In this document: piece by piece, positions 1 to 64,000 of the stretch
Position numbering within the stretch: position 1 is the stretch's first letter
Layout of the letters: each line of letters begins with the position of its first letter
From: Tautonia marina
GTDB taxonomy: Bacteria > Planctomycetota > Planctomycetia > Isosphaerales > Isosphaeraceae
Assembly (NCBI RefSeq): GCF_009177065.1
Contig: NZ_WEZF01000015.1
Coordinates: forward strand, 1-64,000
Direction: 5' to 3'
DNA: 64,000 nt
Notes under the pieces: generated by a model
What the model was told of the DNA's origin: nothing
The model's input: the letters and a program-made list of their open reading frames with translations, nothing else
Database searches by the model: none
Position numbers and translations under genes: made by a program

Positions 1-1
1 T

Positions 2-838
2 TATACCAAGCGATCCAGTGCGATCTACCGAGGGGTGCTCAACTTGATCGGCTACGCAGCCCAGGGACTCAGAGACTGGCGCAGCGCTCAGCGAATCGAC
101 CCGTCACGGCCACTGGACGACCACCACATCTTCCCGAAGGCTTATGTCGCTGCGGGGTCAGACTTGGACGTTGAGCGGGTCGAGGCCTTGCAAATGGTCG
201 ATTGCGTTGTCAACCGTACGCTGATCCCAAAGAACCTCAACCTCCGCGTAGGGAAGCGCCCGCCGCATGCATACCTTGGGGAACTGAAGAAGTCCAACTC
301 CGAGCTGGAGGACTCGCTGATCGACCACTTGGTCCCGCCCGAACTGAGTTCGGACCCTGGCTGGGATCGGAAGTTTGGGGAATTTCTGGACTTCCGATCA
401 AGGTCGATTTTCGCACTGGTCGAGCGGTTCGTTCTCGAACCTGCCGGTGAGATGGAGCAACGCCATCTCCTTACACACGGCTCTCGGGAAGCAGCGGGGA
501 CTCTGCAAGGTCAGCGACTTGACCAGGGGCTTCGTACACCCGAGGAGGCCTTCGTTCTCCCCATCCTGGAGGTCCTCATCGGGTTAGGGGGCCGGGCGCC
601 GATGCACCGGGTGCTGGACGGTGTCGGCCAACAAATGAGGGATCGTTTCCAGGAGGTCGATCAGCAGAGTCTGATGTCAACGCCCGGACAACCTCGCTGG
701 CGCAATACCGCACAGTGGGCCCGGAATACGATGGTGAAGAAGGGCCTGCTGAGCCGGTCGAGCCCCCGAGGAATCTGGGAGGTCACTGAGACAGGCCGGC
801 GTCACTTCGAGGATCAGAGCGGTCACACTCGACGTTGA
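2..838 (+). CDS. DUF262/GmrSD-like HNH nuclease, C-terminal part, with Mrr-like winged helix (5' end outside window)
   Basis: The frame is open to the window edge, so this is the C-terminal part of a longer protein. Near the start (nt 116-139) it carries DDHHIFPK followed by an asparagine-rich IPKNLNL stretch, the signature of the HNH-like DUF1524 module that follows DUF262 in GmrSD-type modification-dependent restriction enzymes. From about nt 545 to 820 it continues as a winged-helix segment (EEAFVLPILEVL to WEVTETGRRHFE) like the N-terminal domain of Mrr. Role inferred: cleavage of modified or foreign DNA. The DUF262 NTPase-like part is not visible here. Directly downstream begins the 839-1677 repeat region. 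Confidence 0.75.
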   Translation, partial: YTKRSSAIYRGVLNLIGYAAQGLRDWRSAQRIDPSRPLDDHHIFPKAYVAAGSDLDVERVEALQMVDCVVNRTLIPKNLNLRVGKRPPHAYLGELKKSNSELEDSLIDHLVPPELSSDPGWDRKFGEFLDFRSRSIFALVERFVLEPAGEMEQRHLLTHGSREAAGTLQGQRLDQGLRTPEEAFVLPILEVLIGLGGRAPMHRVLDGVGQQMRDRFQEVDQQSLMSTPGQPRWRNTAQWARNTMVKKGLLSRSSPRGIWEVTETGRRHFEDQSGHTRR

Positions 839-1677
839 GCAACCGGGGTCACCCGGCAACCGGGGGGCCATGCTTATCAGCCTTCTCCCGAGACCATGCC
901 AAAATCCCATTTTGAGTGACTGCCGCGGCCTCCGTTTTCGATGATGTTGTCATGGAGGATCTGCCGATCTCGTTTCCCCCTTCCCTGAGCGGTCGGCTCG
1001 GGGCGTCCTCTTTGGCAACCTGAGATCATACTCCCCTGCTCCCGCCTCAGCGCACCGAGGGGCGTACCCAGAGCGCACCGAGGGGCGCACCCGAAGCGCA
1101 CCAAACAGCCACCAACGGGCGCACCGAACAGCGCACCAATCGGCGCACCCGAACAGCTCGTTGAGGGATAACCCCCCTTCGGTCAGCCGGATGGCGAGCC
1201 AACCGTTGAGGGAGGTTGGTCGTTCAAAGCCTTGTTGTTGCAAATGGTTACGTATTTCATTCCTCGCGTTGCGAAACGAACCCATCGCTCCCGAGTTTGC
1301 CCTTCGAAACGAACCCATGCCCCGAAGTTCAACACACGAAACGAACCCATTCCCACCAAACGCACCATGACGAAACGAACCCATTCCCCCCGAACGCGCC
1401 GTGACGAAACGAACCCGTTCCTCCCGAATCTCAACCCACCCAACCGTTCCCCATTTCGCCGTTCCCTCTCATCCGTGTTCCATCCGTGTTTCATCCGTGG
1501 CTCAAAACCTCCCCTCCCCTCCCTTCAAACCCGACGTAACCCCTTGGCAGCGGGCCGACTCAGCGTTGTGGACGCCAAGGATTTCGGGTACAATGGGCCT
1601 TCACTCTTGTTCACCACGCCAGGGCTCCAGATCGCTGGCCCCGGATCGCCCCGACGGGTTGAGGGATCGTACCAACC
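839..1677. repeat. Composite intergenic repeat region (GCGCACC, CGAAACGAACCCAT and CATCCGTGTT units)
   Basis: This 839-bp gap has no convincing gene. At 838-875 lies CAACCGGGGTC, also found in the palindromic element near 53.2 kb. From 1050 to 1149 there are seven GCGCACC units and one GCGTACC at irregular 10-23 bp spacing. From 1273 to 1416 there are five copies of CGAAACGAACCCAT (last one CCGT). From 1470 to 1500 CATCCGTG occurs three times. The same three unit types recur at 57.1-57.6 kb. The units read through all frames and give spurious ORFs on both strands. Confidence 0.85.
1566..1594 (+). promoter_or_regulatory. Candidate sigma-70 promoter for gyrA
   Basis: TTGTGG at 1566-1571 and TACAAT at 1589-1594 are separated by 17 bp. 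The -35 box is weak (first three bases match) while the -10 matches five of six. The context CGGGTACAAT is identical to that of the promoter candidate at 62341-62370. The transcript would start about 80 nt upstream of the gyrA start. Confidence 0.45.
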
Positions 1678-4392
1678 GTGAGCACCGCATCGCCGACCGA
1701 AGGGCACCTGCCGACCCCGCCGCTGAACATCGAGGACGAGCTCAAGGAGAGCTACCTCAACTACGCGATGTCGGTCATCGTCAGCCGGGCCTTGCCCGAC
1801 GTCCGCGACGGCCTGAAGCCCTCGCAGCGCCGGATCCTGGTGGCGATGCGCGACCTCGGCCTCTCCCCCGGGGGCGGCACGAGCAAGTGCGCGGGCATCG
1901 TCGGCGAGACGATGAAGCGCTACCACCCGCACGGCGACAACTCGATCTACCCCACCCTGGCCCGCATGGCCCAGTGGTGGAACATGAGGCACCTGCTTGT
2001 CACCGGTCAGGGGAACTTCGGCTCGATCCACGGCCTGCCCCCGGCCGCCATGCGGTACACCGAGGCGAAGCTCAGCCCCGTCGCCGCCGAGATGCTCGAA
2101 GACATCCAGCTCGACACGGTCGACTTCCAGCCGAACTACGACGAGAAGTTCTCCGAGCCTCGCGTCCTCCCCTCGAAGTTCCCGAACCTCCTGGTCAACG
2201 GATCGGGCGGCATCGCCGTCGGCATGGCCACGAGCATCCCGCCCCACAACCTGGGCGAGGTCTGCGATGCCCTCGTGGCGATGATCGACGACCCCGAGAT
2301 CGACCTCGCCGGCTTGATGGAGCACCTCCCTGGCCCCGACTTCCCGACCGGCGGCACCATCTGCGGCCGCTGGGGGATCATGGAGGCGTATCGGACCGGC
2401 CGAGGCCGCATCACCCTCCGGGCCAAGTACGAGATCGAGGAACTCCGCGACGGCCGCAGCCAGATCATTTTCACCGAGATCCCGTACCAGCTCACCAAGG
2501 AAATGCTCCTGAAGAAGCTGGCCGATCTGGTCAACAACGCCCGGATCACCGGCGTCTCCGGCGTCGACGACCACAGCGACCGCAAGCAGCCGGTCCGGGT
2601 GGTGGTGACGGTCAAGCGCGGGGAAGACCCGAACGTCGTCCTCAACCAGTTGTTCCGGTATTCGCCGCTTCAGGACACCTTCAGCGTCATCATGCTGGCG
2701 CTGGTCGATGGCCGGCCTCGGACCTTGCCCCTGAAGGAGATGCTCCGGCTGTTCCTCGAACACCGGGTCGTCGTCATCCGCCGCCGGACCCAGTATCAGC
2801 TCCGCCAGGCTCGGCAGCGGGCGCACGTGGTCGAAGGCTTGCTCATCGCCCTTCATTATATTGACGAGGTGATCCGGGTCATCCGCTCGTCGGCCAACCC
2901 GAGCGAGGCCCGCGCCCGCCTGATGGGCCTGGAAGTCTCCGACCAGATTCTCCGCCGCGCCCTCGACAACCCCGACGCCCAGGCCACCGGCCCCCTGACC
3001 CGCAACCAGGCCGACGCGATCCTCGCCATGAGGCTCCAGCAGCTCACCGGCCTGGAGGCCGACAAGCTGGCCGACGAGTACCGGAAGCTCCGCGAGGACA
3101 TCAACCGCTACGAGGCCATTCTCGCCGACGAACGCCTGATCTACGACCTCATCCGCGCCGACCTCCGCGAGCTCAAGCAGAAGTACGCCAACGCTCGCCG
3201 CTCGGAACTCTCCAGCGAGGAACTCGGGGACTTCGACAAGGAAGCCCTGATCCGCGAAGAGTACATGGTCGTCACCATCACCAACGCCGGCTACATCAAG
3301 CGCCTGCCCCCCAGCACCTACCGGGCGCAAGGCCGAGGCGGCCGGGGGATCTCGGCCACGAGCACCCGCGAAGGCGACTTCCTCGAGCATATGTTCGTTG
3401 CCTTGACCCATGACTACATCCTCTTCTTCACCGACCAGGGGAAGGTCTACTGGTTGAAGGTCTACGACGTGCCCGAGGTCAGCCGGACCGCCGCCGGCCG
3501 CGCCGTGGTCAACCTCCTGCAGCTCGACGAGGGGGAACGCATCACCGGCTTCCTCCCCGTCCGAGAGTTCGCCGAAGACGAATATCTGATGATGTGCACC
3601 CGTCGCGGCACGGTGAAGAAGACCCCCCTGACCGCCTACAAGCGGCCGCTCGGGCGCGGGATCATCGCCCTGGGCCTCGACGACGGCGACGAGCTGATCG
3701 CCGTCGGCCGGGTGAAGGCGGGCGATCATGTCTTGATCTCCACGAAGGAGGGCATGGCGATTCGCTTCGACGAGTCCGACGCCCGGAGCATGGGCCGCAC
3801 CGCTCACGGCGTCCGCGGCATCAAGCTCGAAGGGGACGACGAGGTCGTCAGCATGATCGTCGCCAACGGCCAGGACGACCCGGCCAGCCTGTTGACCGTC
3901 TGCAACAACGGCTACGGCAAGCGGACCGCGTTGACCGAGTACCGCTCTCAGAACCGTGGCGGCAAGGGGCTCATTGATATCAAGACCACCGAGCGCAACG
4001 GCCCGGTCGTCGCCATTGCCAAGGTCACCGACGAGGACGAGGTCATGATGACCACCGTCGGCGGCAACATCATCCGGACTCGCGTGGCCGACATCAGCAT
4101 GATCGGCCGAAATACCCAGGGGGTCCGCCTGATCCGGATCGAGGAAGGAGACTCGGTCGGCTCGCTCGCCAAGCTGCCCGAGGAGGAACTGAACGGCTCG
4201 AACGGTGACGAGATCCTCGATGAGGCCGTGGGCGAGGCGATCGCCGAGGGCCCCCTTGATGGCGACGCCGACGCCGACGACGCCCGACCCACCCCTCGAC
4301 CAGACCACCTCCTCAACGATGGGGTCGGCCCGGCCGAGGCGAGCGATCACATCGACGACCTTGACGCCGACGGCGAGCCCGACCGTGAGTAA
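1678..4392 (+). CDS. gyrA: DNA gyrase subunit A
   Basis: GyrA is the DNA breakage-reunion subunit of gyrase, which introduces negative supercoils together with GyrB. The N-terminal domain runs from about residue 18 to 520, with catalytic Tyr127 in AAMRYTE. The C-terminal beta-pinwheel carries the GyrA box QGRGGRG near residue 551, which separates gyrase from ParC. The tail (about 820-904) is very acidic. The quinolone-determining loop reads HPHGDNSIYP (83-92), so the positions of E. coli Ser83 and Asp87 are Asn and Pro. The start is GTG, 11 nt after GAGGGA. gyrB is not in the window. Confidence 0.97.
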   Translation: MSTASPTEGHLPTPPLNIEDELKESYLNYAMSVIVSRALPDVRDGLKPSQRRILVAMRDLGLSPGGGTSKCAGIVGETMKRYHPHGDNSIYPTLARMAQWWNMRHLLVTGQGNFGSIHGLPPAAMRYTEAKLSPVAAEMLEDIQLDTVDFQPNYDEKFSEPRVLPSKFPNLLVNGSGGIAVGMATSIPPHNLGEVCDALVAMIDDPEIDLAGLMEHLPGPDFPTGGTICGRWGIMEAYRTGRGRITLRAKYEIEELRDGRSQIIFTEIPYQLTKEMLLKKLADLVNNARITGVSGVDDHSDRKQPVRVVVTVKRGEDPNVVLNQLFRYSPLQDTFSVIMLALVDGRPRTLPLKEMLRLFLEHRVVVIRRRTQYQLRQARQRAHVVEGLLIALHYIDEVIRVIRSSANPSEARARLMGLEVSDQILRRALDNPDAQATGPLTRNQADAILAMRLQQLTGLEADKLADEYRKLREDINRYEAILADERLIYDLIRADLRELKQKYANARRSELSSEELGDFDKEALIREEYMVVTITNAGYIKRLPPSTYRAQGRGGRGISATSTREGDFLEHMFVALTHDYILFFTDQGKVYWLKVYDVPEVSRTAAGRAVVNLLQLDEGERITGFLPVREFAEDEYLMMCTRRGTVKKTPLTAYKRPLGRGIIALGLDDGDELIAVGRVKAGDHVLISTKEGMAIRFDESDARSMGRTAHGVRGIKLEGDDEVVSMIVANGQDDPASLLTVCNNGYGKRTALTEYRSQNRGGKGLIDIKTTERNGPVVAIAKVTDEDEVMMTTVGGNIIRTRVADISMIGRNTQGVRLIRIEEGDSVGSLAKLPEEELNGSNGDEILDEAVGEAIAEGPLDGDADADDARPTPRPDHLLNDGVGPAEASDHIDDLDADGEPDRE

Positions 4393-4539
4393 TGCCTCGG
4401 CTGTTGTTGGACGAATGGGGGGCGGGCCTGGCCGCCCCTCGACCTTCATGCCTTGTCCGGTTCGACCGAGACGATTACCCTTTGGCAACGGCTCGTCGGG
4501 AGCAGGGTGATTCGAAGGGAGTCGAGGGGAGAACCGGCC

Positions 4540-5511
4540 ATGCGAGCGCTGATTTCCGGCATCACCGGCTTTGTCGGCGGCCATCTGGCCGAGCACTTGC
4601 TGGACCAAGGGGACGCGGTCGTCGGCCTGTCGGCCTCGGGACGATGGCCGGACTCGACCGCCCATCTGGCCGAGGCCGTCCGGCTCGAAACGTTCGACCT
4701 GCTGGCCGACTCGGTCGGCTCGCTCGCCCGGATGCTGACCCGGAAGCGTCCGGAGGCGATCTACCACCTGGCCGCGCAGGCCAATCCGCACGCCAGCTTC
4801 GACGACCCGAGGGCGACCTGGGACCTGAACCTCGGCGGCACCCTCACCTTGCTCGAAGCGATCCGGCAGGCCGAACTGGACGAGAAGCCCCGGGTCGTGC
4901 TGGTCGGGTCTGGCGTCTCCTACGGCAACCCGAGCCCCGAGGATCTGCCCGTCACCGAACGCTGCCCCTTGCGGCCGAACAACCCTTACGCGGCGAGCAA
5001 GGCGGCGGCCGACCTGCTCGGCATCCAGCACTGGCTGGCGCACGGCACGCCGGTGGTGATCGCTCGGCCGTTCAACCATGCCGGGCCGAGGCAGGAAGAC
5101 CGCTACGTCCTGAGCAGCTTCGCCCGCCAGGTGGCCGAGGTCGAGCGCGGCGATCGCCCTCGGATCGAGGTCGGCAACCTTCAGGTCGTCCGTGACTTCA
5201 CCGACGTCCGCGACATCGTCCGCGCCTATCGCCTGCTGGCCGAATCGGGCCGACCGGGCGAGGTGTACAACATCGGCACCGGCCGCAACGAGTCGCTCGC
5301 CCACTTGCTCGACATCCTTCGAGGGCTGGCCGATCGGCCGGTTGAGGTGGTGGTCGATCCCGCTCGCGTTCGGCCGGTTGATCAGCCCTTGCTCCTGGCA
5401 GACGCCTCGAAGCTCCACGCCGATACCGGCTGGGAACCGCGCTGGACCAGTGAGCAGACGCTGGCCGATATGCTCAACTTCTGGCGATCCCACCTTCCGG
5501 CCCCGGCCTGA
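4540..5511 (+). CDS. NAD-dependent epimerase/dehydratase, GDP-6-deoxy-mannose reductase-like
   Basis: A 323-residue extended short-chain dehydrogenase. The Rossmann motif GITGFVGGHL is at residues 7-16, and the catalytic Ser124 (GSGVSYG), Tyr150 and Lys154 (YAASK) are all present. RPFNHAGPRQ at 176-185 resembles GDP-4-dehydro-6-deoxy-D-mannose reductases, which make GDP-rhamnose; other nucleotide-sugar reductases are possible. The ATG at 4540 follows GAGGGGAGAA at a good distance; the open frame extends upstream to 4453 but that stretch lacks family similarity. Likely supplies a deoxysugar for surface glycans; glycosyltransferases lie at 16-19 kb. Confidence 0.85.
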   Translation: MRALISGITGFVGGHLAEHLLDQGDAVVGLSASGRWPDSTAHLAEAVRLETFDLLADSVGSLARMLTRKRPEAIYHLAAQANPHASFDDPRATWDLNLGGTLTLLEAIRQAELDEKPRVVLVGSGVSYGNPSPEDLPVTERCPLRPNNPYAASKAAADLLGIQHWLAHGTPVVIARPFNHAGPRQEDRYVLSSFARQVAEVERGDRPRIEVGNLQVVRDFTDVRDIVRAYRLLAESGRPGEVYNIGTGRNESLAHLLDILRGLADRPVEVVVDPARVRPVDQPLLLADASKLHADTGWEPRWTSEQTLADMLNFWRSHLPAPA

Positions 5512-5653
5512 CGCCCCGAGCCATCAGGCGACATCTCCCCTCCCTCCGAACCGAAAAAAGGTTGCAAGAATCTCCCGGATCGAGCGAATAAGCATTCCTG
5601 GACATCAACGATCACACCGTCGCCAGGTGCGGACACGATCCCGAGGGAGGCCG

Positions 5654-6160
5654 ATGGCAATGAAGGCTGACTTGTCGACCGATGATGATGTGATGGGTCA
5701 GAAGCCGGGGGCTCTGGGGGGCGGCAGCGGCCGGTCGTTCGCTCGGGGGCTGGCGCTGGGGCTCGCAATCGGGGGGCTTTGCACCTGGTTCGTCTTCCGA
5801 CCCTCGAACGAGACGGCAACCGCGGTGATTGCTCCCGTCGAGCGTCCGAACTCGCCCGTGACTCGCGAGACCTACACAAAGATCAGGCCGGGGATGTCCT
5901 CCTGGGAGGTCCACGACATGCTCGGCTCGGGCGAGGTGATCGGCGAGCAGGGGATGATCGTTGACGAGAACGGTCAGTACCGGAAGTGGGAGAATCTCGG
6001 CCGGCGCGTGTCGAACTCCTCGGGAACCGTCTCCGACCACGACGGCCAGCCGCGCGAGGACGTGCGCAGGACCGTCCGGTGGTCGAACGGCAAGCGAATG
6101 ATCACGGTGGTCTTCCATAACGACTCGGTCGTCGAGAAGATCGAGGAGAACCTTTACTGA
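5654..6160 (+). CDS. Membrane-anchored BamE/SmpA-OmlA-like protein
   Basis: A 168-residue protein with one transmembrane segment at about residues 29-47 (FARGLALGLAIGGLCTWFVF) and an outside domain. TYTKIRPGMSSWEVHDMLG is the pattern of the SmpA/OmlA/BamE fold (Y..I..GM....V..lLG). It lacks the lipobox cysteine of true BamE, so it is probably a structural relative held in the inner membrane rather than a BAM-complex subunit. GGGAGG just upstream supports the ATG at 5654. A longer frame from 5192 overlaps the epimerase gene and is not a real start. Confidence 0.65.
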   Translation: MAMKADLSTDDDVMGQKPGALGGGSGRSFARGLALGLAIGGLCTWFVFRPSNETATAVIAPVERPNSPVTRETYTKIRPGMSSWEVHDMLGSGEVIGEQGMIVDENGQYRKWENLGRRVSNSSGTVSDHDGQPREDVRRTVRWSNGKRMITVVFHNDSVVEKIEENLY

Positions 6161-6269
6161 GCCAGCCATTTCCCGGCGGCCGAGCCGTTGGAGCGGCGGT
6201 TGAGTTTGGGCCTTTGGGCCACTTCCGTGCTGGTGTGTTCTGGGGATCATTCCCCGGCCGAGTCTGCTC

Positions 6270-7673
6270 ATGATCCTCAACCCATTCCGACGACAACCGC
6301 TTCGATCCCGCCGATCGGTCGGCCTGGTCGGCCTCTTTTACAGTGGCAAGACGGTCCTATTGACCTCTTTGATAGCGCACCTGCGCAATCATGATCCTGA
6401 CCGTTTTCCCCTTGGGTCCGGACCCGATGCGCCCGAGATGACCCTGCTGGGCGAACTCCCCCCTGCCCTTTGCGTCGAGCGGTTCGACGTCGACGACCAC
6501 TACAACCGCCTGATCGACTCCGACTGGCCCGCCAAGACCGACCGCCTGAACGAGTACCGGGCCGAGCTGGTCGTTGGGAAAGGGAGCTGGTGGACGACTG
6601 ACCTGTCGCTCGTCGATCTGCCGGGCGAACGCCTGGCGGACATGGTGATCGCCTCGCACCCCACCTTCGACGCCTGGAGCGATGCCGTACTGGGTGTCTT
6701 GCGCAACGAGGCCGAGTTTGCCCGCATCGCCCGGCCATACCTTGAAACGGCCGAGCGGCCCGGCGCGACCGAGCCCGACATCCTGGCCGCCTACCGAACC
6801 GTGCTGGCCACCTTGCACACGCGGTTCATGCCGTTCATCTCGCCGTCAAGCTTCGTGCTCGACCCCGAAGGCGTCTCGCTCGACGCGAAGCTCGGCCCCG
6901 ACCGCCCGGCGACCGAGGCCGATTGGATTGCCTTGAAGGCCGATCGCGGCATGTGCGGGCTGGCTCGGTCGGAGGAATTCGCCCCGCTGCCCCCGGCGGT
7001 TCGGGAGCGATCCCCCGCCCTGGCATCGACCTTTGCCGGGCGGTACGCCCGCTATCGCGAGGCAGTTGTCTTGCCGTTCGCCAACGCCTTGAGTCGGTGC
7101 GATGATCTGGTGGTGCTGGTTGATGTGACGGTCCTGCTCGAAGGCGGGCACGGGATGGTCAACGCCTATCGGGCGTTCCTGGAACAGGTGCTGGCCGCCG
7201 TCGATCCAGGGTTCACCCCCGCGCAGCAGGTCGTGGACTGGGGGCTGTGGACCCTGTCTCTGTTTCAAGCGAAGTATGCTCATGTGCGTCGAATTGTGTT
7301 CGTTGCCACCAAGGCCGATCGGGTGGTCCGGGACGACCGCGACCGGCTGCTCGACCTCCTGACGCAACTGACCCGGCCGATCATCCGGCCGCACCAGGCG
7401 AGAAAGCATCTGACGGTGGAGCACCTGATCGTTGCGGCCGTCCACTCCACCTGGACCCAGCCGGGCGACCCGGCCGATACGCTCCGCTACAACTCGCCGA
7501 AGGGGGAGGTGCAGGCCACCGTCTCGCGGCTCCCGGACCAGTGGCCCGACCACTTCGAGCCGGGCCGCTTCCGGTTCCCTCGGCCTGAGCCTTCGTTGCC
7601 TCGTGCTCGGGTGCGGGTGCCTCCTCAGATCAATCTCGATCGGTTGACGCGGTTTTTGCTTGATCTGAAATAA
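6270..7673 (+). CDS. YcjX-like P-loop GTPase (DUF463)
   Basis: A 467-residue protein of the YcjX (DUF463) family of stress-linked P-loop NTPases with unknown cellular role. The Walker A motif GLFYSGKT is at residues 21-28, DLPGE (G3/Walker B) at 116-120 and ATKAD (G4, guanine specificity) near residue 347. The SGKT loop lying close to the N-terminus is typical of the family. The next gene, 58 bp downstream on the same strand, is a YcjF-like membrane protein, the same order as the ycjX-ycjF pair of Enterobacteria, so the two probably act together at the inner membrane. Confidence 0.85.
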   Translation: MILNPFRRQPLRSRRSVGLVGLFYSGKTVLLTSLIAHLRNHDPDRFPLGSGPDAPEMTLLGELPPALCVERFDVDDHYNRLIDSDWPAKTDRLNEYRAELVVGKGSWWTTDLSLVDLPGERLADMVIASHPTFDAWSDAVLGVLRNEAEFARIARPYLETAERPGATEPDILAAYRTVLATLHTRFMPFISPSSFVLDPEGVSLDAKLGPDRPATEADWIALKADRGMCGLARSEEFAPLPPAVRERSPALASTFAGRYARYREAVVLPFANALSRCDDLVVLVDVTVLLEGGHGMVNAYRAFLEQVLAAVDPGFTPAQQVVDWGLWTLSLFQAKYAHVRRIVFVATKADRVVRDDRDRLLDLLTQLTRPIIRPHQARKHLTVEHLIVAAVHSTWTQPGDPADTLRYNSPKGEVQATVSRLPDQWPDHFEPGRFRFPRPEPSLPRARVRVPPQINLDRLTRFLLDLK

Positions 7674-7731
7674 GACATTCTGAATCGAATCAAAGGATGA
7701 GATTGTCTCCTCTCTTGAGAAGGAGCCCGCC

Positions 7732-8901
7732 ATGAGTCATCCCTCGGGCTACGGCCCATCCTCCGGGATTCCCGGCGGCGAGGAGCAGGAGCGCGGACCC
7801 GGCCCTGCGCCCGAGACGCGGTCGGAGCCGACCTCCACACCGACCCCCGAGCTGGAACCCGCCAGGGAGCGGCGTTCGCGCCCGGTTGACTCGGGCATTC
7901 CGGTTCCCGTGCTCGATGAGTCGAGGGTCGGCCCGCCCCGGATGTTCCTCGAAGATCTGCCGCCAATCGACGACGATGAGCCGATCCTTGAGGAACGCGA
8001 TCGCCCCTGGGTGGATCGCGGGACCGGGGCCTTGATCGTCGTGCTGGTGACGGCGGTGCTCCTGCTGGTCGTGGCCTCGCAGGCGGCGAGCTTCCTGGCG
8101 GCGCTGGCGGTCTGGCCGCCGGTGGTGCAGGCGATTGGCTACGGGGTGGCGGCGGTTTTGGTGGGAATGTTTGCCATCGCGGCAGTCGGCCTGATCTGGA
8201 AGTACTTCACGCTGCCGATCTCGCCGGGGGTGCGGGTCGATCGGGCCGATTCGCTGAGTCATCGCCGGTCGGTCCAGGCTCAGGCCCGCCGCAATCGGGC
8301 AATCGCCAAGCGTCAGTTGCTCACATTTCTGGAAGGCTATCCGACCGACCCTCGCCACACGCGCGTTCTGGTGTCGATTGCCGGACCCGAAGCGGCCCAA
8401 CGATTGCTCATTCAGCGGACCCGCCTGCTCTCGCACGACGCGGCGACCGATGACGACTGGGTCCGCGAGTTCGAGGCCCGCTTCCTCGAACCGCTGGACG
8501 AGATGGCCCGAACGCTCGTGAAACGCCAGGCCGTGGCCGTCGGGGTGAAGACGGCGATTGTGCCGAGCGGATTCCTGGATGGGTTGATCGTGGTCGCCAA
8601 CGCTTATCAACTAATCGGCAGTCTTTGCCGGCTCTACCACCTGCGGGCCGACAACTGGTCGACCATCAAGATCACCGCACACGTCTTCGGCAACACGTTT
8701 GTCGCCGCCCGCCTGGAGGAATTCACCGACCAGGCCGCCGACGCCTCGTTCGATCAGATGCACGACCTGATCCACAGCCAGGTTGCCCGAGGCGTGCTCT
8801 CTCGTCTCTCGTCCGGCGTGACCCAGGGGACGGTCAACGGCTTGCTCCTGCGCCGGTTTGGCCGCTACGCGATCCGGGCCTTGCGGCCGATCCGGGGGTG
8901 A
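7732..8901 (+). CDS. YcjF-like membrane protein (DUF697)
   Basis: A 389-residue protein. Residues 1-95 are proline- and charge-rich and predicted disordered. Two hydrophobic segments follow at about 100-120 and 128-157, as in YcjF. The C-terminal part from about residue 260 (VKTAIVPSGFLDGLIVVANAYQLI and onward) matches the DUF697 region, rich in glycine and small residues. AAGGAGCCC precedes the ATG. It is coupled with the upstream YcjX-like GTPase. Confidence 0.8.
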   Translation: MSHPSGYGPSSGIPGGEEQERGPGPAPETRSEPTSTPTPELEPARERRSRPVDSGIPVPVLDESRVGPPRMFLEDLPPIDDDEPILEERDRPWVDRGTGALIVVLVTAVLLLVVASQAASFLAALAVWPPVVQAIGYGVAAVLVGMFAIAAVGLIWKYFTLPISPGVRVDRADSLSHRRSVQAQARRNRAIAKRQLLTFLEGYPTDPRHTRVLVSIAGPEAAQRLLIQRTRLLSHDAATDDDWVREFEARFLEPLDEMARTLVKRQAVAVGVKTAIVPSGFLDGLIVVANAYQLIGSLCRLYHLRADNWSTIKITAHVFGNTFVAARLEEFTDQAADASFDQMHDLIHSQVARGVLSRLSSGVTQGTVNGLLLRRFGRYAIRALRPIRG

Positions 8902-8998
8902 GTGGTGCGGGGCGATTCTCCTGGATTTGCCCGTAATCGAGTCATTTCGATCCAATGAATCAACGGTCGAATTCGGTTTGTGCGACGAGGGTCGACAG

Positions 8999-9238
8999 AT
9001 GGCACACTTGACGACGATCTCGGGGACCTATCGCGATGGTGTGATCGAGCTATCGGAACGTCCGGCCGGAGTCTCGGCAGGGGCTCGGGTGCTGGTGACG
9101 TTCCTGGACGAGGCCTCAATCGCTCCCGAGGAACGCGAAGCCCTGCGTCAGGAAGCCTTTGCCGACATGAGGCGGGGGATTGATCTGGGGGGGGCTCCCT
9201 ACCCGACCCGGGAGGAACTGAATGAGCGGAACCGATGA
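8999..9238 (+). CDS. AF2212/DUF104-like antitoxin
   Basis: A 79-residue protein starting MAHLTTISGTYRDGVIEL and ending in a charged tail. The pattern (short strand, G.Y.dGVIeL, then G.RVLVTFL) is that of AF2212-like/DUF104 antitoxins that accompany PIN toxins. Its 3' end overlaps the start of the next gene by 17 nt, which is usual for toxin-antitoxin pairs. A longer frame exists from 8858, but the ATG at 8999 matches the family N-terminus. Confidence 0.7.
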   Translation: MAHLTTISGTYRDGVIELSERPAGVSAGARVLVTFLDEASIAPEEREALRQEAFADMRRGIDLGGAPYPTREELNERNR

Positions 9239-9674
9239 CCCTGCACCGGTGATGGTTGATACCAATGTGGTTGTTTACGCGTATGATCCAAGTGACCTCG
9301 CGAAGCACAACCAGGCCATTGAACTTCTCGCGGCACTTTCGGAGCAAGGACGACTGATGATGAGTGCCCAGGTGTTCAACGAGTTCAGTAATGTCTTGAT
9401 GAGCCGACGCCGGGAGCAGCCGCTGGCCCCGCCTGAAGTTCCAACGATCCTGAGGCGGTTGCTGATGATTGGAAAGGTCGTGCCCTTGACCGCCTCGATG
9501 ACGCTCCGTGCCCCCGACGCCATCCCCCGGCATGGCTTCTCGTTCTGGGATGCCCTGGTCTGGGCTGCCGCCAAGGAGCACGGCGCAACGGTTCTCTCCA
9601 CCGAGGACTTCCAGCATGGCCGGCAGATCGAAGGGGTTCGCATCGTCCACCCGTTCGAGGTGTTCCCGGCCTGA
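9222..9674 (+). CDS. PIN-domain ribonuclease, VapC-like toxin
   Basis: A 150-residue PIN-domain protein. The four acidic residues expected to bind the metal ion are visible: Asp13 in MVDTNVVVYAYD, Glu54 in FNEF, Asp110 in FWDALVWAAA and Asp129 in STEDF. The family cleaves RNA, often tRNA or rRNA; the target cannot be read from the sequence. It overlaps the antitoxin gene by 17 nt and ends 17 nt before a convergent gene. Confidence 0.82.
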   Translation: MSGTDDPAPVMVDTNVVVYAYDPSDLAKHNQAIELLAALSEQGRLMMSAQVFNEFSNVLMSRRREQPLAPPEVPTILRRLLMIGKVVPLTASMTLRAPDAIPRHGFSFWDALVWAAAKEHGATVLSTEDFQHGRQIEGVRIVHPFEVFPA

Positions 9675-9691
9675 GGTCGGGGCTTGCCGGG

Positions 9692-10294
9692 TCAGGGGTT
9701 CGGCTCGGGCGTGTCTTCGTCCTCGGTATCCTCTCGGTCTTCGTCCTCGGTATCCTCTCGGTCTTCGTCCTCGGTATCTGGGTCCTCGGCGTCGTCGTTC
9801 CCGGGATCATCCGGGAGGAAGGTGATGGACCGGAGCTTGTAGGGGTCGAGAATCAACGGGCCGAGGTTCGTGGTCATCTTCAAGGGGGCGAACAGGTGGA
9901 GCGGTCCGGCAAGTTCCTCGCCCGATTTGGCGACGACCGCGCCGGGGACCGTCATGGTCCAGACGCCGCTCACCACCATCACGTTCATGTTCATGGAAGG
10001 ATTCCCCTCCGGGATGTCGAAGCGGAGGGCGCGGAGCTTCTCCGGGGGGATCTCGTAGCGGCCGAAGTCGCTGTCGATGGCAATGGGGCCGAGTCGAAGC
10101 GGGCCGGACACGCGCTTGCCGGTTGACGATTCGACCTCGACCATCCGTTCCGAAAGTTCCGGGGGCTCCTGGCCCTGCATCATGCCGCCGCCCAACGGCC
10201 CGAGGCCCCCGCCGCCGAACTGGGCCGAGGCGATCCCGGGCAGGAAGGCCAGGGTCATGACTGCGCACAAGGGCCGCAAGTTCGATGGAATCAT
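9692..10294 (-). CDS. Secreted protein with acidic repeat tail, unknown function
   Basis: A 200-residue protein with a clear signal peptide (residues 1-24, ending GIASA before QFGGGGLGPLGGG). The middle part is a predicted beta-rich domain that I do not recognise. The C-terminal 40 residues are almost all acidic and consist of repeats of DTEDEDRE encoded by 24-bp direct repeats. GAGGA lies 7 nt before the ATG. Probably periplasmic or exported; the acidic tail could bind cations (inference). Confidence 0.7.
   Translation of the reverse strand: MIPSNLRPLCAVMTLAFLPGIASAQFGGGGLGPLGGGMMQGQEPPELSERMVEVESSTGKRVSGPLRLGPIAIDSDFGRYEIPPEKLRALRFDIPEGNPSMNMNVMVVSGVWTMTVPGAVVAKSGEELAGPLHLFAPLKMTTNLGPLILDPYKLRSITFLPDDPGNDDAEDPDTEDEDREDTEDEDREDTEDEDTPEPNP
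9714..9778. repeat. 24-bp tandem repeat, about 2.7 copies
   Basis: The 24-bp unit TCTTCGTCCTCGGTATCCTC plus TCGG repeats exactly at 9714-9737 and 9738-9761, with a partial third copy to 9778. It lies within the minus-strand gene and encodes DTEDEDRE in frame, so copy number can change without a frameshift. Confidence 0.92.
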
Positions 10295-10359
10295 CGGAGC
10301 ATCCTCGACAGAACGGGAGGATTGAACAATCGACGTGAACGGCTCGATGCCGAAGCGTC

Positions 10360-10389
10360 ACTGTACCGAGGGCGGTAACCCTGCATCAA
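10360..10389 (-). promoter_or_regulatory. Candidate promoter for the secreted acidic-tail protein
   Basis: On the minus strand TTGATG (10389-10384) and TACAGT (10365-10360) are 18 bp apart, giving a leader of about 60 nt to the ATG at 10294. The gap 10295-10646 otherwise holds only a purine-rich stretch before the divergent gene at 10647. Confidence 0.4.
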
Positions 10390-10646
10390 TTCATTTCTCT
10401 CCGATGACGTGATCTGGGAATCAAGATGGAGCGCCGCAGATGGGCTTGGCTCGGAAGAATCCGCGCAATCCGAAGAATCATTCAATTCGGACGAGGGAGC
10501 GGGCCGAAGATCCGAGATGAGCCGGACCCCTTGCCGGGCGTCTGCCTTCGGAGATCGAAGCCGAAGGGGAACACCCAAATCGGCGCGGCGGGTGAGGGGT
10601 CGGGAAGGGCTTGGGGCACGGACAGGCCGGAAGCGGGGTGCTTCGG

Positions 10647-12470
10647 ATGACTGCGATCGGATGGAAGCGAGGCGGGGCGGTCGTCGGGCGTCCGGGCAAG
10701 GCGGCTCGCAGGAAGACGGCGCTGGTCGGAGCGATCGAATCGCTGGAGCCTCGGGTCGTGATGGCGACGTTCATGGTGACGAGCGCCGCCGATACCGGGC
10801 CGGGGACGCTCCGGGATGCGATTGAGCAGGCGAACCGGGTGCCTCGTGAGGCGCACATCATTAACATTGCGCCGGAAGTTCCGGGGCCGATTGTCCTCAA
10901 CAGCGCCTTGCCGAGCTTGATCGGTGAGGTCGAGCTGGCCGGTCCCGAGGGGTCGCAGGTGGCGATTGTCCGAAGCAGCGTACCGGAGACGCCGGAATTC
11001 CGGCTCCTGACCGTCGGCGAGACGGCCACGGTGACGGTCAAGCACCTGGCGTTCTCGGGCGGTCAGGCGCAGTTCGGCGGCGGCATCCTGAACGATGGGG
11101 AACTGAACCTGCTGTTCAGCGACGTTTCGGGGAACGTGGCCGGAGCGAAGGGAGGGGGAATCTACAACACGGGGGTTCTCTCGATCGGCTCGTCGTCCAT
11201 CCGGGACAATGTGGCCGCGGGGGAGCGGACGATCGGCCTCGGCCCGGCTGGGATCGGCCGAGGAGGAGCGATCTTCAACGCGAACAGCCTGACGCTTTCG
11301 ACCAGCTCGGTGACCGGAAATTCCACGAACCGAGAAGGGGGAGCGATCTGGAACTCGGGCTGGACGAGCATCAACACGAGCCTCCTGGCCGAGAACTCGG
11401 CCGAGGCCTTCGTGCTGGCTCCCGGCCGGGTGCCGATCGGCCGCGGTGGGGCAGTGTATAACACCTCCATCCTTCACATCAACGGCAGCACCCTGACCGA
11501 CAACCTCGCCAATCAGCAAGGGGGAGCCGTCTACAGCAACGTCACGCGCCCCCGGATCGAGCCGTCGTCGATCACCTCGTCGATCGTCGCCGACAATGTC
11601 GTGGATGACGTGTTTGTGCGGTTCGGGCCGTTCGAGTTCAAGGGGCCGAATCTGGTCGGCAAGGTTTCGGGGAAGACGACCGGCGCGGTTTCGATGCCGG
11701 GTGTCGATCCGATGCTGGGGCCGCTCGGGCTGTACGGCGGTTCGCTGCTGGTCCGCCCTCCCTTGCCGGGGAGCCCGGCCATTGGGGCGGGACTCTACAA
11801 CGCGGCCTTCCAGACCGACCTGCGAGGGACCGCCCGCTCGGCCGAGTCGACCGACCTGGGAGCCGTCGAGTCGATCCCCTTTTCCCTGCTCGTCGAGTCG
11901 GGAAGCGGCCAGGAGGCGATGCCGGGCCAACCCTTCACCGCGCCGCTCGTCGTGCGACTCGCTTCCGACGTTGGGGGATCGCTCGAAGGGGGCCAGGTTG
12001 TCTTCCGGGCACCCGCGGAAGGGGCTTCGGCGGTGCTGGTCGGGAACCCGGCGCGGGTCAATACCGAGGGGGTTGCCCAGGTGCAGGCCATCGCCAACGG
12101 CATCCCGGGGACGTATGAGGTGATCGTCGAATCGGCCGGGGCCAAGGAACCGGTGATTGTCACGCTCACCAATGGGGGGACGGAGCCGGATCTCGGTGAG
12201 AGGATCGCGGCGGTGGTGGACCCTGAGCCGATCGTAGCCGCCGCTCGACAGGCGGTAGACGACCTGAGAACGGCCCTGCCGAGACCGTCTCGGGTGGCTC
12301 CGGCCGTGCAGGATCGGGCGGCGGCCCTGGGACGAGCGCTCCGGCAGTCGGTCGAATCATCGAGCGAGTCGGGGCGATCGTTGCATCCGGCGATCGCTCG
12401 GGTGCTTGATCAGATCCGGGAGCGGAACGGATCGAGCAGCAGGCCGGGCACGCCGATCTCGACGACCTGA
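10647..12470 (+). CDS. Exported parallel beta-helix protein with LEPR-like motif and choice-of-anchor Q region
   Basis: A 607-residue protein. The N-terminus is basic and carries ESLEPRVVMATF, close to the LEPR-XLL motif at the start of many planctomycete exported proteins. Residues about 50-330 form repeats of GG.i.N.g.l...s....N, the polymorphic outer-membrane-protein type of right-handed beta-helix. GPLGLYGGS, LPGSPAIGAG and DLRGTARS...DLGAVE (about 365-415) match the 'choice-of-anchor Q' signature. A final beta domain and an alanine/arginine-rich tail follow. Probably cell-surface. The start is uncertain: ATG 10647, with an in-frame alternative at 10611. Its 3' end overlaps the convergent nnrE by 61 bp. 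Confidence 0.75.
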   Translation: MTAIGWKRGGAVVGRPGKAARRKTALVGAIESLEPRVVMATFMVTSAADTGPGTLRDAIEQANRVPREAHIINIAPEVPGPIVLNSALPSLIGEVELAGPEGSQVAIVRSSVPETPEFRLLTVGETATVTVKHLAFSGGQAQFGGGILNDGELNLLFSDVSGNVAGAKGGGIYNTGVLSIGSSSIRDNVAAGERTIGLGPAGIGRGGAIFNANSLTLSTSSVTGNSTNREGGAIWNSGWTSINTSLLAENSAEAFVLAPGRVPIGRGGAVYNTSILHINGSTLTDNLANQQGGAVYSNVTRPRIEPSSITSSIVADNVVDDVFVRFGPFEFKGPNLVGKVSGKTTGAVSMPGVDPMLGPLGLYGGSLLVRPPLPGSPAIGAGLYNAAFQTDLRGTARSAESTDLGAVESIPFSLLVESGSGQEAMPGQPFTAPLVVRLASDVGGSLEGGQVVFRAPAEGASAVLVGNPARVNTEGVAQVQAIANGIPGTYEVIVESAGAKEPVIVTLTNGGTEPDLGERIAAVVDPEPIVAAARQAVDDLRTALPRPSRVAPAVQDRAAALGRALRQSVESSSESGRSLHPAIARVLDQIRERNGSSSRPGTPISTT

Positions 12471-13090
12471 ACGGCCCCGGTCCAATCGGAAGCGCCCGGC
12501 GCGTCGAAGCCGCGTTTGCGGGCCACGAAGCTGGTGGTGCAACGGGCTCGGATGGCCACCCCGAGCGGCCGGCCGGTGTCGCAGTCGAGGCCCGAGGGCA
12601 GGTCGAGCGCGAGCACCGGTTTGCCCGAGGCGTTGACGGCCTCGATCACATCGCGGAGCGACCCTTCGACGGCTCGGGTCAGGCCGGTGCCGAGCAGGCC
12701 ATCGACGACCCAATCGGCCCAGGAGAGCTGGGGGTCGAGGTCGTTTGCGTCGGTCAGTGAGCGTTGATCAAACCCGGCCCGGTCGAGGATGGCGTGCTGG
12801 GTGGCGGGGTCGCCGCGAAGCTGATCGGCCAAGACGGTCCAGCGAACCCGGACCGGCCATCCCCAGGCGTCGAGATGCCGGGCGACGACCGCGCCATCGC
12901 CGCCGTTGTTGCCCGAGCCGCAAAGGATCAGCACGCGCTTCGGCTCGGGGCCGGCGGCGACTCGAAGGCATTCGGCGGCCCCTCGGCCGGCGTTTTCCAT
13001 CAAGACGAGGGTGGGGAGGCCCAGCTCATCGGCGGCCCGCGCGTCGATGCTTCGGACCTCGTCGCGAGCGAGGGGGCGAAGGGGAGTCAT
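12410..13090 (-). CDS. nnrE: NAD(P)H-hydrate epimerase (YjeF N-terminal domain)
   Basis: A 226-residue stand-alone YjeF_N protein that converts R-NAD(P)HX to the S-form for repair of damaged cofactors. LILCGSGNNGGDGAVVARHL at about 55-74 is the conserved nucleotide-binding loop, and DGLLGTGL and DLPSGLDCDTG further on hold the other family motifs. The ADP-dependent dehydratase partner (YjeF_C/NnrD) is neither fused nor next to it. The start is ATG 13090 (MTPLRPLARDE); the open frame reaches 13243 but has no family match there. It overlaps the end of the convergent beta-helix gene. Confidence 0.88.
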   Translation of the reverse strand: MTPLRPLARDEVRSIDARAADELGLPTLVLMENAGRGAAECLRVAAGPEPKRVLILCGSGNNGGDGAVVARHLDAWGWPVRVRWTVLADQLRGDPATQHAILDRAGFDQRSLTDANDLDPQLSWADWVVDGLLGTGLTRAVEGSLRDVIEAVNASGKPVLALDLPSGLDCDTGRPLGVAIRARCTTSFVARKRGFDAPGASDWTGAVQVVEIGVPGLLLDPFRSRI

Positions 13091-13145
13091 CTGGCGTCGT
13101 CTCCTCGACCGAGGCGAAGGGAAGCCGCCGGGGAGAGCCTTTGCG

Positions 13146-13176
13146 TTGACGGCCCGGCAACGTCGGCCCCTATAAT
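13146..13176 (+). promoter_or_regulatory. Strong sigma-70-like promoter upstream of the FmdB-type gene
   Basis: TTGACG at 13146-13151 and a perfect TATAAT at 13171-13176 are 19 bp apart. The predicted start of transcription falls at or beside an ATG at 13183 that opens a 25-codon frame ending at 13260, 26 nt before the FmdB-type gene. Confidence 0.6.
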
Positions 13177-13286
13177 ACCGGCATGCCCACCGATCCGACG
13201 ACCGACCCCCTGCTCGGATTGATCGGGCCGATCCCGCCAGCAACGCGGAACCTCACTTAACGATCCGGCCGGAGCGTTTGACGACC

Positions 13287-13535
13287 ATGCCTCTGTACGA
13301 ATATCACTGCGATGCCTGCGATCGAGACTTCGAGGCGCTTGTCCGCTCGGCGTCCGACACGCCGAAATGCCCGTCGTGCGGCGCCTCGGAATTGACGAAG
13401 CAGTTCAGCGTTCCGGCCTCGGCCCGGTCGAGCGGCTCGGCCTCCTCCTCGCTTCCCGTCTGCGACGCGCCGATGCCCGCGGGTGGTTGCGGAGCGATGG
13501 GCTGCGGCGGGGGTTTCTGCGCGATGGACAATTAA
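13287..13535 (+). CDS. FmdB-family zinc ribbon protein
   Basis: An 82-residue protein beginning MPLYEYHCDACDRDFE. Cys8, Cys11, Cys28 and Cys31 (CDAC and CPSC) form the single zinc ribbon of the FmdB/CxxC-CxxC-SSSS family. The C-terminus is serine-rich, then glycine/cysteine-rich (GGCGAMGCGGGFC), also common in the family. Function of these proteins is poorly defined; a regulatory or metal-binding role is usually proposed. ATG 13287 is preferred over the TTG at 13278. Confidence 0.85.
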   Translation: MPLYEYHCDACDRDFEALVRSASDTPKCPSCGASELTKQFSVPASARSSGSASSSLPVCDAPMPAGGCGAMGCGGGFCAMDN

Positions 13536-13772
13536 GCCCGAAGGGATGCCGGATCACGAACATCCGCTACGTTGGAAAATCGCCAAAAAAAACAGAAGAC
13601 CGATGGCCGGGCGCGCCGTACGGTGAATTCCAGTCACCGTGACGCGATGCGGCGTTGCCCGGTTCGATGCTGAAGACACCCTCCTCCCGCGATCGAGGCG
13701 GAAGGGGCCGGGATCGCCGTCCGTCTGCTCGGCTCGCGCGAAGCCGCAAGAGCTACGAAGGAGGGAGATCCG

Positions 13773-14015
13773 ATGGCCCTTTGGTTTGCATGGCTCCTGG
13801 ACGTCCGGTTGCATTTGAGCCTGTTCGTGGTGTTTCTGTTGACGATCATCCTGGGAGATCGGTCGGAGACCAAACCGCAACCGGTCTGGAGAGTGGAACG
13901 CCTGGTCCAGCGCCAGCAGGAATATGAGCGGGCGAGGGCGCTGGCGCTGGCCGCTTCCGGAGACTCGCACAAGGAAACGCTCAGGATGGCCCCTGGCCCG
14001 GCCGAACGGCCGTGA
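13773..14015 (+). CDS. Small single-pass membrane protein, unknown
   Basis: An 80-residue protein with a transmembrane segment at about residues 3-27 (LWFAWLLDVRLHLSLFVVFL and onward) and a basic, alanine-rich cytoplasmic tail containing a short coiled stretch (RLVQRQQEYERARALALAA). AAGGAGGGAG lies 7 nt before the ATG, one of the strongest ribosome-binding sites in the window, which supports a real gene. No family recognised. The flanks 13536-13772 and 14016-14295 hold no other supported feature. Confidence 0.55.
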   Translation: MALWFAWLLDVRLHLSLFVVFLLTIILGDRSETKPQPVWRVERLVQRQQEYERARALALAASGDSHKETLRMAPGPAERP

Positions 14016-14295
14016 GGGCGCCCGGATCGCGCCAGCCGGACCGCGCCGGAGGCCTTGCCGTAAGTCGGCGCGAGCGCTCGACTTCCTATTCGCGCCAGGT
14101 GGCGCCAGCGCCCCTCGAAGCCGATTGACTTCGAGGGGATCCGGGCGCATATCCCCCTAGGTTCGTCGTGCCGTCCTGAAGATCGGGCGTGCCGATGGCG
14201 ATCATTGGTTGGTGATCGTCACGCGTCGGCCGATCGGTCGTTCCAGGAAGTTCCGGCGCGTGATGCTCTCGCGGATGAAGGGGGAGAGGTCGATC

Positions 14296-15747
14296 ATGGT
14301 CGATCGGCGGTTCGAGCATGAGCCGGCCCTGCGGGCGGCGGTGGCCGAGCGAGTCGGCGAGTCTCGCTTTGGGCTCTGGTTCGGCGACGAGGTCCGGCTC
14401 GGCGTCGAGGGCGACTGCCTGACCGTCGGCGTTCCGAATCGGTTTTTCCGGGATTGGATCCGAGGGAAGTACGCCCGCGAGCTGTCGGCCGTGGGAGAAC
14501 AGATCGCCGGCCGTCGGCTGGATCTGGCCTTCGAGGTGGCCGATGAGCTGGAGCCGAGCGTGGACGAGGTCGCCCCTGGGCCTCCCGATCGCTCGAAGCC
14601 GGACGATCGGAGGCGAGGGCCGTCGGTGCCGCTACCGACCTCGTCTCCCGCGGCCCCCGTGGATCAACCCGCGCCGAGGCCGCCGGTCGATCATCCCCGC
14701 TCGCGACGGGCGAGAGCCCCTCGACGGCTCGATCAGTTCGTGCCCGGTCCCGGCAGCCGCCTGGCTCTGGCCGCGTGTATCGAGATGGCCGAGTCGCCCG
14801 GTTCGGCGTTCAATCCGCTGGTGATTCACGGCGGCATCGGCCTGGGGAAGACGCACCTGCTGGAAGGCCTGGCCGAGACGATCGCACGGCGACACCCTGG
14901 CATGAGGGTCATTCATCAGACGGCCGAGGCGTTTACCAACAGCTTCCTCGAAGCGATGCGAGCCGGGACGCTCAACGGGTTTCGCTCACGATACCGGAGC
15001 GCAGAGCTGTTGATTCTCGATGATGTGCACTTCCTGACCTCAAAGCGGGCGACGCAAGACGAGTTTCAACACACCTTCGACGCCCTGATCGCCGCCGGGG
15101 CGGCCGTGGTGCTGGCCAGCGATCAGCACCCGAGGCTTATTCCGAAGCTCTCCGACGAGCTGGCCACCCGGTTGCTCGGTGGCATGGTCGTGAAGCTCGA
15201 CGCTCCTGATCCGACCACCCGGCGTGCGATTCTCAAGGCGAAGGCCGCGGCTCGCGGGGTCGAATTGCCCGAGGCGGTGGCCTCGTATATCGCCGAACAC
15301 CTGCGCACGAGCGTCCGAGAGCTGGAAGGGGCCTTGCACAGCGTTCTCGCCCACGCCACCCTGACCGGCAAGCGGCTCGACCTGAACCTGGCGAAATCGG
15401 CCCTGCGCGACACGATCCGACACACGGCGCAGGCGGTGGCGCTGCGCGACATCGAGCGGGCCGTGGCCTCCTTGTTCGACCTGCCGCCCGATGCCCTGAA
15501 GTCCGACGGCCGCTCCCGAGCCGTGACCCACCCCCGAATGATGGCCATGTACCTGGCCCGCAAGCATACCGGAGCGGCCTACAGCGAGATCGGTCGCTAC
15601 TTTGGCGGCCGGAATCACTCGACGGTCATCTCGGCCGAGAAGAAGGTCCGCGCCTGGCTGCAGGACGAGCAACGCCAGTCGCTCCTGGCCGGGTTCGAGA
15701 CGATGGGCGAGATCCTCTCGGCCGTCGAACGGGCGCTGGGGACCTGA
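14296..15747 (+). CDS. dnaA: Chromosomal replication initiator protein DnaA
   Basis: A 483-residue DnaA. Residues 1-80 form domain I (helicase loading, self-interaction), about 85-150 a proline/arginine-rich linker, then the AAA+ domain with Walker A GGIGLGKTH near 178-186 and Walker B LLILDDVHF near 238. The C-terminal DNA-binding domain holds YSEIGRYFGGRNHSTVISA near 428, the box-recognition signature. The start is ATG 14296, 7 nt after GGGGGAGAG; frames from 14209 or 14275 are less likely. dnaN, recF and gyrB are not adjacent and I see no cluster of DnaA boxes, so this is probably not at oriC or is one of several paralogues. Confidence 0.92.
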   Translation: MVDRRFEHEPALRAAVAERVGESRFGLWFGDEVRLGVEGDCLTVGVPNRFFRDWIRGKYARELSAVGEQIAGRRLDLAFEVADELEPSVDEVAPGPPDRSKPDDRRRGPSVPLPTSSPAAPVDQPAPRPPVDHPRSRRARAPRRLDQFVPGPGSRLALAACIEMAESPGSAFNPLVIHGGIGLGKTHLLEGLAETIARRHPGMRVIHQTAEAFTNSFLEAMRAGTLNGFRSRYRSAELLILDDVHFLTSKRATQDEFQHTFDALIAAGAAVVLASDQHPRLIPKLSDELATRLLGGMVVKLDAPDPTTRRAILKAKAAARGVELPEAVASYIAEHLRTSVRELEGALHSVLAHATLTGKRLDLNLAKSALRDTIRHTAQAVALRDIERAVASLFDLPPDALKSDGRSRAVTHPRMMAMYLARKHTGAAYSEIGRYFGGRNHSTVISAEKKVRAWLQDEQRQSLLAGFETMGEILSAVERALGT

Positions 15748-15876
15748 AACGGATCCTGGCCACCGAAGCGAATCGAGGTCACGTCGAGAACGTGCGATGC
15801 GTTTCGAGGCGATCCAGTTGTTTCATGGAGAGATGTGAGAATCCTTTCGCTCGCCATGGTGACGCCAGAGAACGCC

Positions 15877-15913
15877 GGGGCAACGCCAGCGACGTTGCGA
15901 TTGGCGTTGCCCC
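15877..15913. terminator. 12-bp perfect inverted repeat downstream of dnaA
   Basis: GGGGCAACGCCA (15877-15888) and TGGCGTTGCCCC (15902-15913) are fully complementary with a 13-nt loop. It lies 130 nt after the dnaA stop and 114 nt before the next gene. There is no T tract, so it is a terminator only if Rho-aided; an operator is also possible. Confidence 0.45.
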
Positions 15914-16027
15914 TGTCTGGGACTCGAAGTATAGTCCGCCGCTGCCTCTCTCGATTGGGCCGGTGTGTTCTGTCATGAGACACTGCCGGCAGGATCGAGC
16001 GCGATTTGCTCACGGAGGAGCCGGATC

Positions 16028-17851
16028 ATGGGAGCGTTGGCAGCGGCGAAGATCGGCCGTGAACAGCCTATTCGTGTGCATCGTCCCGAGGCCACTCTCG
16101 TTTCGGGCTTTCCTCTCCGACCGGCGATCGCAGCCAACACCGCCGAGGCAACCGCCCTCTGGGACGAGTTCTTCGGCTCATTTTTTGACCGGCAGGCCGC
16201 CGTGCGGCTGGTCCATGAAACCAATCCGCGCGTTCACAATCGTTGGAGGCCGAAGCTCGCGCTGGTCCTCCCGCCGGACTTCTCGGTCGATCGCCCGTCG
16301 CACCGGGCCGATCTGACCGCCGCGCTCGAAGTGCTGGCAGCGACCGTTGAGCAGTACAAGATTGAATGCATTAGCAACAGTCCTGATGCGTCTCGCCTCT
16401 TTGCCGAGGTTCGTCCGTATTCGGCCGAAGCCGTGGCCGGGTGCGTCGGCGCACTGGTGCTCGGCTCAAGGGCCCTGAACGACGAGGTCGCGGCGATTCG
16501 GCCGAGCCGTCGGGTGACGGCCGACCCGTGCGCCTTCCGAACCGAGGGACACCGGATCGTCTTTGAGCAAGGTCGGCTCGACTGGCCCTTCGCGCCGGCC
16601 GAGGATTCCGAGGTGATCGGGTCGTGTTCGCAAGGCCTGATTTCAGCCTTCGTGGATGAGAACGACGACACGCCTGCCTTTCTCGATGCCCTCATGCGGT
16701 TCGCCTCGGGAGGCTCAGGTCTGCGGGTCACGCTTTCGTCCCGATCGGACGAGGTCTTTGCCGAATCCGTCAGGACAGCCCTGGCCGACGTTCCTCAGAT
16801 CGAGGTGGAGCCGGCCCCGGCAGAAACGACCTCGGAGGCCAAGGCCGGGGTTGGGCCTGCCGGGTTTGTCCTCGGCAATGAACCGATCGCGCTGCTTACC
16901 CGTCGCGACCCGAGCCGACCGGCCTTTCTCTTTCACGAGGGGCGGTTCTTTCGGTGTGACTGTGAGGGGCTTTCCCGGACCTCGCTCTACCTGTATCGTG
17001 GCGAGGAGCAGCTCTCGAGCGTCTTGCTCGGCCACTGGCTGAGGTCGCTCAGTGATCGTCCCAGGACCGGCTCCGGTGCGACGGTGCCGAACGAGATGAC
17101 CGAACCGCTGGTCAGCATCGTGGTTCCGGTCTATGACCGAACGACCGAGCTGATCCGCCTGGCGTCGTCGATTTTCAACCAGTCGTATCCGTGGATCGAG
17201 GTGGTCTTCGTCAGCAACGGCAGCCCTCCCGAGACGCTCGAAGCGTTACGGCTGGCCGAAGGCCACCTGATGAAGCACCGCTTCCGGGTGAAAACCATCG
17301 AGATTCCCCGGCCTTGCGGCTCGGCCACGATCCCGAGGGACGTCGGCATCCGCTCGGCCTCGGGGGATCTGATCTGCGTGCTCGACTCGGACGACTGGCT
17401 GGAGCCGGATTTCTTCCACTTCTTGACGAGCCAGGGAACTGCCTGGCGAGACGACACGATCTACTACCCGAAGAAGGTCTTCCAGGACTTCGGCCGGACG
17501 ATGCGAGAAGGGTTCCCCTGGAACACTCCGCTGGCCGGACCGGGAACGGTCGAATCAGAGAACCTTCCGGGGACGCTCCGGAAACTCGGGAATTTCTTCT
17601 GCAATTCCGGGGTCTGCTTCTCGAAATCGCTGTTTCAACGGGCCGGGGGGATCGATCATCGCCTGCACTACGGCGAGGACCTGTACCTCTGGTGGCGGAT
17701 GGCCCTGGTCGGGGCTCGGGCCGAAGGGCATGACGGTCTGGTGAATATCGCCCTCCATCCAGGTAACAACGAGCTGGCTGTGGGAGAGGATGGCCGGCTT
17801 GAGGAAGCCGTCGAGCTGGCATGCGATCGGGGGCAAAGCCAATGGCTGTGA
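16028..17851 (+). CDS. Family 2 glycosyltransferase with N-terminal extension
   Basis: A 607-residue protein. The GT-A domain starts at about residue 360 with VSIVVPVYDRTTELI and has the metal/nucleotide-sugar motif DSDDWL near 455, then a late EDLYLWWRMAL acidic motif. The first 350 residues are not a recognised domain (alternating alpha/beta, possibly a second degenerate transferase fold). The ATG at 16028 follows GGAGGAG. The stop overlaps the start of the next glycosyltransferase by 10 nt, so the two are translationally coupled and probably act on the same surface glycan. Confidence 0.8.
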   Translation: MGALAAAKIGREQPIRVHRPEATLVSGFPLRPAIAANTAEATALWDEFFGSFFDRQAAVRLVHETNPRVHNRWRPKLALVLPPDFSVDRPSHRADLTAALEVLAATVEQYKIECISNSPDASRLFAEVRPYSAEAVAGCVGALVLGSRALNDEVAAIRPSRRVTADPCAFRTEGHRIVFEQGRLDWPFAPAEDSEVIGSCSQGLISAFVDENDDTPAFLDALMRFASGGSGLRVTLSSRSDEVFAESVRTALADVPQIEVEPAPAETTSEAKAGVGPAGFVLGNEPIALLTRRDPSRPAFLFHEGRFFRCDCEGLSRTSLYLYRGEEQLSSVLLGHWLRSLSDRPRTGSGATVPNEMTEPLVSIVVPVYDRTTELIRLASSIFNQSYPWIEVVFVSNGSPPETLEALRLAEGHLMKHRFRVKTIEIPRPCGSATIPRDVGIRSASGDLICVLDSDDWLEPDFFHFLTSQGTAWRDDTIYYPKKVFQDFGRTMREGFPWNTPLAGPGTVESENLPGTLRKLGNFFCNSGVCFSKSLFQRAGGIDHRLHYGEDLYLWWRMALVGARAEGHDGLVNIALHPGNNELAVGEDGRLEEAVELACDRGQSQWL

Positions 17852-19341
17852 GACGAATCGGCATCGCTTTGCCGCTGCTCGGAATCTCCGGCGGCATCAA
17901 TATCGTGCTCAACTGGGGGGTGATCCTGGCCAAGGCCGGGTACGGGATTGACCTGATCTTGCCTCCGACGGAAGCCCAGGGGACGATTCCGTTCCTGAGC
18001 GAGCAGGATGGTCGGCATTTCCGGATCGTCTCGCTGCCCGAGGCCAGGCAAGTGCATTATCACACGGTGATGGCCACCTGGTGGGCCTGCATTCCCTGGA
18101 TGGCCGATCTGGACGCAGACCACTACGCCTGGTTCATGCAGGCCGTCGAGGGGCAGTTTGCCGAGCCGAACTCGGAGGCGCAGCAGAAGTTCGATGAGGT
18201 GGTCTCCAGCCAGATGAACGTCATTACGACGGCCCACTGGCTGCGCCGGCACATTGAGCGGCACTACACGATCGAGCCGAAGCAGACATTCTGTGTGTTG
18301 AGCGGCCTGGACAAGACCCTCTGGCGAGAGATGCCCCGCGTGCCCCCGGGTCGAGGCCGCCAGCCGGTCCGGTTCCTGGTCGAAGGGCCACCGCTCGATC
18401 CTCGGAAAAACGTGGCCCAGACAATCCGGCTGCTCGAAGGTTTGAAGGTGCCTTACCGCTGGGTTGGGGCGACCGTCGATCACGCGATCATCGGCCCGCA
18501 TTGCCAGGGGGTTGAGGTCCAGGTGCCTTACCACCGGATGCCCTCGATCTACGCCGACAGCGACGTGCTGGTCAAGGCGTCGAACGCCGAAGGCATGTTC
18601 GGCCCTCCGCTGGAGATGTTCGCCACCGGCGGCACGGCCGTCTGCTGGGACGTGCAAGGGGCCGAGGAGTACATGGCCGATCGGTATAACTGCCGGTTGA
18701 CGCCCATGAACTCGTGGAGCCGTCTGGCCGAGGCCATCCGCGAATTCGCCGACAACCCGGAGCAGGTCCGAACCCTTCAGGAAAACGCCCTGGCCACCGC
18801 CGAGGCCTGGCCAACCTGGGACGACCAGGCCGACCAGATTCTGGCGACCATCGAGGCGCTCGCCCCATTCAATCGCTCGTCATTGATTCGCCAGGTTTCT
18901 CGGGTCGAATTCCGGGACAACAGTCATCGGAGCAACCTGTCGGATCACCTCCAGGAACGGCAGCGATACATCCTCTGGCTCGAATCCGAGGTGGCCAGGC
19001 GCGATCGTCGGATCGGCAACCTCTGGGCCGAGGTCGACGCCCGGGAACAGACCCTCAGAGCCCTGCGCGCCGAGATGTCGGCAGGATCGTTCCAGCGGGC
19101 CGTTCGAAAGGTTGGCCGCATTGGCCGGGCGATGGCGTGCCTCTCTCGACGGTTGGTTGGCCGGCAGGCTCGGGCCCTGGTTGGCTCGACGCTTCGCCGA
19201 TCGTTCCAGACCGATCCACCCGTCTGGAACGCTCCGACCAATCCCCCGCCTGCAACGACGACAACCGAGGCGCGGAGCGATTCGTCCGTCGTCGCGTCTG
19301 CGGCCTCGGCGACCGAGACCACCCGGCGAGACGCCGCCTGA
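17842..19341 (+). CDS. GT-B glycosyltransferase (GT4/WsaF-like)
   Basis: A 499-residue protein. The N-terminal half opens with a glycine loop (LLGISGGINIVLNWGVILAK) and the C-terminal half holds YADSDVLVKASNAEGMFGPP followed by E at the position of the E-x7-E motif, as in GT4-type and WsaF-like rhamnosyltransferases. Residues from about 375 form a predicted coiled coil (ERQRYILWLESEVARRDRRI), then a threonine/alanine-rich tail. ATG 17842 overlaps the upstream transferase gene by 10 nt; 17821 is an in-frame alternative. With the reductase at 4.5 kb a deoxyhexose donor is plausible. Confidence 0.78.
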   Translation: MAVRRIGIALPLLGISGGINIVLNWGVILAKAGYGIDLILPPTEAQGTIPFLSEQDGRHFRIVSLPEARQVHYHTVMATWWACIPWMADLDADHYAWFMQAVEGQFAEPNSEAQQKFDEVVSSQMNVITTAHWLRRHIERHYTIEPKQTFCVLSGLDKTLWREMPRVPPGRGRQPVRFLVEGPPLDPRKNVAQTIRLLEGLKVPYRWVGATVDHAIIGPHCQGVEVQVPYHRMPSIYADSDVLVKASNAEGMFGPPLEMFATGGTAVCWDVQGAEEYMADRYNCRLTPMNSWSRLAEAIREFADNPEQVRTLQENALATAEAWPTWDDQADQILATIEALAPFNRSSLIRQVSRVEFRDNSHRSNLSDHLQERQRYILWLESEVARRDRRIGNLWAEVDAREQTLRALRAEMSAGSFQRAVRKVGRIGRAMACLSRRLVGRQARALVGSTLRRSFQTDPPVWNAPTNPPPATTTTEARSDSSVVASAASATETTRRDAA

Positions 19342-19519
19342 GCGATCGGGACGTTCGTCGGCCGTGGTGTCTTCTTCGCTCGTCGGACCTTGGCGACGCT
19401 CCGCGTCAGTCTCGGACAGGAGGGTCGATTCGGGGTTCGAATCCGGGGCAGGAGAGGACCGGTTGCATCGGATACTTCGGAAAGCTCGGATCGGTCCGCG
19501 AACGTTCGCAGAGCAGAAA

Positions 19520-19581
19520 CCGCGAGCCTTTGCCCGTCACCACGTCTCGCTTCGAGACGCACGACCGGCAGAGGCTCGCGG
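19520..19581. other. Nested hairpin in the 597-bp gap before fusA
   Basis: CCGCGAGCCT (19520-19529) pairs perfectly with AGGCTCGCGG (19572-19581), and inside it GTCTCG (19544-19549) pairs with CGAGAC (19553-19558) across a CTT loop. The gap 19342-19938 holds no convincing gene and no clear terminator T tract. The structure could end the glycosyltransferase transcript or form part of the fusA leader. Confidence 0.5.
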
Positions 19582-19938
19582 CCATTTCCGGAGAGCGTTC
19601 GTTCATGGGGTTGTGAGCTGGCTTCGAGAGGCGTTTCGCATGAGGCACAGAAGGCAGTGAGGGGGCGGTGACTCCGTGGATTGTACCGAGCTTTGCGAGG
19701 GCGTGCGCGTGTCTCCCCTGGGCGGAACGGGTTGTGGTTGGCTATTCTGGAACATCTCTCCCCTGGCGGGAGCCGGGTCGATCCGGACCGTCGGAACGGC
19801 TTCGACCCGCTGGCCCTTTGCGGTCAACCGGCCCGTGACCGACGGGTTGTTCGCGAGTCGTTTTGACTTGCTCTTGCCCCTTTTTGCAGCAGCCGACGGC
19901 TTCGCTCAGCATCGCCTTGCCCCGAAGGACGGCCCATC

Positions 19939-22077
<2,139 letters not shown>

Positions 22078-22140
22078 TCGCCGCCCGACCTTTGACGGTG
22101 TCTCCCCTGCCCGCCCGCCTTTCGAGGAGGACGATCGACG

Positions 22141-22785
22141 ATGGCCACCGCGACCCGCCCCGACGCCGCAACGGTTGATCCCGAAGTTCTTCGCCCGGAA
22201 CACCTCGCCACCGAAGCCGACGATCCGATCGTCCCTCCTCCGGGCGAGGACGTATTCTACGAAGTCGTGGACGGTGAGGTGATCGAGATTCCGCCTATGG
22301 GAACCTTTGAAGCCGATATTGCAAACCTGCTGGCCGAACTGATCAACGATTACGCTCGTCCGAGGAAGCTCGGCCGGGCCTTCGTCGAGGTCCTCTACCG
22401 GATCAACCCCGAGCGAAAGATCCGCCGGCAGCCGGACGTGGCCTTCGTCTCGGCCGACCGATGGCCCGTCGGAAAACGGGCCCCGAAGGCGAGTTCCTGG
22501 CAAGTCGTGCCCGACCTGGCCGTCGAGGTCGTTAGCCCCTCCGACCTGGCCGCGCACCTGAACCGCAAGATCAGCGATTTCTTTCAGGCCGGGACGGTCG
22601 CCGTCTGGGTCATCTACCAGGAAACCCGGCAAGTCTACGTTTACTCCTCCCCCACTGCCGTCGAGATCCTCACTCCCCCGGCCGAACTGGACGGCGGCGC
22701 GATTCTCCCTGGCTTCCGACTCCCCGTCGCCCGGCTCTTCGACGACGACCCGGACACCGCGCCTGGCCCTGCTTCGGAGTCCTGA
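22141..22785 (+). CDS. Uma2-family (DUF820) PD-(D/E)XK-like protein, copy 1
   Basis: A 214-residue member of the Uma2/DUF820 family, predicted restriction-endonuclease-like fold. The core motifs are RRQPDVAFVS near 97-106 and VPDLAVEVVSPSD near 123-135, followed by KISDFFQAGTVAVWVIY, the usual lysine-helix and final strand. Family role is uncertain; planctomycetes and cyanobacteria carry many copies. GAGGACGATCG precedes the ATG. A paralogue with the same first codons follows 41 bp downstream. Confidence 0.85.
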   Translation: MATATRPDAATVDPEVLRPEHLATEADDPIVPPPGEDVFYEVVDGEVIEIPPMGTFEADIANLLAELINDYARPRKLGRAFVEVLYRINPERKIRRQPDVAFVSADRWPVGKRAPKASSWQVVPDLAVEVVSPSDLAAHLNRKISDFFQAGTVAVWVIYQETRQVYVYSSPTAVEILTPPAELDGGAILPGFRLPVARLFDDDPDTAPGPASES

Positions 22786-22826
22786 GCGGTCGAGATCCGA
22801 TTGTCCTCAAACGAGGAGCACCACTG

Positions 22827-23483
22827 ATGGCCACCGCGACCCGCCCCGACGCGACGACGATCCCCGAAGAGTCGATCGGTACGCCGCTGTCTCCTCCTCC
22901 AGTTGTCGAGGCCGACGTCCCAGCCGACGACTTTGTGCCGCCGTCGTCGAGTGAGATCCTGTTCGAGGTGATTGATGGTGTCGTCGTGGAGTGCCCGCCG
23001 ATGGGGAGTCTAGAACTCGACATCGCCAATTACCTGGCCCAGGAGCTCAATGTGGTGGCCCTGTCGCAAGGACTCGGCCAGGCATTGGTCGAACAACTGT
23101 TTCGACTCAGGGCGCAGAGCACCAACCGCCGAAGGCCCGATATCGCCTTCGTGTCGACGGCAAAATGGCCCCGAGGCAGGCGAGTGCCCCGCGCCAATGC
23201 CTGGGAGATGGCCCCCGATCTGGCGGTCGAGGTCGTTAGCCCCTCCGACCTGGCCGCCGAACTGGACCGCAAGCTCGTCGAATACTTCGAGGCCGGGGTC
23301 TCGCTCGTCTGGGTCGTTTATCCCGAGACGCGCCGGGTGTTCGTCTTCTCGTCGGCGACGGAGGTCCGCATCCTCTCCGCCTCGGACGAGCTGGACGGCT
23401 GCGCGGTCGTTCCCGGGTTCCGACTCGCCTTGACGCGGCTCTTTGACGGCGACCCGGAACCTCAGCCGGCCCCGCAATCCTGA
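22827..23483 (+). CDS. Uma2-family (DUF820) PD-(D/E)XK-like protein, copy 2
   Basis: A 218-residue tandem paralogue of the preceding gene. Core motifs: RRRPDIAFVS, APDLAVEVVSPSD and KLVEYFEAGVSLVWVVY. The first 8 codons (MATATRPD) are nearly identical in DNA to those of copy 1, and the stretch encoding VVSPSDLAA is also near-identical, while the rest has diverged, which points to an old duplication with some later conversion. GAGGAGCACC precedes the ATG. Confidence 0.85.
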   Translation: MATATRPDATTIPEESIGTPLSPPPVVEADVPADDFVPPSSSEILFEVIDGVVVECPPMGSLELDIANYLAQELNVVALSQGLGQALVEQLFRLRAQSTNRRRPDIAFVSTAKWPRGRRVPRANAWEMAPDLAVEVVSPSDLAAELDRKLVEYFEAGVSLVWVVYPETRRVFVFSSATEVRILSASDELDGCAVVPGFRLALTRLFDGDPEPQPAPQS

Positions 23484-23513
23484 ATCCCATCCCCCTTTCC
23501 CGAGGCTCCAGCA

Positions 23514-24695
23514 ATGACGCCAATTGCCCCGCTTGCCCTGCTCGCCTTGCTGGCCCCGAGCGACGATCCGATGCCCGATCTTTCAAACGTCCCCGGCGTG
23601 GTGATTGACCATAGCCCGGCCTCGTCCCGGCAATACATCGGCTCGCCGAGCCTCGCCGTCCTCCCCGATGGCACCTACGTTGCCTCGCACGACTTTTTCG
23701 GGCCGGGAAGCTCGAAGGACGTGACGGTGGTCTTCGCGTCGAAGGACCGAGGGGAATCGTGGGATCAGATCGCCACGATCAAGGGGCAGTGGTGGTCGAC
23801 CCTGTTTGTCCATCGCGATGCGCTCTACCTGATGGGGACCAGTCGGGAATACGGCGAAGGGGTCATCCGCCGGTCGACCGACGGCGGCACCACCTGGACC
23901 GAGCCGGTCGATTCCTCCTCGGGCTTGCTGTTGCCGGGGAAGAAGTACCATTGCGCCCCGGTTCCCGTCGTTGAGCACGACGGGCGCCTCTGGCGGGCGA
24001 TGGAAGACGCCGAAGGCCCCGGCGGCTGGGGCGTCCATTTCCGAGCCTTCATGATGTCGGCCCCGGTCGATGCCGACCTCCTGAACGCCGCAAGCTGGAC
24101 CTCCAGCAACCGGCTCGGCTCGGATCTCTCCTGGCTCGCGCCGGTCACGTTCGGCGGCTGGCTCGAAGGCAACGCGGTGGTGACTCCCGAGGGGGAGATC
24201 GTCGACATTCTCCGCGTCGACTCGAAGCCCGATCCCGGCTTTGCCGCCGTCGTCCGGATCAGCAAGGACGGCCAGACCGCCTCCTTCGACCCCGAGTCCA
24301 GCTTCATCCGCTTCCCCGGCGGCGCCAAGAAGTTCACGATCCGATACGACCCGAAGACCGAGGCGTACTGGTCCCTGACCAACTGGGTCCCCCCGCGTAA
24401 CGACCTCGGCCAACCCGGCCGGACCCGCAACACCTTGGCATTGATCGCCTCGACCAATCTGAAGGACTGGGAGATCCGCGCCGTCGTCCTCCATCACCCC
24501 GACGTGACGAAGCACGCCTTCCAGTACGTCGACTGGCTCTTTGACGGTGACGACCTGATCGTCGCCTCCCGGACCGCCTTCGATGACGGCCTCGGCGGTG
24601 CCCACAACGCACATGACGCCAATTTCATGACCTTCCACCGGATCGAAGGCTTCCGGACCCTCGACGGTATTCCCGACGACCTCGGCGACGATTGA
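23514..24695 (+). CDS. Exported sialidase-like/exo-alpha-sialidase-fold protein
   Basis: A 393-residue protein with a short hydrophobic N-terminus ([18 protein letters not shown]), probably a signal peptide. Asp-box motifs SKDRGESW and STDGGTTW (about residues 75 and 122) and the repeated beta-sheet pattern place it in the six-bladed sialidase/BNR fold. The exact substrate is not clear; planctomycetes have many such proteins with possible roles in degrading sulfated or sialylated glycans. It starts 30 nt after the Uma2 gene. The 280-bp region after it shows nothing I can support. Confidence 0.75.
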
Positions 24696-24975
24696 TCGCT
24701 CGGCCTCCCGATCGCTCCTGGCCGTGGTCGCCAGGCTCATCGGCGGGGCTTCACAAGGACGGGTTTCGGTCGGATCGGCTTGCAGGTCGCCTCGCCCTCT
24801 CATGGCCTCGGCAAGCCATCTGGCCAGACATTTCGGTCATCAGACGTCGACACGCGGAGGTTTCGAGCTTTTCCAAAGGGCTCCCCGCCCCTGCATGCCG
24901 ATGTTCTTCCCGGTACGAGTCGAATCACCTCTCCATGTCGATTCCCCGTGATCCCATCGTCCCGAGAGAGACGCC

Positions 24976-25998
24976 ATGGAGCCTTCCGAACTGCCCGATG
25001 GCGGCCCGACCCTGATCCAACCCTCGGAACTCGTCGAGGAATTTCTCGTCATCGAGCGGAAATTCTCGGAGTTCGATCACTTTCTCTCGATCGGGCTGGC
25101 CAACATCGCCGCCGTGGTGCCCGGCATCGAGACGAACAAGGACAAGATCGCCCGAGCCTGCGCCATCTTCAAGGAACGGGGAGTCAACGTCGCCATCTTC
25201 CCCGAGTTCTCTCTCTCCGGCTATGTCTGGGACGACGAGCAAACTTGCCGACCTTACATCGAACAGTCATGCATGGAAAACCACGTTGACTGGGTCGAAC
25301 AGGTCATTCGGCCTCTCTTCGATGAGACGTTCATGGCCGTGGTCCTCAATGGCTTTCGTCACGGCTCCAAAGGCGGTCTGCTGAACTCGACGTTTGTCAT
25401 CGATCGAGCGAGCGACTGGTTCGGCGGCAGCAATCGCTATGACAAGGTGTTTCTGCCCCCGATCGAACGTCGGTACACCCGGACCGGCGAGCAAGACCGG
25501 CTCGACCTGCAAACCCCCTGGGGATTGTTCGGCTTCACGACCTGTTACGACATCATGTTCTCGCAGTTGACCCAGGAGTACGCCGTCCTCGATCAGGTCG
25601 ACGCGATCATCGAGGTCGCCTCCTGGCGCTCGTACGCCCGACGCGACTACCCCTTAATGAACGTCGGCACCGATACCTACTACGGCGACCTCTGGGACAT
25701 GGTCCTGGCCGCCAAGGCCGGGATTCACCAGGTCTGGATGATCGCCTGCAACGCCGTGGGCGTCCACGGCATCAGCAAGGCGAAATTCTGGGGAGGCTCG
25801 GGGCTTTGGGCCCCCTCGGGCCTGCGGCTCATCCAGTCGTCACGGTTCAACGAGGAACTGCTCATCGTCCACAACATCGACATCAAGGGCCAGCGCCAGC
25901 TTGAGATCGACGACTTCAACTACGCGATGGACTTCAACGCCATCTACCAACCGATCCACGGCAAACGAGCCTTCACCCGAATTCGGACGGGCGAGTGA
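24976..25998 (+). CDS. Carbon-nitrogen hydrolase (nitrilase superfamily)
   Basis: A 340-residue nitrilase-fold amidohydrolase. The catalytic triad is visible as Glu77 (FPEFSLSGY), Lys157 (YDKVFLPP) and Cys190 (TTCYDIMF). About 40 residues precede the first beta strand (IGLANIAAVVPGIETNK), longer than most members. The substrate (an amide, nitrile or carbamoyl compound) cannot be assigned. GAGAGACGCC precedes the ATG. It ends 240 bp before rpsJ, with the S10 promoter candidate in between. Confidence 0.83.
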   Translation: MEPSELPDGGPTLIQPSELVEEFLVIERKFSEFDHFLSIGLANIAAVVPGIETNKDKIARACAIFKERGVNVAIFPEFSLSGYVWDDEQTCRPYIEQSCMENHVDWVEQVIRPLFDETFMAVVLNGFRHGSKGGLLNSTFVIDRASDWFGGSNRYDKVFLPPIERRYTRTGEQDRLDLQTPWGLFGFTTCYDIMFSQLTQEYAVLDQVDAIIEVASWRSYARRDYPLMNVGTDTYYGDLWDMVLAAKAGIHQVWMIACNAVGVHGISKAKFWGGSGLWAPSGLRLIQSSRFNEELLIVHNIDIKGQRQLEIDDFNYAMDFNAIYQPIHGKRAFTRIRTGE

Positions 25999-26117
25999 GC
26001 GGCTCAATCGCTCCTCGACACAAGCCCAAGGCCCCGCCGATTCCTGATCAGACAGCCAATCCCGCCCGCAGGATCGCGGAAATCCGGCGTTGATCCGTAA
26101 AATTCGGCGCAACCTGA

Positions 26118-26146
26118 TTGACGAGCCGTGTTGAGGACGATACCAT
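26118..26146 (+). promoter_or_regulatory. Candidate promoter of the S10 ribosomal cluster
   Basis: TTGACG (26118-26123) and TACCAT (26141-26146) are separated by exactly 17 bp. The predicted transcript starts about 86 nt before the rpsJ start codon. Confidence 0.55.
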
Positions 26147-26238
26147 CTGACTTTCCCCGTGGTTGAGTTGCACAAACAGATCCGATCAGCCGGACGAGCG
26201 AGCGTCGGCGATTCGTAGCGCGTGAAGGATAACGACCC

Positions 26239-26571
26239 GTGGCGGGCATGAGCAACGAACGTATCCGGATCCGGATGGAAGCGTACGATCACACCATCTT
26301 GGATCAATCGGCCAAGGACATCGTCGAAACCGCCAAGCGGACCGAGGCGATCGTCCACGGACCGATCCCGCTGCCGACGCGTATCGAACGATACACCGTC
26401 TTGCGCAGTCCGCACATCGACAAGAAGTCGCGAGAGCAGTTCGAGATTCGCACGCACAAGCGGCTGATCGACATTGTGCAACCGACCAACAAAACGATCG
26501 ACGCCCTGAACAAGCTCAGCTTGCCCGCGGGTGTTGATATCAAGATCAAGGCCGGGCCCTCCGGGGCCTGA
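26239..26571 (+). CDS. rpsJ: 30S ribosomal protein S10
   Basis: A 110-residue S10, slightly longer than the usual 102-105. The core [46 protein letters not shown] and THKRLIDI is fully conserved. S10 belongs to the 30S head and also takes part in transcription antitermination with NusB. The GTG at 26239 lies 10 nt after AAGGA and is preferred over ATG 26248, which would be 19 nt away. First gene of the ribosomal cluster. Confidence 0.96.
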
Positions 26572-26667
26572 GCCGGGTCGCATTCGCGGCAATGTTTCGA
26601 CAGGCATTGAAGGTGAGCCTCCCTGGTTCTCCCCTGGCGCCGTCTGGTCGAAACCGCCGGCACCACG

Positions 26668-26699
26668 GGGCACGGGTTGCCCGAAGGCAACTCGTGCCC
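26668..26699 (+). promoter_or_regulatory. Long hairpin between rpsJ and rplC
   Basis: GGGCACGGGTTGCC (26668-26681) pairs with GGCAACTCGTGCCC (26686-26699) over 14 bp with one G-U pair and a CGAA tetraloop. It sits in the middle of the 226-nt spacer and is not followed by T residues, so attenuation or RNA processing is more likely than simple termination. Confidence 0.55.
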
Positions 26700-26797
26700 G
26701 TTCGCGTGTTGACCGGGCCGTAGGCCGAGGGGGGCCTGTCGGTGCCGCGAGTGGGCTCTTTTGATCCACTGAATTTCGAGATGGAGCAAGACCAGAG

Positions 26798-27430
26798 ATG
26801 AATGTCGGGTTGCTGGGTCGCAAGGTCGGAATGACCCAGATTTTTGAAGACGACGGCACGGTTGTGCCCGTGACTGTCCTCGAATGCGGCCCTTGCACCG
26901 TGTTGCAAGTTCGCACCGCCGAACGTGACGGCTACCACGCCCTTCAGCTTGGTTTTGCCGACAAGAAGCGCAAGAACGCCTCGCAGGCCGAGCGTGGCCA
27001 TGCCCGCAAGGTCGAAGCTGAGCCCAAGCGGTTCATCCGCGAGATTCGGCAAGAGGCTCCGGTCGACGTGACCGAAGGAACCACCTTGAACGTCGATCTG
27101 TTCACCGAGATTCCCAGCGTTGACGTCATCGGGACGAGCAAGGGGCGTGGTTATTCGGGTGTCATGAAGCGGCACGGCTTCCGCGGCCTTCGGGCCACGC
27201 ACGGTGTGCAGCGGATGCACCGGCACCCCGGCTCCTCCGGTCCCTCGGCCGACCCGTCCCGCGTCTTCAAGGGGGTCAAGAAGCCCGGCCAGTACGGCAA
27301 CACCCGCGTCACCGTGCGAAATCTGAAGGTCGTGCGGGTTGACGCCGAGAACAACCTCTTGCTGGTCCGAGGCGCGGTCCCCGGCCACAACGGCGGTTTT
27401 GTGATCGTTCGCCAGACGAACGCAGTCTGA
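26798..27430 (+). CDS. rplC: 50S ribosomal protein L3
   Basis: A 210-residue L3, full length. [16 protein letters not shown] at the N-terminus and [20 protein letters not shown] in the loop reaching the peptidyl-transferase centre are characteristic. GAGATGGAGC lies before the ATG. Separated from rpsJ by 226 nt and from rplD by 372 nt, both unusually long for this operon. Confidence 0.97.
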
Positions 27431-27449
27431 TCTGCCCGCCGGCCTTGCT

Positions 27450-27508
27450 CTACGGTCAAGGTTCTCGAGAGCGTGGATCACCGATGGCCCGCCACCCTTG
27501 ACCCGTAG
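27450..27508 (+). promoter_or_regulatory. Inverted repeat in the 372-nt rplC-rplD spacer
   Basis: CTACGGTCAAGG (27450-27461) pairs with CCTTGACCCGTAG (27496-27508), 12 bp with one bulged C. It begins 20 nt after the rplC stop. No T tract follows. The rest of 27431-27802 is AT-poorer spacer with no supported gene; an open frame through it has no recognisable protein. Confidence 0.45.
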
Positions 27509-27802
27509 AACCGACCGCCTCGGTCCCCGCCTGTCCCGGATCGGCAAGTGGCTCACCGGGCCTTCGCGACACTCCGACCCCGGCATGCTTCCGGCTCCTT
27601 TCGCAATCAGATCGAAGCCTTGCATCCCCCGGTCATCCGTTTCATTGGTTTTGACTTCCCGTTTCGTTTTCGGATCGAACTTCGAGGCCCGGGGCCTTCC
27701 CGCTCGGATTCGACTCGCTCCGACCGCCGGATCGTCGTTCTCCGGTCGAGTCAACCGCGGGTCGGCCGGCGAACTGGACCGCCTTGCACTGGATCAACGA
27801 CG

Positions 27803-28555
27803 ATGCTGACCGTCCCCATCTACAACACGTCCGGCGAGCAGGTGGGCGAAGAGTCCATCGATCCGGCCGACTTCGGTGGCAAGATCAACAAGCAACTCTT
27901 GCACGATGTCGTCCTGATGCACCTGGCTAACCGCCGGGTCGGCACCGTCAACACCCGGGGCCGCTCCGACGTCGCCGGCTCGACCAAGAAAATGTACCGC
28001 CAGAAGGGCACCGGCAACGCCCGAATGGGCTCGAAGCGGACCAACAAGCGCGTGGGTGGCGGCTCGGCCTTCGCCCGTCGGAACCGCGACTACTCGTACC
28101 GATTGCCCAAGAAGGCCGTTCGCCTGGCGATCCGCATGGCCGTTCTGTCGAAATTCCAGGATGGCCAGGTTCTTGTCCTCTCGGGGCTCGACCTGGGCCA
28201 GACCCCGAAGACCAAGGAGGTCGCCCGCATCCTGCGGTCGATCCGACGCCCCGACCTCCCCGCCGAGGCCCAGCCGGTCGACGGCGAGTCGAAGCGCGAC
28301 GCCCTGCGACGCACCCTCGACGGTCGCAAGATCCTCATCGGCACCGCCGAGTACGACCCCTTGCTCTACCGAGGGGCCCGGAACCTCCCCGGCGTCAAGG
28401 TCTCGCCGGTGGCCGAGTTCAACACCTACGACGTGCTCCGCCAACGCTACCTCGTCCTGACGCCCGAGGCCCTCGCCTCGCTCAAGGAACGGGCCAAGGA
28501 GAAAATCCGTCGTCGTCCCGAATCGGAACTCGTCACCGCCGCTGCGGCCGGCTGA
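27803..28555 (+). CDS. rplD: 50S ribosomal protein L4
   Basis: A 250-residue L4; most bacterial L4 proteins have 200-210 residues. The conserved loop TKKMYRQKGTGNARMGSKR near residues 61-79 lines the exit tunnel. The extra length is a charged insertion (about 150-175, RRPDLPAEAQPVDGESKRDA) and a C-terminal tail (KEKIRRRPESELVTAAAAG). ATG 27803 matches the family start; the same frame is open back to 27548 but shows no similarity there. L4 is the autoregulator of the S10 operon in E. coli; whether that holds here is unknown. Confidence 0.96.
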   Translation: MLTVPIYNTSGEQVGEESIDPADFGGKINKQLLHDVVLMHLANRRVGTVNTRGRSDVAGSTKKMYRQKGTGNARMGSKRTNKRVGGGSAFARRNRDYSYRLPKKAVRLAIRMAVLSKFQDGQVLVLSGLDLGQTPKTKEVARILRSIRRPDLPAEAQPVDGESKRDALRRTLDGRKILIGTAEYDPLLYRGARNLPGVKVSPVAEFNTYDVLRQRYLVLTPEALASLKERAKEKIRRRPESELVTAAAAG

Positions 28556-28624
28556 TGAGCATTGATCGCTCGCTTGAACATAACGTGAACTGAATCGCCG
28601 AACGCCCCGAGGTCTCGCAGGACA

Positions 28625-28951
28625 ATGGTCACCCTCCGCCGCCCCCCCCAGTACGAGCGGCCCGGCCCGAAGCTGGAGCCCTATCAGGTTATCCTGCGGC
28701 CCTTGATCACCGAGAAGGCCACCCAGGTTGCCGAGCGTCACAACGCCTACACGTTCGAAGTGCACCAGATGGCCACCAAGACCGAGATCAAGGAGGCTGT
28801 CGAAACCCTCTTCAACGTCCAGGTCGAGGACGTCCGCACCCAGAACCGCAAGTCGGTGACCCGTCGGTATCGCCTGAAGATCGGTCGAACCAAGAACTGG
28901 AAGAAGGCCATCGTCAAGCTGAAGGACGATTACCGGATCGACTTCTTCTAA
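28625..28951 (+). CDS. rplW: 50S ribosomal protein L23
   Basis: A 108-residue L23 with a short proline-rich N-terminal extension (MVTLRRPPQYERPGPKLEPY) before the core ILRPLITEKATQVAERHNAYTF. L23 sits at the exit of the peptide tunnel and is the docking site for trigger factor and SRP. It lies 69 nt after rplD. Confidence 0.95.
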   Translation: MVTLRRPPQYERPGPKLEPYQVILRPLITEKATQVAERHNAYTFEVHQMATKTEIKEAVETLFNVQVEDVRTQNRKSVTRRYRLKIGRTKNWKKAIVKLKDDYRIDFF

Positions 28952-29057
28952 TCCTTGACGTGTGATCTTCTCGGCAAGCGTTTCTCGGTCATCGCGCAGC
29001 ATAACGGAATCGGTCTCCCCGCCGTCGGCGGCCTGAAGGGAAAGAAACGAGAGAGTC

Positions 29058-29918
29058 ATGGGCATCCGCGTCTACAAGCCGACCAGCCCCGGGCGCCGCA
29101 ACGCCTCGGTCAGCGACTTCTCCGAGCTGACCGACAAGAAGAAAAAGCCCGAGAAGCGCCTGACCGAACCGCTGAAGAAGACCGGCGGCCGGAACAACCA
29201 GGGCAAGATCACCGTCCGGCACCGCGGCGGCGGACACAAGCGTCTTTACCGGATCATCGACTGGAAGCGCAACGACCGCGACGGTCAGCCGGCTCAGGTC
29301 ACTCATATCGAGTACGACCCGAACCGCTCCGCCCGCATCGCCTTGATCCAGTTCGAGGACGGCACGAAGCGCTACATTATCGCCCCCGAGGGCTTGACCG
29401 CCGGCATGACCGTTGTCACCGGCCCGGACGCCGAGCCGAAGGTCGGCAACTGCCTGCCCCTGGCCAAGATCCCGACCGGCATGGTCATCCACAACATCGA
29501 GATGCAGCCCGGAGGCGGGGCCAAGATGTGCCGGTCGGCCGGCACCAGCGCCACCCTGACCGCCCGAGAAGCGACCTGGGCCCAGTTGACCCTCCCCTCC
29601 GGAGAGGTCCGCCGCGTGCCGGTCATGTGCCGGGCGACCATCGGTCCGGTCGGCAATTCCGACCACATGAACGTGGTCCTGGGCAAGGCCGGCCGCAAGC
29701 GATGGCTCGGCCGTCGTCCTCATGTTCGGGGCACGGCCATGAACCCGATCGACCACCCGATGGGTGGTGGCGAAGGACGCACCTCAGGCGGCCGTCACCC
29801 GTGCTCGCCGACCGGCCTGCCGGCCAAGGGCGGCAAGACCCGCAAGCGCCGCAAGCCGTCGAACTCGGCCATCATTCGCCGCCGCAAGAGTGTTCGTTAC
29901 GGTCAGTTGAAGATCTAG
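29058..29918 (+). CDS. rplB: 50S ribosomal protein L2
   Basis: A 286-residue L2, full length. Conserved blocks [40 protein letters not shown]-like region and the C-terminal [18 protein letters not shown] loop near the peptidyl-transferase centre are present, followed by the basic tail [27 protein letters not shown] lies before the ATG. Confidence 0.97.
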
Positions 29919-29920
29919 TT

Positions 29921-30023
29921 GGCAGTCGGCAGGAGGCGCTCGGCAGCCCGGAACCGGACTGCGGCCTCCTGTCTTGTTCCGGTTTCTTTCCTGCCTGCTG
30001 CCTACCGCCTCCTGCTTACTGAC
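29921..30023 (+). repeat. Heptamer inverted-repeat element A, upstream of rpsS
   Basis: The left arm GGCAGTCGGCAGGAGGCG (29921-29938) starts 3 nt after the rplB stop. The right arm CGCCTCCTGCTTACTGAC (30006-30023) is complementary apart from one short mismatch and G-U pairs, and is preceded by CCTGCCTGCTGCCTAC. Inside, CCGGAAC and GTTCCGG form a second stem. The rpsS ribosome-binding site (AAAAAGG) follows directly. Related elements lie before rpsE and rplQ. Confidence 0.75.
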
Positions 30024-30037
30024 GAGAGAAAAAGGTC

Positions 30038-30313
30038 ATGGGACGTTCGCTCAAAAAAGGCCCCTACGTCGACGAGCGGCTGCTGGAGAAGGTCGAAAAG
30101 GCCGAAACCAGCGGCGCCCGAGCACCGATCCGGACCTGGTCGCGTGCCTGCACCATCGTGCCGGAGTTCATCGGCAAGAACTTCGAGGTGCACAACGGCA
30201 AGGTCTTCACCAAAGTTTACATCACCGAGGACATGGTCGGGCACAAGCTCGGCGAGTTCTCCCCGACCCGCACCTTCCGGGGCCACGGCGGCAAATCGAA
30301 GGGCAAGCGTTAA
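30038..30313 (+). CDS. rpsS: 30S ribosomal protein S19
   Basis: A 91-residue S19. [19 protein letters not shown] and [32 protein letters not shown]-like core are typical. The protein binds the 30S head near the A site. Its ribosome-binding site directly follows heptamer element A. Confidence 0.96.
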
Positions 30314-30365
30314 GTTTCGTTCCTCCACCACGTGAGATTGCGAGCGACCGCACCGAGGCACGGAG

Positions 30366-30427
30366 CGTAGGGCCGGAACTCCCGGCCGCCACTCACAACA
30401 GCTGATGGCCGGCCCCCCGGCCCTACG
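30366..30427 (+). promoter_or_regulatory. Inverted repeats with alternative pairings before rplV
   Basis: CGTAGGGCCGG (30366-30376) and CCGGCCCTACG (30417-30427) are perfectly complementary over 11 bp. Each arm can also pair locally: GGCCGG with CCGGCC at 30371-30387, and GGCCGG with CCGGCC near 30408-30422. The long-range and local forms exclude one another. The right arm ends 14 nt before the rplV ATG and touches its purine-rich ribosome-binding site. Confidence 0.6.
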
Positions 30428-30441
30428 GGAATCGATCGACG

Positions 30442-30849
30442 ATGAAGACCCAGAGCCCCTACCCCTACAAGGCCTCCCACCGGTTCGCCCGGATGTCGGT
30501 CCTGAAGATCCGCAAGGTCCTCGACCTGATCCGTGGCAAATACGCCGACGAGGCGCTGCAGATCCTCAAGTACCTGCCTCACCGAGGTGCCCGGTACACC
30601 GAGAAGGTGCTCAAGAGCGCCATGGCCAACGCCGAGGACCAGGGGGTCCGCAACCCCGGCGACCTGATCGTCGCCGACGCTCGAGGCGACGGCGCCGCGA
30701 TGTTCAAGCGTCTCATGCCCCGAGCCCGAGGCATGGCCCACTTGATCCGCCGCCGGAGCTGCCACATCACCATCGGCCTGGCCGACCTCGAAACCGCCCT
30801 TGCCGGTCCCGAGGCCGCCCGCCAGCCGGCCGAAGACGCCGCCGAGTGA
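30442..30849 (+). CDS. rplV: 50S ribosomal protein L22
   Basis: A 135-residue L22, about 20 longer than typical through a C-terminal alanine/proline tail. The core ISxxKVRxVLDLIRGK-like region and the beta-hairpin ARGDGAAMFKRLMPRARGMAH that reaches into the exit tunnel are conserved. It follows the inverted-repeat spacer described at 30366-30427. Confidence 0.95.
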   Translation: MKTQSPYPYKASHRFARMSVLKIRKVLDLIRGKYADEALQILKYLPHRGARYTEKVLKSAMANAEDQGVRNPGDLIVADARGDGAAMFKRLMPRARGMAHLIRRRSCHITIGLADLETALAGPEAARQPAEDAAE

Positions 30850-30900
30850 CCCCGGACCCCTCCCCTTTTGGCCATCTTCTCGTAGGACCGGACCTTTCCC

Positions 30901-31605
30901 ATGGGACAGAAGATTCATCCGACCGGCTTCCGCATCGGCGTCATGGAAGACTGGCGCAGTCGCTGGTACGCCGGTAAAGCCGAGTTCAAGGACCTCCTCG
31001 TCGAGGATTTCAAGGTCCGGAAATACATCAAGAAGAAGTACAGCTACGCCGGCATCCCCAAGATCGAGATCGAGCGCACCCGAGACGCCGTCGTCGTCTT
31101 GCTGCACACCGCCCGCCCGGGCGTGATCATCGGTCGCAAGGGGGCCGAGGTCGAGAAGCTCCAGGAGGAGCTGCAAAACCTCACCGGCCGCCGCATTGAA
31201 ATCAAGATCGTCGAGGTCAACCGCCCCGAGATCGACGCCCAGCTCGTCGCCGAAGATATCGCCGAGCAACTGGGCAAGCGGGCCAGCTTTCGCCGCACCA
31301 TGAAGCGGGCGCTGGACAACACGATGGACGCCGGCGCCAAGGGGGTCAAGGTCCGTCTTTCGGGCCGCCTCGGCGGGGCCGAAATGTCCCGGACCGAGAA
31401 GGCCGCCGCCGGCTCGATCCCGCTGTCGACCTTGCGGGCCAAAGTCGATTACGGATTCGCCGAAGCCCGCACGCCCCAGGGGCACATCGGCGTCAAGGTA
31501 TGGGTCCACCAGGGCGACTATCTGAAGATGGAGGCTGGCACCGATGGCCATGATGCCCAAGCGGGTCAAGTATCGAAAAAGCCAAAAAGGTCGCGTAAAA
31601 GGTAA
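30901..31605 (+). CDS. rpsC: 30S ribosomal protein S3
   Basis: A 234-residue S3 with MGQKIHPTGFRIGVMEDWRS at the N-terminus and the KH-domain loop GVIIGRKGAEVEKLQ near residues 77-91. S3 lines the mRNA entry tunnel. Its last 20 codons, a basic tail, overlap the first 62 nt of rplP in another frame. GGACC lies before the ATG. Confidence 0.96.
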   Translation: MGQKIHPTGFRIGVMEDWRSRWYAGKAEFKDLLVEDFKVRKYIKKKYSYAGIPKIEIERTRDAVVVLLHTARPGVIIGRKGAEVEKLQEELQNLTGRRIEIKIVEVNRPEIDAQLVAEDIAEQLGKRASFRRTMKRALDNTMDAGAKGVKVRLSGRLGGAEMSRTEKAAAGSIPLSTLRAKVDYGFAEARTPQGHIGVKVWVHQGDYLKMEAGTDGHDAQAGQVSKKPKRSRKR

Positions 31606-31966
31606 TGCGACCCGAGGCAACTACGTTGCCTTCGGCGAGTACGGCCTGCAAACCCTCGAACCCGGTCGCGTCAGCGCCGAGGTGCTCGAAGCCAGCCGAA
31701 TGGTCCTCTCCCGGGCCGTCCGAGGCAGCGGCGGGAAACTCTACATCCGGGTCTTCCCGCACAAGAGCATTACCTCGATTCCGGCCGAAACCCGCATGGG
31801 TAAAGGCAAGGGTGAGGTCGACTACTGGGCCGCGATCGTCAAGCCCGGCACCGTTCTGTTCGAGGTCGCCGGCATTTCCGAATCTCGGGCCCGCGCCGCC
31901 TTCGCTCGCGTCGCCTACAAACTGCCCGTGAACTGCCGGTTCGTCTCCCGCCGGCCGACGCTCTGA
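31544..31966 (+). CDS. rplP: 50S ribosomal protein L16
   Basis: A 140-residue L16. PKRVKYRKSQKGRVKGNATRG and RMGKGKGEVDYWAAIVKPG are family hallmarks. The ATG at 31544 lies 9 nt after GGAGG and inside the 3' end of rpsC, giving a 62-nt overlap; in-frame ATGs at 31550 and 31553 would shorten the overlap only slightly. Translation is probably coupled to rpsC. Confidence 0.95.
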   Translation: MAMMPKRVKYRKSQKGRVKGNATRGNYVAFGEYGLQTLEPGRVSAEVLEASRMVLSRAVRGSGGKLYIRVFPHKSITSIPAETRMGKGKGEVDYWAAIVKPGTVLFEVAGISESRARAAFARVAYKLPVNCRFVSRRPTL

Positions 31967-31992
31967 GCCAACGCCATCAGGACCTACGAACC

Positions 31993-32217
31993 ATGCCCAA
32001 GACCAAATCCGCCGACCTGCACGAAAAAGACGACGAGCAATTGACCTTGATGCTCAAGGAAACGCAGGAGCAAATCTTTCGGCTCCGCGTTCAGAGCTCG
32101 ACCGAACGGCTCGAAGCCCCGAGTGAGCTGCTCAAGGCCAAGCGCGACATCGCCCGGATCAAGACCATCCTCCGCCTCCGAGAGCTGAAGGCCGAATCCC
32201 AGGCCGCGTCCTCCTGA
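31993..32217 (+). CDS. rpmC: 50S ribosomal protein L29
   Basis: A 74-residue L29. The helical pair is visible as [20 protein letters not shown] and [20 protein letters not shown]. It is close to the standard length. It begins 26 nt after rplP. Confidence 0.93.
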
Positions 32218-32288
32218 GCGGATGCCTCTCCGTTTTTTCGTTCGCATACTGCCCCCGACTTCGTCCCCCCGGAAATGAAATTCAGACG

Positions 32289-32672
32289 ATGAGCGAGCCG
32301 ACGACGACTTCCCCGGCCAAGACTCCGCCTTCCCCGCGGCCCCGCGGTCGGCGCAAGGTCGAGATCGGGACGGTCACCTCCGACAAGATGGACAAGACCC
32401 GACGAGTCGAGGTCTCTCGCCTCGTCCCGCACCCGAAGTACGGCAAGTACCAGAAACACCGGACCATCTGCTACGTCCACGACGAGCAGAACGAGACCCG
32501 CGTGGGCGACCTCGTCGAAATCGTCGAAACCCGGCCGCTCTCGAAGTCCAAGCGCTGGCGCCTGCTCCGCATCGTTCGCAAGGCTCCCGCCCACGAAGAG
32601 GCCGATGCCCGCAAGGCCGCCCTCGACGCCCAGGCGAATGCCGAACCGGCTCCCGATCAGGCTGACGCCTGA
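32289..32672 (+). CDS. rpsQ: 30S ribosomal protein S17, extended
   Basis: A 127-residue S17 against 80-90 in most bacteria. The OB-fold core runs from about residue 22 to 100 ([20 protein letters not shown] to [18 protein letters not shown]). The extra parts are a proline/threonine-rich N-terminal 20 residues and an alanine-rich acidic C-terminal tail. Both extensions look disordered. It lies 71 nt after rpmC. Confidence 0.94.
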
Positions 32673-32694
32673 TTTTCAGCCGACCGTTCCAACC

Positions 32695-32724
32695 GGGCCG
32701 AGGGCCAGATGGCCCGCTCGGCCC
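32695..32724 (+). terminator. Hairpin between rpsQ and rplN, terminator-like
   Basis: GGGCCGAG (32695-32702) pairs with CTCGGCCC (32717-32724), enclosing GGCC-AGAT-GGCC with a 2-nt bulge. The sequence after it is T-rich but broken (CGTTTCTGCTTCTCTCGTGT), so it may be a weak terminator or attenuator inside the 178-nt spacer. Confidence 0.45.
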
Positions 32725-32850
32725 CGTTTCTGCTTCTCTCGTGTTGTTTTCTTGCGTGACCGTTCCCGCTGACCCGATCGTTCGGAGACTCGTGGGCCGC
32801 CGGCGTTCGCTGGGGACCGCGGCCGCGACCGTGACTGGGGTTCTCGACCG

Positions 32851-33231
32851 ATGATCCAGATGCAAACCCGGCTCGACGTGGCCGACAACTCCGGTGCCAA
32901 GGAAGTCATGTGCTTCAAGGTGCTCGGCGGCTCCGCGTCGCGCTACAAACGACGCACCGCCGGCCTGGCCGATGTCTTCATCGGCAGCGTCAAGAAAGCG
33001 ACCCCCGGCGGTGATGTCAAGGCCGGCGACGTCGTCCGCTGCGTCGTTGTCCGCACCCGATTCAAGACCCGACGGCCCGACGGCTCCTACGTCCGATTCG
33101 ACCGCAACGCCTGCGTCCTGATCAACAAGGACAACGAGCCTCGCGGTACCCGAATCTTCGGCGCCATCGCCCGCGAACTGCGCGATAAGCAGTTCATGAA
33201 GATCGTTAGCCTGGCCTCCGAGGTCGTCTGA
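32851..33231 (+). CDS. rplN: 50S ribosomal protein L14
   Basis: A 126-residue L14. [20 protein letters not shown], the [20 protein letters not shown] block and the ending [10 protein letters not shown] are diagnostic. Four residues longer than the usual 122. It forms part of the interface with the 30S subunit. Confidence 0.97.
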
Positions 33232-33352
33232 CCTTCGGCGCTCCGGTTCGGGTCGTTTGTCCCTCGTTTTGAATTGTAATCCCGCTTGACCATCACCTCC
33301 CGGTCATTGATCAGTTCCGAGACACGGCCCAGACGGGCCGGAGAAGCGAGTC

Positions 33353-33706
33353 ATGAAGGTCCGTAGAGATGACGAAGTCGTGGTCATGACCGGCGACGAC
33401 AAGGGTACCCGCGCCAAGGTGCTCCGTGTCCTTCCCGACAAGGGAAAGATCATCGTCGAAGGGGTCAACCTCGTCTACAAGCACGTCAAGCCCAGCCAGC
33501 GCAACCCCCAGGGGGGCCGGCTCTCCAAGGAGATGCCGATCGACGCTTCGAACGTCCTGCCCTACTGCCCCTCCTGCAACGGTGCCAGCCGCCTCGGCTA
33601 CCGGATTCTCGACAACGGCCAGAAAGAGCGCTACTGCAAGCGATGCTCGGGCGGTCTCGGAACTCTTGGCCCCCCGAAGCCTTCCCGGGCCAAGACCAAG
33701 GCCTGA
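33353..33706 (+). CDS. rplX: 50S ribosomal protein L24 with zinc ribbon
   Basis: A 117-residue L24 with a KOW motif ([25 protein letters not shown]) and [17 protein letters not shown]. The C-terminal part carries two cysteine pairs, CPSC near 67-70 and CKRC near 93-96, which would bind one zinc ion. This C+ form occurs in some bacterial lineages; other L24 proteins lack the cysteines. Confidence 0.95.
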
Positions 33707-33925
33707 TTGCTGACCACGTGACCGTCTCCGTTCTCCTTCCGTCGGTCCTGGAACCTCGCCGCATGGCTCGTCCGTGCTGACCTGTTCCGAGCCGACCCCG
33801 GCGATCGTGGATCGACGGTTCGTTCCGTTTCACGTATTCGAATTCTTGTACCTTCCCTTCATCCCCCGCCGGCATACGGGAATCGACCGACCCGATCCCG
33901 CGCCGACGGTCAGAGGATCGCCCCG

Positions 33926-34486
33926 ATGGCTCGCCTGTTCGACGAATACCAGAACACCATCGCCTCGGCGATGGCCGAGAAGTTCGGCATCACCAATGTC
34001 ATGGCGATCCCGAAAATCGAGAAGATCGTGCTGAACATGGGTGTCGGCCGCGCGACCCAGGATAAAGCCATCCTGGACGTGGCTGTCGACACCATGGGCC
34101 GAATCGCCGGTCAGAAGCCGGTCGTCACCAAGGCCAAGCAGTCGATCGCCGGCTTCCGCCTTCGAGAAGGCAACGAAATTGGCTGCAAGGTCACGCTTCG
34201 CGGGCCGCGGATGTACGAGTTCCTCGATCGCCTGATCAACCTCGTCCTCCCTCGCATCCGTGACTTTCGTGGCGTCAACCCGAACAGCTTCGACGGCAAC
34301 GGCAACTACACCCTTGGCCTGACCGAACAGGTGGTCTTCCCTGAGATCGAGGCCGACAAGATCTCCCACACGCTCGGCATGGACATCACCCTCGTCACCA
34401 CGACCCGCAACGACGATCAGGCCCGCGAACTGCTTCGCGCCTTCGGCATGCCCTTCCGCAAGCCCGGCCAGCAACGGGCCGGCTGA
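33926..34486 (+). CDS. rplE: 50S ribosomal protein L5
   Basis: A 186-residue L5. [40 protein letters not shown] and the loop [20 protein letters not shown] are conserved. L5 binds 5S rRNA. rpsN, which normally follows, is not present in the 148-nt spacer after it. The 219-nt spacer before it shows no clear structure. Confidence 0.96.
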
Positions 34487-34634
34487 TCGGACAACTCCGC
34501 GATTGTTTCCCGTTCCGATTTGATAGCGTTTTCACTGGACCCCCGCCTCGCCGACTCGCCGGACCTCTTGCCTCAATCGCCAATTCGCAGGATCGGCCGA
34601 GTTACCCGAGGCGGTTTCGAGGATCGCCCCCGCC

Positions 34635-35030
34635 ATGATGACCGACCCGATCGCCGACATGCTCACCCGGATCCGCAACGCCGTGCGGATCGAGCGCTCC
34701 CACGTCGACATGCCTCACTCCAACGAGAAGCGCGGCATCGCCGCCGCTCTGAAGGATGAAGGCTACATCTGGGACTACGAAGAGATCGACACCGTTCCGG
34801 CCCGCACGCTCCGCCTGAACCTCAAGTACGGCCCGAACGGCGAGAAGGTCATCACCAAGATCGACCGCGTCAGCAAGCCCGGCCGTCGGGTCTACTGCGG
34901 CTACCGCGACTTGAAGCCGGTCCAGGGCGGCCTGGGTGTCCACATCGTCAGCACGCCCAAGGGAATTCTGAGCGACCGCCGCGCCCGGGCCGAAAAGGTC
35001 GGCGGCGAGGTGCTGGCCCTGGTCTATTGA
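34635..35030 (+). CDS. rpsH: 30S ribosomal protein S8
   Basis: A 131-residue S8. MTDPIADMLTRIRNAVRIER, KPGRRVYCGYRDL and the C-terminal GILSDRRARAEKVGGEVLALVY are all present. S8 nucleates assembly of the 30S platform and in E. coli represses the spc operon. Confidence 0.96.
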   Translation: MMTDPIADMLTRIRNAVRIERSHVDMPHSNEKRGIAAALKDEGYIWDYEEIDTVPARTLRLNLKYGPNGEKVITKIDRVSKPGRRVYCGYRDLKPVQGGLGVHIVSTPKGILSDRRARAEKVGGEVLALVY

Positions 35031-35091
35031 TTCGATCAGCCCGCGCCGAGCCCTCACCACCCCCTGCGATCACCGTCCCGGAGCCCCAGTC

Positions 35092-35640
35092 ATGTCCCGA
35101 ATCGGCCGCCAACCGGTCCCCGTCCCCGACAACGTCAAGATCAACCTCGCCGGCTCGACCATCGAGGTCGAAGGCCCCAAGGGGAAACTCTCGTTCACCT
35201 TCCGCGAGGAAATGAGCGTCCGCTACGATGCCGACGCCAAGCAGGTTCTGGTCGAACGCCCCAACGACGAACGCCCCGTCAAGGCCCTGCATGGCCTGAC
35301 CCGCACCCTGATCGCCAACATGATCAAGGGGGTTACCGACGGCTACACCAAGCGCCTCGAGGTCGTCGGCGTCGGCTATCAGGCCCAGCTCAAGGGCCCG
35401 AACACGGTTAACCTGGTCGTCGGTTACGCCAACCAGATCCAGATGACGGCTCCTGAAGGCGTGACCGTCACCGTCCCCGACGCGACTCACATTCAGATCA
35501 CCGGCGCCGACAAGCAAGCCGTGGGCGAGTTCGCCGCCCGCGTCCGACGGGTCCGGCCCCCCGAGCCCTACAAGGGCAAGGGAATTCGCTACGAAGGCGA
35601 ACAGGTCCGCCGCAAGGCCGGTAAGGCGTTCGGTAAGTAA
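35092..35640 (+). CDS. rplF: 50S ribosomal protein L6
   Basis: A 182-residue L6. MSRIGRQPVPVPDNVKINL and the C-terminal motif RRVRPPEPYKGKGIRYEGE-type stretch are conserved. It begins 61 nt after rpsH. Confidence 0.97.
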   Translation: MSRIGRQPVPVPDNVKINLAGSTIEVEGPKGKLSFTFREEMSVRYDADAKQVLVERPNDERPVKALHGLTRTLIANMIKGVTDGYTKRLEVVGVGYQAQLKGPNTVNLVVGYANQIQMTAPEGVTVTVPDATHIQITGADKQAVGEFAARVRRVRPPEPYKGKGIRYEGEQVRRKAGKAFGK

Positions 35641-35660
35641 TCTCTTTCGCAGAGGAGGTC

Positions 35661-35815
35661 GGCGACCGGCCCCAGTTCACGGACCTGGCAGATTCGACCC
35701 CCTTGGATCGGTTTCCCGCCGCTCCCTCGTGGCCGGCTCTCCTGGTGCCTTGCGGGTTCGCCTGCCTCGCTCTGCTCTCGTCTCACAACTCACAAGGGTC
35801 GGGTGGCCGGTCGTC
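35661..35815 (+). promoter_or_regulatory. Long-range inverted repeat between rplF and rplR
   Basis: GGCGACCGGCC (35661-35671) and GGCCGGTCGTC (35805-35815) are complementary over 11 positions with one G-U. They bracket most of the 211-nt spacer. The rplR ribosome-binding site (AGGAGG, 35835-35840) follows 20 nt later. Confidence 0.4.
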
Positions 35816-35851
35816 ATCGGCCGCCCCGAGGGCCCAGGAGGATGATCGACC

Positions 35852-36229
35852 GTGAAGGGTAAGAACCACCGACTGCATGTTCAGGGCCAACGGCTCCGTC
35901 GCCAACGGCACGTCCGGAAAAAACTGTTCGGCTCAACCGAACGGCCCCGGCTGGCGATTTTCCGAAGCTCCAAGCACATTTACGCGCAAATCATCAACGA
36001 CGACGAAGGCAAGACCCTTGTCTCGGCCGGCACCCTCGAATCAGCGATTCGGCAAGAGGTTAGCTACGGCGGAAACAAGGCCGCCGCGGCCGTCGTCGGG
36101 CGCACGGTGGCCGAACGGGCCAAGGCCGCCGGTATTGACAAGGTTTGCTTCGACCGCCGAAGCTACAAGTATCACGGGCGCGTTCAGGCTCTGGCCGACG
36201 CTGCCCGAGAGGCCGGCCTGCAGTTCTGA
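35852..36229 (+). CDS. rplR: 50S ribosomal protein L18
   Basis: A 125-residue L18. The core [40 protein letters not shown] and [20 protein letters not shown] is typical. Binds 5S rRNA with L5. The GTG at 35852 follows AGGAGG by 11 nt. Confidence 0.96.
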
Positions 36230-36247
36230 ATCACTCGGGGAGCAAGC

Positions 36248-36412
36248 GTAGGCAGTCAGCAATCGGCAGTCGGCAGAACCGGGGCGTCCCTCGCAACGAC
36301 TCCCCCTCCTGATCCGGTCAATTGCTCGTTGCTTCGACGGAACCGCCGATCCGAATTCCCTGGTCCGATCCGTCCGTCTCCTGCTGCCTACCGCCAACCG
36401 CCTACTGCCTAC
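36248..36412 (+). repeat. Heptamer inverted-repeat element B, upstream of rpsE
   Basis: The left arm at 36248-36276 contains GTAGGCAGTCAGC and TCGGCAGTCGGCAG. The right arm at 36381-36412 contains CTGCTGCCTACCG and CGCCTACTGCCTAC. The arms are complementary with several mismatches and are built from the same heptamer (GGCAGTA and its complement TGCCTAC... ) as elements A and C. The rpsE ribosome-binding site GGAGG begins 9 nt after the right arm. Confidence 0.75.
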
Positions 36413-36432
36413 TTTCTTCCGGAGGATCATCC

Positions 36433-36918
36433 GTGTCCAGCGACAGTCGAGATCGCGGTGAGTGGAGCGAAAGCGTCGTGTCCATCCGCCGCTGCGCCGC
36501 CGTGGTCAAGGGGGGACGCCGTTTCAGCTTCAACGCCCTGGTCGTCGTCGGCAATGGCCGAGGCCAGGTGTCCTGGGGCTACGGCAAGGCCAACGAAGTG
36601 CCCCCGGCCGTCGAAAAAGGGGTCAAGGACGCCCACAAACGCATGACCCGCGTTCAGATGCGTCGCGGCACCATCCCCCACCCGGTCATCGGCCGCTTCG
36701 GCGCCGCGAAGGTGATCATGCTGCCGGCCAGCCCCGGTACCGGCGTGATCGCCGGTGGAGCCGTCCGGGCCGTCGTGCAGGCCGCCGGCATCACCGACAT
36801 TTTGACCAAGAGCATCGGTTCTCCCAACAAACTGAACCTGGTCAAGGCCGCCATCGACGGGCTGCAGCAGCTCCGCACGAAGGACGAAGTGGCCCGACTC
36901 CGGGGCGTGGAGCTGTGA
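36433..36918 (+). CDS. rpsE: 30S ribosomal protein S5
   Basis: A 161-residue S5. The N-terminal double-stranded-RNA-binding fold ([20 protein letters not shown]) and the [19 protein letters not shown] block are conserved. The GTG at 36433 lies 8 nt after GGAGG; the same frame upstream runs through the heptamer repeat and is not protein. rpmD does not follow; rplO starts 11 nt after the stop. Confidence 0.96.
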
Positions 36919-36929
36919 GGTAAGCCATT

Positions 36930-37382
36930 ATGCAAATTCACGACGTTCACGAAGGTATTCAGAAGCTCAAAAAGCGCAAGCGCGTCGGTCGAGGTCCCGG
37001 CTCGGGGCACGGCAAGACCAGCTCCAAGGGGCACAAGGGACACTCCTCCCGCCAGGGCTTCAAGATTCGCCCCCTCTCCGAGGGTGGCCAGATGCCGCTG
37101 GTCCGTCGCGTGCCGATTCGAGGCTTCGCCAATGGCCGGTTCAAGAAGGATTTCGCCATCCTGAACCTGGAGCTGATCGAGGCCTTCTTCGAGTCCGGCG
37201 CGGTCGTCGATGAGGCAATTCTCCGGGCCAAGGGGCTCGTCAAGGGTCGCCACGACGACGGCCTGAAAATCCTCGGCGACGGCACCCTGACCAAGGCCCT
37301 GACCGTCAAGGCCCAGAAGTTCAGCAAGACCGCCGTCGAGAAGATCACCGCCGCCGGCGGCTCGGTCGAAGTGATCGATTAA
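36930..37382 (+). CDS. rplO: 50S ribosomal protein L15
   Basis: A 150-residue L15. KKRKRVGRGPGSGHGKTSSK and GHKGHSSRQGFKIRP are family marks, and the C-terminal FSKTAVEKITAAGGSVEVI closes the protein. AGGTAAGCC precedes the ATG. rpmD is absent between rpsE and this gene. Confidence 0.96.
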   Translation: MQIHDVHEGIQKLKKRKRVGRGPGSGHGKTSSKGHKGHSSRQGFKIRPLSEGGQMPLVRRVPIRGFANGRFKKDFAILNLELIEAFFESGAVVDEAILRAKGLVKGRHDDGLKILGDGTLTKALTVKAQKFSKTAVEKITAAGGSVEVID

Positions 37383-37449
37383 TCTTCCGACCCGACCTTC
37401 CCCGACCGGGCCGCGACGAGATCCGGCCCGGTCGGTGTCCGTTAGCCCC

Positions 37450-37653
37450 CGATGGCTTTTTCGCCATCGCAATCCTCGTGACCGGACGCCGGACTTCGAG
37501 TGACCGTTACGCCTCTGGGCTGCCTTCGTTTGCCAACCACCTTGCGTGTTTTGATTTCCCGACCGACCGCCCGACCCAACTTCGTCTTCGTCTCGCAGGC
37601 TTCGGCCTGCCGATCCGTCCGAGTTGGCCCCGGACGGCAGGCTCAGGCCTGCC
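37450..37653 (+). promoter_or_regulatory. Three small hairpins in the 346-nt rplO-secY spacer
   Basis: CGATGGC and GCCATCG (37450-37469) enclose TTTTTC. GCAGGC-TTCG-GCCTGC (37595-37610) is a UUCG tetraloop hairpin. GGCAGGC-TCAG-GCCTGCC (37636-37653) is a related one, so the last two look like copies of the same element. None is followed by a T tract. No gene is visible in 37383-37728. Confidence 0.5.
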
Positions 37654-37728
37654 CGACCCAGCACACGTCGCCCTGGGGAACCGCCGAGACCCCGCCCCCT
37701 CCTCGACGTGCATAGGAGCCGTCCTGCC

Positions 37729-39132
37729 GTGCAGAAGCTGATCACGATCTTCTTCAAGGTCCCCGAGCTGCAGCGCAAGATCCTCATGACGGCCATGTTC
37801 CTGGCCATCTATCGGATCGGCTTCTACATCCCCCTGCCGATCGTCGATCAGTCGGCCCTGGCCGACTGGCAAGAGCAGATCAGCCAGCAGGCCTTCGGCA
37901 AGGTCCTCGGCATGGCCGCCATGTTCGGCGGCACCCAGATCGGCATGAGCACGATCTTCGGCCTCGGCATCATGCCCTACATCTCCGCCTCGATTATCTT
38001 CCAGTTGCTCGGCTCGGTCGTTCCTCAGCTCGAAGCCCTCATGAAGGAAGGGGAGAGCGGCCGCAAGAAGATCAACGAATACACCCGCTACGCCACCGTC
38101 GCCATCTGTCTCGTCCAGAGCGCGATGTGGATCCGGTTTGTTCAAACACTTGATTACATTCCTGGGCAATATAAAGACTTTTTCCCTTACGGATTTATCT
38201 GCGTCCTCATCATGACGACCGGAACGGTCTTCCTGATGTGGATTGGCGAGCAGATTGACGAGTACGGCATCGGCAACGGCATTAGCTTGCTCATCATGGC
38301 CGGCATTCTCGCCAGCGCCGATGACGCCATCTTCCTCCTCGCGTCCGGCTTCACCCCCCGCCTGACCGGCGACGCCGAGAAGCCCTACTCGTTGATCGTC
38401 ACCGGCTTGTTGTTAGCCCTGTTCATTGCTGTGATCGTTGGCGTGATCGCTATCACCGAAAGCCAGCGACGCATCCCGACCCAGTCGGCCAAGCACGTTC
38501 GCGGCCGTCGGGTCTACGGAGGCACCCGGCAGTACCTCCCCTTGAAGGTCAATCAGGCCGGCGTCATGCCGATCATCTTCGCCTCCAGCCTTCTGATGTT
38601 CCCCTTCTTCATCTTCAAGGGGCTCGCATCCAGCACGGCGAGCTGGCTCGTGGCCGATCCCGGTGAGGTTTCCGGTTTCCAGGTCGCCATCGCCCGCTTC
38701 TTCGAGACCGGGCTCGATGCCTTCCAGAGCCAGGCCTACATCTACACCATTTTCTACATCGGCCTGATCTACTTCTTCTGCTACTTCTGGACCGCCATCA
38801 CCTTCAACCCGAAGGACATGGCCGATAACCTCAAGGACTACGGCAGCTTCATCCCTGGCTACCGACCGGGTCGACGCACGGCCGAGTACCTCGAGAAGGT
38901 CATGCTGCGGATCACCTTCGTCGGGGCCGCCTTCCTCAGCCTCGTCGCGGTGATTCCGTCGATCGTCCAGGGGGCCCTGGCCCAGACCGGCACCAGCGTC
39001 GAGCCGGTGATCACCTCCTTCCTCGGTGGAACCGGCCTGCTCATCGTCGTCTCGGTCTGCCTTGACCTCGTCCAGAAAATTGATAGCCACCTGATCATGC
39101 GGAACTATACCGGCCTGATGAACCGCCGCTGA
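37729..39132 (+). CDS. secY: Preprotein translocase subunit SecY
   Basis: A 467-residue SecY with ten predicted membrane helices, the protein-conducting channel of the inner membrane. LMTAMFLAIYRIGFYIPLP forms helix 1, GIMPYISASIIFQLLGSVVP is the family signature, and the cytoplasmic loop with RRVYGGTRQYLPLKVNQAGV before helix 7 is conserved. GTG 37729 follows AGGAG by 10 nt; the frame is open to 37624 but only spacer lies there. adk is not downstream; map is. Confidence 0.96.
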   Translation: MQKLITIFFKVPELQRKILMTAMFLAIYRIGFYIPLPIVDQSALADWQEQISQQAFGKVLGMAAMFGGTQIGMSTIFGLGIMPYISASIIFQLLGSVVPQLEALMKEGESGRKKINEYTRYATVAICLVQSAMWIRFVQTLDYIPGQYKDFFPYGFICVLIMTTGTVFLMWIGEQIDEYGIGNGISLLIMAGILASADDAIFLLASGFTPRLTGDAEKPYSLIVTGLLLALFIAVIVGVIAITESQRRIPTQSAKHVRGRRVYGGTRQYLPLKVNQAGVMPIIFASSLLMFPFFIFKGLASSTASWLVADPGEVSGFQVAIARFFETGLDAFQSQAYIYTIFYIGLIYFFCYFWTAITFNPKDMADNLKDYGSFIPGYRPGRRTAEYLEKVMLRITFVGAAFLSLVAVIPSIVQGALAQTGTSVEPVITSFLGGTGLLIVVSVCLDLVQKIDSHLIMRNYTGLMNRR

Positions 39133-39186
39133 TCTCCTCGCCGATCGCTACGCCAACAGGTCCGCGCTCCCGGAGGGCTCTCCCCC

Positions 39187-39996
39187 ATGCTCCGCCCCAG
39201 CCGATCGACCATCAAGCTCAAGAGCCCCCGAGAGATCGGCCTGATGCGAGAGGCCGGCAAGGTCGTCGCCGAGGCCCTGGCCCGTGTCCGAGAACTGGCC
39301 GTGCCCGGCGGCACCACCGCCGAGATGAACGAGGCCGTCGCCGCCATCTTCCAGCGGCACAACGCCACCCCCCTGTTCCTCAACTACCCGAGCCCCACCA
39401 AGGGGGTCCGCCCCTTCCCCGCCGTCATCTGCGCCAGCGTCAACGACGCTGTCGTCCACGGCATCCCCACCCGTCGCCCCCTCGAAGACGGTGACATCAT
39501 CTCCATCGACACCGGCTGCCGGATCAACGGCTGGTGCGGCGACTCGGCCATCACCCTGGCCATCGGTCAGATTTCCGAGGAAAACCAGCGCCTGCTCGAT
39601 GTCACCCGGGAAACCCTCGACCTGAGCATCCGCGCCATGGAGCGCTGCGAGACCTGGGCCGATGTTGCCAGCCTGATGGAACGCTACGTCAAGTCGCAGC
39701 ACATGCATGTCATCGAGAAGTTCGTCGGCCACGGCATCGGCCGCGACATGCACGAGGAACCCCAGGTCCCGAACTTCGTCAGCAAGGCCCTCCGCCGCAA
39801 CGACTTCAAGCTCGAACCCGGCATCGTCCTCGCCATCGAGCCGATGGTCGCCCTCGGCACCAAGCACGTCAAGGCCCTCTCCGACGGCTGGACCATCGTC
39901 ACCAAGGACGGCCTCTCCGCCGCCCACTTCGAACACACCGTCGCCATGACCCCCGACGGCCCGAAGATCCTCACCCTGCCCGAGGGCCTCGACTGA
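39187..39996 (+). CDS. map: Methionine aminopeptidase, type I
   Basis: A 269-residue MetAP that removes the N-terminal Met of new proteins. The metal ligands are Asp108 (IDTG), Asp119 (GDSAIT), His182 (GHGIGRDMHE), Glu218 (AIEPM) and Glu249 (HFEHT), with His91 in VVHGIP. It follows secY by 54 nt, in the place usually shared with adk. infA, which usually follows map, is replaced here by a HicB-like gene. Confidence 0.95.
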   Translation: MLRPSRSTIKLKSPREIGLMREAGKVVAEALARVRELAVPGGTTAEMNEAVAAIFQRHNATPLFLNYPSPTKGVRPFPAVICASVNDAVVHGIPTRRPLEDGDIISIDTGCRINGWCGDSAITLAIGQISEENQRLLDVTRETLDLSIRAMERCETWADVASLMERYVKSQHMHVIEKFVGHGIGRDMHEEPQVPNFVSKALRRNDFKLEPGIVLAIEPMVALGTKHVKALSDGWTIVTKDGLSAAHFEHTVAMTPDGPKILTLPEGLD

Positions 39997-40062
39997 CGTT
40001 TCGTTAACCCTCCCTGAGCAATCACCGCTCACTCACTCGACACCCTCGAAGGCCTCAGCGTG

Positions 40063-40281
40063 ATGCTCCCCAACCATCCGTTGTGTCTTGAGGTCGAGCA
40101 GGAAGAGGACGGTCGTTGGATCGCTGAGATTGGCGAACTTCACGGCGCCTTGGCCTACGGATCGACGCGATCCGAGGCGATCGCTCGTGTGGAGGCCTTG
40201 GCATTGCGAGTGCTTGCCGACCGCCTTGAACATGGTGAACCCGCTCCGAAGCTTGACCTCCTTTTCGCCCCTTCCCGATGA
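40063..40281 (+). CDS. HicB-like antitoxin
   Basis: A 72-residue protein with the HicB half fold: LCLEVEQEEDGRWIAEIGEL then G(A)LAYGSTRSEAIARVEALAL. The usual C-terminal ribbon-helix-helix DNA-binding part is absent, as in short HicB-like proteins. Start ATG 40063 (GTG 40060 is an alternative) after GAAGG. Its TGA overlaps the ATG of the following HicA-like frame by 2 nt. An odd guest inside a ribosomal gene cluster. Confidence 0.7.
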   Translation: MLPNHPLCLEVEQEEDGRWIAEIGELHGALAYGSTRSEAIARVEALALRVLADRLEHGEPAPKLDLLFAPSR

Positions 40282-40494
40282 GTCGGTGGCCTTCGACGAA
40301 CGCGAAGCGAGTCCTGGCCGCATTGCGTCGCATCGGTTGGTCCGTAACGTGTCAGGTCGGAGGTTCCCACCGAGTCCTTGCACGCGACGGCTGGCCCGAT
40401 TCTATGTTCTCTTTGTCATGACAGCGAAGAGATCGGGCCTCACATGCTGGGCAGTATCGCCAAGCAAGTGGGGCTTACCCCGCACGATCTTTGA
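40278..40494 (+). pseudogene. HicA-like toxin, frameshifted
   Basis: The frame from ATG 40278 reads MSRWPSTNAKRVLAALRRIG and then GGSHRVLARDGWPDSMFSLS with a stop at 40421. In the +1 frame the expected remainder continues as CHDSEEIGPHMLGSIAKQVG and then LTPHDL to a stop at 40494. Deleting one base near 40415 (CTTTGTCATG) restores a single 71-residue HicA-like protein with GSH near residue 34. So the toxin gene has a one-base insertion, unless the site frameshifts or the base is a sequencing error. The catalytic His is before the shift. Confidence 0.7.
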
Positions 40495-40598
40495 ACCGAT
40501 TCCTCATGCCTTGGGGCACGGCCCCCCGACAAGCCCCAGGCCAGTCGCCCGATGACCTCCAACCGATCCGAATTCCGATTGTTTTGGTCGCAACGGAC

Positions 40599-40627
40599 TT
40601 GCAAGAGAACAATCGTCTCGATACAGT
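40599..40627 (+). promoter_or_regulatory. Candidate promoter of the rpmJ-rpsM-rpsK-rpsD unit
   Basis: TTGCAA (40599-40604) and TACAGT (40622-40627) are 17 bp apart, each matching four of six consensus bases. About 110 nt of leader follow, including a hairpin CATGCCC-TTTG-GGGCATG at 40686-40703, before rpmJ. Confidence 0.4.
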
Positions 40628-40744
40628 AGTCGAATTCCCCCCGGTCTGCGGCGCGCGCCGGTCGGCCGGCATACCCTCGCGCCAACATGCCCTTTGGGGC
40701 ATGCTTGCGAAGCGATTGTTCTGAAGAAAGACGGGACTGGAGCG

Positions 40745-40861
40745 ATGAAGGTCCGATCAAGCGTCAGACGTATTTGCGAAAGCTGCATCATCGTGCGGCG
40801 CCGGGGCAAAGTGTACGTCATTTGCAAGAGCAACCCCAAGCACAAGCAGCGGCAAGGCTGA
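40745..40861 (+). CDS. rpmJ: 50S ribosomal protein L36
   Basis: A 38-residue L36: [20 protein letters not shown], then [18 protein letters not shown]. Three cysteines and one histidine (CESC, C, H) form the zinc site of the C+ form. GGGACTGGAG precedes the ATG at 40745. Place between infA/map and rpsM is the standard one. One residue longer than most L36 proteins. Confidence 0.95.
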
Positions 40862-40938
40862 GCCGGCTCTCTCCATTGGAATCGTGTGATCACGATCGAA
40901 TGAAGCCGAGCCCCGGCCCTCCCGGAGGAACAGGACGG

Positions 40939-41322
40939 ATGCCTCGTATCCTGGGCGTCGATATTCCCAACGACAAGAAGATCCGGATCTCGCTGCGATA
41001 CCTCTACGGCATCGGCCCGTTCCTGGCCGATCAGCTCTGCGAGCGCACTGAGATCGACCCTGAGAAGCGGGCCCGCGACCTGTCCGACGACGAGCTGGCG
41101 AAGCTCATCGCTCTGCTGGACAGCGAGTACACGGTCGAAGGCCAGTTGCAGCGGGTCGTGCAGCAAAACATCGCTCGACTGCGAGACATCAACTGCTACC
41201 GGGGTTTCCGGCACCGCCGTGGCCTTCCGGTCCGCGGCCAGCGAACCCAGACCAATGCCCGCACCCGCAAAGGTCCTCGGAAGACCGTTGCCGGGAAGAA
41301 GGGCGTCAAGGATATGCGTTAA
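40939..41322 (+). CDS. rpsM: 30S ribosomal protein S13
   Basis: A 127-residue S13. MPRILGVDIPNDKKIRISLR, YLYGIG (helix-hairpin-helix) and RGLPVRGQRTQTNARTRKGP are diagnostic. The ATG at 40939 follows GGAGGAACAGG; an upstream in-frame start at 40687 would run through rpmJ. S13 bridges the subunits at the 30S head. Confidence 0.97.
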   Translation: MPRILGVDIPNDKKIRISLRYLYGIGPFLADQLCERTEIDPEKRARDLSDDELAKLIALLDSEYTVEGQLQRVVQQNIARLRDINCYRGFRHRRGLPVRGQRTQTNARTRKGPRKTVAGKKGVKDMR

Positions 41323-41552
41323 GCCGAGTCGCACCGCGCCGGCAAGCCGCATCCCTGCCCTTCGTTCGGATCGGCTCGCCGCGGCCCTGACTCGTGCTCC
41401 TTTGGGTTCCGCGGGCCCTCGCCTCGGAGCCTTTCGCCCGGCACCGGCCGGGCGCGTTCGTTCCATCGGAACGGATCTCGCCAGCCATCTTTGCGATCGG
41501 TCGGAATCGATCAGCAGTTTTCAAGGACCTTCAAGAGCGGAGCAGCCCAGCG

Positions 41553-41933
41553 GTGGCCAAGGCCAAGAAGCGGAAGACGCGCCGCAACGTCAGTCGCGCG
41601 GTCGTGCATATCAAGGCGACGTTCAACAACACACTGGTGACGGTCACCGACCCCAACGGCGATACCCTCTGCTGGGCTTCCAGCGGCACCGTCGGCTTCA
41701 AGGGGAGCCGCAAGAGCACCCCCTTCGCCGCCCAGCGTGCCGCCGAGGTTTCGGCCTCGGCCGCCACGAAGTTCGGCGTCAAAGAGGTCGAAGTTCGCGT
41801 CAAGGGTCCCGGCTCGGGCCGCGAAAGTGCGATTACCGCACTGCAGGCCGCCGGCCTCTCGATCAAGGCGATCGAAGACGTCACCCCCTTGCCTCACAAC
41901 GGCTGCCGACCGCCCAAGAAACGACGGGTCTGA
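41553..41933 (+). CDS. rpsK: 30S ribosomal protein S11
   Basis: A 126-residue S11. [20 protein letters not shown] and the C-terminal [18 protein letters not shown] are characteristic. The GTG at 41553 gives the normal N-terminus (basic [10 protein letters not shown]); the 230-nt spacer upstream is unusually long and has no supported gene. Confidence 0.96.
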
Positions 41934-42085
41934 TCGGTCGGTCAAGTCACTCGCCTCGCCTCGTTCGGATCGGTCTCGGCTGCCCTTGGTGACGGCCCCT
42001 CCGATCCGGCCCGAATCATCATCGGACGACTCAGGTACGCATCAGCTCGGCTCGTACATTTATATTGGTTTGAGAATCGAGGATC

Positions 42086-42715
42086 ATGGGACGCCACATC
42101 GGACCCGTCTGCCGGCTCTGCCGCCGCGAGGGGATCAAGCTGTTCCTCAAGGGCACCCGCTGCGACTCGCCCAAGTGCGCCGTGGAGCGCCGCGATGGCC
42201 CACCCGGCCAGCAGCAGTACCGCCGCGGTAAGCCGAGCGAGTACTCCATCCGCCTGCGAGAGAAGCAGAAGGTCAAGCGCTACTACGGCGTCTTCGAGCG
42301 CCAGTTCCGCCGCTATTACGACATGGCCAGCCGTCGGCCCGGCAACACCGGCGACGTCTTGATGGCCCTGCTCGAACGGCGGCTCGACAATGTCGTCACC
42401 TTGCTGGGCTTCGCGGTCAGCCGCCCCTCGGCCCGCCAGCTCGTTCGCCACGGCCACATCCTGGTCAACGGCCGCAAGACCGACATCCCGAGCTACCTGG
42501 TCAAGCCTGGCGACATCATCAAGGTCAAGGAACGCGAGGAATCCCAGAACCTCGTCACCGCGGCCCTGAACATGGAAGGCTTGCCCCCGGTGCCCGACTG
42601 GCTCGATCGCGCCGGCTCCGAAGCGGGCGAGGCCCGCGTCAACCGCTTGCCCTCGATCCAGGATGTCTCCTTGCCGGTCACGCCTCAGCTGATCGTCGAG
42701 CTTCTGAGCCGCTAA
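42086..42715 (+). CDS. rpsD: 30S ribosomal protein S4
   Basis: A 209-residue S4. The N-terminal zinc site CRLC...CDSPKC (residues 9-32) marks the C+ form. The S4 RNA-binding domain RRLDNVVTLLGFAVSRPSAR followed by HGHILVNGRK is conserved. S4 starts 30S assembly and in E. coli represses the alpha operon. Two terminator structures follow before rpoA. Confidence 0.96.
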   Translation: MGRHIGPVCRLCRREGIKLFLKGTRCDSPKCAVERRDGPPGQQQYRRGKPSEYSIRLREKQKVKRYYGVFERQFRRYYDMASRRPGNTGDVLMALLERRLDNVVTLLGFAVSRPSARQLVRHGHILVNGRKTDIPSYLVKPGDIIKVKEREESQNLVTAALNMEGLPPVPDWLDRAGSEAGEARVNRLPSIQDVSLPVTPQLIVELLSR

Positions 42716-42770
42716 GGCATCGCCAGGCGCCTCGACCCGATCGTCCCGATTTTTTTCCTCGGGGTGATTC

Positions 42771-42794
42771 GGTCGGGGGCCTCGACCTTTTTTT
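42771..42794 (+). terminator. Intrinsic terminator after rpsD
   Basis: GGTCGG (42771-42776) and TCGACC (42782-42787) form a short stem (one G-U) with a GGGCC loop, followed at once by seven T residues (42788-42794). It is weaker than the second terminator at 42903-42932 but lies 56 nt after the rpsD stop. Confidence 0.5.
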
Positions 42795-42850
42795 GCTTGC
42801 TCGCTCGCTCTTGCTTGCACGTGCCATCGAAACCGAATTCGGGACGGGGA

Positions 42851-42967
42851 TTCACCGCGGAGAACGCAGAGGACGCCGAGGCAGACCCCCGGGGATCTCC
42901 CCACGGCGGCGCCCCCCCGCCGCCGTTTTTTTGTCCCCGAGAACCCCGCTGCGTCCTCTGCGGTGAA
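42851..42967. repeat. Inverted repeat of the 'ACCGCAGAGGACGC' intergenic family between rpsD and rpoA
   Basis: The left arm has TTCACCGC (42851) followed by degenerate 9-bp units GCGGAGAAC, GCAGAGGAC and GCCGAGGCA; the right arm GCGTCCTCTGCGGTGAA (42951-42967) is complementary to TTCACCGC plus AGAGGACGC. This element type occurs in intergenic regions of many bacteria. Its loop contains the intrinsic terminator at 42903-42932, and it ends 20 nt before the rpoA start codon. Confidence 0.75.
42903..42932 (+). terminator. Strong intrinsic terminator upstream of rpoA
   Basis: ACGGCGGCG (42903-42911) and CGCCGCCGT (42918-42926) are perfectly complementary with a six-C loop, and the run of seven T residues (42926-42932) follows. 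It would end transcription coming from rpsM-rpsK-rpsD before rpoA. Confidence 0.8.
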
Positions 42968-42987
42968 TTTGGGAGCCTGATTCAGCC

Positions 42988-43986
42988 ATGCGCATCCGTT
43001 GGCGAGGCCTGGAACTGCCCAGCCGGGTCACCTGCAACCGCGAGACCCTCACGGACACCTTCGGCGAATTCCACGTCGAACCGTTCGAACGCGGTTTCGG
43101 CCATACTGTCGGCAACAGTCTCCGACGCATCCTGCTGTCGAGCCTCGAAGGCAGCGCCGTCACCACGATCAAAATCCAGGGCGTGCAGCACGAGTTCTCC
43201 ACCATCCCCGGGATGGTCGAGGACATCACCGACCTGGTCCTGAACCTCAAAGGCCTGATCGTCAAGAACCATTCCGACCAGCCCCGGACCATCCGCATCG
43301 AACGCGATCGCCGAGGCGTCGTCACCGCTGCCGACATCCTGCACGATGAATCGGTCGTCGTCTTCAACCCCGACCACATCCTCTGCACCCTGACCGACGA
43401 TGTTCCGCTGAACATCCAGATGACCGTCGAAAATGGTCGAGGCTATCGACCCGCCGCCGAAGGCCACACCGACGACCTCGAAGTCGGGGCCATCCCCATC
43501 GACGCCATCTTCAGCCCCGTGACCCGCGTCGAATATCGCGTGCACGATACCCGCGTCGGTCAGCGCACCAACTACGACCAGCTCTCGATGCGTATCTGGA
43601 CGACCGGCACCCTGAAGCCCGAAATGGCTCTGGTCGAGGCCGCCAAGATCCTTCGCAAGCACCTCAATCCCTTCGTCCAGTACTACGAGCCTGGTCCCGG
43701 CCTGCCCTCCGACGGTACCGGCGGCTTCGAAAGTGGCAGCTACAGTGGCGGCGTCGACATGGAAACCGAGCGCAAGCTCAACATGTCGCTCGCCGAGCTC
43801 GAACTCTCGGTTCGGGCCACCAACTGCCTCGAAAGCGAAGGGATCACCACCGTTCGCGACCTCGTCAGCCGATCCGAAGATCAACTGCTCGGCGTCCGCA
43901 ACTTCGGCGAGACGACCCTCAAGGAAGTCCGCATCAAGCTCCAGGAAATCGGCCTTGACCTCGGTATGGCCGACGCCCGTCGTTAA
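42988..43986 (+). CDS. rpoA: DNA-directed RNA polymerase subunit alpha
   Basis: A 332-residue alpha subunit, the scaffold for RNA polymerase assembly. The N-terminal domain carries [20 protein letters not shown]; the C-terminal domain (from about 260) has [20 protein letters not shown] and [15 protein letters not shown], which bind UP elements and activators. The ATG follows GGGAGCC. Only 55 nt separate it from the strong terminator, so its promoter must overlap the repeat element or some readthrough must occur. Confidence 0.97.
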
Positions 43987-43995
43987 TGTCTTTTT

Positions 43996-44128
<133 letters not shown>

Positions 44129-44138
44129 AACCCAAGCC

Positions 44139-44597
44139 ATGCGTCACCGGAAAGCCGGACGAAAGTTCAAGCGAACCCCCGAGCATCGTCGGATGCTCCT
44201 GCGCAACCTGGCCACCTCGCTGTTCGAGCACGAGCGGATTGAGACGACGCAGGCCAAGGCCAAGGACCTTCAGCCATACGCCGAGAAGCTCATCACCCTG
44301 GCCGTCCGCGGCCTGCGACGCCAGAAGGCCCTCGGTGGTGACGACGCCGACAAGATGCCCCTGGCCGAGTTCCGCCGCAGCCTCGCCGTCCTGACCCGCA
44401 AGGACATCGCCTACAAGCTCTTCCAGGAAATCGCCCCGCGCTACCTGGAACGCCCCGGCGGCTACTCCCGCATTTACAAGCTCGCGCACCGTCGCCAGGG
44501 GGATTGCTCCCCCATGGCCCTCATCGAGCTGATTCCCGCCGATGAGCCGGTTCGCTCCAAGAGCGTCCAGCCCGAGGTTGTCGGCACCACCGCCTGA
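44139..44597 (+). CDS. rplQ: 50S ribosomal protein L17
   Basis: A 152-residue L17 with a C-terminal extension over the usual 115-130. MRHRKAGRKFKRTPEHRRML, LFEHERIETTQAKAKDLQPY and RPGGYSRIYKLAHRRQGDC-like end are conserved. Last gene of the cluster; a terminator follows. Confidence 0.96.
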   Translation: MRHRKAGRKFKRTPEHRRMLLRNLATSLFEHERIETTQAKAKDLQPYAEKLITLAVRGLRRQKALGGDDADKMPLAEFRRSLAVLTRKDIAYKLFQEIAPRYLERPGGYSRIYKLAHRRQGDCSPMALIELIPADEPVRSKSVQPEVVGTTA

Positions 44598-44649
44598 CCT
44601 TGAGCGTGCCGGTCCCTTCGGTCATGAACATGATCGCAGAACCTTGAGA

Positions 44650-44696
44650 GAGTTGAGGGCAGACTCCCGCGTCTTGCCCTCGACTCTTTCTTCGTT
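44650..44696 (+). terminator. Intrinsic terminator after rplQ
   Basis: GAGTTGAGGGCAGAC (44650-44664) pairs with GTCTTGCCCTCGACTC (44671-44686) over about 15 bp with one G-U and one bulge, loop TCCCGC, followed by the T-rich tail TTTCTTCGTTT. It ends the rpoA-rplQ transcript. Confidence 0.7.
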
Positions 44697-44772
44697 TGAT
44701 TCGAACGCTGGTCCATTTCCCTCCGTCACCTTTCTCTCCACGATGCCCGGCCGTTCGAGGAGTCTCGCACCC

Positions 44773-45216
44773 ATGTCCTACGACCCTCAGAACATCTTCG
44801 CCAAAATCCTCCGCGGCGAGATTCCGGCCGCGAAGGTCCTCGAAACCGATCACGCTCTGGCCTTCCTCGACATCGGGCCGGTCAACAAGGGGCACGTCCT
44901 GATCATCCCCAAGACCGAGGCCGCCTCCCTCTCCGACCTCTCCGACGACCTTGCCGCGCACGTCGGCTCCCTCCTCCCCCGCCTCTGTCGCGCCGTCAAG
45001 CAGGCCACCGGGGCCGACGCCCTGAACATCGTCGTCAATCACGGCGAGGCCGCCGGCCAGACCGTCCACCACGTCCACTGGCACATCATCCCCCGCTTCT
45101 CCGGCGACGCCGTCCACTGGCCCTGGCCGCACCAGGCGTACTCGGGAGACGAGATGGAGCAGATGCGCTCCCGCATCGCCCAGTCCCTCGACGACGCCAA
45201 CACCACCGGCTCCTGA
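44773..45216 (+). CDS. HIT-family nucleotide hydrolase/transferase
   Basis: A 147-residue histidine-triad protein. The triad HVHWH (His100, His102, His104) follows GEAAGQTVH, and FLDIGPVNKGHVLIIPK is the conserved N-terminal block. Closest by length to the Hint/PKCI and HIT branches that hydrolyse purine nucleoside phosphoramidates or dinucleoside polyphosphates. The ATG at 44773 follows GAGGAG; the frame open to 44542 covers the rplQ terminator and is not coding. Confidence 0.9.
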   Translation: MSYDPQNIFAKILRGEIPAAKVLETDHALAFLDIGPVNKGHVLIIPKTEAASLSDLSDDLAAHVGSLLPRLCRAVKQATGADALNIVVNHGEAAGQTVHHVHWHIIPRFSGDAVHWPWPHQAYSGDEMEQMRSRIAQSLDDANTTGS

Positions 45217-45498
45217 TTATCATCCTCGCGGCCCCGTTTTTCGGGCCGTTCGATCCCGATCCGACGGCCCTCCACCGGTGGCCTCGACCGCGATCGCCGC
45301 GTGATGTTCGCCGGTTCCGATCGACCTGGACGGACTTTTGATCGCCGCGATGCGCCACGGTAATGCTCGCCTCCCTGTAAGCCCTCGCGATGTTCGGGTC
45401 TTTATCTTCTGTGGATGCGATCGAGAGCCTTCCACAGGTTCGCAACGTCGCAGAGGCCTGCGCGCCACGAATCCCCAAGACCCAGAGGGAGAAATCGT

Positions 45499-46401
45499 AT
45501 GGCGAAGACGAAAAATCCATGGCAAGCCAGGGGCTCGGACGCAACGCAATCGAACCTATATGCCGCCCCCGTTGAAACCCCGACGTCCTCGACTCCAGCC
45601 ACTGACCTTGCCGTCGGTGAGCCGAGGAACGTAACCATCCGCTTCGGCCACCTGAGCGGCGCGTTCAAGGTGGCCTCGCGACAGCAAAGAACCTGGATTC
45701 TGATCCTCCTGGTCCTGGTCGTTCTGGGAGCCGTCGCCAATCTGATCCTGGCCTTCGGACTGGGGGGCCTCTCGGGGGCGATCGGAATTCCCGCCGGCGC
45801 AGTGGATGCCTCGGCGGCTTCCTTCAACGCGGCCGACCTGCTGATCCAGGGCGTCACCTTCCTGTCCGCTACGGTGGTTTCCGCCTTTTTCCTCGGCGGC
45901 CTGTTCCGCACTGCCTGCAAGCAGGTCCGCGGCAAACCGATCGCGGTCGGTGACCTGTTCGGGGCGATCGACGTCTTCGGGCAGGTCTTCCTCGTGACGC
46001 TCTTGATCGAAGTCCTCACGTCGATCGCGGTCAGCGTGGTGGTCATTCCCTTCGGAATCGCCTTTGCTATGCTCCCGCCCCGCGATGCCCCGCTCGCCCT
46101 TCTGGGAGCTTTGGTCTTCGGAATGATCGCCTTTGCCCTCGTCACCAGCCGCTTGATGCTGGCGATCCCGTTGGTGGTCGACGGTCGGCAAACGGCCGTG
46201 GCCGCGATTCGCAAGAGCTGGGTCGCCCTGCGCGGTCAGACCCTCGCGGCGATTGTCTTCAACGTCCTCGCGGCAATCCTCTCGGGCCTGGGGGCGATTC
46301 TCCTGGGCGTCGGGCTCCTCCTCACGTTCCCGATCTATTACGTCGCGATCGCCCTGGTCTATCGCGATCTGTTCCTGGGGAAGTTCGGCGAGACGGCCTG
46401 A
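45499..46401 (+). CDS. Polytopic membrane protein, unknown
   Basis: A 300-residue protein with a polar N-terminus (about 60 residues, serine/threonine/proline-rich) and five or six membrane helices from about residue 65, e.g. WILILLVLVVLGAVANLIL, FLVTLLIEVLTSIAVSVVVI and AAILSGLGAILLGVGLLLTF. The pattern of glycine-rich helices with short loops resembles DUF975/'glycerophosphodiesterase membrane domain'-like proteins, but I cannot assign a family. GAGGGAGA precedes ATG 45499. The 282-nt gap before it shows no clear feature. Confidence 0.65.
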   Translation: MAKTKNPWQARGSDATQSNLYAAPVETPTSSTPATDLAVGEPRNVTIRFGHLSGAFKVASRQQRTWILILLVLVVLGAVANLILAFGLGGLSGAIGIPAGAVDASAASFNAADLLIQGVTFLSATVVSAFFLGGLFRTACKQVRGKPIAVGDLFGAIDVFGQVFLVTLLIEVLTSIAVSVVVIPFGIAFAMLPPRDAPLALLGALVFGMIAFALVTSRLMLAIPLVVDGRQTAVAAIRKSWVALRGQTLAAIVFNVLAAILSGLGAILLGVGLLLTFPIYYVAIALVYRDLFLGKFGETA

Positions 46402-46435
46402 GCCCACAGTTTCGGAGTTCGACATAACCCACGCG

Positions 46436-46466
46436 TCAGGTCCCGCGACTCGCGGACGGGGCCTGA
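46436..46466 (+). terminator. Hairpin between the membrane protein and the TPM-domain gene
   Basis: TCAGGTCCCG (46436-46445) pairs with CGGGGCCTGA (46457-46466), 10 bp with one G-U; the loop itself contains CGCG-ACT-CGCG overlap. No T tract follows. Lies 30 nt before the next start codon, so it could also act on translation. Confidence 0.35.
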
Positions 46467-46496
46467 TGAGTCCGCATCCTGAGAGCGGAGGTCCCC

Positions 46497-47423
46497 ATGC
46501 TCGATCGACTCGGCCTTGCGGCTTCCGTCCTCGCCGCCCTCCTGATCGCCCCGGCTTCGGCCGCCGACATCCCGCCGGTGCCCGCCGAGAACGGGGTCGG
46601 ACAGTTCACGCATGATTATGCCAAGGTGCTCGACGAGCCGGCCCAGGCCCGCATCGCCGAGGCTCAGCGCGCCGCCTTCGAGCAGCACGACACGCCGATC
46701 ATCGTCGTCACCATCACCGCGATGGCCGCCTACAACCACCAGGGGCCGATCGAGCCGCTCGCCCGAGAATGGTTCGACGCCTGGCAGATCGGCACGCTCA
46801 ACCGTCCCGGAGGGGCCAACAAGGGGATCCTCGTACTTGTCAGCCTCGGCGACCGCAAGGCCCGCATCGAGCTGGGGGCCGACTGGGGACACCGCTGGGA
46901 CGAGTTCTCCCAGGGGGTGATGGACACCGACATGATCCCTCGCTTCAAGCAAGGCGACTACAGCGGGGGCATTGCCGCAGGCGTTTCCTCGCTCGCCGAA
47001 CTGGCCGCGATCGGTCCCAACGGATCGCCGCCGAAGCCGGACCTCGGGCAACGCATCAAGGGAGAGGTCCGCCACCTTTCGCAGGCCAACGGCCTTCCTC
47101 TGGTCCTTATCGGAGCCTTCTTCGGCCTGGGAATCCTCGTTCTCGTGCTTGGTATCTTTGCTCCCCAGCTCGGATTCCCGGAAAACAATCGGAAATGGCT
47201 CATTTTTGGGGGGATTGGCCTGATGGCCGCCGCCTTCTTCGGCTGGCTCGTCCTGATCGCCACGGCCGTACTCCTGAGCATGCGATACGGCCCCTCGGGC
47301 GGCGGTTTTCACCCCCGGGGCGGCGGAGGCGGAGGCTTCAGCGGCGGTGGAGGCGGCGGCTACAGCGGCGGAGGCTTCAGCGGGGGGTCTTCCGGCGGAG
47401 GCGGGGCCAGCGGGGGCTGGTGA
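46497..47423 (+). CDS. TPM-domain (YgcG-like) membrane protein with Gly-rich tail
   Basis: A 308-residue protein. Signal peptide at residues 1-22 (LAALLIAPASAA), then a TPM domain at about 33-165 (GQFTHDYAKVLDEPAQARI, TPIIVVTITAMA, NKGILVLVSLGDRKARIELG). Two membrane helices follow (about 200-222 and 235-260), then a tail of GGGGGGFSGGGGGGYSGG type. This layout is that of YgcG/DUF2207-neighbour TPM proteins, linked in some bacteria to membrane protein quality control or photosystem repair. It ends 15 nt before a convergent gene. Confidence 0.85.
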   Translation: MLDRLGLAASVLAALLIAPASAADIPPVPAENGVGQFTHDYAKVLDEPAQARIAEAQRAAFEQHDTPIIVVTITAMAAYNHQGPIEPLAREWFDAWQIGTLNRPGGANKGILVLVSLGDRKARIELGADWGHRWDEFSQGVMDTDMIPRFKQGDYSGGIAAGVSSLAELAAIGPNGSPPKPDLGQRIKGEVRHLSQANGLPLVLIGAFFGLGILVLVLGIFAPQLGFPENNRKWLIFGGIGLMAAAFFGWLVLIATAVLLSMRYGPSGGGFHPRGGGGGGFSGGGGGGYSGGGFSGGSSGGGGASGGW

Positions 47424-47438
47424 AGCCCGGCCGGCCGA

Positions 47439-49877
47439 TCACGAGGGGGCCGACCAGCCGCCTCCCCAGCCGTCGTAAAGGTGCTGAAGCAGTGTTTCCC
47501 ACTGCTCTCGGGTCCGGAACTTCGGGAACGGCTCGGGGCGGATCGGCTCTCCCGAGCTGTTGACGAGATGGAACCGTCCTTGCTCGTCGAGCCGGGCAAT
47601 CCTCGACGTCTTCCAGAGGTGCTGGGAGACCGGATCAACCTTCACCCGGTCTCCGGGGGCCTCCAGTTCAATCGACCCCAGCGCCGATCGCACGGCCGAT
47701 ACGTCGGTCTGCCCGGCCTCCTCGACCGCCCTGGCCCAGATCAGGACCCCGACGTAGGCCGCTTCGATCGGATCGCTTGTCACCCGCTGCGGCCCGTAAC
47801 GGTCGCGGAACCGCTCGATGAACGCGCGGTTCTCGGGCCGATCGACGCTCATGAAGTAGGTCCAGGCCGCGTAGTCGCCGGCCATCTCGTCCAGGCCGAG
47901 TCGGCGGATCTCCGGTTCGGCAATGCTGAACGACAGCGTCGGAATCTCCTGCGACGCGATTCCGGCCTTTCTCAGGTCGCGGAAGAACGCGACGTTGCCG
48001 TCGCCGTTGATCGTGTTCAGGATCACATCCGGCCGCTCGGTCTTGATCCGATCGACGATCCCCACGAAATCCACGCTGGTCAACGGCTGGAACGCTTCGC
48101 CGACCAGCTCGCCGCCGATCGCCTCGATCTGGTCGTGGATCAATGCGCCGGCGGCCCTTGGAAAGATGTAATCGCTGCCGACATGGAAGAATCGTCGGCC
48201 CAGCTCCACAAACGCCCACTTCACCGCGGGCAGAATCTGCTGGTTCGGCGCCGAGCCGAGATAGACGATGTTCGGCGACTGCTCCAACCCTTCGTACTGA
48301 ACCGGGTAGAACAGCAAGCCATCGAGCTGCTCAACCACCGGTTTGACCGCCTTCCGGGCCGCCGAGGTCCAGCAGCCAAAGATTACCTCAACCCCCTCCT
48401 CCTCGATCAACCGCCTGGCCTCGCCCGCGAAGACGTCCGGACTCGACCGACCATCGACCACCACCGGCTCGACGGGCCTGCCCAGCACTCCCCCGGCGGC
48501 GTTGAGCTCGTTGATGGCCAGCAAGGTCCCGTCGACCACCCCCGAGGCGCTCTCGGCCATCACCCCCGACAGCGAGTGCAAGACCCCGACCCGAATCGGC
48601 GGACCCGACGCCACCACCGGCGCGATTGCCTCCTCCGAGGCGGTCGAACCCTCTCCGATGGCCCGATCGCCCGGTCCCCTCGGCTCGCGATCCGCGCCGA
48701 TCGTGCTCGACCAGAGTTGATGCAAGCCGTATCCGGCCGCCACCGCCAGGCCGACCCCCAACGCCCCTCGGCGTGTCCATTGGGCTCTGTTCGGTGATTC
48801 CCCCGTCGTCAGTCCCGGGCCCGAGCCCGACGCTGCCGGCACCGCCTCGATCGCCTCGATGCCTGGTTCGGTCGGGCTCGACGGGAGTCTGAACACCGCC
48901 TCGGCACTCAGGGTCGGCGGCAAGTCCGGAGCCGGTCGGGCCCCGGCGAGCAGGGTGAGCAGATCCTGCCGCATCGCCTCGGCATCGGCGTAGCGATCGC
49001 CCGGCTGCTTGGCCATTGCCCGGGCGATGATTGCCGAGCAGCCTTCGGGAAGGTCGGGCACGACCTCCCTCGGGTCCGGAGCTGGTTTGTAGCAGTGGGC
49101 GAACATCACTTTCGGGGCCGAGGTCGAATCGGCATACGGACCCTGGCCGGTCAGCAAGCCGTAGTAGGTCGCCCCGAGCGAGTAAAGATCGGTTCTCGCG
49201 TCGATCGGCTCCGACTGGCATTGCTCGGGGCTCATATAGGCCGGGGTCCCCACCACGCGGCCGGTTCGGGTCAGTTGGTGGGCTCCCAGCTCGTCGGAGA
49301 GCTTGGCCAGGCCGAAGTCGGTAATCTTGACCGCGCCGTCGCGGTTCAAGAGCAGGTTGGCGGGCTTGATGTCACGGTGGATCAAGCCCGCCCGATGCGC
49401 CGCCTCCAGGCCGAGGCATGCCTGGGCGACCAGCGCGGTGGCCTCTCGCCAGGGCATTGGCCCGGCCTCCATCGCCTCGGCGAGGCTCCGGCCGTTGACC
49501 TGCTCCATCACCAGAAACGGTTTGCCGTCGTGCCGGCCGACCTCGAAAATCGCCACCACGTTCGGATGATGCAACCGCGCGGCCGATCGCGCCTCTTGCA
49601 AGAACCGCTCGGCCGCGACCGGATCGGTCGCCAAACCTTCGGGCAAGAGCTTCAGCGCCGTCGGTCGGCCGAGCTGCGTGTCCTCGGCGTCGTAAACGAC
49701 CCCCATCCCGCCGCGACCCAGCACGCCGACAATCCGGTGATTGCCCAGCATCGTCCCTGGAGGCAGATCCTGAGCCGTCCAGGCCGGCTCCTCGTGGCCG
49801 ACCGTCTCGTCCAGCGACCCTGTCCAGGGCAGTCGGCGGGTCGGATCGTCCGGGTTCACGCTCTGAGAATCACTCAC
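47439..49877 (-). CDS. Ser/Thr protein kinase fused to UrtA-like (urea/amide) ligand-binding domain
   Basis: An 812-residue predicted receptor kinase. Residues about 48-310 form a Hanks-type kinase: GRGGMGVVYDAED loop, Lys76, HRDIKPANLLL (168-178), DFG (187-189) and GTPAYMSPEQ. A linker leads to one membrane segment (about 370-390, GALGVGLAVAAGYGLHQLW). Residues about 415-805 outside the membrane match UrtA, the urea ABC-transporter binding protein: VGVLHSLSGVMAESASGVVD, FGCWTSAARKAVKPV, FYPVQYEGLE, NQQILPAVKWA and VGSDYIFPRAAG. No urea permease genes are nearby. GTG 49877 (SDSQSVNPDD) is preferred; TTG 49904 is an in-frame alternative. Confidence 0.9.
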   Translation of the reverse strand: MSDSQSVNPDDPTRRLPWTGSLDETVGHEEPAWTAQDLPPGTMLGNHRIVGVLGRGGMGVVYDAEDTQLGRPTALKLLPEGLATDPVAAERFLQEARSAARLHHPNVVAIFEVGRHDGKPFLVMEQVNGRSLAEAMEAGPMPWREATALVAQACLGLEAAHRAGLIHRDIKPANLLLNRDGAVKITDFGLAKLSDELGAHQLTRTGRVVGTPAYMSPEQCQSEPIDARTDLYSLGATYYGLLTGQGPYADSTSAPKVMFAHCYKPAPDPREVVPDLPEGCSAIIARAMAKQPGDRYADAEAMRQDLLTLLAGARPAPDLPPTLSAEAVFRLPSSPTEPGIEAIEAVPAASGSGPGLTTGESPNRAQWTRRGALGVGLAVAAGYGLHQLWSSTIGADREPRGPGDRAIGEGSTASEEAIAPVVASGPPIRVGVLHSLSGVMAESASGVVDGTLLAINELNAAGGVLGRPVEPVVVDGRSSPDVFAGEARRLIEEEGVEVIFGCWTSAARKAVKPVVEQLDGLLFYPVQYEGLEQSPNIVYLGSAPNQQILPAVKWAFVELGRRFFHVGSDYIFPRAAGALIHDQIEAIGGELVGEAFQPLTSVDFVGIVDRIKTERPDVILNTINGDGNVAFFRDLRKAGIASQEIPTLSFSIAEPEIRRLGLDEMAGDYAAWTYFMSVDRPENRAFIERFRDRYGPQRVTSDPIEAAYVGVLIWARAVEEAGQTDVSAVRSALGSIELEAPGDRVKVDPVSQHLWKTSRIARLDEQGRFHLVNSSGEPIRPEPFPKFRTREQWETLLQHLYDGWGGGWSAPS

Positions 49878-50014
49878 GGTCGGGCCTCGATCGGGGGCCG
49901 GCAACGCCTTCGACTCATCTGGACGGGGCCAATTGCTCCCGAACGAACTCTAGCTCCCACAATGCCCTGCAAGCAATCGCTTCACGACCCGATTGTCGTC
50001 TCGTTCCCTCCAGA

Positions 50015-50047
50015 GAGACTCCCCGCACGCGAAGCGCGAGGAGTCTC
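50015..50047 (-). terminator. Hairpin between the two minus-strand genes
   Basis: GAGACTCC (50015-50022) and GGAGTCTC (50040-50047) enclose GC-rich inner pairs around GAA. It lies 25 nt downstream of the stop of the minus-strand squalene-cyclase-fold gene. No T tract on the minus strand. Confidence 0.4.
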
Positions 50048-50071
50048 CCCTCTCTTGCGGATCGTCTTCGC

Positions 50072-51271
50072 TTACGCCTTCGGCTCGCTCATCGACCGGG
50101 CCGACGCCAGCGCCAGCAAGGCATACGAGGTCACGAGATTCGGGTCCCCTTCCATCCAGCGATCGGCCGGGTTGACCCACTCGCCCCGAACCCCTTGGCG
50201 CTTGGCCAGCGCTGCGACCAGATCGGCTCGCCAGTCGTGCTCCTGGCCTTCGGCATCGGTCAGGGTCGGATTGCCGAGCGCCGCCAGGGCCTTGGCGAAG
50301 GTCTGGTAGTAGTAATACAACCCCTGCTGGCCCAGCCCCGGATTCTCGTCCAGCGAGTAATTCTGACGGATGAACTCATACGCTGCCTTCACCCGAGGAT
50401 CATCCATCGACAACCCGGCATAAACCATGCTCTTGAGCCCGGCATACGTCATGCTCGCATACGACCGCAGGCCGCCGCCGGGAGCCTCGCCGGCCTGGCT
50501 CTCGCCGCCGTTGGCCGGGGTGTAGATAAACCCGCCGTCGTTCACCTTGCCGGCGAACGGCTGATCGTTGAACTCGCTGTCGAGGTTCTGCGCCCGAGAG
50601 ACGAACAGCAACGCCTTCTGCAAGGCCGGGTCGTCCTCGGGCAGGCCGGTTTCCCGAAGCGCCTCGATCATGAACGACGTGTTCGACATGTCCGGCCGGC
50701 TCTTGCTGCCGTATCCGGCCCCGCCGTAGAACGGATCGGCCGGGGTCTTCCCCTCCCCCTCGTCCCACTGCAACCCGATCAACGCCGACTGCCCCCCGGC
50801 GATCGTCGCGTCGTACCGATTGCCGGCCCCTTTGGTCTTCGCCTCGTTCAGCGCCATGATGCCGATGGCCGTCAGGTAGTTCGCGTGCGGCCCGTCGGCC
50901 TGCGATCCGTCCGGGCCGATCGTCTGCTCAATCAGCGCCAGCCCTTTTTCCACGGCCGGATCGAACGGCGTGACCCCCGAGCGCAAGAGGCTCGTCACCA
51001 CCAGCCCCGTAATCCCCGGGCTGATGGCCGTCGACCAGCCGCCTTCGGCCTCCTGCCGGCTCTTGAGAAACGCCACGGCCTTGGCCGTCAGCGCGTCGCT
51101 GCTCGCCCCTTGCGTCTCCTGCCCGATCGCCGCCGAGCGGCCCCCGATTGCCCAGAACCCGATGACCCCCGCTCCCGCCCCTTGAAGAAATCGCCGACGG
51201 TCGTGGCTTCGGTGCAACACAATCTGCCTCCTTCGATTCAAGACCGTTCCGGTTCCGCTTCCATCATTCAC
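50072..51271 (-). CDS. Exported prenyltransferase/squalene oxidase repeat protein
   Basis: A 399-residue protein with a twin-arginine export signal (RRRFLQGAGAGVIGFWAIGG, residues 25-44). The rest is an alpha/alpha toroid with repeats of the terpenoid cyclase/prenyltransferase fold, e.g. GGWSTAISPGITGLVVTSLL, NTSFMIEAL and QGLYYYYQTFAKALAALG. These planctomycete proteins are not known to be cyclases; the DxDD acid motif of squalene-hopene cyclase is not visible. Role unknown, probably periplasmic. Confidence 0.8.
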   Translation of the reverse strand: MNDGSGTGTVLNRRRQIVLHRSHDRRRFLQGAGAGVIGFWAIGGRSAAIGQETQGASSDALTAKAVAFLKSRQEAEGGWSTAISPGITGLVVTSLLRSGVTPFDPAVEKGLALIEQTIGPDGSQADGPHANYLTAIGIMALNEAKTKGAGNRYDATIAGGQSALIGLQWDEGEGKTPADPFYGGAGYGSKSRPDMSNTSFMIEALRETGLPEDDPALQKALLFVSRAQNLDSEFNDQPFAGKVNDGGFIYTPANGGESQAGEAPGGGLRSYASMTYAGLKSMVYAGLSMDDPRVKAAYEFIRQNYSLDENPGLGQQGLYYYYQTFAKALAALGNPTLTDAEGQEHDWRADLVAALAKRQGVRGEWVNPADRWMEGDPNLVTSYALLALASARSMSEPKA

Positions 51272-51344
51272 GGGCCGAGCGGGACCCTCTCGACACTCGC
51301 CAACGCGTTCTCATTATAGCGACAGTTTCAGCCCAATGTCCGAA

Positions 51345-52850
51345 TTAAATCGTTCGGAGCAGGCGAGCGGTCGAACCCAGAAGCTGTCGGAACGCCGTGA
51401 GCGAATCCTGAGGCAACGGTGTCGCCCCCAGAAGGTGCGTCGTCCTCATCAGGTGTCGTAACTGCGCGTAAGCCTCGAATCGGTTCCCCTCGGCGATGGC
51501 GGTATTGAGGGTCTGCACCTCCGTCAGCAGCGACGAGGCGACCGGGACCGGGAATCCGGCGAAGGCGAGCACCTGAAGCTCACTCTCGAACCCGGTTCCG
51601 GGCAGGAATCCGCCCCCCTGCGGAGGATCGGCCGTGGGAGAGGCAATCAAGGGCGGTTGCAGTTGATCGAGCGGCAGGCCCGATCCGAGCGTCGGCGCCA
51701 CCACGGTCTGATAGTACCGGGTGATGCCGTTGTGCGAGGGAACCACCGGCGTCAGGTCGTAGTAGGCCACCTCGCTCACGGCCGAACCGCTGGGAATCGT
51801 GATCGGAACCTCTCCCCAGCTCTGCACAAACCGCTCGTCTCCCGCCACCAGCGGGCTCGGATCCGCCACGGTGGCGGCCTGGTGGAAGACTTCCAACTGG
51901 TCGACGCCCGGGGCCAGCACCACCGCCTGATCGTTGGCGGCTTCCTGGAAGGTCAGGAAATTCAGCAAGGAAAGCTGCCCGATCGGCCCCGCCGAGGCAC
52001 TGTAATACGGCACCTCGGTCGTGTTTCGCGCCGGGTGAGGATCGAGCATCGTCAGCTTGACCAGTCCCCCGGCAAACGGTCCCTGGCCATTCGGCAAGGC
52101 GGCCGAGGCCAGGTTGATCACCCCCCCGCCCCGGCTATGGCCGATCAGATGAAGATCGATGACATCCTGATGCTGGAATCCATGCGCCACCAGCCGATGA
52201 CTCATCGCCGTCACCTGATGAGCCAACCGCCGGGCGACCAGCTCGGGGATTCCGGGGCGCGGCAGGTTGCTCAGCCGAGCCCAGTTGAACGGCAAGACGG
52301 CGTCATACCCCTGCTGCCGGAGCGTCGCGGCCGTTTCATGGACCCAGGAGGGCATCCGGCCGTTCGGTTCAAAACCGTGGGTCACCGCGCCGACGGTCCA
52401 CTTCCGGAACGACGCGACGTTGTCGGCCTCGTTCGCGTCGCCGCTGGCGACGACCAGCACGTAGGGCTCCTCCGGCAGAATCCCGAGCGGTTCGTTCAGC
52501 GCGATCTGGGCCGATTGGTTCCACCCCGGCGCCACGGTCAGCACGGTCGAGACCAGTGCCCGATCTCCCGCATCCACCACCGGATCGGCCGATCGGTAGA
52601 TCGTCAGCGCGATCTCGGCCGAAGGCGCCTCGGCCGGATCGCCCTGATGAAAGCGGATCTCGATCGTCTGCGGATCCACCGCCGTGGCTCCCAGCATCGT
52701 GAACTGAGCCGTCGTGCTCAGCACCGTCCTCGCTTCAAGAGCCTCCAGCGTGAGCGCCCGCCGATGCCGCTTCCGCAAGCGGACCGCCTTCGAGGATCGA
52801 GGACCCACGACCGACGCTGCGACGAATCGATGATTTCGAAACATGGGCAT
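51345..52850 (-). CDS. Exported lipase-like alpha/beta hydrolase with LEPR-like N-terminal motif
   Basis: A 501-residue protein. The N-terminus is strongly basic (RLRKRHRRALTLEALEARTV then LS), a variant of the LEPR-XLL export-associated motif. Residues about 40-140 form a beta-sandwich. LIGHSRGGGVINLASAAL near 226-243 is the nucleophile elbow (GHSRG) of an alpha/beta hydrolase, with a possible acid at LDPHP and His later. Probably a secreted or surface-attached esterase/lipase; substrate unknown. ATG 52850 (MPMFRNHRF). Confidence 0.72.
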   Translation of the reverse strand: MPMFRNHRFVAASVVGPRSSKAVRLRKRHRRALTLEALEARTVLSTTAQFTMLGATAVDPQTIEIRFHQGDPAEAPSAEIALTIYRSADPVVDAGDRALVSTVLTVAPGWNQSAQIALNEPLGILPEEPYVLVVASGDANEADNVASFRKWTVGAVTHGFEPNGRMPSWVHETAATLRQQGYDAVLPFNWARLSNLPRPGIPELVARRLAHQVTAMSHRLVAHGFQHQDVIDLHLIGHSRGGGVINLASAALPNGQGPFAGGLVKLTMLDPHPARNTTEVPYYSASAGPIGQLSLLNFLTFQEAANDQAVVLAPGVDQLEVFHQAATVADPSPLVAGDERFVQSWGEVPITIPSGSAVSEVAYYDLTPVVPSHNGITRYYQTVVAPTLGSGLPLDQLQPPLIASPTADPPQGGGFLPGTGFESELQVLAFAGFPVPVASSLLTEVQTLNTAIAEGNRFEAYAQLRHLMRTTHLLGATPLPQDSLTAFRQLLGSTARLLRTI

Positions 52851-53149
52851 AGACCTCTGACCTCAAAGGATGGCAAAAACCCGACCGTTAGACGCGATCG
52901 ACACGGAGCATGACATGGCCGCAAGGTCATCGTTTCCGTCCCACTTTACCCCATCCCTCGCCGCTCTCAAGAGCGTGCTGAACCGCGCCGGCACGACCGA
53001 CGAACGCCCCGAACCCAGGCGCTGAGAAACCGCTTTCGATTCCTCGAACCCCTTGCGCCAAAGGCCGCACCACCGGCCTCGGTAGCCAGGTGCCCCACGC
53101 CCACGAGTCCCGGAGTACCACTTCCAATGAAAAATGCTGGGTTTCTCCC

Positions 53150-53263
53150 GGGTGGCCCCGGTTGCTCGTCAACCGGGGTCGCGGAGCGACGAGAGTTTCG
53201 GTGCGGCCTCCCGACGCCTCTCGCGGCTGCGCCGCCCCGGTTGGCGAGCCACCGGGGCCACCC
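53150..53263. repeat. Palindromic REP/MITE-like element in the 582-bp gap before the J-domain gene
   Basis: The outer arms GGGTGGCCCCGGTTG (53150-53164) and CACCGGGGCCACCC (53250-53263) are complementary. Each end is also a palindrome: CCCCGGTTG-CTCGT-CAACCGGGG (53156-53178) and CCCCGGTTGGCGAGCCACCG plus GGG (53235-53257). Fragments of the same sequence (CAACCGGGGTC) occur at 838-875 and 54202-54215. No gene is visible in 52851-53432. Confidence 0.7.
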
Positions 53264-53432
53264 AAGGCAAAGAGACAACGCATCATGATTCGAGTGGGGG
53301 CGTCGAGTTCTCGAAAACGCACCGATCCACCTTGTAAACTCCAGAGACACTCCAGGAAGCCGGGGGCCAGGCCGCCCTTGATCCAGCCGGCTCATTCGAC
53401 CGCGGGACGACATCGCCGGGGGGGCGACCGCA

Positions 53433-53978
53433 ATGCTGCTGATGGCCGTCGAGCAGGACGACCGGATCATCTGGGTCGTCGTCGAACAGCACCGCCCGAA
53501 GGGACGTATCCGCAGCCGGATCGTGCTCCATCTCGGCCAGTATCGAGATCGAGACGAGGCCGAGGCCGCCTTCCTCGATCGCTTGCAAACCAACCCCACG
53601 CTCCGCGCCGTCGCCGAGCGCTGGGCGGCCAACGCCGAGGACGTGCTCACCGACCGCAAGGCGCGGGCCCGGTTCCTCCTTCACGGCGTCAGCACCGGCG
53701 GGATCGCCCCCTTCGCCGACGACCTTCTGCTCAAGCGCGAGGAGCAGGAACGGCAGGCGAGGGAGCGGGCCCGCGCCGCCTCGTGGCCCTCCGGAATCCC
53801 CTCCGTCGCCTTCGCAACCCTCGGCCTCTCCACCGCCGCCTCGCTCGCCGAGATCAAGGCCGCCTACCGCCGTCGCGCCTTCCTCCTCCACCCCGACCGC
53901 GGCGGCGACCACGCCGCGATGGCCGCCCTGAACGCCGCCTACGAAGACGCCGCCTGGTACGCCGAGTGGAGGGGCTGA
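53433..53978 (+). CDS. Protein with C-terminal J domain
   Basis: A 181-residue protein. Residues about 125-178 form a DnaJ domain: TLGLSTAASLAEIKAAYRRR, the Hsp70-stimulating HPD in LLHPDRGGDH, and LNAAYEDA. The N-terminal part (VVVEQHRPKGRIRSRIVLHL, then a charged helix) is not recognised. Unlike DnaJ the J domain sits at the C-terminus and there is no Gly/Phe or zinc region, so it is a specialised type-III J protein that would recruit Hsp70 to an unknown client. Confidence 0.78.
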   Translation: MLLMAVEQDDRIIWVVVEQHRPKGRIRSRIVLHLGQYRDRDEAEAAFLDRLQTNPTLRAVAERWAANAEDVLTDRKARARFLLHGVSTGGIAPFADDLLLKREEQERQARERARAASWPSGIPSVAFATLGLSTAASLAEIKAAYRRRAFLLHPDRGGDHAAMAALNAAYEDAAWYAEWRG

Positions 53979-54249
53979 TCGCGGGATCACAGACCGGCGA
54001 ACACCCGCCGCCACCGGCCACGGTGTCCAGGGCCCCACGCCCAAGAAACGCCGGCCTCCGCCCCGCGTCACGAGCACATGGACTGTTCTCCTCGTTCGCC
54101 TTGCAGGGTTGAATTTGAGTCTATGTGGATCAGTTTTGGGTGGGCTGGGCTTGCGATTTGCCGGCAATCTGTTGCGATGTCCCACCGTGACCTAACCTTG
54201 TGGCAACCGGGGTCAAGATGACCCTCATGCGCACAGGAGATGCTCAACA

Positions 54250-55284
54250 ATGGTCGTCCAGGAGAGCAAGGGACTCAGTGAACGCGGCAGGCAGCGATCC
54301 GTCGTCTCGAATTTTTTCCAGCGGACGCTCGATTCGCTCCTCTCGCACGTGGCCATCCTTCGGCCCGACGGCACCATCGTCGCCGTCAACGCCGCCTGGA
54401 ATGCCTACGCCACCCGAAACGGCCTGGTCGAGAGCCTCTGCGGCCCCGGCGTGAACTACCTCGAGGTCTGCGAGGCCGCCTCCGGCTCCTGCACCGAGCA
54501 GGCCCGACTGATCGCCCGAGGCATTCGAGACGTGGGCGAGGGCCTCATCCCGGACTTCCAGCTCGAATACCCGTGCCACTCTCCCACCGCCCACCAATGG
54601 TTTACCATCCGCGTGACCCGATTTACCGTCGGCAAGCAAACTCGAATCGTGGTCACGCACGACGACATCACGCGGCTCAAACGGGTCGAACTGGAACTCC
54701 AGGAGGCCAATCGCTTGCTGGCAGCCCAGGCAACCACCGACGGACTGACCGGCCTGGCCAATCGCCGCCACTTCGACGAGGTCCTGGCCCGGGAATGGAA
54801 GCGGCACGCCCGGTCGGCGACCCCGCTGTCGCTGCTGCTCCTCGATCTCGACCACTTCAAGTTGTACAACGATTTCCGAGGGCACCTGGCAGGCGATGAC
54901 TGCCTCCGCGCGGCCGCCGAGTTGATCCAGGCCTCGGTCTGCCGGCCCGGAGACCTCGTCGCTCGCTACGGCGGAGAGGAGTTCGCCGCCGTCCTCCCCG
55001 AAACCGACCGGGACGGAGCCCTGGCGATGGCCAAGCGCGTGAGCGATCAACTTCGCCTCAAGGCCCTGCCCCACCAGGCCCCGGGAGCCGGCCCGTTCGT
55101 CACCCTCAGCATCGGCTCTGCCTCGGTCGTCCCCTCTGCCAACGTCCCCCCCGAATCGCTCATCGAGCAGGCCGACCACGCCCTCTACGCCGCCAAGGCT
55201 GCCGGCCGCGACCAGATGAAGCATGCCGACTCCTCCGGAGCGTCCATGCCTGCACCTCACGCTGAATCGCTCGAGTCGCCCTGA
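54250..55284 (+). CDS. PAS-GGDEF diguanylate cyclase
   Basis: A 344-residue protein. A PAS-like sensor at about residues 20-150 (LLSHVAILRPDGTIVAVNAA to VVTHDDITRLKR) is followed by a GGDEF domain at about 165-325 with active-site GGEEF (241-245), TTDGLTGLANRRHFDEVL at its start and the product-inhibition site RPGD (232-235) five residues upstream. It should make cyclic di-GMP. The PAS region has four cysteines (CGPG, CEAAS, C, PCH), which could hold a cofactor. GGAGATGCTC precedes the ATG. Confidence 0.92.
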   Translation: MVVQESKGLSERGRQRSVVSNFFQRTLDSLLSHVAILRPDGTIVAVNAAWNAYATRNGLVESLCGPGVNYLEVCEAASGSCTEQARLIARGIRDVGEGLIPDFQLEYPCHSPTAHQWFTIRVTRFTVGKQTRIVVTHDDITRLKRVELELQEANRLLAAQATTDGLTGLANRRHFDEVLAREWKRHARSATPLSLLLLDLDHFKLYNDFRGHLAGDDCLRAAAELIQASVCRPGDLVARYGGEEFAAVLPETDRDGALAMAKRVSDQLRLKALPHQAPGAGPFVTLSIGSASVVPSANVPPESLIEQADHALYAAKAAGRDQMKHADSSGASMPAPHAESLESP

Positions 55285-55504
55285 CACCGGCACCGCTGTC
55301 CCATCACCGCCGGTATCCGAGGCATTGAGAGCCGCCCCACATTACGATCACTCGGGCTGTTCCCCCTTCATGCCTCTTGCGATCAGGCATCTGATCGTTT
55401 CTCATGCGCACTCGCGTGCATGTCGCGAATCGTGGGGAGAATCTCCTCAGGACGTGACGAATTGACGCCACAACTCCCGCCTTCGATTCGAGGACGTGCT
55501 CCCG

Positions 55505-56773
55505 ATGGCCGTGAGGATCCTGCACTGCGGTAAGTCGCTGCTCAACTATAACCTCTGCCTCTCCGAGAAGGTTTTCGGCTTCACGAGGCGGGGCCAGCAG
55601 CTTGGGGACACGGTCTATCTCGTCGTCAAGCACGACGGCGCGACCGTTTGCGGGATGAGGGCGAAACTGGCCGATGTGACCGACGCGAGGCCCTGGCCCG
55701 ACGCGGAGCATTACGTCGTCGGCTACACCCTGGAGGATGTCTCGTATTCGGAACCCTTCGAGATCCAGTTCCTGGCGGCGATCGGCGGTGAACACTGGGC
55801 GTTGAGATACCTTCAAGGGGCACGGCCTATTCAGGAGGCCGAGGCGGCCGATCAGTTGGCAAAGGCGTTTGAGGCCCATCGCTCCGCTGGCCCGATCCGT
55901 CTTGGTGTCGACGAGCCCAGCACGCCGCAGGATGCCTATGACGAATCCGACAAGGCCTCGCCAATCGAAAATGTTTCATCCGATGATCCGGAGGGGGAAG
56001 GCGCGGTATCGGACACGAAGATCAAGGTTCTTGGAACCTTTCAGACGATCCGCTTTCGCAATGAGAAGGATCTCTTGCAGGGCCTCGAACCCCTGGTCAC
56101 TGAGCATTTCTACTCGCTGCTCCCCGCTTACCGCGAGGAGCACTCACTCCTGATCCCCGACAATCGCCTCTTCCAATCCGCAGGCGTCGAGGCGCGGGGA
56201 GACTCGTTCATCAAGGGAATCCGATCGATCCCCGATGCCCTGCTCATCGTCTACAACAAGCAACTGAAGAATCCCATCCAGATCAATCTCATCGAATATG
56301 AATGTTTCGGAGAGGGCAAGGTCAGCTCTCAAGAAAAATCAAATTACTTGAACAGCCATGTCATCCCCCAGCTGATGCGGTTTGCCTCGACCTTCAGCAT
56401 CGTCACCGACAAGCAAATCCGGGATCAGACGATCAGGGACTGGACCGACAAGGTCATCGCGTTCATCTTCTCAGACCCGGATCGCATGCGCAAGCTCAGT
56501 TCCTGGATCAAGGAAATCGACCCCGGCATCGCCGAGCAACTCATCGGCAGGCAGATCGACAAGCACATCACCAATGCGTTCCAGAAGACGATCAAGGTCA
56601 TGCTCGTCGTTGATGAGTTGAGCACCGATCAGCGCGACACCATCAGCAATGTGATCAGCGCATTCAAACTCGAAAACGGCGAGAGCATCCGATTTCTCTC
56701 TTACATCGTCCGCCTGCATCAACGCATCGCGATCACCGATGAGCGGGCAGAATACGCCTTGTCCGTGCAGTAA
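55505..56773 (+). CDS. Candidate PUA/EVE-like domain fused to a PD-(D/E)XK-like nuclease
   Basis: A 422-residue protein that I do not recognise as a named family. Residues 1-115 resemble the PUA/ASCH/EVE fold in order of motifs: RGQQLGDTVYLVVKHDG, VCGMRAKLADVTDARPWPDA and a late PFEIQFL. Residues about 115-170 are a disordered linker (PSTPQDAYDESDKASPIE). The C-terminal half has IPDALLI (Asp244), then QINLIEYECFGEGK (Glu264, Glu266, Lys272), a pattern like a PD-(D/E)XK active site with a shifted lysine. Base composition looks AT-richer than its neighbours. Start ATG 55505 after GAGGA. Proposed role, modified-DNA or RNA recognition plus cleavage, is inference. Confidence 0.55.
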   Translation: MAVRILHCGKSLLNYNLCLSEKVFGFTRRGQQLGDTVYLVVKHDGATVCGMRAKLADVTDARPWPDAEHYVVGYTLEDVSYSEPFEIQFLAAIGGEHWALRYLQGARPIQEAEAADQLAKAFEAHRSAGPIRLGVDEPSTPQDAYDESDKASPIENVSSDDPEGEGAVSDTKIKVLGTFQTIRFRNEKDLLQGLEPLVTEHFYSLLPAYREEHSLLIPDNRLFQSAGVEARGDSFIKGIRSIPDALLIVYNKQLKNPIQINLIEYECFGEGKVSSQEKSNYLNSHVIPQLMRFASTFSIVTDKQIRDQTIRDWTDKVIAFIFSDPDRMRKLSSWIKEIDPGIAEQLIGRQIDKHITNAFQKTIKVMLVVDELSTDQRDTISNVISAFKLENGESIRFLSYIVRLHQRIAITDERAEYALSVQ

Positions 56774-57568
56774 AGGAGGCGCCTGGGTGATCTCGGAGGG
56801 CTAGGGCGCAACTTGCGCTCACTCGGAGGCCGGGGAGCCATCGTATCCGCATTCCTGACGAGCCCGACCGGATCTCCATCGGAATCGGTGACTGCCCCTG
56901 CCGTTTTTCCCGATCATCTTAGCGTGGGGAATGGCCCTTCGACGTTTCCCGACCCGACCCATCGGATCGCCCCGGACCTCATCCGGCGCGATCGGCCGCT
57001 CCCCCCATTCTTTGACAATCCGGGAATGCCGGCACGCAGGCACGCATTTCGCATCGGGGCGACTGGGACCATCTTCTCTCAGCCCGATCGCCCGCCCGCA
57101 TGACGCTGAACCCGATTCCCCCACCCACCGTCGCGCGAAACAAACCCATTTTCGCCCGCGTCCTTCGGCGCGAAACGAACCCATTGCCCGGCGCCCGATT
57201 CCCGAAACCAATCGGACGCCATTGGCGCAACTCCTTTCCCCATCAGCCCGATCACCCGATCCACCCCGTTGCATCGAGGCGCACCAGGGCCCTTTTTCCT
57301 CAGCGCACCGAGCCGCGCACGAGGCGACTCAATCCCCTCCCTCCCCCAACTCCCTTCCCCTCATCCGCGTTCCCTCCGTGTTCCCTCCGTGGCCACAGAT
57401 CCCCGTACGAAACGAACCCAGCCGCCGGCCGGGCTCATTCCCGAAACGAACCGTGGCGAATCGGCACAACTCCTTGACAGGCAATCCTCAACGGCCCCTT
57501 CCCCCTGGCGCACCGGAGGCGCACCAAAGGGCGCAACCGAGCGCGCACCGAGGGGGGAAGCGGCTGGG
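56774..57568. repeat. Composite intergenic repeat region, second copy
   Basis: This 795-bp gap has no supported gene. From 57132 it contains CGAAACAAACCCATT, CGAAACGAACCCATTG (about 57170), a degenerate CCCGAAACCAATC, CGAAACGAACCCA (57407) and CCGAAACGAACCG (57441). GCGCACC units occur near 57277, 57302 and four times from 57500 to 57556. TCCGCGTTCCCTCCGTGTTC (about 57365) is the counterpart of the CATCCGTGTT units at 1470. The three unit types match the 839-1677 region. Confidence 0.85.
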
Positions 57569-58135
57569 TCAGTCGCCGTGCTTCTCGCGGAGGCGGCCGG
57601 AGAGGCGGAGGATCAGATGGGCTCGCTCGAACTGGTCGACCCATTCGGAGGTGACGCAGGCCAGCTCATCGTCGGGAGGAGGGACGAGGCCGGTCGGGCA
57701 GCTTGGGCCGAGCTGGTCGGTGGCGAGCTTGCGATAGCGTGACAGGGTCCGGTCGCCGAACCGGGCGACCTCGAAGAAGTCCTCGCTCAGGAAGACGACG
57801 GTGGGCACGCGGCGGCCGTCGTTGATCCGAAGCAGGTCGGAGACCTCGGGCAGGGCGTCGCGGTCGAGGTAGCGGATCTCGATCGCCGAGGGGTTGGCCG
57901 CGCCGATGTGGTCGAGGATCGGGCACTGATACACGCAGTCGCCGCACCAGGTTCCCGCCAGGCAGAGTACCGGCATCTTCCGGACGAACCCGCCGATCAC
58001 GCCCTTCTGATCCTCGGTCAAGCCGACCCGGTCATGAATCGCCGCCCACTTCCCCCGTTCCGCCTCCGACCCGTACTTCGCCAGGAACTCCTGATACCCC
58101 AACGCCTCGCCGAACACCTTGCCCCAGTCGATCAT
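57569..58135 (-). CDS. Thioredoxin-like protein
   Basis: A 188-residue thioredoxin-fold protein. The redox-active site is TWCGDC in LCLAGTWCGDCVYQCPILD near residues 60-78, and RVPTVVFLSEDFFEVARFGD provides the cis-proline segment. Related to the planctomycete/Bacteroidetes 'thioredoxin family protein' group with a long helical N-terminus (MIDWGKVFGEALGYQEFLAK). No signal peptide, so cytoplasmic. Start ATG 58135, or GTG 58138 one codon upstream. Confidence 0.85.
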   Translation of the reverse strand: MIDWGKVFGEALGYQEFLAKYGSEAERGKWAAIHDRVGLTEDQKGVIGGFVRKMPVLCLAGTWCGDCVYQCPILDHIGAANPSAIEIRYLDRDALPEVSDLLRINDGRRVPTVVFLSEDFFEVARFGDRTLSRYRKLATDQLGPSCPTGLVPPPDDELACVTSEWVDQFERAHLILRLSGRLREKHGD

Positions 58136-58390
58136 CACCCTCGTTGTCCTTTCCTCGGTCGTTCATTGATGCCTTGACGCTCTTTGGAAACCCAGACACA
58201 ACGCAGCAAACGCCGGGCCTCCCGTCGCCTCGGGGAACGGAGCGATGGTAGTCCTTCGGCCTCCCGCTGCCCAGCCCCCCGGCCTCCTGGAAACGCAACG
58301 AGACGCCCCCCTGGCGGGAGGATCTCCCGCCGGAGAGGCGTCTCGGTTCTCGACTCCAGGAGCAAGGGGATCAGCTCCCCTCGCCTCGGC

Positions 58391-59908
58391 TCACGACTGC
58401 GGCGAGGCGGCTTGCGGCGAGGCCGACCGGCCCGTCGGCGCGACCGCCTGGGCGCTCGGGGCGACGGTTTCAACCGGCACCATCACCGTCGTCGTCACCG
58501 GGATCTCCCGGGTCACCTGGCGCGGGACGCATCGGGTGACGGTCACCGGCACCTGTTCCGGGATCGTCACCGGGACCTGCCGCGTGATCGTCTCCTGCAC
58601 GGGGACCATCTTGGTTGTGTAGGTCGTCACCGGCACCTGGACGGCCCGGGTCACGGGAACCTGCCGGGTGATCGTCTCGGTGACCATCCGGGTCCGAGTG
58701 GTCATGACGGTCACTTGCACCTGTTCCGGGATTGTCACCGGGACCTGTCGGGTGATCGTCTCGGTCACCTGCCGAGGCCGGAGGGTCGGGACGTGGTCGG
58801 TCCGGGTTTCCTGGGTCATGGTGACGCGGGTCGTCGGGACGGTCTCAACGATCTGCCGAGGGACCATCCGGGTCACCGGCACCTGAACGTCGCGGACCTC
58901 CACCCGAGGCACAGTGCGGGTCACCTGGACGGGGACCTGCTGATGGCGGACCTCCGGCACCTGCACGGTCGTCTGCACCGGAACCGTCTCGCAGCGCTGG
59001 CGGGTGACATAAGAGGTTTCCTGGATCTGATGTCGAACCGGATTGGGCACATACACCGACTTGGTCATGTAAGCCGGGGCACACGAACTCCCGCAGCCGC
59101 CGCCATGACCGAAGCCCATGCACGAGAGCCCCTTGCCATGATGACCGCCGACCGGAACCGTCACCGTCTGATAGCCCCCCTGGTCGACGCAGACCTCCCG
59201 AGTTCGGGTCACCGGCACCTGCTCGGCGACCGTCTGGGTGACGTAGCTCGTCCGGACCTGCGGGACCATCACCGTGTACGGCTGCGACTGCATGACCGTC
59301 TCGACCACCCGATCGAGGACCGTGTGCCGCTGCTGAATCGTCTGCTGGGTCGTCACCGGTTCGCAGACCGTTCGGGTCACCTGCTGCGGGACCGTCTCAT
59401 ACTTGGGGATGTTTACCACGTACTGCCGAGGCACCGTGACCGTCTCGTAGATCGTCCGCGTGACCGGGATCTGCTCGGTCTTGTACTCGGTCCGGTACTT
59501 CGTCTGGGTCGTCTGCACCGGCACCTGCTCGGTAATGCAGCGCTGGACGGGGACCTGCTGGGTGACGTACTCGGTTCGGTACTCGGTCCGGGTCGTCTGC
59601 ACCGGCACCTTCTCGGCCACGTACCGCGTGACCGGGACCTGCTCGGTCCGGTACTCGGTGCGATACCTCGTCTGCATGATCGTCTCCGGGACGGTGTCGT
59701 AAACCGTCTCGGTGATCGTCTTCATGGTCGTCACGGTCTGGGGAACCATCGTCGGCCCGCAGGGCAGCCCGACCGGCTCGACCGACAGACACGCAAGACT
59801 CGGGCTCCCGATCCCGCATCGGAAACAGGCCGACGCCGAATCCGATCCCGCCAGGACCATTGCCGCGGTCGCCGCCAGCAGCAGACCGCCCCGCTTCATC
59901 CGCCTCAT
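58391..59908 (-). CDS. YTV-type exported repeat protein, probable cell-envelope component
   Basis: A 505-residue protein made almost wholly of degenerate repeats of the type TRQVPVTxxxxETVxV, for example ETITRQVPVTIPEQVPVTVT and RTEYRTEQVPVTRYVAEKVP. YTVMVPQVRTSYVTQTV matches the YTV motif of Pfam YTV proteins, reported as cell-wall components of Rhodopirellula. A signal peptide (about 1-28, LLLAATAAMVLAGSDSASAC) and cysteine clusters (CFRCGIGSPSLACLS, GGGCGSSCAP) suggest an exported, disulfide-linked surface protein. ATG 59908 follows GGGGAG; the frame is open to 59968. Confidence 0.85.
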   Translation of the reverse strand: MRRMKRGGLLLAATAAMVLAGSDSASACFRCGIGSPSLACLSVEPVGLPCGPTMVPQTVTTMKTITETVYDTVPETIMQTRYRTEYRTEQVPVTRYVAEKVPVQTTRTEYRTEYVTQQVPVQRCITEQVPVQTTQTKYRTEYKTEQIPVTRTIYETVTVPRQYVVNIPKYETVPQQVTRTVCEPVTTQQTIQQRHTVLDRVVETVMQSQPYTVMVPQVRTSYVTQTVAEQVPVTRTREVCVDQGGYQTVTVPVGGHHGKGLSCMGFGHGGGCGSSCAPAYMTKSVYVPNPVRHQIQETSYVTRQRCETVPVQTTVQVPEVRHQQVPVQVTRTVPRVEVRDVQVPVTRMVPRQIVETVPTTRVTMTQETRTDHVPTLRPRQVTETITRQVPVTIPEQVQVTVMTTRTRMVTETITRQVPVTRAVQVPVTTYTTKMVPVQETITRQVPVTIPEQVPVTVTRCVPRQVTREIPVTTTVMVPVETVAPSAQAVAPTGRSASPQAASPQS

Positions 59909-60173
59909 GACTTCACGCTCCCCAAAGGTGCTTCTCACTTGCCCCATCCCCCAGAGACGACCCGGCACACTCGCTCCCGGCCGCCCAGGCGGCTGTCCTT
60001 TCCTGATCGCTGCACCTTTCCGGTTTAGTCCAAATTTCGCGCCAGTTCAAGCGTTGAATTTGGAGTATTTGCGGATTTTGGGGTGATTGTGCGGTTGCTT
60101 TTTTCGGGCCAACGCAACTGGCATGAAGGGAACCACGTTCGAGGCTTGCGGTGGTGTCATTGCTGCGGGGCGC

Positions 60174-60210
60174 AAAAAAAAACGCCCGGTCCCCCCCGAG
60201 GGGACCGGGC
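60174..60210 (-). terminator. Intrinsic terminator, minus strand
   Basis: Eleven-bp perfect GC-rich stem (60184-60194 with 60200-60210), five-base loop and a run of nine T on the minus strand. In the plus direction no T run follows, so the direction is clear. Confidence 0.9.
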
Positions 60211-60369
60211 ATAGCCAGGGAGAACGACGCTTGCTCGTGACTTCGTCGGTCTGGATCGAACAGTGGGCCGAAACCCGATTGCCCGAAGGGACGCGGTCAG
60301 AGGCGAGCGATTGAGAACCAAAGCACCCAGGATGCCAGATGGGTTCGGCATTTTGGATTTGACGCGATC
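60174..60369 (-). ncRNA. Candidate minus-strand small RNA ending in a perfect terminator
   Basis: On the minus strand GCCCGGTCCCC (60210-60200) pairs with GGGGACCGGGC (60194-60184), 11 bp with a TCGGG loop, then nine T residues (60182-60174). The only genes on that strand lie further downstream, so the terminator must end an unannotated transcript. A candidate promoter with TTAACC (60405-60400) and TAGAAC (60381-60376), spacing 18, would give an RNA of about 195 nt with further small stems (CGACG...CGTCG). No match to a known RNA recognised. The rest of the 59909-60618 gap is AT-richer spacer. Confidence 0.35.
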
Positions 60370-60618
60370 GAATGAGTTCTATCCGTTTGATGAGAAACAG
60401 GTTAAGGTTGATGAAAATTCTGCGGGCATGATCCGTGGATCAGGACCGGTGCCCGATTTGTTGGCGGTCCTGCTTGCCTGGTCGGCAGGGTCCAGGCAAG
60501 CGGCCCTCCGATCCGGGTCGATTGCACGGCGGGCGGTTGCTAGAATCGTTGGACAGTTCAGGTGAGGGGCGGAACGCAACAATCACGCAACCGAACGCGG
60601 TGAGGGTGGATACGGCCG

Positions 60619-62310
60619 ATGACGACCAAGGTCTTCGTGCTCGGGCTCGACGGGGCGACCTGGGATATTCTCGGGCCGCTGGCCGAGGCCGGCGCGCTGC
60701 CGAACCTGGCAAGGTTGCGGCAGAAGGGGGCGTCGGGCACCTTGCGGTCGATCTTCCCCCCGCTCAGCCCGGTTGCCTGGACCGGCGTGATAACCGGCAA
60801 GAATCCGGGCAAGCACGGCGTCTTCGAGTTCCTTGAATTCGAGCACAACCCGCTCGGCGGTCGGGTGAACACGTCGCGGTCGATCCGGTCGGAGCTGCTC
60901 TGGGAGGTCGCCGGCCGCTTCGGCAAGCGAACGATCGCCGGGGCCGTGCCGATGAGCTACCCCCCCCGGCCCGCTCCCGACGGCTTCTTCCTGGGAGACT
61001 TCCTCAGCCCTCCCCAGGCCAAGGATTTTTCCACCGATCCCGCCCTGTTCGCCGAGCTGGAAACGGCCCTCGGCGAGTCGTATCGCCCCTGGGATACCTC
61101 GGTTCACGACGGCGGCAATGAGCCTCAGGCGCTCGCCTCGCTGACCGACTTTCTCGACCATCACCTCCGGGCCGTCCGGTTCCTGATGGACGCCCGACCC
61201 TGGGACCTGTTCATCTACGACCTGATGGCCACCGACCGCATCCAGCACGAACTCTGGCACGCCTGGGACCCCTCGCACCGCCTGGCCAAGGGGCGCGATC
61301 TGGCGAAGGTCCGCGAGGGTTTCATCGCCTTCTGGTTGAAGCTCGACGCGGGGATTGGCGAGATCGAGGCCGCCTTGCCCGAGGATGCGACGTTGGTCCT
61401 GATGAGCGACCACGGCTTCGGCCCGGTCGAGCACTTCGTCAACTTCAACGTCTGGCTTTTGGAGAAGGGGTTCATTCAACTGATCGACACCCCTTACGTG
61501 AAGCAGAAGCACTGGTGCTACAAGCGTGGGGTGACGCCGGAGTGGATCTATAACATCATGGCCCGCTTCGGCCAGGCGAAGCACCGGGTCAGCCGGTTCG
61601 GCGGGAGCCAGGACAACGGGCTCGACCGCCTGGCCGAGTCGGTCTTCCTCTCGCGTCGTCATATCGACTGGTCAAAGACAAAAGCTTACGCTCAGGGGAA
61701 CTTCGGCCAGATCTTCCTCAATCGCCAGGGCCGCCAGCCGAACGGCTGCGTGGCTGAGGCCGACGTTCGCCCGATCCTCGACGACCTGAAGGCCGAACTG
61801 GCCGAGCTGACTCACCCCGAGACGGGCGTCCCCCTGGTCGAGCGCGTTTATGAGGCCGACGAACTCTACAACGGTCCCATGAGCCACCTCGCCCCCGACC
61901 TGACCGTCGTTCTGGGCGACTGGCGATACCGAACCATCGGCCTGCACGACTTCACGACCCACAAGGTCATCTCCCCCGCCTTCGGTCCGACCGGCGACCA
62001 CCGCATGGAAGGGGTCTTCGTCGCCTCCGGCCCCGGCATCCAGCCCGGCGCCATGCTGGACGACTCCGCCACCCTGCTCGACATCGCCCCGACCGTCCTC
62101 CACCTGCTCGGCGTCCCGAGCCCCGACGATCTCGACGGCCGCCTCCTCTCCGAGGTTCTCGACCCCTCCTTCCAGCCCGACCGCGCCGCCCAGCTTGCCC
62201 CCGCGCCCTCCCCCTCCTCCTCCAACGGCGACGGCTCCCCGCCATCCGGTCTCGACGAGGAAGACGACGAGGCCGTCAAGCAACGCCTGGCCGACCTGGG
62301 GTATCTCTGA
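60619..62310 (+). CDS. Alkaline-phosphatase-fold phosphodiesterase/nucleotide pyrophosphatase
   Basis: A 563-residue cytoplasmic protein of the type I phosphodiesterase/nucleotide pyrophosphatase family. Metal and nucleophile motifs in order: VLGLDGATWDIL (Asp10), SPVAWTGVITGKNPGKHGVF (Thr nucleophile region), DRIQHELWH near 209-217, MSDHGFGPVEHF near 260 and TGDHRMEG near 459. The C-terminus is a proline/serine-rich tail ending in a short acidic helix. Substrate unknown; planctomycete and archaeal relatives are often near glycan or lipid genes. Confidence 0.88.
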   Translation: MTTKVFVLGLDGATWDILGPLAEAGALPNLARLRQKGASGTLRSIFPPLSPVAWTGVITGKNPGKHGVFEFLEFEHNPLGGRVNTSRSIRSELLWEVAGRFGKRTIAGAVPMSYPPRPAPDGFFLGDFLSPPQAKDFSTDPALFAELETALGESYRPWDTSVHDGGNEPQALASLTDFLDHHLRAVRFLMDARPWDLFIYDLMATDRIQHELWHAWDPSHRLAKGRDLAKVREGFIAFWLKLDAGIGEIEAALPEDATLVLMSDHGFGPVEHFVNFNVWLLEKGFIQLIDTPYVKQKHWCYKRGVTPEWIYNIMARFGQAKHRVSRFGGSQDNGLDRLAESVFLSRRHIDWSKTKAYAQGNFGQIFLNRQGRQPNGCVAEADVRPILDDLKAELAELTHPETGVPLVERVYEADELYNGPMSHLAPDLTVVLGDWRYRTIGLHDFTTHKVISPAFGPTGDHRMEGVFVASGPGIQPGAMLDDSATLLDIAPTVLHLLGVPSPDDLDGRLLSEVLDPSFQPDRAAQLAPAPSPSSSNGDGSPPSGLDEEDDEAVKQRLADLGYL

Positions 62311-62340
62311 GCGGCCTCAACCGCCGATCGTTCCGATGGG

Positions 62341-62370
62341 CTGACAACCCTCACAGGTTCCGGGTACAAT
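62341..62370 (+). promoter_or_regulatory. Promoter candidate for the cytochrome/DUF1592 gene
   Basis: CTGACA (62341-62346) and TACAAT (62365-62370) match five of six bases each with an 18-bp spacer. The CGGGTACAAT context is identical to that before gyrA. The leader to the start at 62495 would be about 118 nt. Confidence 0.6.
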
Positions 62371-62494
62371 TTTTCTCCAATCGTCGCTCCTTTCAGGCAA
62401 AGGGGATCGCCCCTCGCGAGAGGAAGGGACGACACCCGCCTCGCTCACAACCCTTGCCTTGAGTGGTCCATCGCGCCCGGGAGCCCATGATTTG

Positions 62495-64000
62495 ATGACG
62501 ATTCGATCCCAGATGATCCGGTGGGTTTCGGGCCTGATGCTTGTCGGCTCCCTGGCCGTCAACCCGGCCCGGGGGGATGGCTTCGACCAGAACGTCAGGC
62601 CGCTCTTGCAGAAGCACTGCCTGAACTGCCACGGAGGAGAGAAACCCAGAGGGGGGATCGACCTGGCGCGGTTCGAGGAGGAGGAGACGCTTCGGGAGGA
62701 CCCGGAGACCTGGCTCATGGTCGTCGATGCCTTGCTCGAACGCACGATGCCCCCTCCGGGACGCAGGGCTGGGCCGAATGAGGACGATCGGCAGCGGGCG
62801 GCGACCTCGATCAAGGCGGTCCTCGACGCCATCGAAGGGGTGGATGATCCCGGCCCAAGCGTCATCCAGCGCCTGACGAGACGCCAGTACAACAACACCA
62901 TCCGCGACCTGCTCGGCGTCGATTCCGACCCCGCCCGCAACTTCCCGGCCGATGGCGGCGGCGGCGGTGGGTTCGACAACAACGCCTCGACCCTGTTCAT
63001 CCCGCCGATCCTGATGGAGAAGTACCTCGCCGCGGCCGGTGAGGTGCTCGATCAGGCCGATCCCGATCGCTTCCTCGTCGTTCGGCCCGGAGCTGATCGG
63101 ACGGCCGAGGAAGCCGCCCGAGCCTCGATCGCCGCCTTCGCGCGCCGGGCCTTCCGCAGGCCGGTCGAGGATCAGGAGGTCGATCGCCTGATGCGGCTCT
63201 ATCGGCTGGCCGAGGATCGCGGCGACGACTTCGAAGGAGCCGTGCGGCTCGCCCTGCGGGCGGTGCTCGTCTCGCCGAATTTCCTGTATCTGATCGAGCA
63301 GGACCGGCCGGAGGCGGATGACCGCTCGTACCGGATCTCCGATCACGAGCTGGCCTGTCGACTCTCGTACTTCCTCTGGGCCTCGATGCCGGATGACGAG
63401 CTGTTTGCCCTGGCCAATGCCGGGACCTTGAGCGATCCGGACGTGCTCGATGCGCAGGTCCACCGGATGCTCGCCGACCCGAAGGCCCGAGCGATGGCCG
63501 AGGATTTCGCCGGTCAGTGGCTCCGCGTCGGCAACCTGGAGGACCTGGCCGACGTCGATCGCCGGCTGTTCCCCGAGTTCACGGACGAGCTGCGCGAGGC
63601 GATGGTCGAGGAGGCGATTGCCTACGTCCACGCCATCTTCCGAGATGATCGGTCGGTGCTGGAACTGATCGACTCCGACTACACCTATCTCAACGAGATG
63701 CTGGCCGAGCATTACGGCATCGAGGGGGTTGAAGGATCGGAGTTCCGCCGGGTCGCCCTGGAGGACCGGAACCGTGGAGGAGTGCTCGGCATGGCCTCGG
63801 TCCTGACCCTCACGTCGTACCCGAGACGCACCAGCCCGGTCTTGCGGGGCAAGTGGGTGCTGGAGGAACTGCTCGGCACGCCCCCCCCGCCGCCCCCGCC
63901 GATGGTCCGGGCCTTGCCGGCCGACGACCGGATTCGAGACGGCTTGACCTTCCGCCAGCGTTTGGAACAGCACCGCGAGGACCCGAACTGCGCCTCGTGT
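62495..64000 (+). CDS. Planctomycete cytochrome-c protein with DUF1587/DUF1592/DUF1588 domains (3' end outside window)
   Basis: At least 502 residues, open at the window end. A signal peptide (about 1-27, WVSGLMLVGSLAVNPARG) is followed by a haem-binding CLNCH (Cys42, Cys45, His46) in a PSCyt1-type domain. RLTRRQYNNTIRDLLGVD marks DUF1587, LVSPNFLYLIEQ and ELACRLSYFLWASMPDDELF mark DUF1592, and LTLTSYPRRTSPVLRGKWVL with ELLGTPPPPPPP marks DUF1588. The last codons read DPNCASC. Such proteins are abundant in planctomycetes, often paired with a DUF1552 gene; role unproven, thought to be periplasmic redox or glycan related. Confidence 0.93.
   Translation, partial: MTIRSQMIRWVSGLMLVGSLAVNPARGDGFDQNVRPLLQKHCLNCHGGEKPRGGIDLARFEEEETLREDPETWLMVVDALLERTMPPPGRRAGPNEDDRQRAATSIKAVLDAIEGVDDPGPSVIQRLTRRQYNNTIRDLLGVDSDPARNFPADGGGGGGFDNNASTLFIPPILMEKYLAAAGEVLDQADPDRFLVVRPGADRTAEEAARASIAAFARRAFRRPVEDQEVDRLMRLYRLAEDRGDDFEGAVRLALRAVLVSPNFLYLIEQDRPEADDRSYRISDHELACRLSYFLWASMPDDELFALANAGTLSDPDVLDAQVHRMLADPKARAMAEDFAGQWLRVGNLEDLADVDRRLFPEFTDELREAMVEEAIAYVHAIFRDDRSVLELIDSDYTYLNEMLAEHYGIEGVEGSEFRRVALEDRNRGGVLGMASVLTLTSYPRRTSPVLRGKWVLEELLGTPPPPPPPMVRALPADDRIRDGLTFRQRLEQHREDPNCASC

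Follow-up and report, generated by a model that had tools for sequence, protein, structure and literature searches.

The gene at positions 47439..49877 (minus strand) of the window, as we call the whole stretch of 64,000 nucleotides of Tautonia marina DNA that was analysed, encodes in one chain a complete Hanks-type Ser/Thr kinase, a presumed membrane segment and a domain resembling UrtA, the binding protein of the UrtABCDE urea transporter. Its product is probably a receptor Ser/Thr kinase of the cell membrane, whose ligand outside the cell would be urea or a closely similar short amide and whose kinase domain would lie in the cytoplasm. This had been proposed in the initial annotation, and it is supported by the pocket residues aligned with those of UrtA, by the match to the solved urea-binding protein 8tg1 and by the predicted topology. 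For most receptor kinases of this type we know of no signal. The UrtA-like sensor gives the Hanks receptor kinases a candidate ligand that can be tested, with a ligand prediction that is ready residue by residue and repeated in 43 distinct sequences, and a related family offers a candidate output, the yeaG-yeaH-spoVR module.

The receptor kinase gene (P0001) is read from a GTG start at 49877 as a single open frame of 812 codons (812 aa) with zero internal stops, and this start is backed by relatives that have a common N-terminal DPTR-like motif. Relatives with 46-52% identity match over the full length, and the fusion is thus real, an assembly artefact being ruled out. The open reading frame, Pfam and NCBIfam matches agree on the three-part chain described initially, and all the sequence motifs that had been quoted for it (LHSLSGVMAES, YPVQYEGLE, NGDGNVAFF and EAAYVGVLIW among them) are found in it.

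The kinase domain (residues 50-305; 48963..49730, minus strand) matches Pfam Pkinase with an E value of 8e-45, its AlphaFold pLDDT is mostly above 85, and the PknB/Stk1 family is its top kinase-family match. The motif GRGGMG, K76, the HRD aspartate D169, the DFG aspartate D187 and the SPE motif are all intact, and in the alignment the K, E, HRD, N, DFG-D and APE-E positions are retained in 73/73 fused receptors. By these sequence features (glycine loop, VAIK Lys, HRD, DFG and APE Glu) it is a member of the Hanks-type Ser/Thr kinases.

Residues 428-788 (47514..48596, minus strand) form the predicted UrtA-like urea-binding sensor domain, which matches Pfam Peripla_BP_5 over family positions 1-361 of 363 (E 1e-144). 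The resemblance to UrtA had been said to run along the whole domain, and so it does (positions 1-360 of 361 of the NCBIfam UrtA family TIGR03407), though the score, 450.4 bits, is below the curated cut-off of 492.75. UrtA has been solved with urea and its pocket, made of W120, S122, Y141, Q144, E146, Y190, F192, N246 and S274, has been mutated; all four diverse homologues tested bound urea (PMC10392092). The sequence of that structure served as reference for an alignment of the window domain with 72 more domains from fusions and 37 from stand-alone proteins. The window protein was identical to the UrtA pocket (WSYQEYFNS) at 9/9 positions, with W503 and S505 (UrtA W120, S122; 48363..48371), Y524, Q527 and E529 (UrtA Y141, Q144, E146; 48291..48308), Y570 and F572 (UrtA Y190, F192; 48162..48170), N624 (UrtA N246; 48006..48008) and S651 (UrtA S274; 47925..47927), all on the minus strand. 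The initial annotation had staked its reading beforehand on the conservation of this ligand pocket, and all nine residues are present in the sensor.

The exact urea pocket recurs in 43/73 fused receptors, across many genera, and the pocket is changed in 30/73. Within the window's family, one fused receptor (L044, 8001-10493) has proline for the glutamine, as in AmiC, and another (L045, 8019-10439) has lost several of the residues; the ligand is thus not fixed across the family, and that of these two receptors may have changed. A further fused relative with lost pocket residues is L234. The comparison of the predicted sensor structure with UrtA, proposed initially as a check, gave as top PDB fold match a urea-binding protein, the periplasmic 8tg1 of Caldicellulosiruptor (52% identity), followed by three UrtA-urea complexes and then by AmiC. 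The AlphaFold model of the sensor domain was built from only nine sequences and has a mean pLDDT of 72; as parts of its pocket region are of low confidence, it is the alignment that underlies what we say of the pocket. We call the sensor UrtA-like and do not file it as UrtA because, though it has the pocket, it lacks both a TIGR03407 score over the cut-off and the UrtB permease.

The kinase and the sensor are separated by a presumed membrane-spanning segment, GALGVGLAVAAGYGLHQLW (residues 371-389; 48711..48767, minus strand), which is preceded by WTRR. Its mean Kyte-Doolittle hydropathy, 1.05, is the second weakest among the 73 receptors, 64 of which have a mean of at least 1.6 at the interdomain segment. 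Over the 73 receptors, the 15 residues flanking the segment towards the kinase have a mean net charge of +2.75, as against 0 on the sensor side. Residues 364-392 form one 29-residue helix in the full-length AlphaFold model, whose overall confidence is low (pTM 0.44). A single segment flanked by positive charge towards the kinase would put the kinase and the sensor on opposite sides of the membrane, as had been proposed initially; the copy in the window is weak, and its receptor topology is likely by conservation among the relatives. The stretch at 48711-48780, in which WTRR is followed by a weakly hydrophobic, Gly/Ala-rich sequence, resembles a mid-chain twin-arginine signal. A WTRR-like pattern precedes the segment in 26/73 receptors, and positive charge on the inside explains this pattern just as well as a twin-arginine motif.

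Fusions of this kind had been said to occur elsewhere in the planctomycetes, and they are indeed widespread there. A profile made from seven fused proteins and run over 398 genomes of the class detected the fusion in ten families, in about 71 genomes altogether, and 73 distinct fused receptors, some of them in tandem, were extracted. The window's family has it in 3 of 45 genomes only (that of the window, G004 and G005). Two changes among 113 rows suffice for the fused state on the sensor tree, versus about 33 in shuffles, and seven are needed on the kinase tree, versus 47 in shuffles. The seven changes leave room for kinase-domain exchange or repeated fusion, and it may be that one or the other has occasionally occurred in the history of these receptors. 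A scan of genome contigs with the fused alignment returned kinase matches only, and in a plasmid collection zero records covered 80% of the query. Nine contigs of a viral collection (L238-L246) encode UrtA-like urea-binding proteins, with about 40-44% identity, and these genes may be phage-borne or stem from contamination by host DNA. Databases name kinase/binding-protein fusions of other kinds, and in the literature searched we found no paper describing the fusion of a kinase with a UrtA-like sensor.

The initial annotation had also stated that the window has neither a permease nor a urease gene, and this is correct. In the whole genome UrtB likewise gave no match, but two urease alpha genes are present on other contigs (C19 and C3). 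UrtB was over the cut-off in 0/45 genomes of the window's family and in 1/50 fusion genomes, and with UrtB absent we rejected the idea of a sensor serving a dedicated transporter in trans. Urease is present in 5/71 fusion genomes and in 43/327 others (Fisher p 0.23), and outside the window's family the test of association between receptor and urease gives p 1.0. A role in urea nutrition, for which urease would be expected alongside the receptor, was likewise rejected, no association being found; as urease is missing from most fusion genomes, urea need not be a nutrient there. The neighbours in the window are ribosomal genes and genes for a protein with a TPM domain and a repeat protein resembling squalene cyclases, and none of the genes at about 40.5-57 kb recurs beside other receptors.

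UrtA-like proteins are also found in other signalling systems. The window genome codes for just one more Peripla_BP_5 protein, which is UrtA-like and membrane-anchored. Its gene, on contig C43, overlaps by four bases that of a methyl-accepting chemotaxis protein (MCP), after which come genes for CheW, CheR, CheW, CheA-receiver and CheB (L003, 715-10845, minus strand; MCP, CheR and CheA identified by Pfam, CheW and CheB by eye). This gene order is repeated in many genomes of the window's family, and the cluster is apparently a urea/amide-linked chemosensory operon; as judged by eye, the C43 copy retains the UrtA pocket residues. Among the stand-alone proteins (L010-L033), most chemosensory-linked copies have the pocket WSYAEYWVS or a similar one (Q144 to A, F192 to W, N246 to V), and WSYAEYWVS itself occurs in 10 sequences of the alignment. 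A pocket of this type should, from its residues, be unable to hold urea, and with so many chemosensory-linked copies changed in this way their ligand probably differs. A hybrid histidine kinase gene comes after the UrtA-like one in two further genomes (L050, 4282-9331; L056, 5189-9651). The stand-alone UrtA-like paralogues of the window's family carry N-terminal membrane anchors. One binding protein is thus reused, in related bacteria, by three signalling chemistries, the Ser/Thr kinase, the chemosensory array and the hybrid histidine kinase.

The same architecture could have had its ligand shifted to another small amide, or to a guanidine-like or carbamoyl compound fitting the pocket, which we regard as a rather unlikely alternative. 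The changed pockets in 30 of the fused receptors and in most of the chemosensory-linked paralogues indicate that ligand drift is common in the group, the sensor scores below the UrtA cut-off, the association with urease is lacking both overall and outside the window's family, and urea-type transporters are able to accept other amides (discussed in PMC3098086). The window copy, however, has all nine residues of the UrtA pocket, its closest solved relative is a urea-binding protein, and four of the four diverse homologues bound urea (PMC10392092). The loss of pocket residues in several fused relatives (L045, L234) would also fit a sensor that has become an unliganded or structural module, or a docking site for a protein, in which ligand binding is no longer relevant. 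We give little credence to such a role, given that the exact pocket is kept in 43/73 receptors of many genera and that side chains lining urea would not otherwise be expected to stay fixed.

The low hydropathy of the window segment, on its side, would suit a chain that is wholly cytoplasmic, the segment being a linker, and that senses internal urea or amide as the cytoplasmic AmiC does. This seems to us quite improbable in view of the 64/73 receptors with a clearly more hydrophobic segment at that place, the positive charge on the kinase side, the 29-residue helix of the model and the N-terminal membrane anchors of the stand-alone paralogues in the window's family. We thus retain a membrane receptor for external urea, or a very similar amide, as the best explanation. 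Urea would bind outside the cytoplasmic membrane, between the lobes of the bilobed UrtA-like domain, and would close this domain like a Venus flytrap; the closure would be transmitted through the single membrane helix and would change the pairing or the activity of the cytoplasmic PknB-like kinase (paired or released), which would then phosphorylate cytoplasmic targets. Such a receptor would report an external nitrogen compound and feed no transporter. We infer the binding of urea, its effect on kinase activity and the direction of this effect, as well as an output to the nitrogen-starvation/stress module considered below.

In a related family (f101), receptor genes are inserted into the prkA-DUF444-spoVR operon. 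From one to three copies of the receptor gene are found between DUF444 (yeaH) and spoVR, on their strand, in 11 genomes belonging to three genera (L215-L218, L225-L227, L229, L230, L236 and L237, with the triple tandem in L225; domains confirmed by Pfam), some of these loci stopping short of prkA and L230 ending before DUF444. Of these genomes, 9/11 have the exact urea pocket in one receptor or more. In six f101 genomes in which no receptor was detected, the DUF444-spoVR pair is without insert (L248-L252, L254), and the window genome's own operon (L247, contig C23; PrkA 5447-7624, DUF444 7656-8942, SpoVR 9110-10660) is intact and without receptor. The presence of SpoVR was rejected as a marker of the receptor, as most genomes of the class have SpoVR whether or not they carry the receptor (266/398 class genomes; 51/71 fusion genomes), and hence the position in the operon alone is informative. 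Small conserved proteins of 118 and 158 aa, with no Pfam match, are encoded in or after the receptor-bearing operon (L216, 9255-9611; L218, 10501-10977).

It has been shown that E. coli requires yeaG (prkA) and yeaH (DUF444) for adapting to sustained nitrogen starvation (PMC4664914). The location of the receptor in this operon is thus a suggestive match between input and output, in one lineage only. Urea receptor kinases might signal to the PrkA(YeaG)-DUF444(YeaH)-SpoVR module throughout the class, with PrkA, DUF444 or SpoVR as phosphorylation targets, a generalisation that we consider doubtful. If true, it would mean a direct line from an external nitrogen compound to growth-arrest physiology via Ser/Thr phosphorylation.

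Compared with UrtA of the UrtABCDE transporter (7s6e, 7s6f, 8hic; also 8tg1), the sensor has the same fold throughout its length and an identical nine-residue pocket, but it is fused to a kinase via a membrane segment, falls below the TIGR03407 cut-off and has no UrtB partner. AmiC, the amide sensor of Pseudomonas (1pea), belongs to the same binding-protein family and likewise serves sensing and not transport, but its pocket (YSYPEYYVT versus WSYQEYFNS) differs at five of the nine positions, and it acts on AmiR (1qo0) and not via a kinase. The PknB-type receptor Ser/Thr kinases have the cytoplasmic kinase, the one membrane segment and the external domain that are predicted here, but with PASTA domains in the place of the UrtA-like sensor. 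The YeaG/PrkA-YeaH(DUF444)-SpoVR module has an operon in common with the receptor in 11 genomes of another family, but PrkA is another kind of kinase (AAA_PrkA), and the receptor gene is an addition that the operon lacks in the other genomes examined, that of the window included. Finally, in the GlnH-GlnX-PknG system of the actinobacteria Mycobacterium and Corynebacterium (PMC6069109, PMC9769921), a Ser/Thr kinase is controlled by an external protein that binds a nitrogen compound, as we predict here. There, the binding protein, the membrane relay and the soluble kinase are three separate proteins and the ligand is aspartate, whereas in the window receptor all are in one chain, with a sensor of the UrtA type.

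Follow-up and report, generated by a model that had tools for sequence, protein, structure and literature searches.

The window analyzed here is a stretch of 64,000 nucleotides at the start of contig NZ_WEZF01000015.1 of Tautonia marina. It contains an open reading frame (ORF) of 422 aa that starts with ATG at 55505, the same Met at which its relatives begin in the family alignment, and stops at 56773. Upstream lie, in this order, a DnaJ-domain gene and a GGDEF gene; on the 3' side, a region with short CGAAACGAACC repeats is followed by a reverse-strand gene.

53433..53978, + strand: DnaJ-domain gene, given for context only; also near the Paludisphaera soli copy
54250-55284: GGDEF gene, the upstream neighbor
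55505..56773, + strand: the whole 422-aa gene, a predicted PUA (YTH/EVE-like)-PD-(D/E)XK fusion, from the ORF and the alignment of relatives
57136-57452: short repeats of the downstream flank

The flanks were therefore as given in a preliminary description of this DNA, which had placed the gene between a signaling gene and repeats. That description had also called the gene AT-richer than its neighbors and proposed an acquired module. Indeed, the GC content is 57%, compared to approximately 65% in the surroundings, and drops to 52-54% in the C-terminal half. An operon with the GGDEF neighbor was rejected because the GGDEF gene is absent from the Paludisphaera locus. The CGAAACGAACC motif has 10 matches in the window, with 2.2 expected and 0 of 100 shuffles reaching as many. 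Four copies (one mismatched) are found 3' of the 422-aa gene, at 57136-57452, and five copies with a spacing of 32 to 34 bases near the window start, at 1272-1415. A 525-aa protein with many VPVT/QVPVT-type repeats is encoded on the reverse strand at 58391-59968.

The 422-aa ORF is a conserved gene. Since a 65% identical protein is present in Paludisphaera soli and 52-59% identical proteins in three other phyla, and since dN/dS values of 0.03-0.065 between close cyanobacterial copies indicate strong purifying selection, we conclude that it is a real gene and not a chance ORF. Sequence searches with the protein gave no credible family match in Pfam, NCBIfam, PHROGs, or PADLOC, and no credible match among PDB sequences. 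A PADLOC match to GajB (E 0.0008), present in only 1 of 13 members, was set aside as chance, and matches to Cas1c and adenylate kinase (E 0.03-0.1) were disregarded. The annotated phage and plasmid collections yielded no relative for the queries tried.

The first cellular relatives came from Paludisphaera soli, Desulfobacteraceae, three cyanobacteria, and Ignavibacteriaceae, and six IMG/VR records with relatives represented five phage lineages; one further phage lineage and three more cyanobacteria were added later. In total, one other planctomycete, one desulfobacterium, one ignavibacterium, six cyanobacteria, and six distinct phage lineages have full-length relatives (36-65% identical). Nevertheless, the family is rare. 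The gene was detected in 3 of 40 relatives of the Tautonia marina genome (one of the three a fragment). Across the phylum, 2 of 392 genomes gave a match, one of them weak and partial (E 0.004), and across the cyanobacterial class 8 of 388 did, with fragments in three of the eight. The other two phyla (198 and 247 genomes) held no copy apart from the carrier itself.

Decayed gene fragments were found in four genomes. A genome of the same genus (L003 1501-1656; L041 7114-7266) keeps only the first 51 residues, followed by unrelated sequence, at a site without the DnaJ neighbor. Three cyanobacterial genomes (L028, L029, L030) hold N- or C-terminal fragments only, and gene loss is therefore frequent. 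Furthermore, the GC content was below that of the surroundings in all 10 chromosomal copies, and phage and cell copies fell on separate sides of the tree (support 87/86). The rarity, the decayed fragments, the purifying selection, the low GC, and the phage/cell split together give the picture of an accessory gene that moves horizontally; the scattered distribution and the low GC support the acquired module proposed earlier. The same DnaJ-type gene is located upstream of both Isosphaeraceae copies, at approximately 1.5 kb in the window and 5 kb in P. soli, and the acquisition may therefore be older than the split of the two genera.

Structure prediction divides the protein into two domains and a linker, the N-terminal domain and the linker being the following.

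55505..55888, + strand: residues 1-128, predicted N-terminal PUA-superfamily reader domain, YTH/EVE/ASCH-like (AlphaFold2 model, VIA-align, PDB profile matches)
55544..55546, + strand: N14, invariant, candidate base contact
55580..55582, + strand: F26, invariant, candidate first aromatic-cage residue
55694..55696, + strand: W64, invariant, on the Pho92 cage residue W231 in the profile alignment
55712..55714, + strand: Y70, invariant, on the Pho92 cage residue Y237 in the profile alignment
55889..56017, + strand: residues 129-171, variable, low-confidence linker (alignment and AlphaFold2)

AlphaFold2, using a 13-sequence alignment, confidently modeled an N-terminal barrel with strands at residues 3-7, 23-26, 36-43, 46-59, and 72-86. 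The predicted model has the five-stranded PUA-like beta barrel and the helix after strand 1 that characterize the PUA superfamily. Both Foldseek and VIA-align grouped it with YTH, EVE, and ASCH domains, and VIA-align superimposed residues 1-128 on such structures with Z scores of 10.6-12.3 and an rmsd of 2.4-3.5 over 114-139 residues. Residues 1-128 are thus predicted to adopt a PUA-superfamily fold nearest to YTH, EVE, and ASCH domains.

Several observations suggest that, within this group, the domain looks most like YTH, a reader of N6-methyladenine (m6A). N14, F26, W64, and Y70 are invariant in 16 of 16 sequences; by our own alignment, N14 presumably occupies the position of YTHDC1 N367. 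When the N-terminal profile was compared with 177,635 distinct PDB sequences, the best two matches were YTH domains with individually nonsignificant E values of 0.26 and 0.59, and a changed alignment gave two YTH domains at 0.25 and 0.46. Weak one by one, the two matches appear notable together. In the weak profile match to Pho92, W64 and Y70 align with a W and a Y six residues apart. The m6A cage of yeast Pho92 consists of W177, W231, and Y237 (PMC6112328), and the spacing of W64 and Y70 equals that of W231 and Y237; from the construct length, positions 92 and 98 of the Pho92 chain would be residues 231 and 237. A closer relation to EVE, which the preliminary description had suggested alongside ASCH, was not borne out by profile comparison: the Pfam EVE model (PF01878) did not match the protein at E values up to 10, and hhalign with planctomycete housekeeping EVE proteins returned a probability of 0.65%, which is no support. 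The only EVE gene detected in the genome search was the housekeeping one, located on another contig. The suggested reading of 5-hydroxymethylcytosine has no specific support. If it behaves like YTH, the N-terminal domain would bind N6-methyladenine.

The C-terminal part was analyzed in the same way.

56018..56770, + strand: residues 172-422, predicted C-terminal nuclease domain (AlphaFold2, structural matches)
56231..56236, + strand: P243-D244, putative first catalytic motif, at the start of a core strand (AlphaFold2 and alignment)
56294..56302, + strand: E264-Y265-E266, putative second motif, on the next core strand, with E-X-E instead of E-X-K (AlphaFold2 and alignment)
56336..56338, + strand: K278, invariant, in the helix after that strand, candidate for a displaced catalytic lysine (AlphaFold2 and alignment)

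Folded alone, residues 172-422 reached a pLDDT of 84.9 in AlphaFold2. In a VIA-align comparison with 998 chains, the best 16 matches had Z scores of 4.5-8.4, a range about which the tool warns. They comprised Upx (placed by rank and aligned range only), FokI, HamA, NucS, BstEII, the small subunit of R.BspD6I, McrC, Bse634I, PaqCI, Shedu, and Cap4, several of them as multiple entries of one protein, and we take all 16 to be PD-(D/E)XK-type nucleases or carriers of such a domain. Because these Z scores are moderate and Foldseek returned nothing significant for the C-terminal model, we assign the predicted restriction-endonuclease core fold on the ranking only. Fold prediction and structure comparison of both halves thus agree with the PUA barrel and the PD-(D/E)XK core expected from the preliminary description; neither is missing from the models.

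The PD and EYE motifs named there are also in place, at 243-244 and 264-266, and lysines are located at 272 and 278. In the model, E264-Y-E266 is at the end of its core strand and P243-D244 just before the preceding one. All 16 sequences share P243, D244, E264, E266, and K278, and one has Arg in place of K272. The position of the usual X-K lysine is taken by E266, and the invariant K278 lies in the next helix. Since the invariant residues are D244, E264-Y-E266, and K278, the classical lysine is displaced, as had been noted. It could be argued from the missing canonical E-X-K that the nuclease domain is dead or weakened and that the protein serves as a DNA-binding decoy or an anti-restriction partner of a methyltransferase. 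We consider this very improbable: the candidate catalytic residues are all invariant in phage and cell copies that are 36-65% identical, and BamHI functions with E-X-E. By analogy to BamHI, nuclease activity of the E-X-E arrangement is plausible, and the fold together with the invariant residues suggests that the domain would cut DNA.

The unexpected part was the genomic context in phages. In 6 of 6 phage lineages, the 422-aa gene has a DNA methyltransferase gene as its same-strand neighbor, approximately 6-100 bases away, while 10 of 10 chromosomal loci have the gene without an adjacent methyltransferase. The phage partners belong to two unrelated methyltransferase families: PF01555 in L011, L012, and L013, and D12 in L014 (two copies, the second missed by the plain Pfam scan and found in the genome scan), L016, and L042. 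Besides these, whole-record scans detected one further PF01555/D12 gene, in one record. By a rough estimate, six such adjacencies would arise by chance with a probability of about 1e-10. PF01555 takes in N4-cytosine enzymes, so the phage partners are not necessarily all adenine methyltransferases. Neighboring genes in three lineages match phage hallmark families, among them terminase small subunit, DNA polymerase, and Mu Gam-like protein. We propose that the phage genes form a two-gene cassette of a reader-nuclease and a DNA methyltransferase.

Some chromosomal loci contain other defense-type genes (HNH, an MmeI N-terminal fragment, DUF559, HepT/MNT, and PemK). At the Spirulinaceae locus (L007), we did not accept the PF01555 gene that lies 1.9 kb downstream of the copy as a partner, since it is paired with a BsoBI-type enzyme directly beside it; this restriction enzyme and its methyltransferase span L007 5528-7939. 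At another cyanobacterial locus, a truncated MmeI N-terminal nuclease domain (L035 6850-7431) overlaps the start region of the copy, and DUF559 and PemK genes are located downstream. All six cyanobacterial carriers possess D12 methyltransferases elsewhere in the genome. The genome of the window showed no D12 match and four PF01555 matches, all on other contigs, and no methyltransferase gene is linked to the 422-aa gene on its own contig.

Because a domain resembling methyladenine readers is joined to a predicted nuclease, and because the phage relatives are always beside a DNA methyltransferase gene, we consider it probable that the methylation state of DNA decides whether the protein cuts it. 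We favor a restriction-type nuclease of one polypeptide chain in which adenine methylation would determine the action on DNA, with either polarity. In bacteria, the mobile solo gene would then probably be defensive.

The methyltransferase pairing in phages, which resembles an operon, also suggests a type II restriction-modification system, in which the PUA-like domain would only help to bind an unmodified target and the neighboring methyltransferase would protect that target. The PD-(D/E)XK fold is in line with this, and the structural matches include FokI, BstEII, and Bse634I. Still, we regard it as unlikely, since the chromosomal copies have no linked methyltransferase, a single nuclease family is combined with methyltransferases of unrelated families, and invariant aromatic-cage positions would be superfluous in a domain that simply binds DNA. 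The proposal of an RNA-damage enzyme fared worse. In eukaryotes, YTH domains are readers of RNA m6A, and RNA is also the predicted target of CoCoNuT type IV systems that carry YTH-like domains. In this proposal, the reader would bind methylated RNA for cleavage by the C-terminal domain, and the protein would be an effector of RNA damage or abortive infection. The effector fold, however, is mainly a DNA nuclease fold, the phage partners belong to DNA methyltransferase families, and neither an RNase domain nor an RNA-related neighbor nor other evidence for an RNA substrate was found. We therefore think an RNA-directed role is highly unlikely.

The two polarities of methylation-dependent DNA cleavage differ in how well they explain the phage cassette. 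In the type IV reading, which we hold tentatively, incoming DNA would be cut by the nuclease once the reader has recognized methyladenine in it; in phages, the enzyme would attack m6A-marked DNA of the host or of competitors, and the linked methyltransferase would mark a different motif that the reader ignores. Solo genes at all 10 chromosomal loci are as expected for such an enzyme, and HHPV4I is a known virus-encoded m6A-dependent endonuclease. On the other hand, the constant pairing with a methyltransferase in phages would carry a risk of self-cutting, and the DNA of the six cyanobacterial carriers is itself likely m6A-marked, because they carry strong D12 methyltransferases. Thus, of the modification-dependent type IV enzyme that was originally suggested, the reader-like and nuclease folds hold, but simple cutting of methylated DNA fits the phage pairing poorly.

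We lean slightly to the opposite polarity, in which methyladenine is a self mark that spares the DNA bearing it and leaves unmarked DNA to be cut. Three observations account for this: every phage copy is accompanied by a methyltransferase of its own, the partner methyltransferases are of unrelated families while the reader-nuclease is constant, and D12 enzymes are resident in the cyanobacteria that carry solo copies. If methylation were the trigger, phages would pair the enzyme with the maker of its targets. As one possible scheme, the YTH-like domain of the phage cassette would read methyladenine as a positive self mark and restrain the fused nuclease, so that any adenine methyltransferase would fit, and bacteria would have captured the reader-nuclease alone, with resident methylation protecting them. 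Protection by methyladenine takes about half of our confidence in a methylation-dependent nuclease, and most of the remainder goes to cleavage of foreign DNA that contains methyladenine. Both polarities are kept because characterized reader-nuclease fusions cut modified DNA, which is contrary to a brake and counts against protection.

The pairing with methyltransferases in phages and never in chromosomes raises the question of whether a YTH-type reader can serve as a self-recognition switch of a nuclease, besides being a targeting device. If the protein does bind m6A, it would be a small single-chain tool for work on adenine methylation, and it would connect the ancestry of eukaryotic m6A readers to bacteria or phages.

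Among known systems, several share features with the 422-aa protein. HamA of Hachiman (DUF1837) is among the best structural matches of the C-terminal model and is the broadest (approximately 160 aligned residues, Z 7.7); HamA has a partner helicase, HamB, and an E-X-K site, whereas the 422-aa gene has no adjacent helicase and its product no sequence similarity to HamA. HHPV4I and the wH-fusion m6A-dependent endonucleases are likewise virus-encoded single chains with a PUA-superfamily domain that act on adenine methylation. HHPV4I, however, is a PUA-wH-HNH protein with wH as the sensor, and the 422-aa protein has neither a wH nor an HNH domain. In TgMcrB, an archaeal McrB, a YTH-like m6A reader is similarly N-terminal in a restriction component (PMC8868631, PMC7641849); in our protein, reader and nuclease form one short chain, with no McrB GTPase and no separate McrC. 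McrBC type IV-like systems are also associated with DNA methyltransferases (PMC11090510), but they are multigene GTPase systems of cells, unlike the two-gene phage cassette. In line with this, Pfam detected no P-loop GTPase domain in the protein, and no McrB-like GTPase or McrC gene was present among the neighboring ORFs, which sets it apart from McrBC and CoCoNuT.

The closest counterparts are the EVE-PD(D/E)XK and YTH-PD(D/E)XK fusions, which the portion of Bell et al. 2020 (PMC7641849) available to us presents as predicted type IV restriction enzymes, in line with the type IV reading. They likewise join a PUA-superfamily reader of modified bases to a PD-(D/E)XK nuclease. The 422-aa protein differs from them in that it is unmatched by the Pfam EVE model and has an E-X-E site with a displaced lysine, and its constant pairing with phage methyltransferases is not described in that portion of the paper. 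We conclude that reader-nuclease fusions are already published as a kind, and that the 422-aa protein and its relatives are a variant of that kind: an uncatalogued family of modified-base reader-nuclease fusions present in phages and scattered bacterial phyla.
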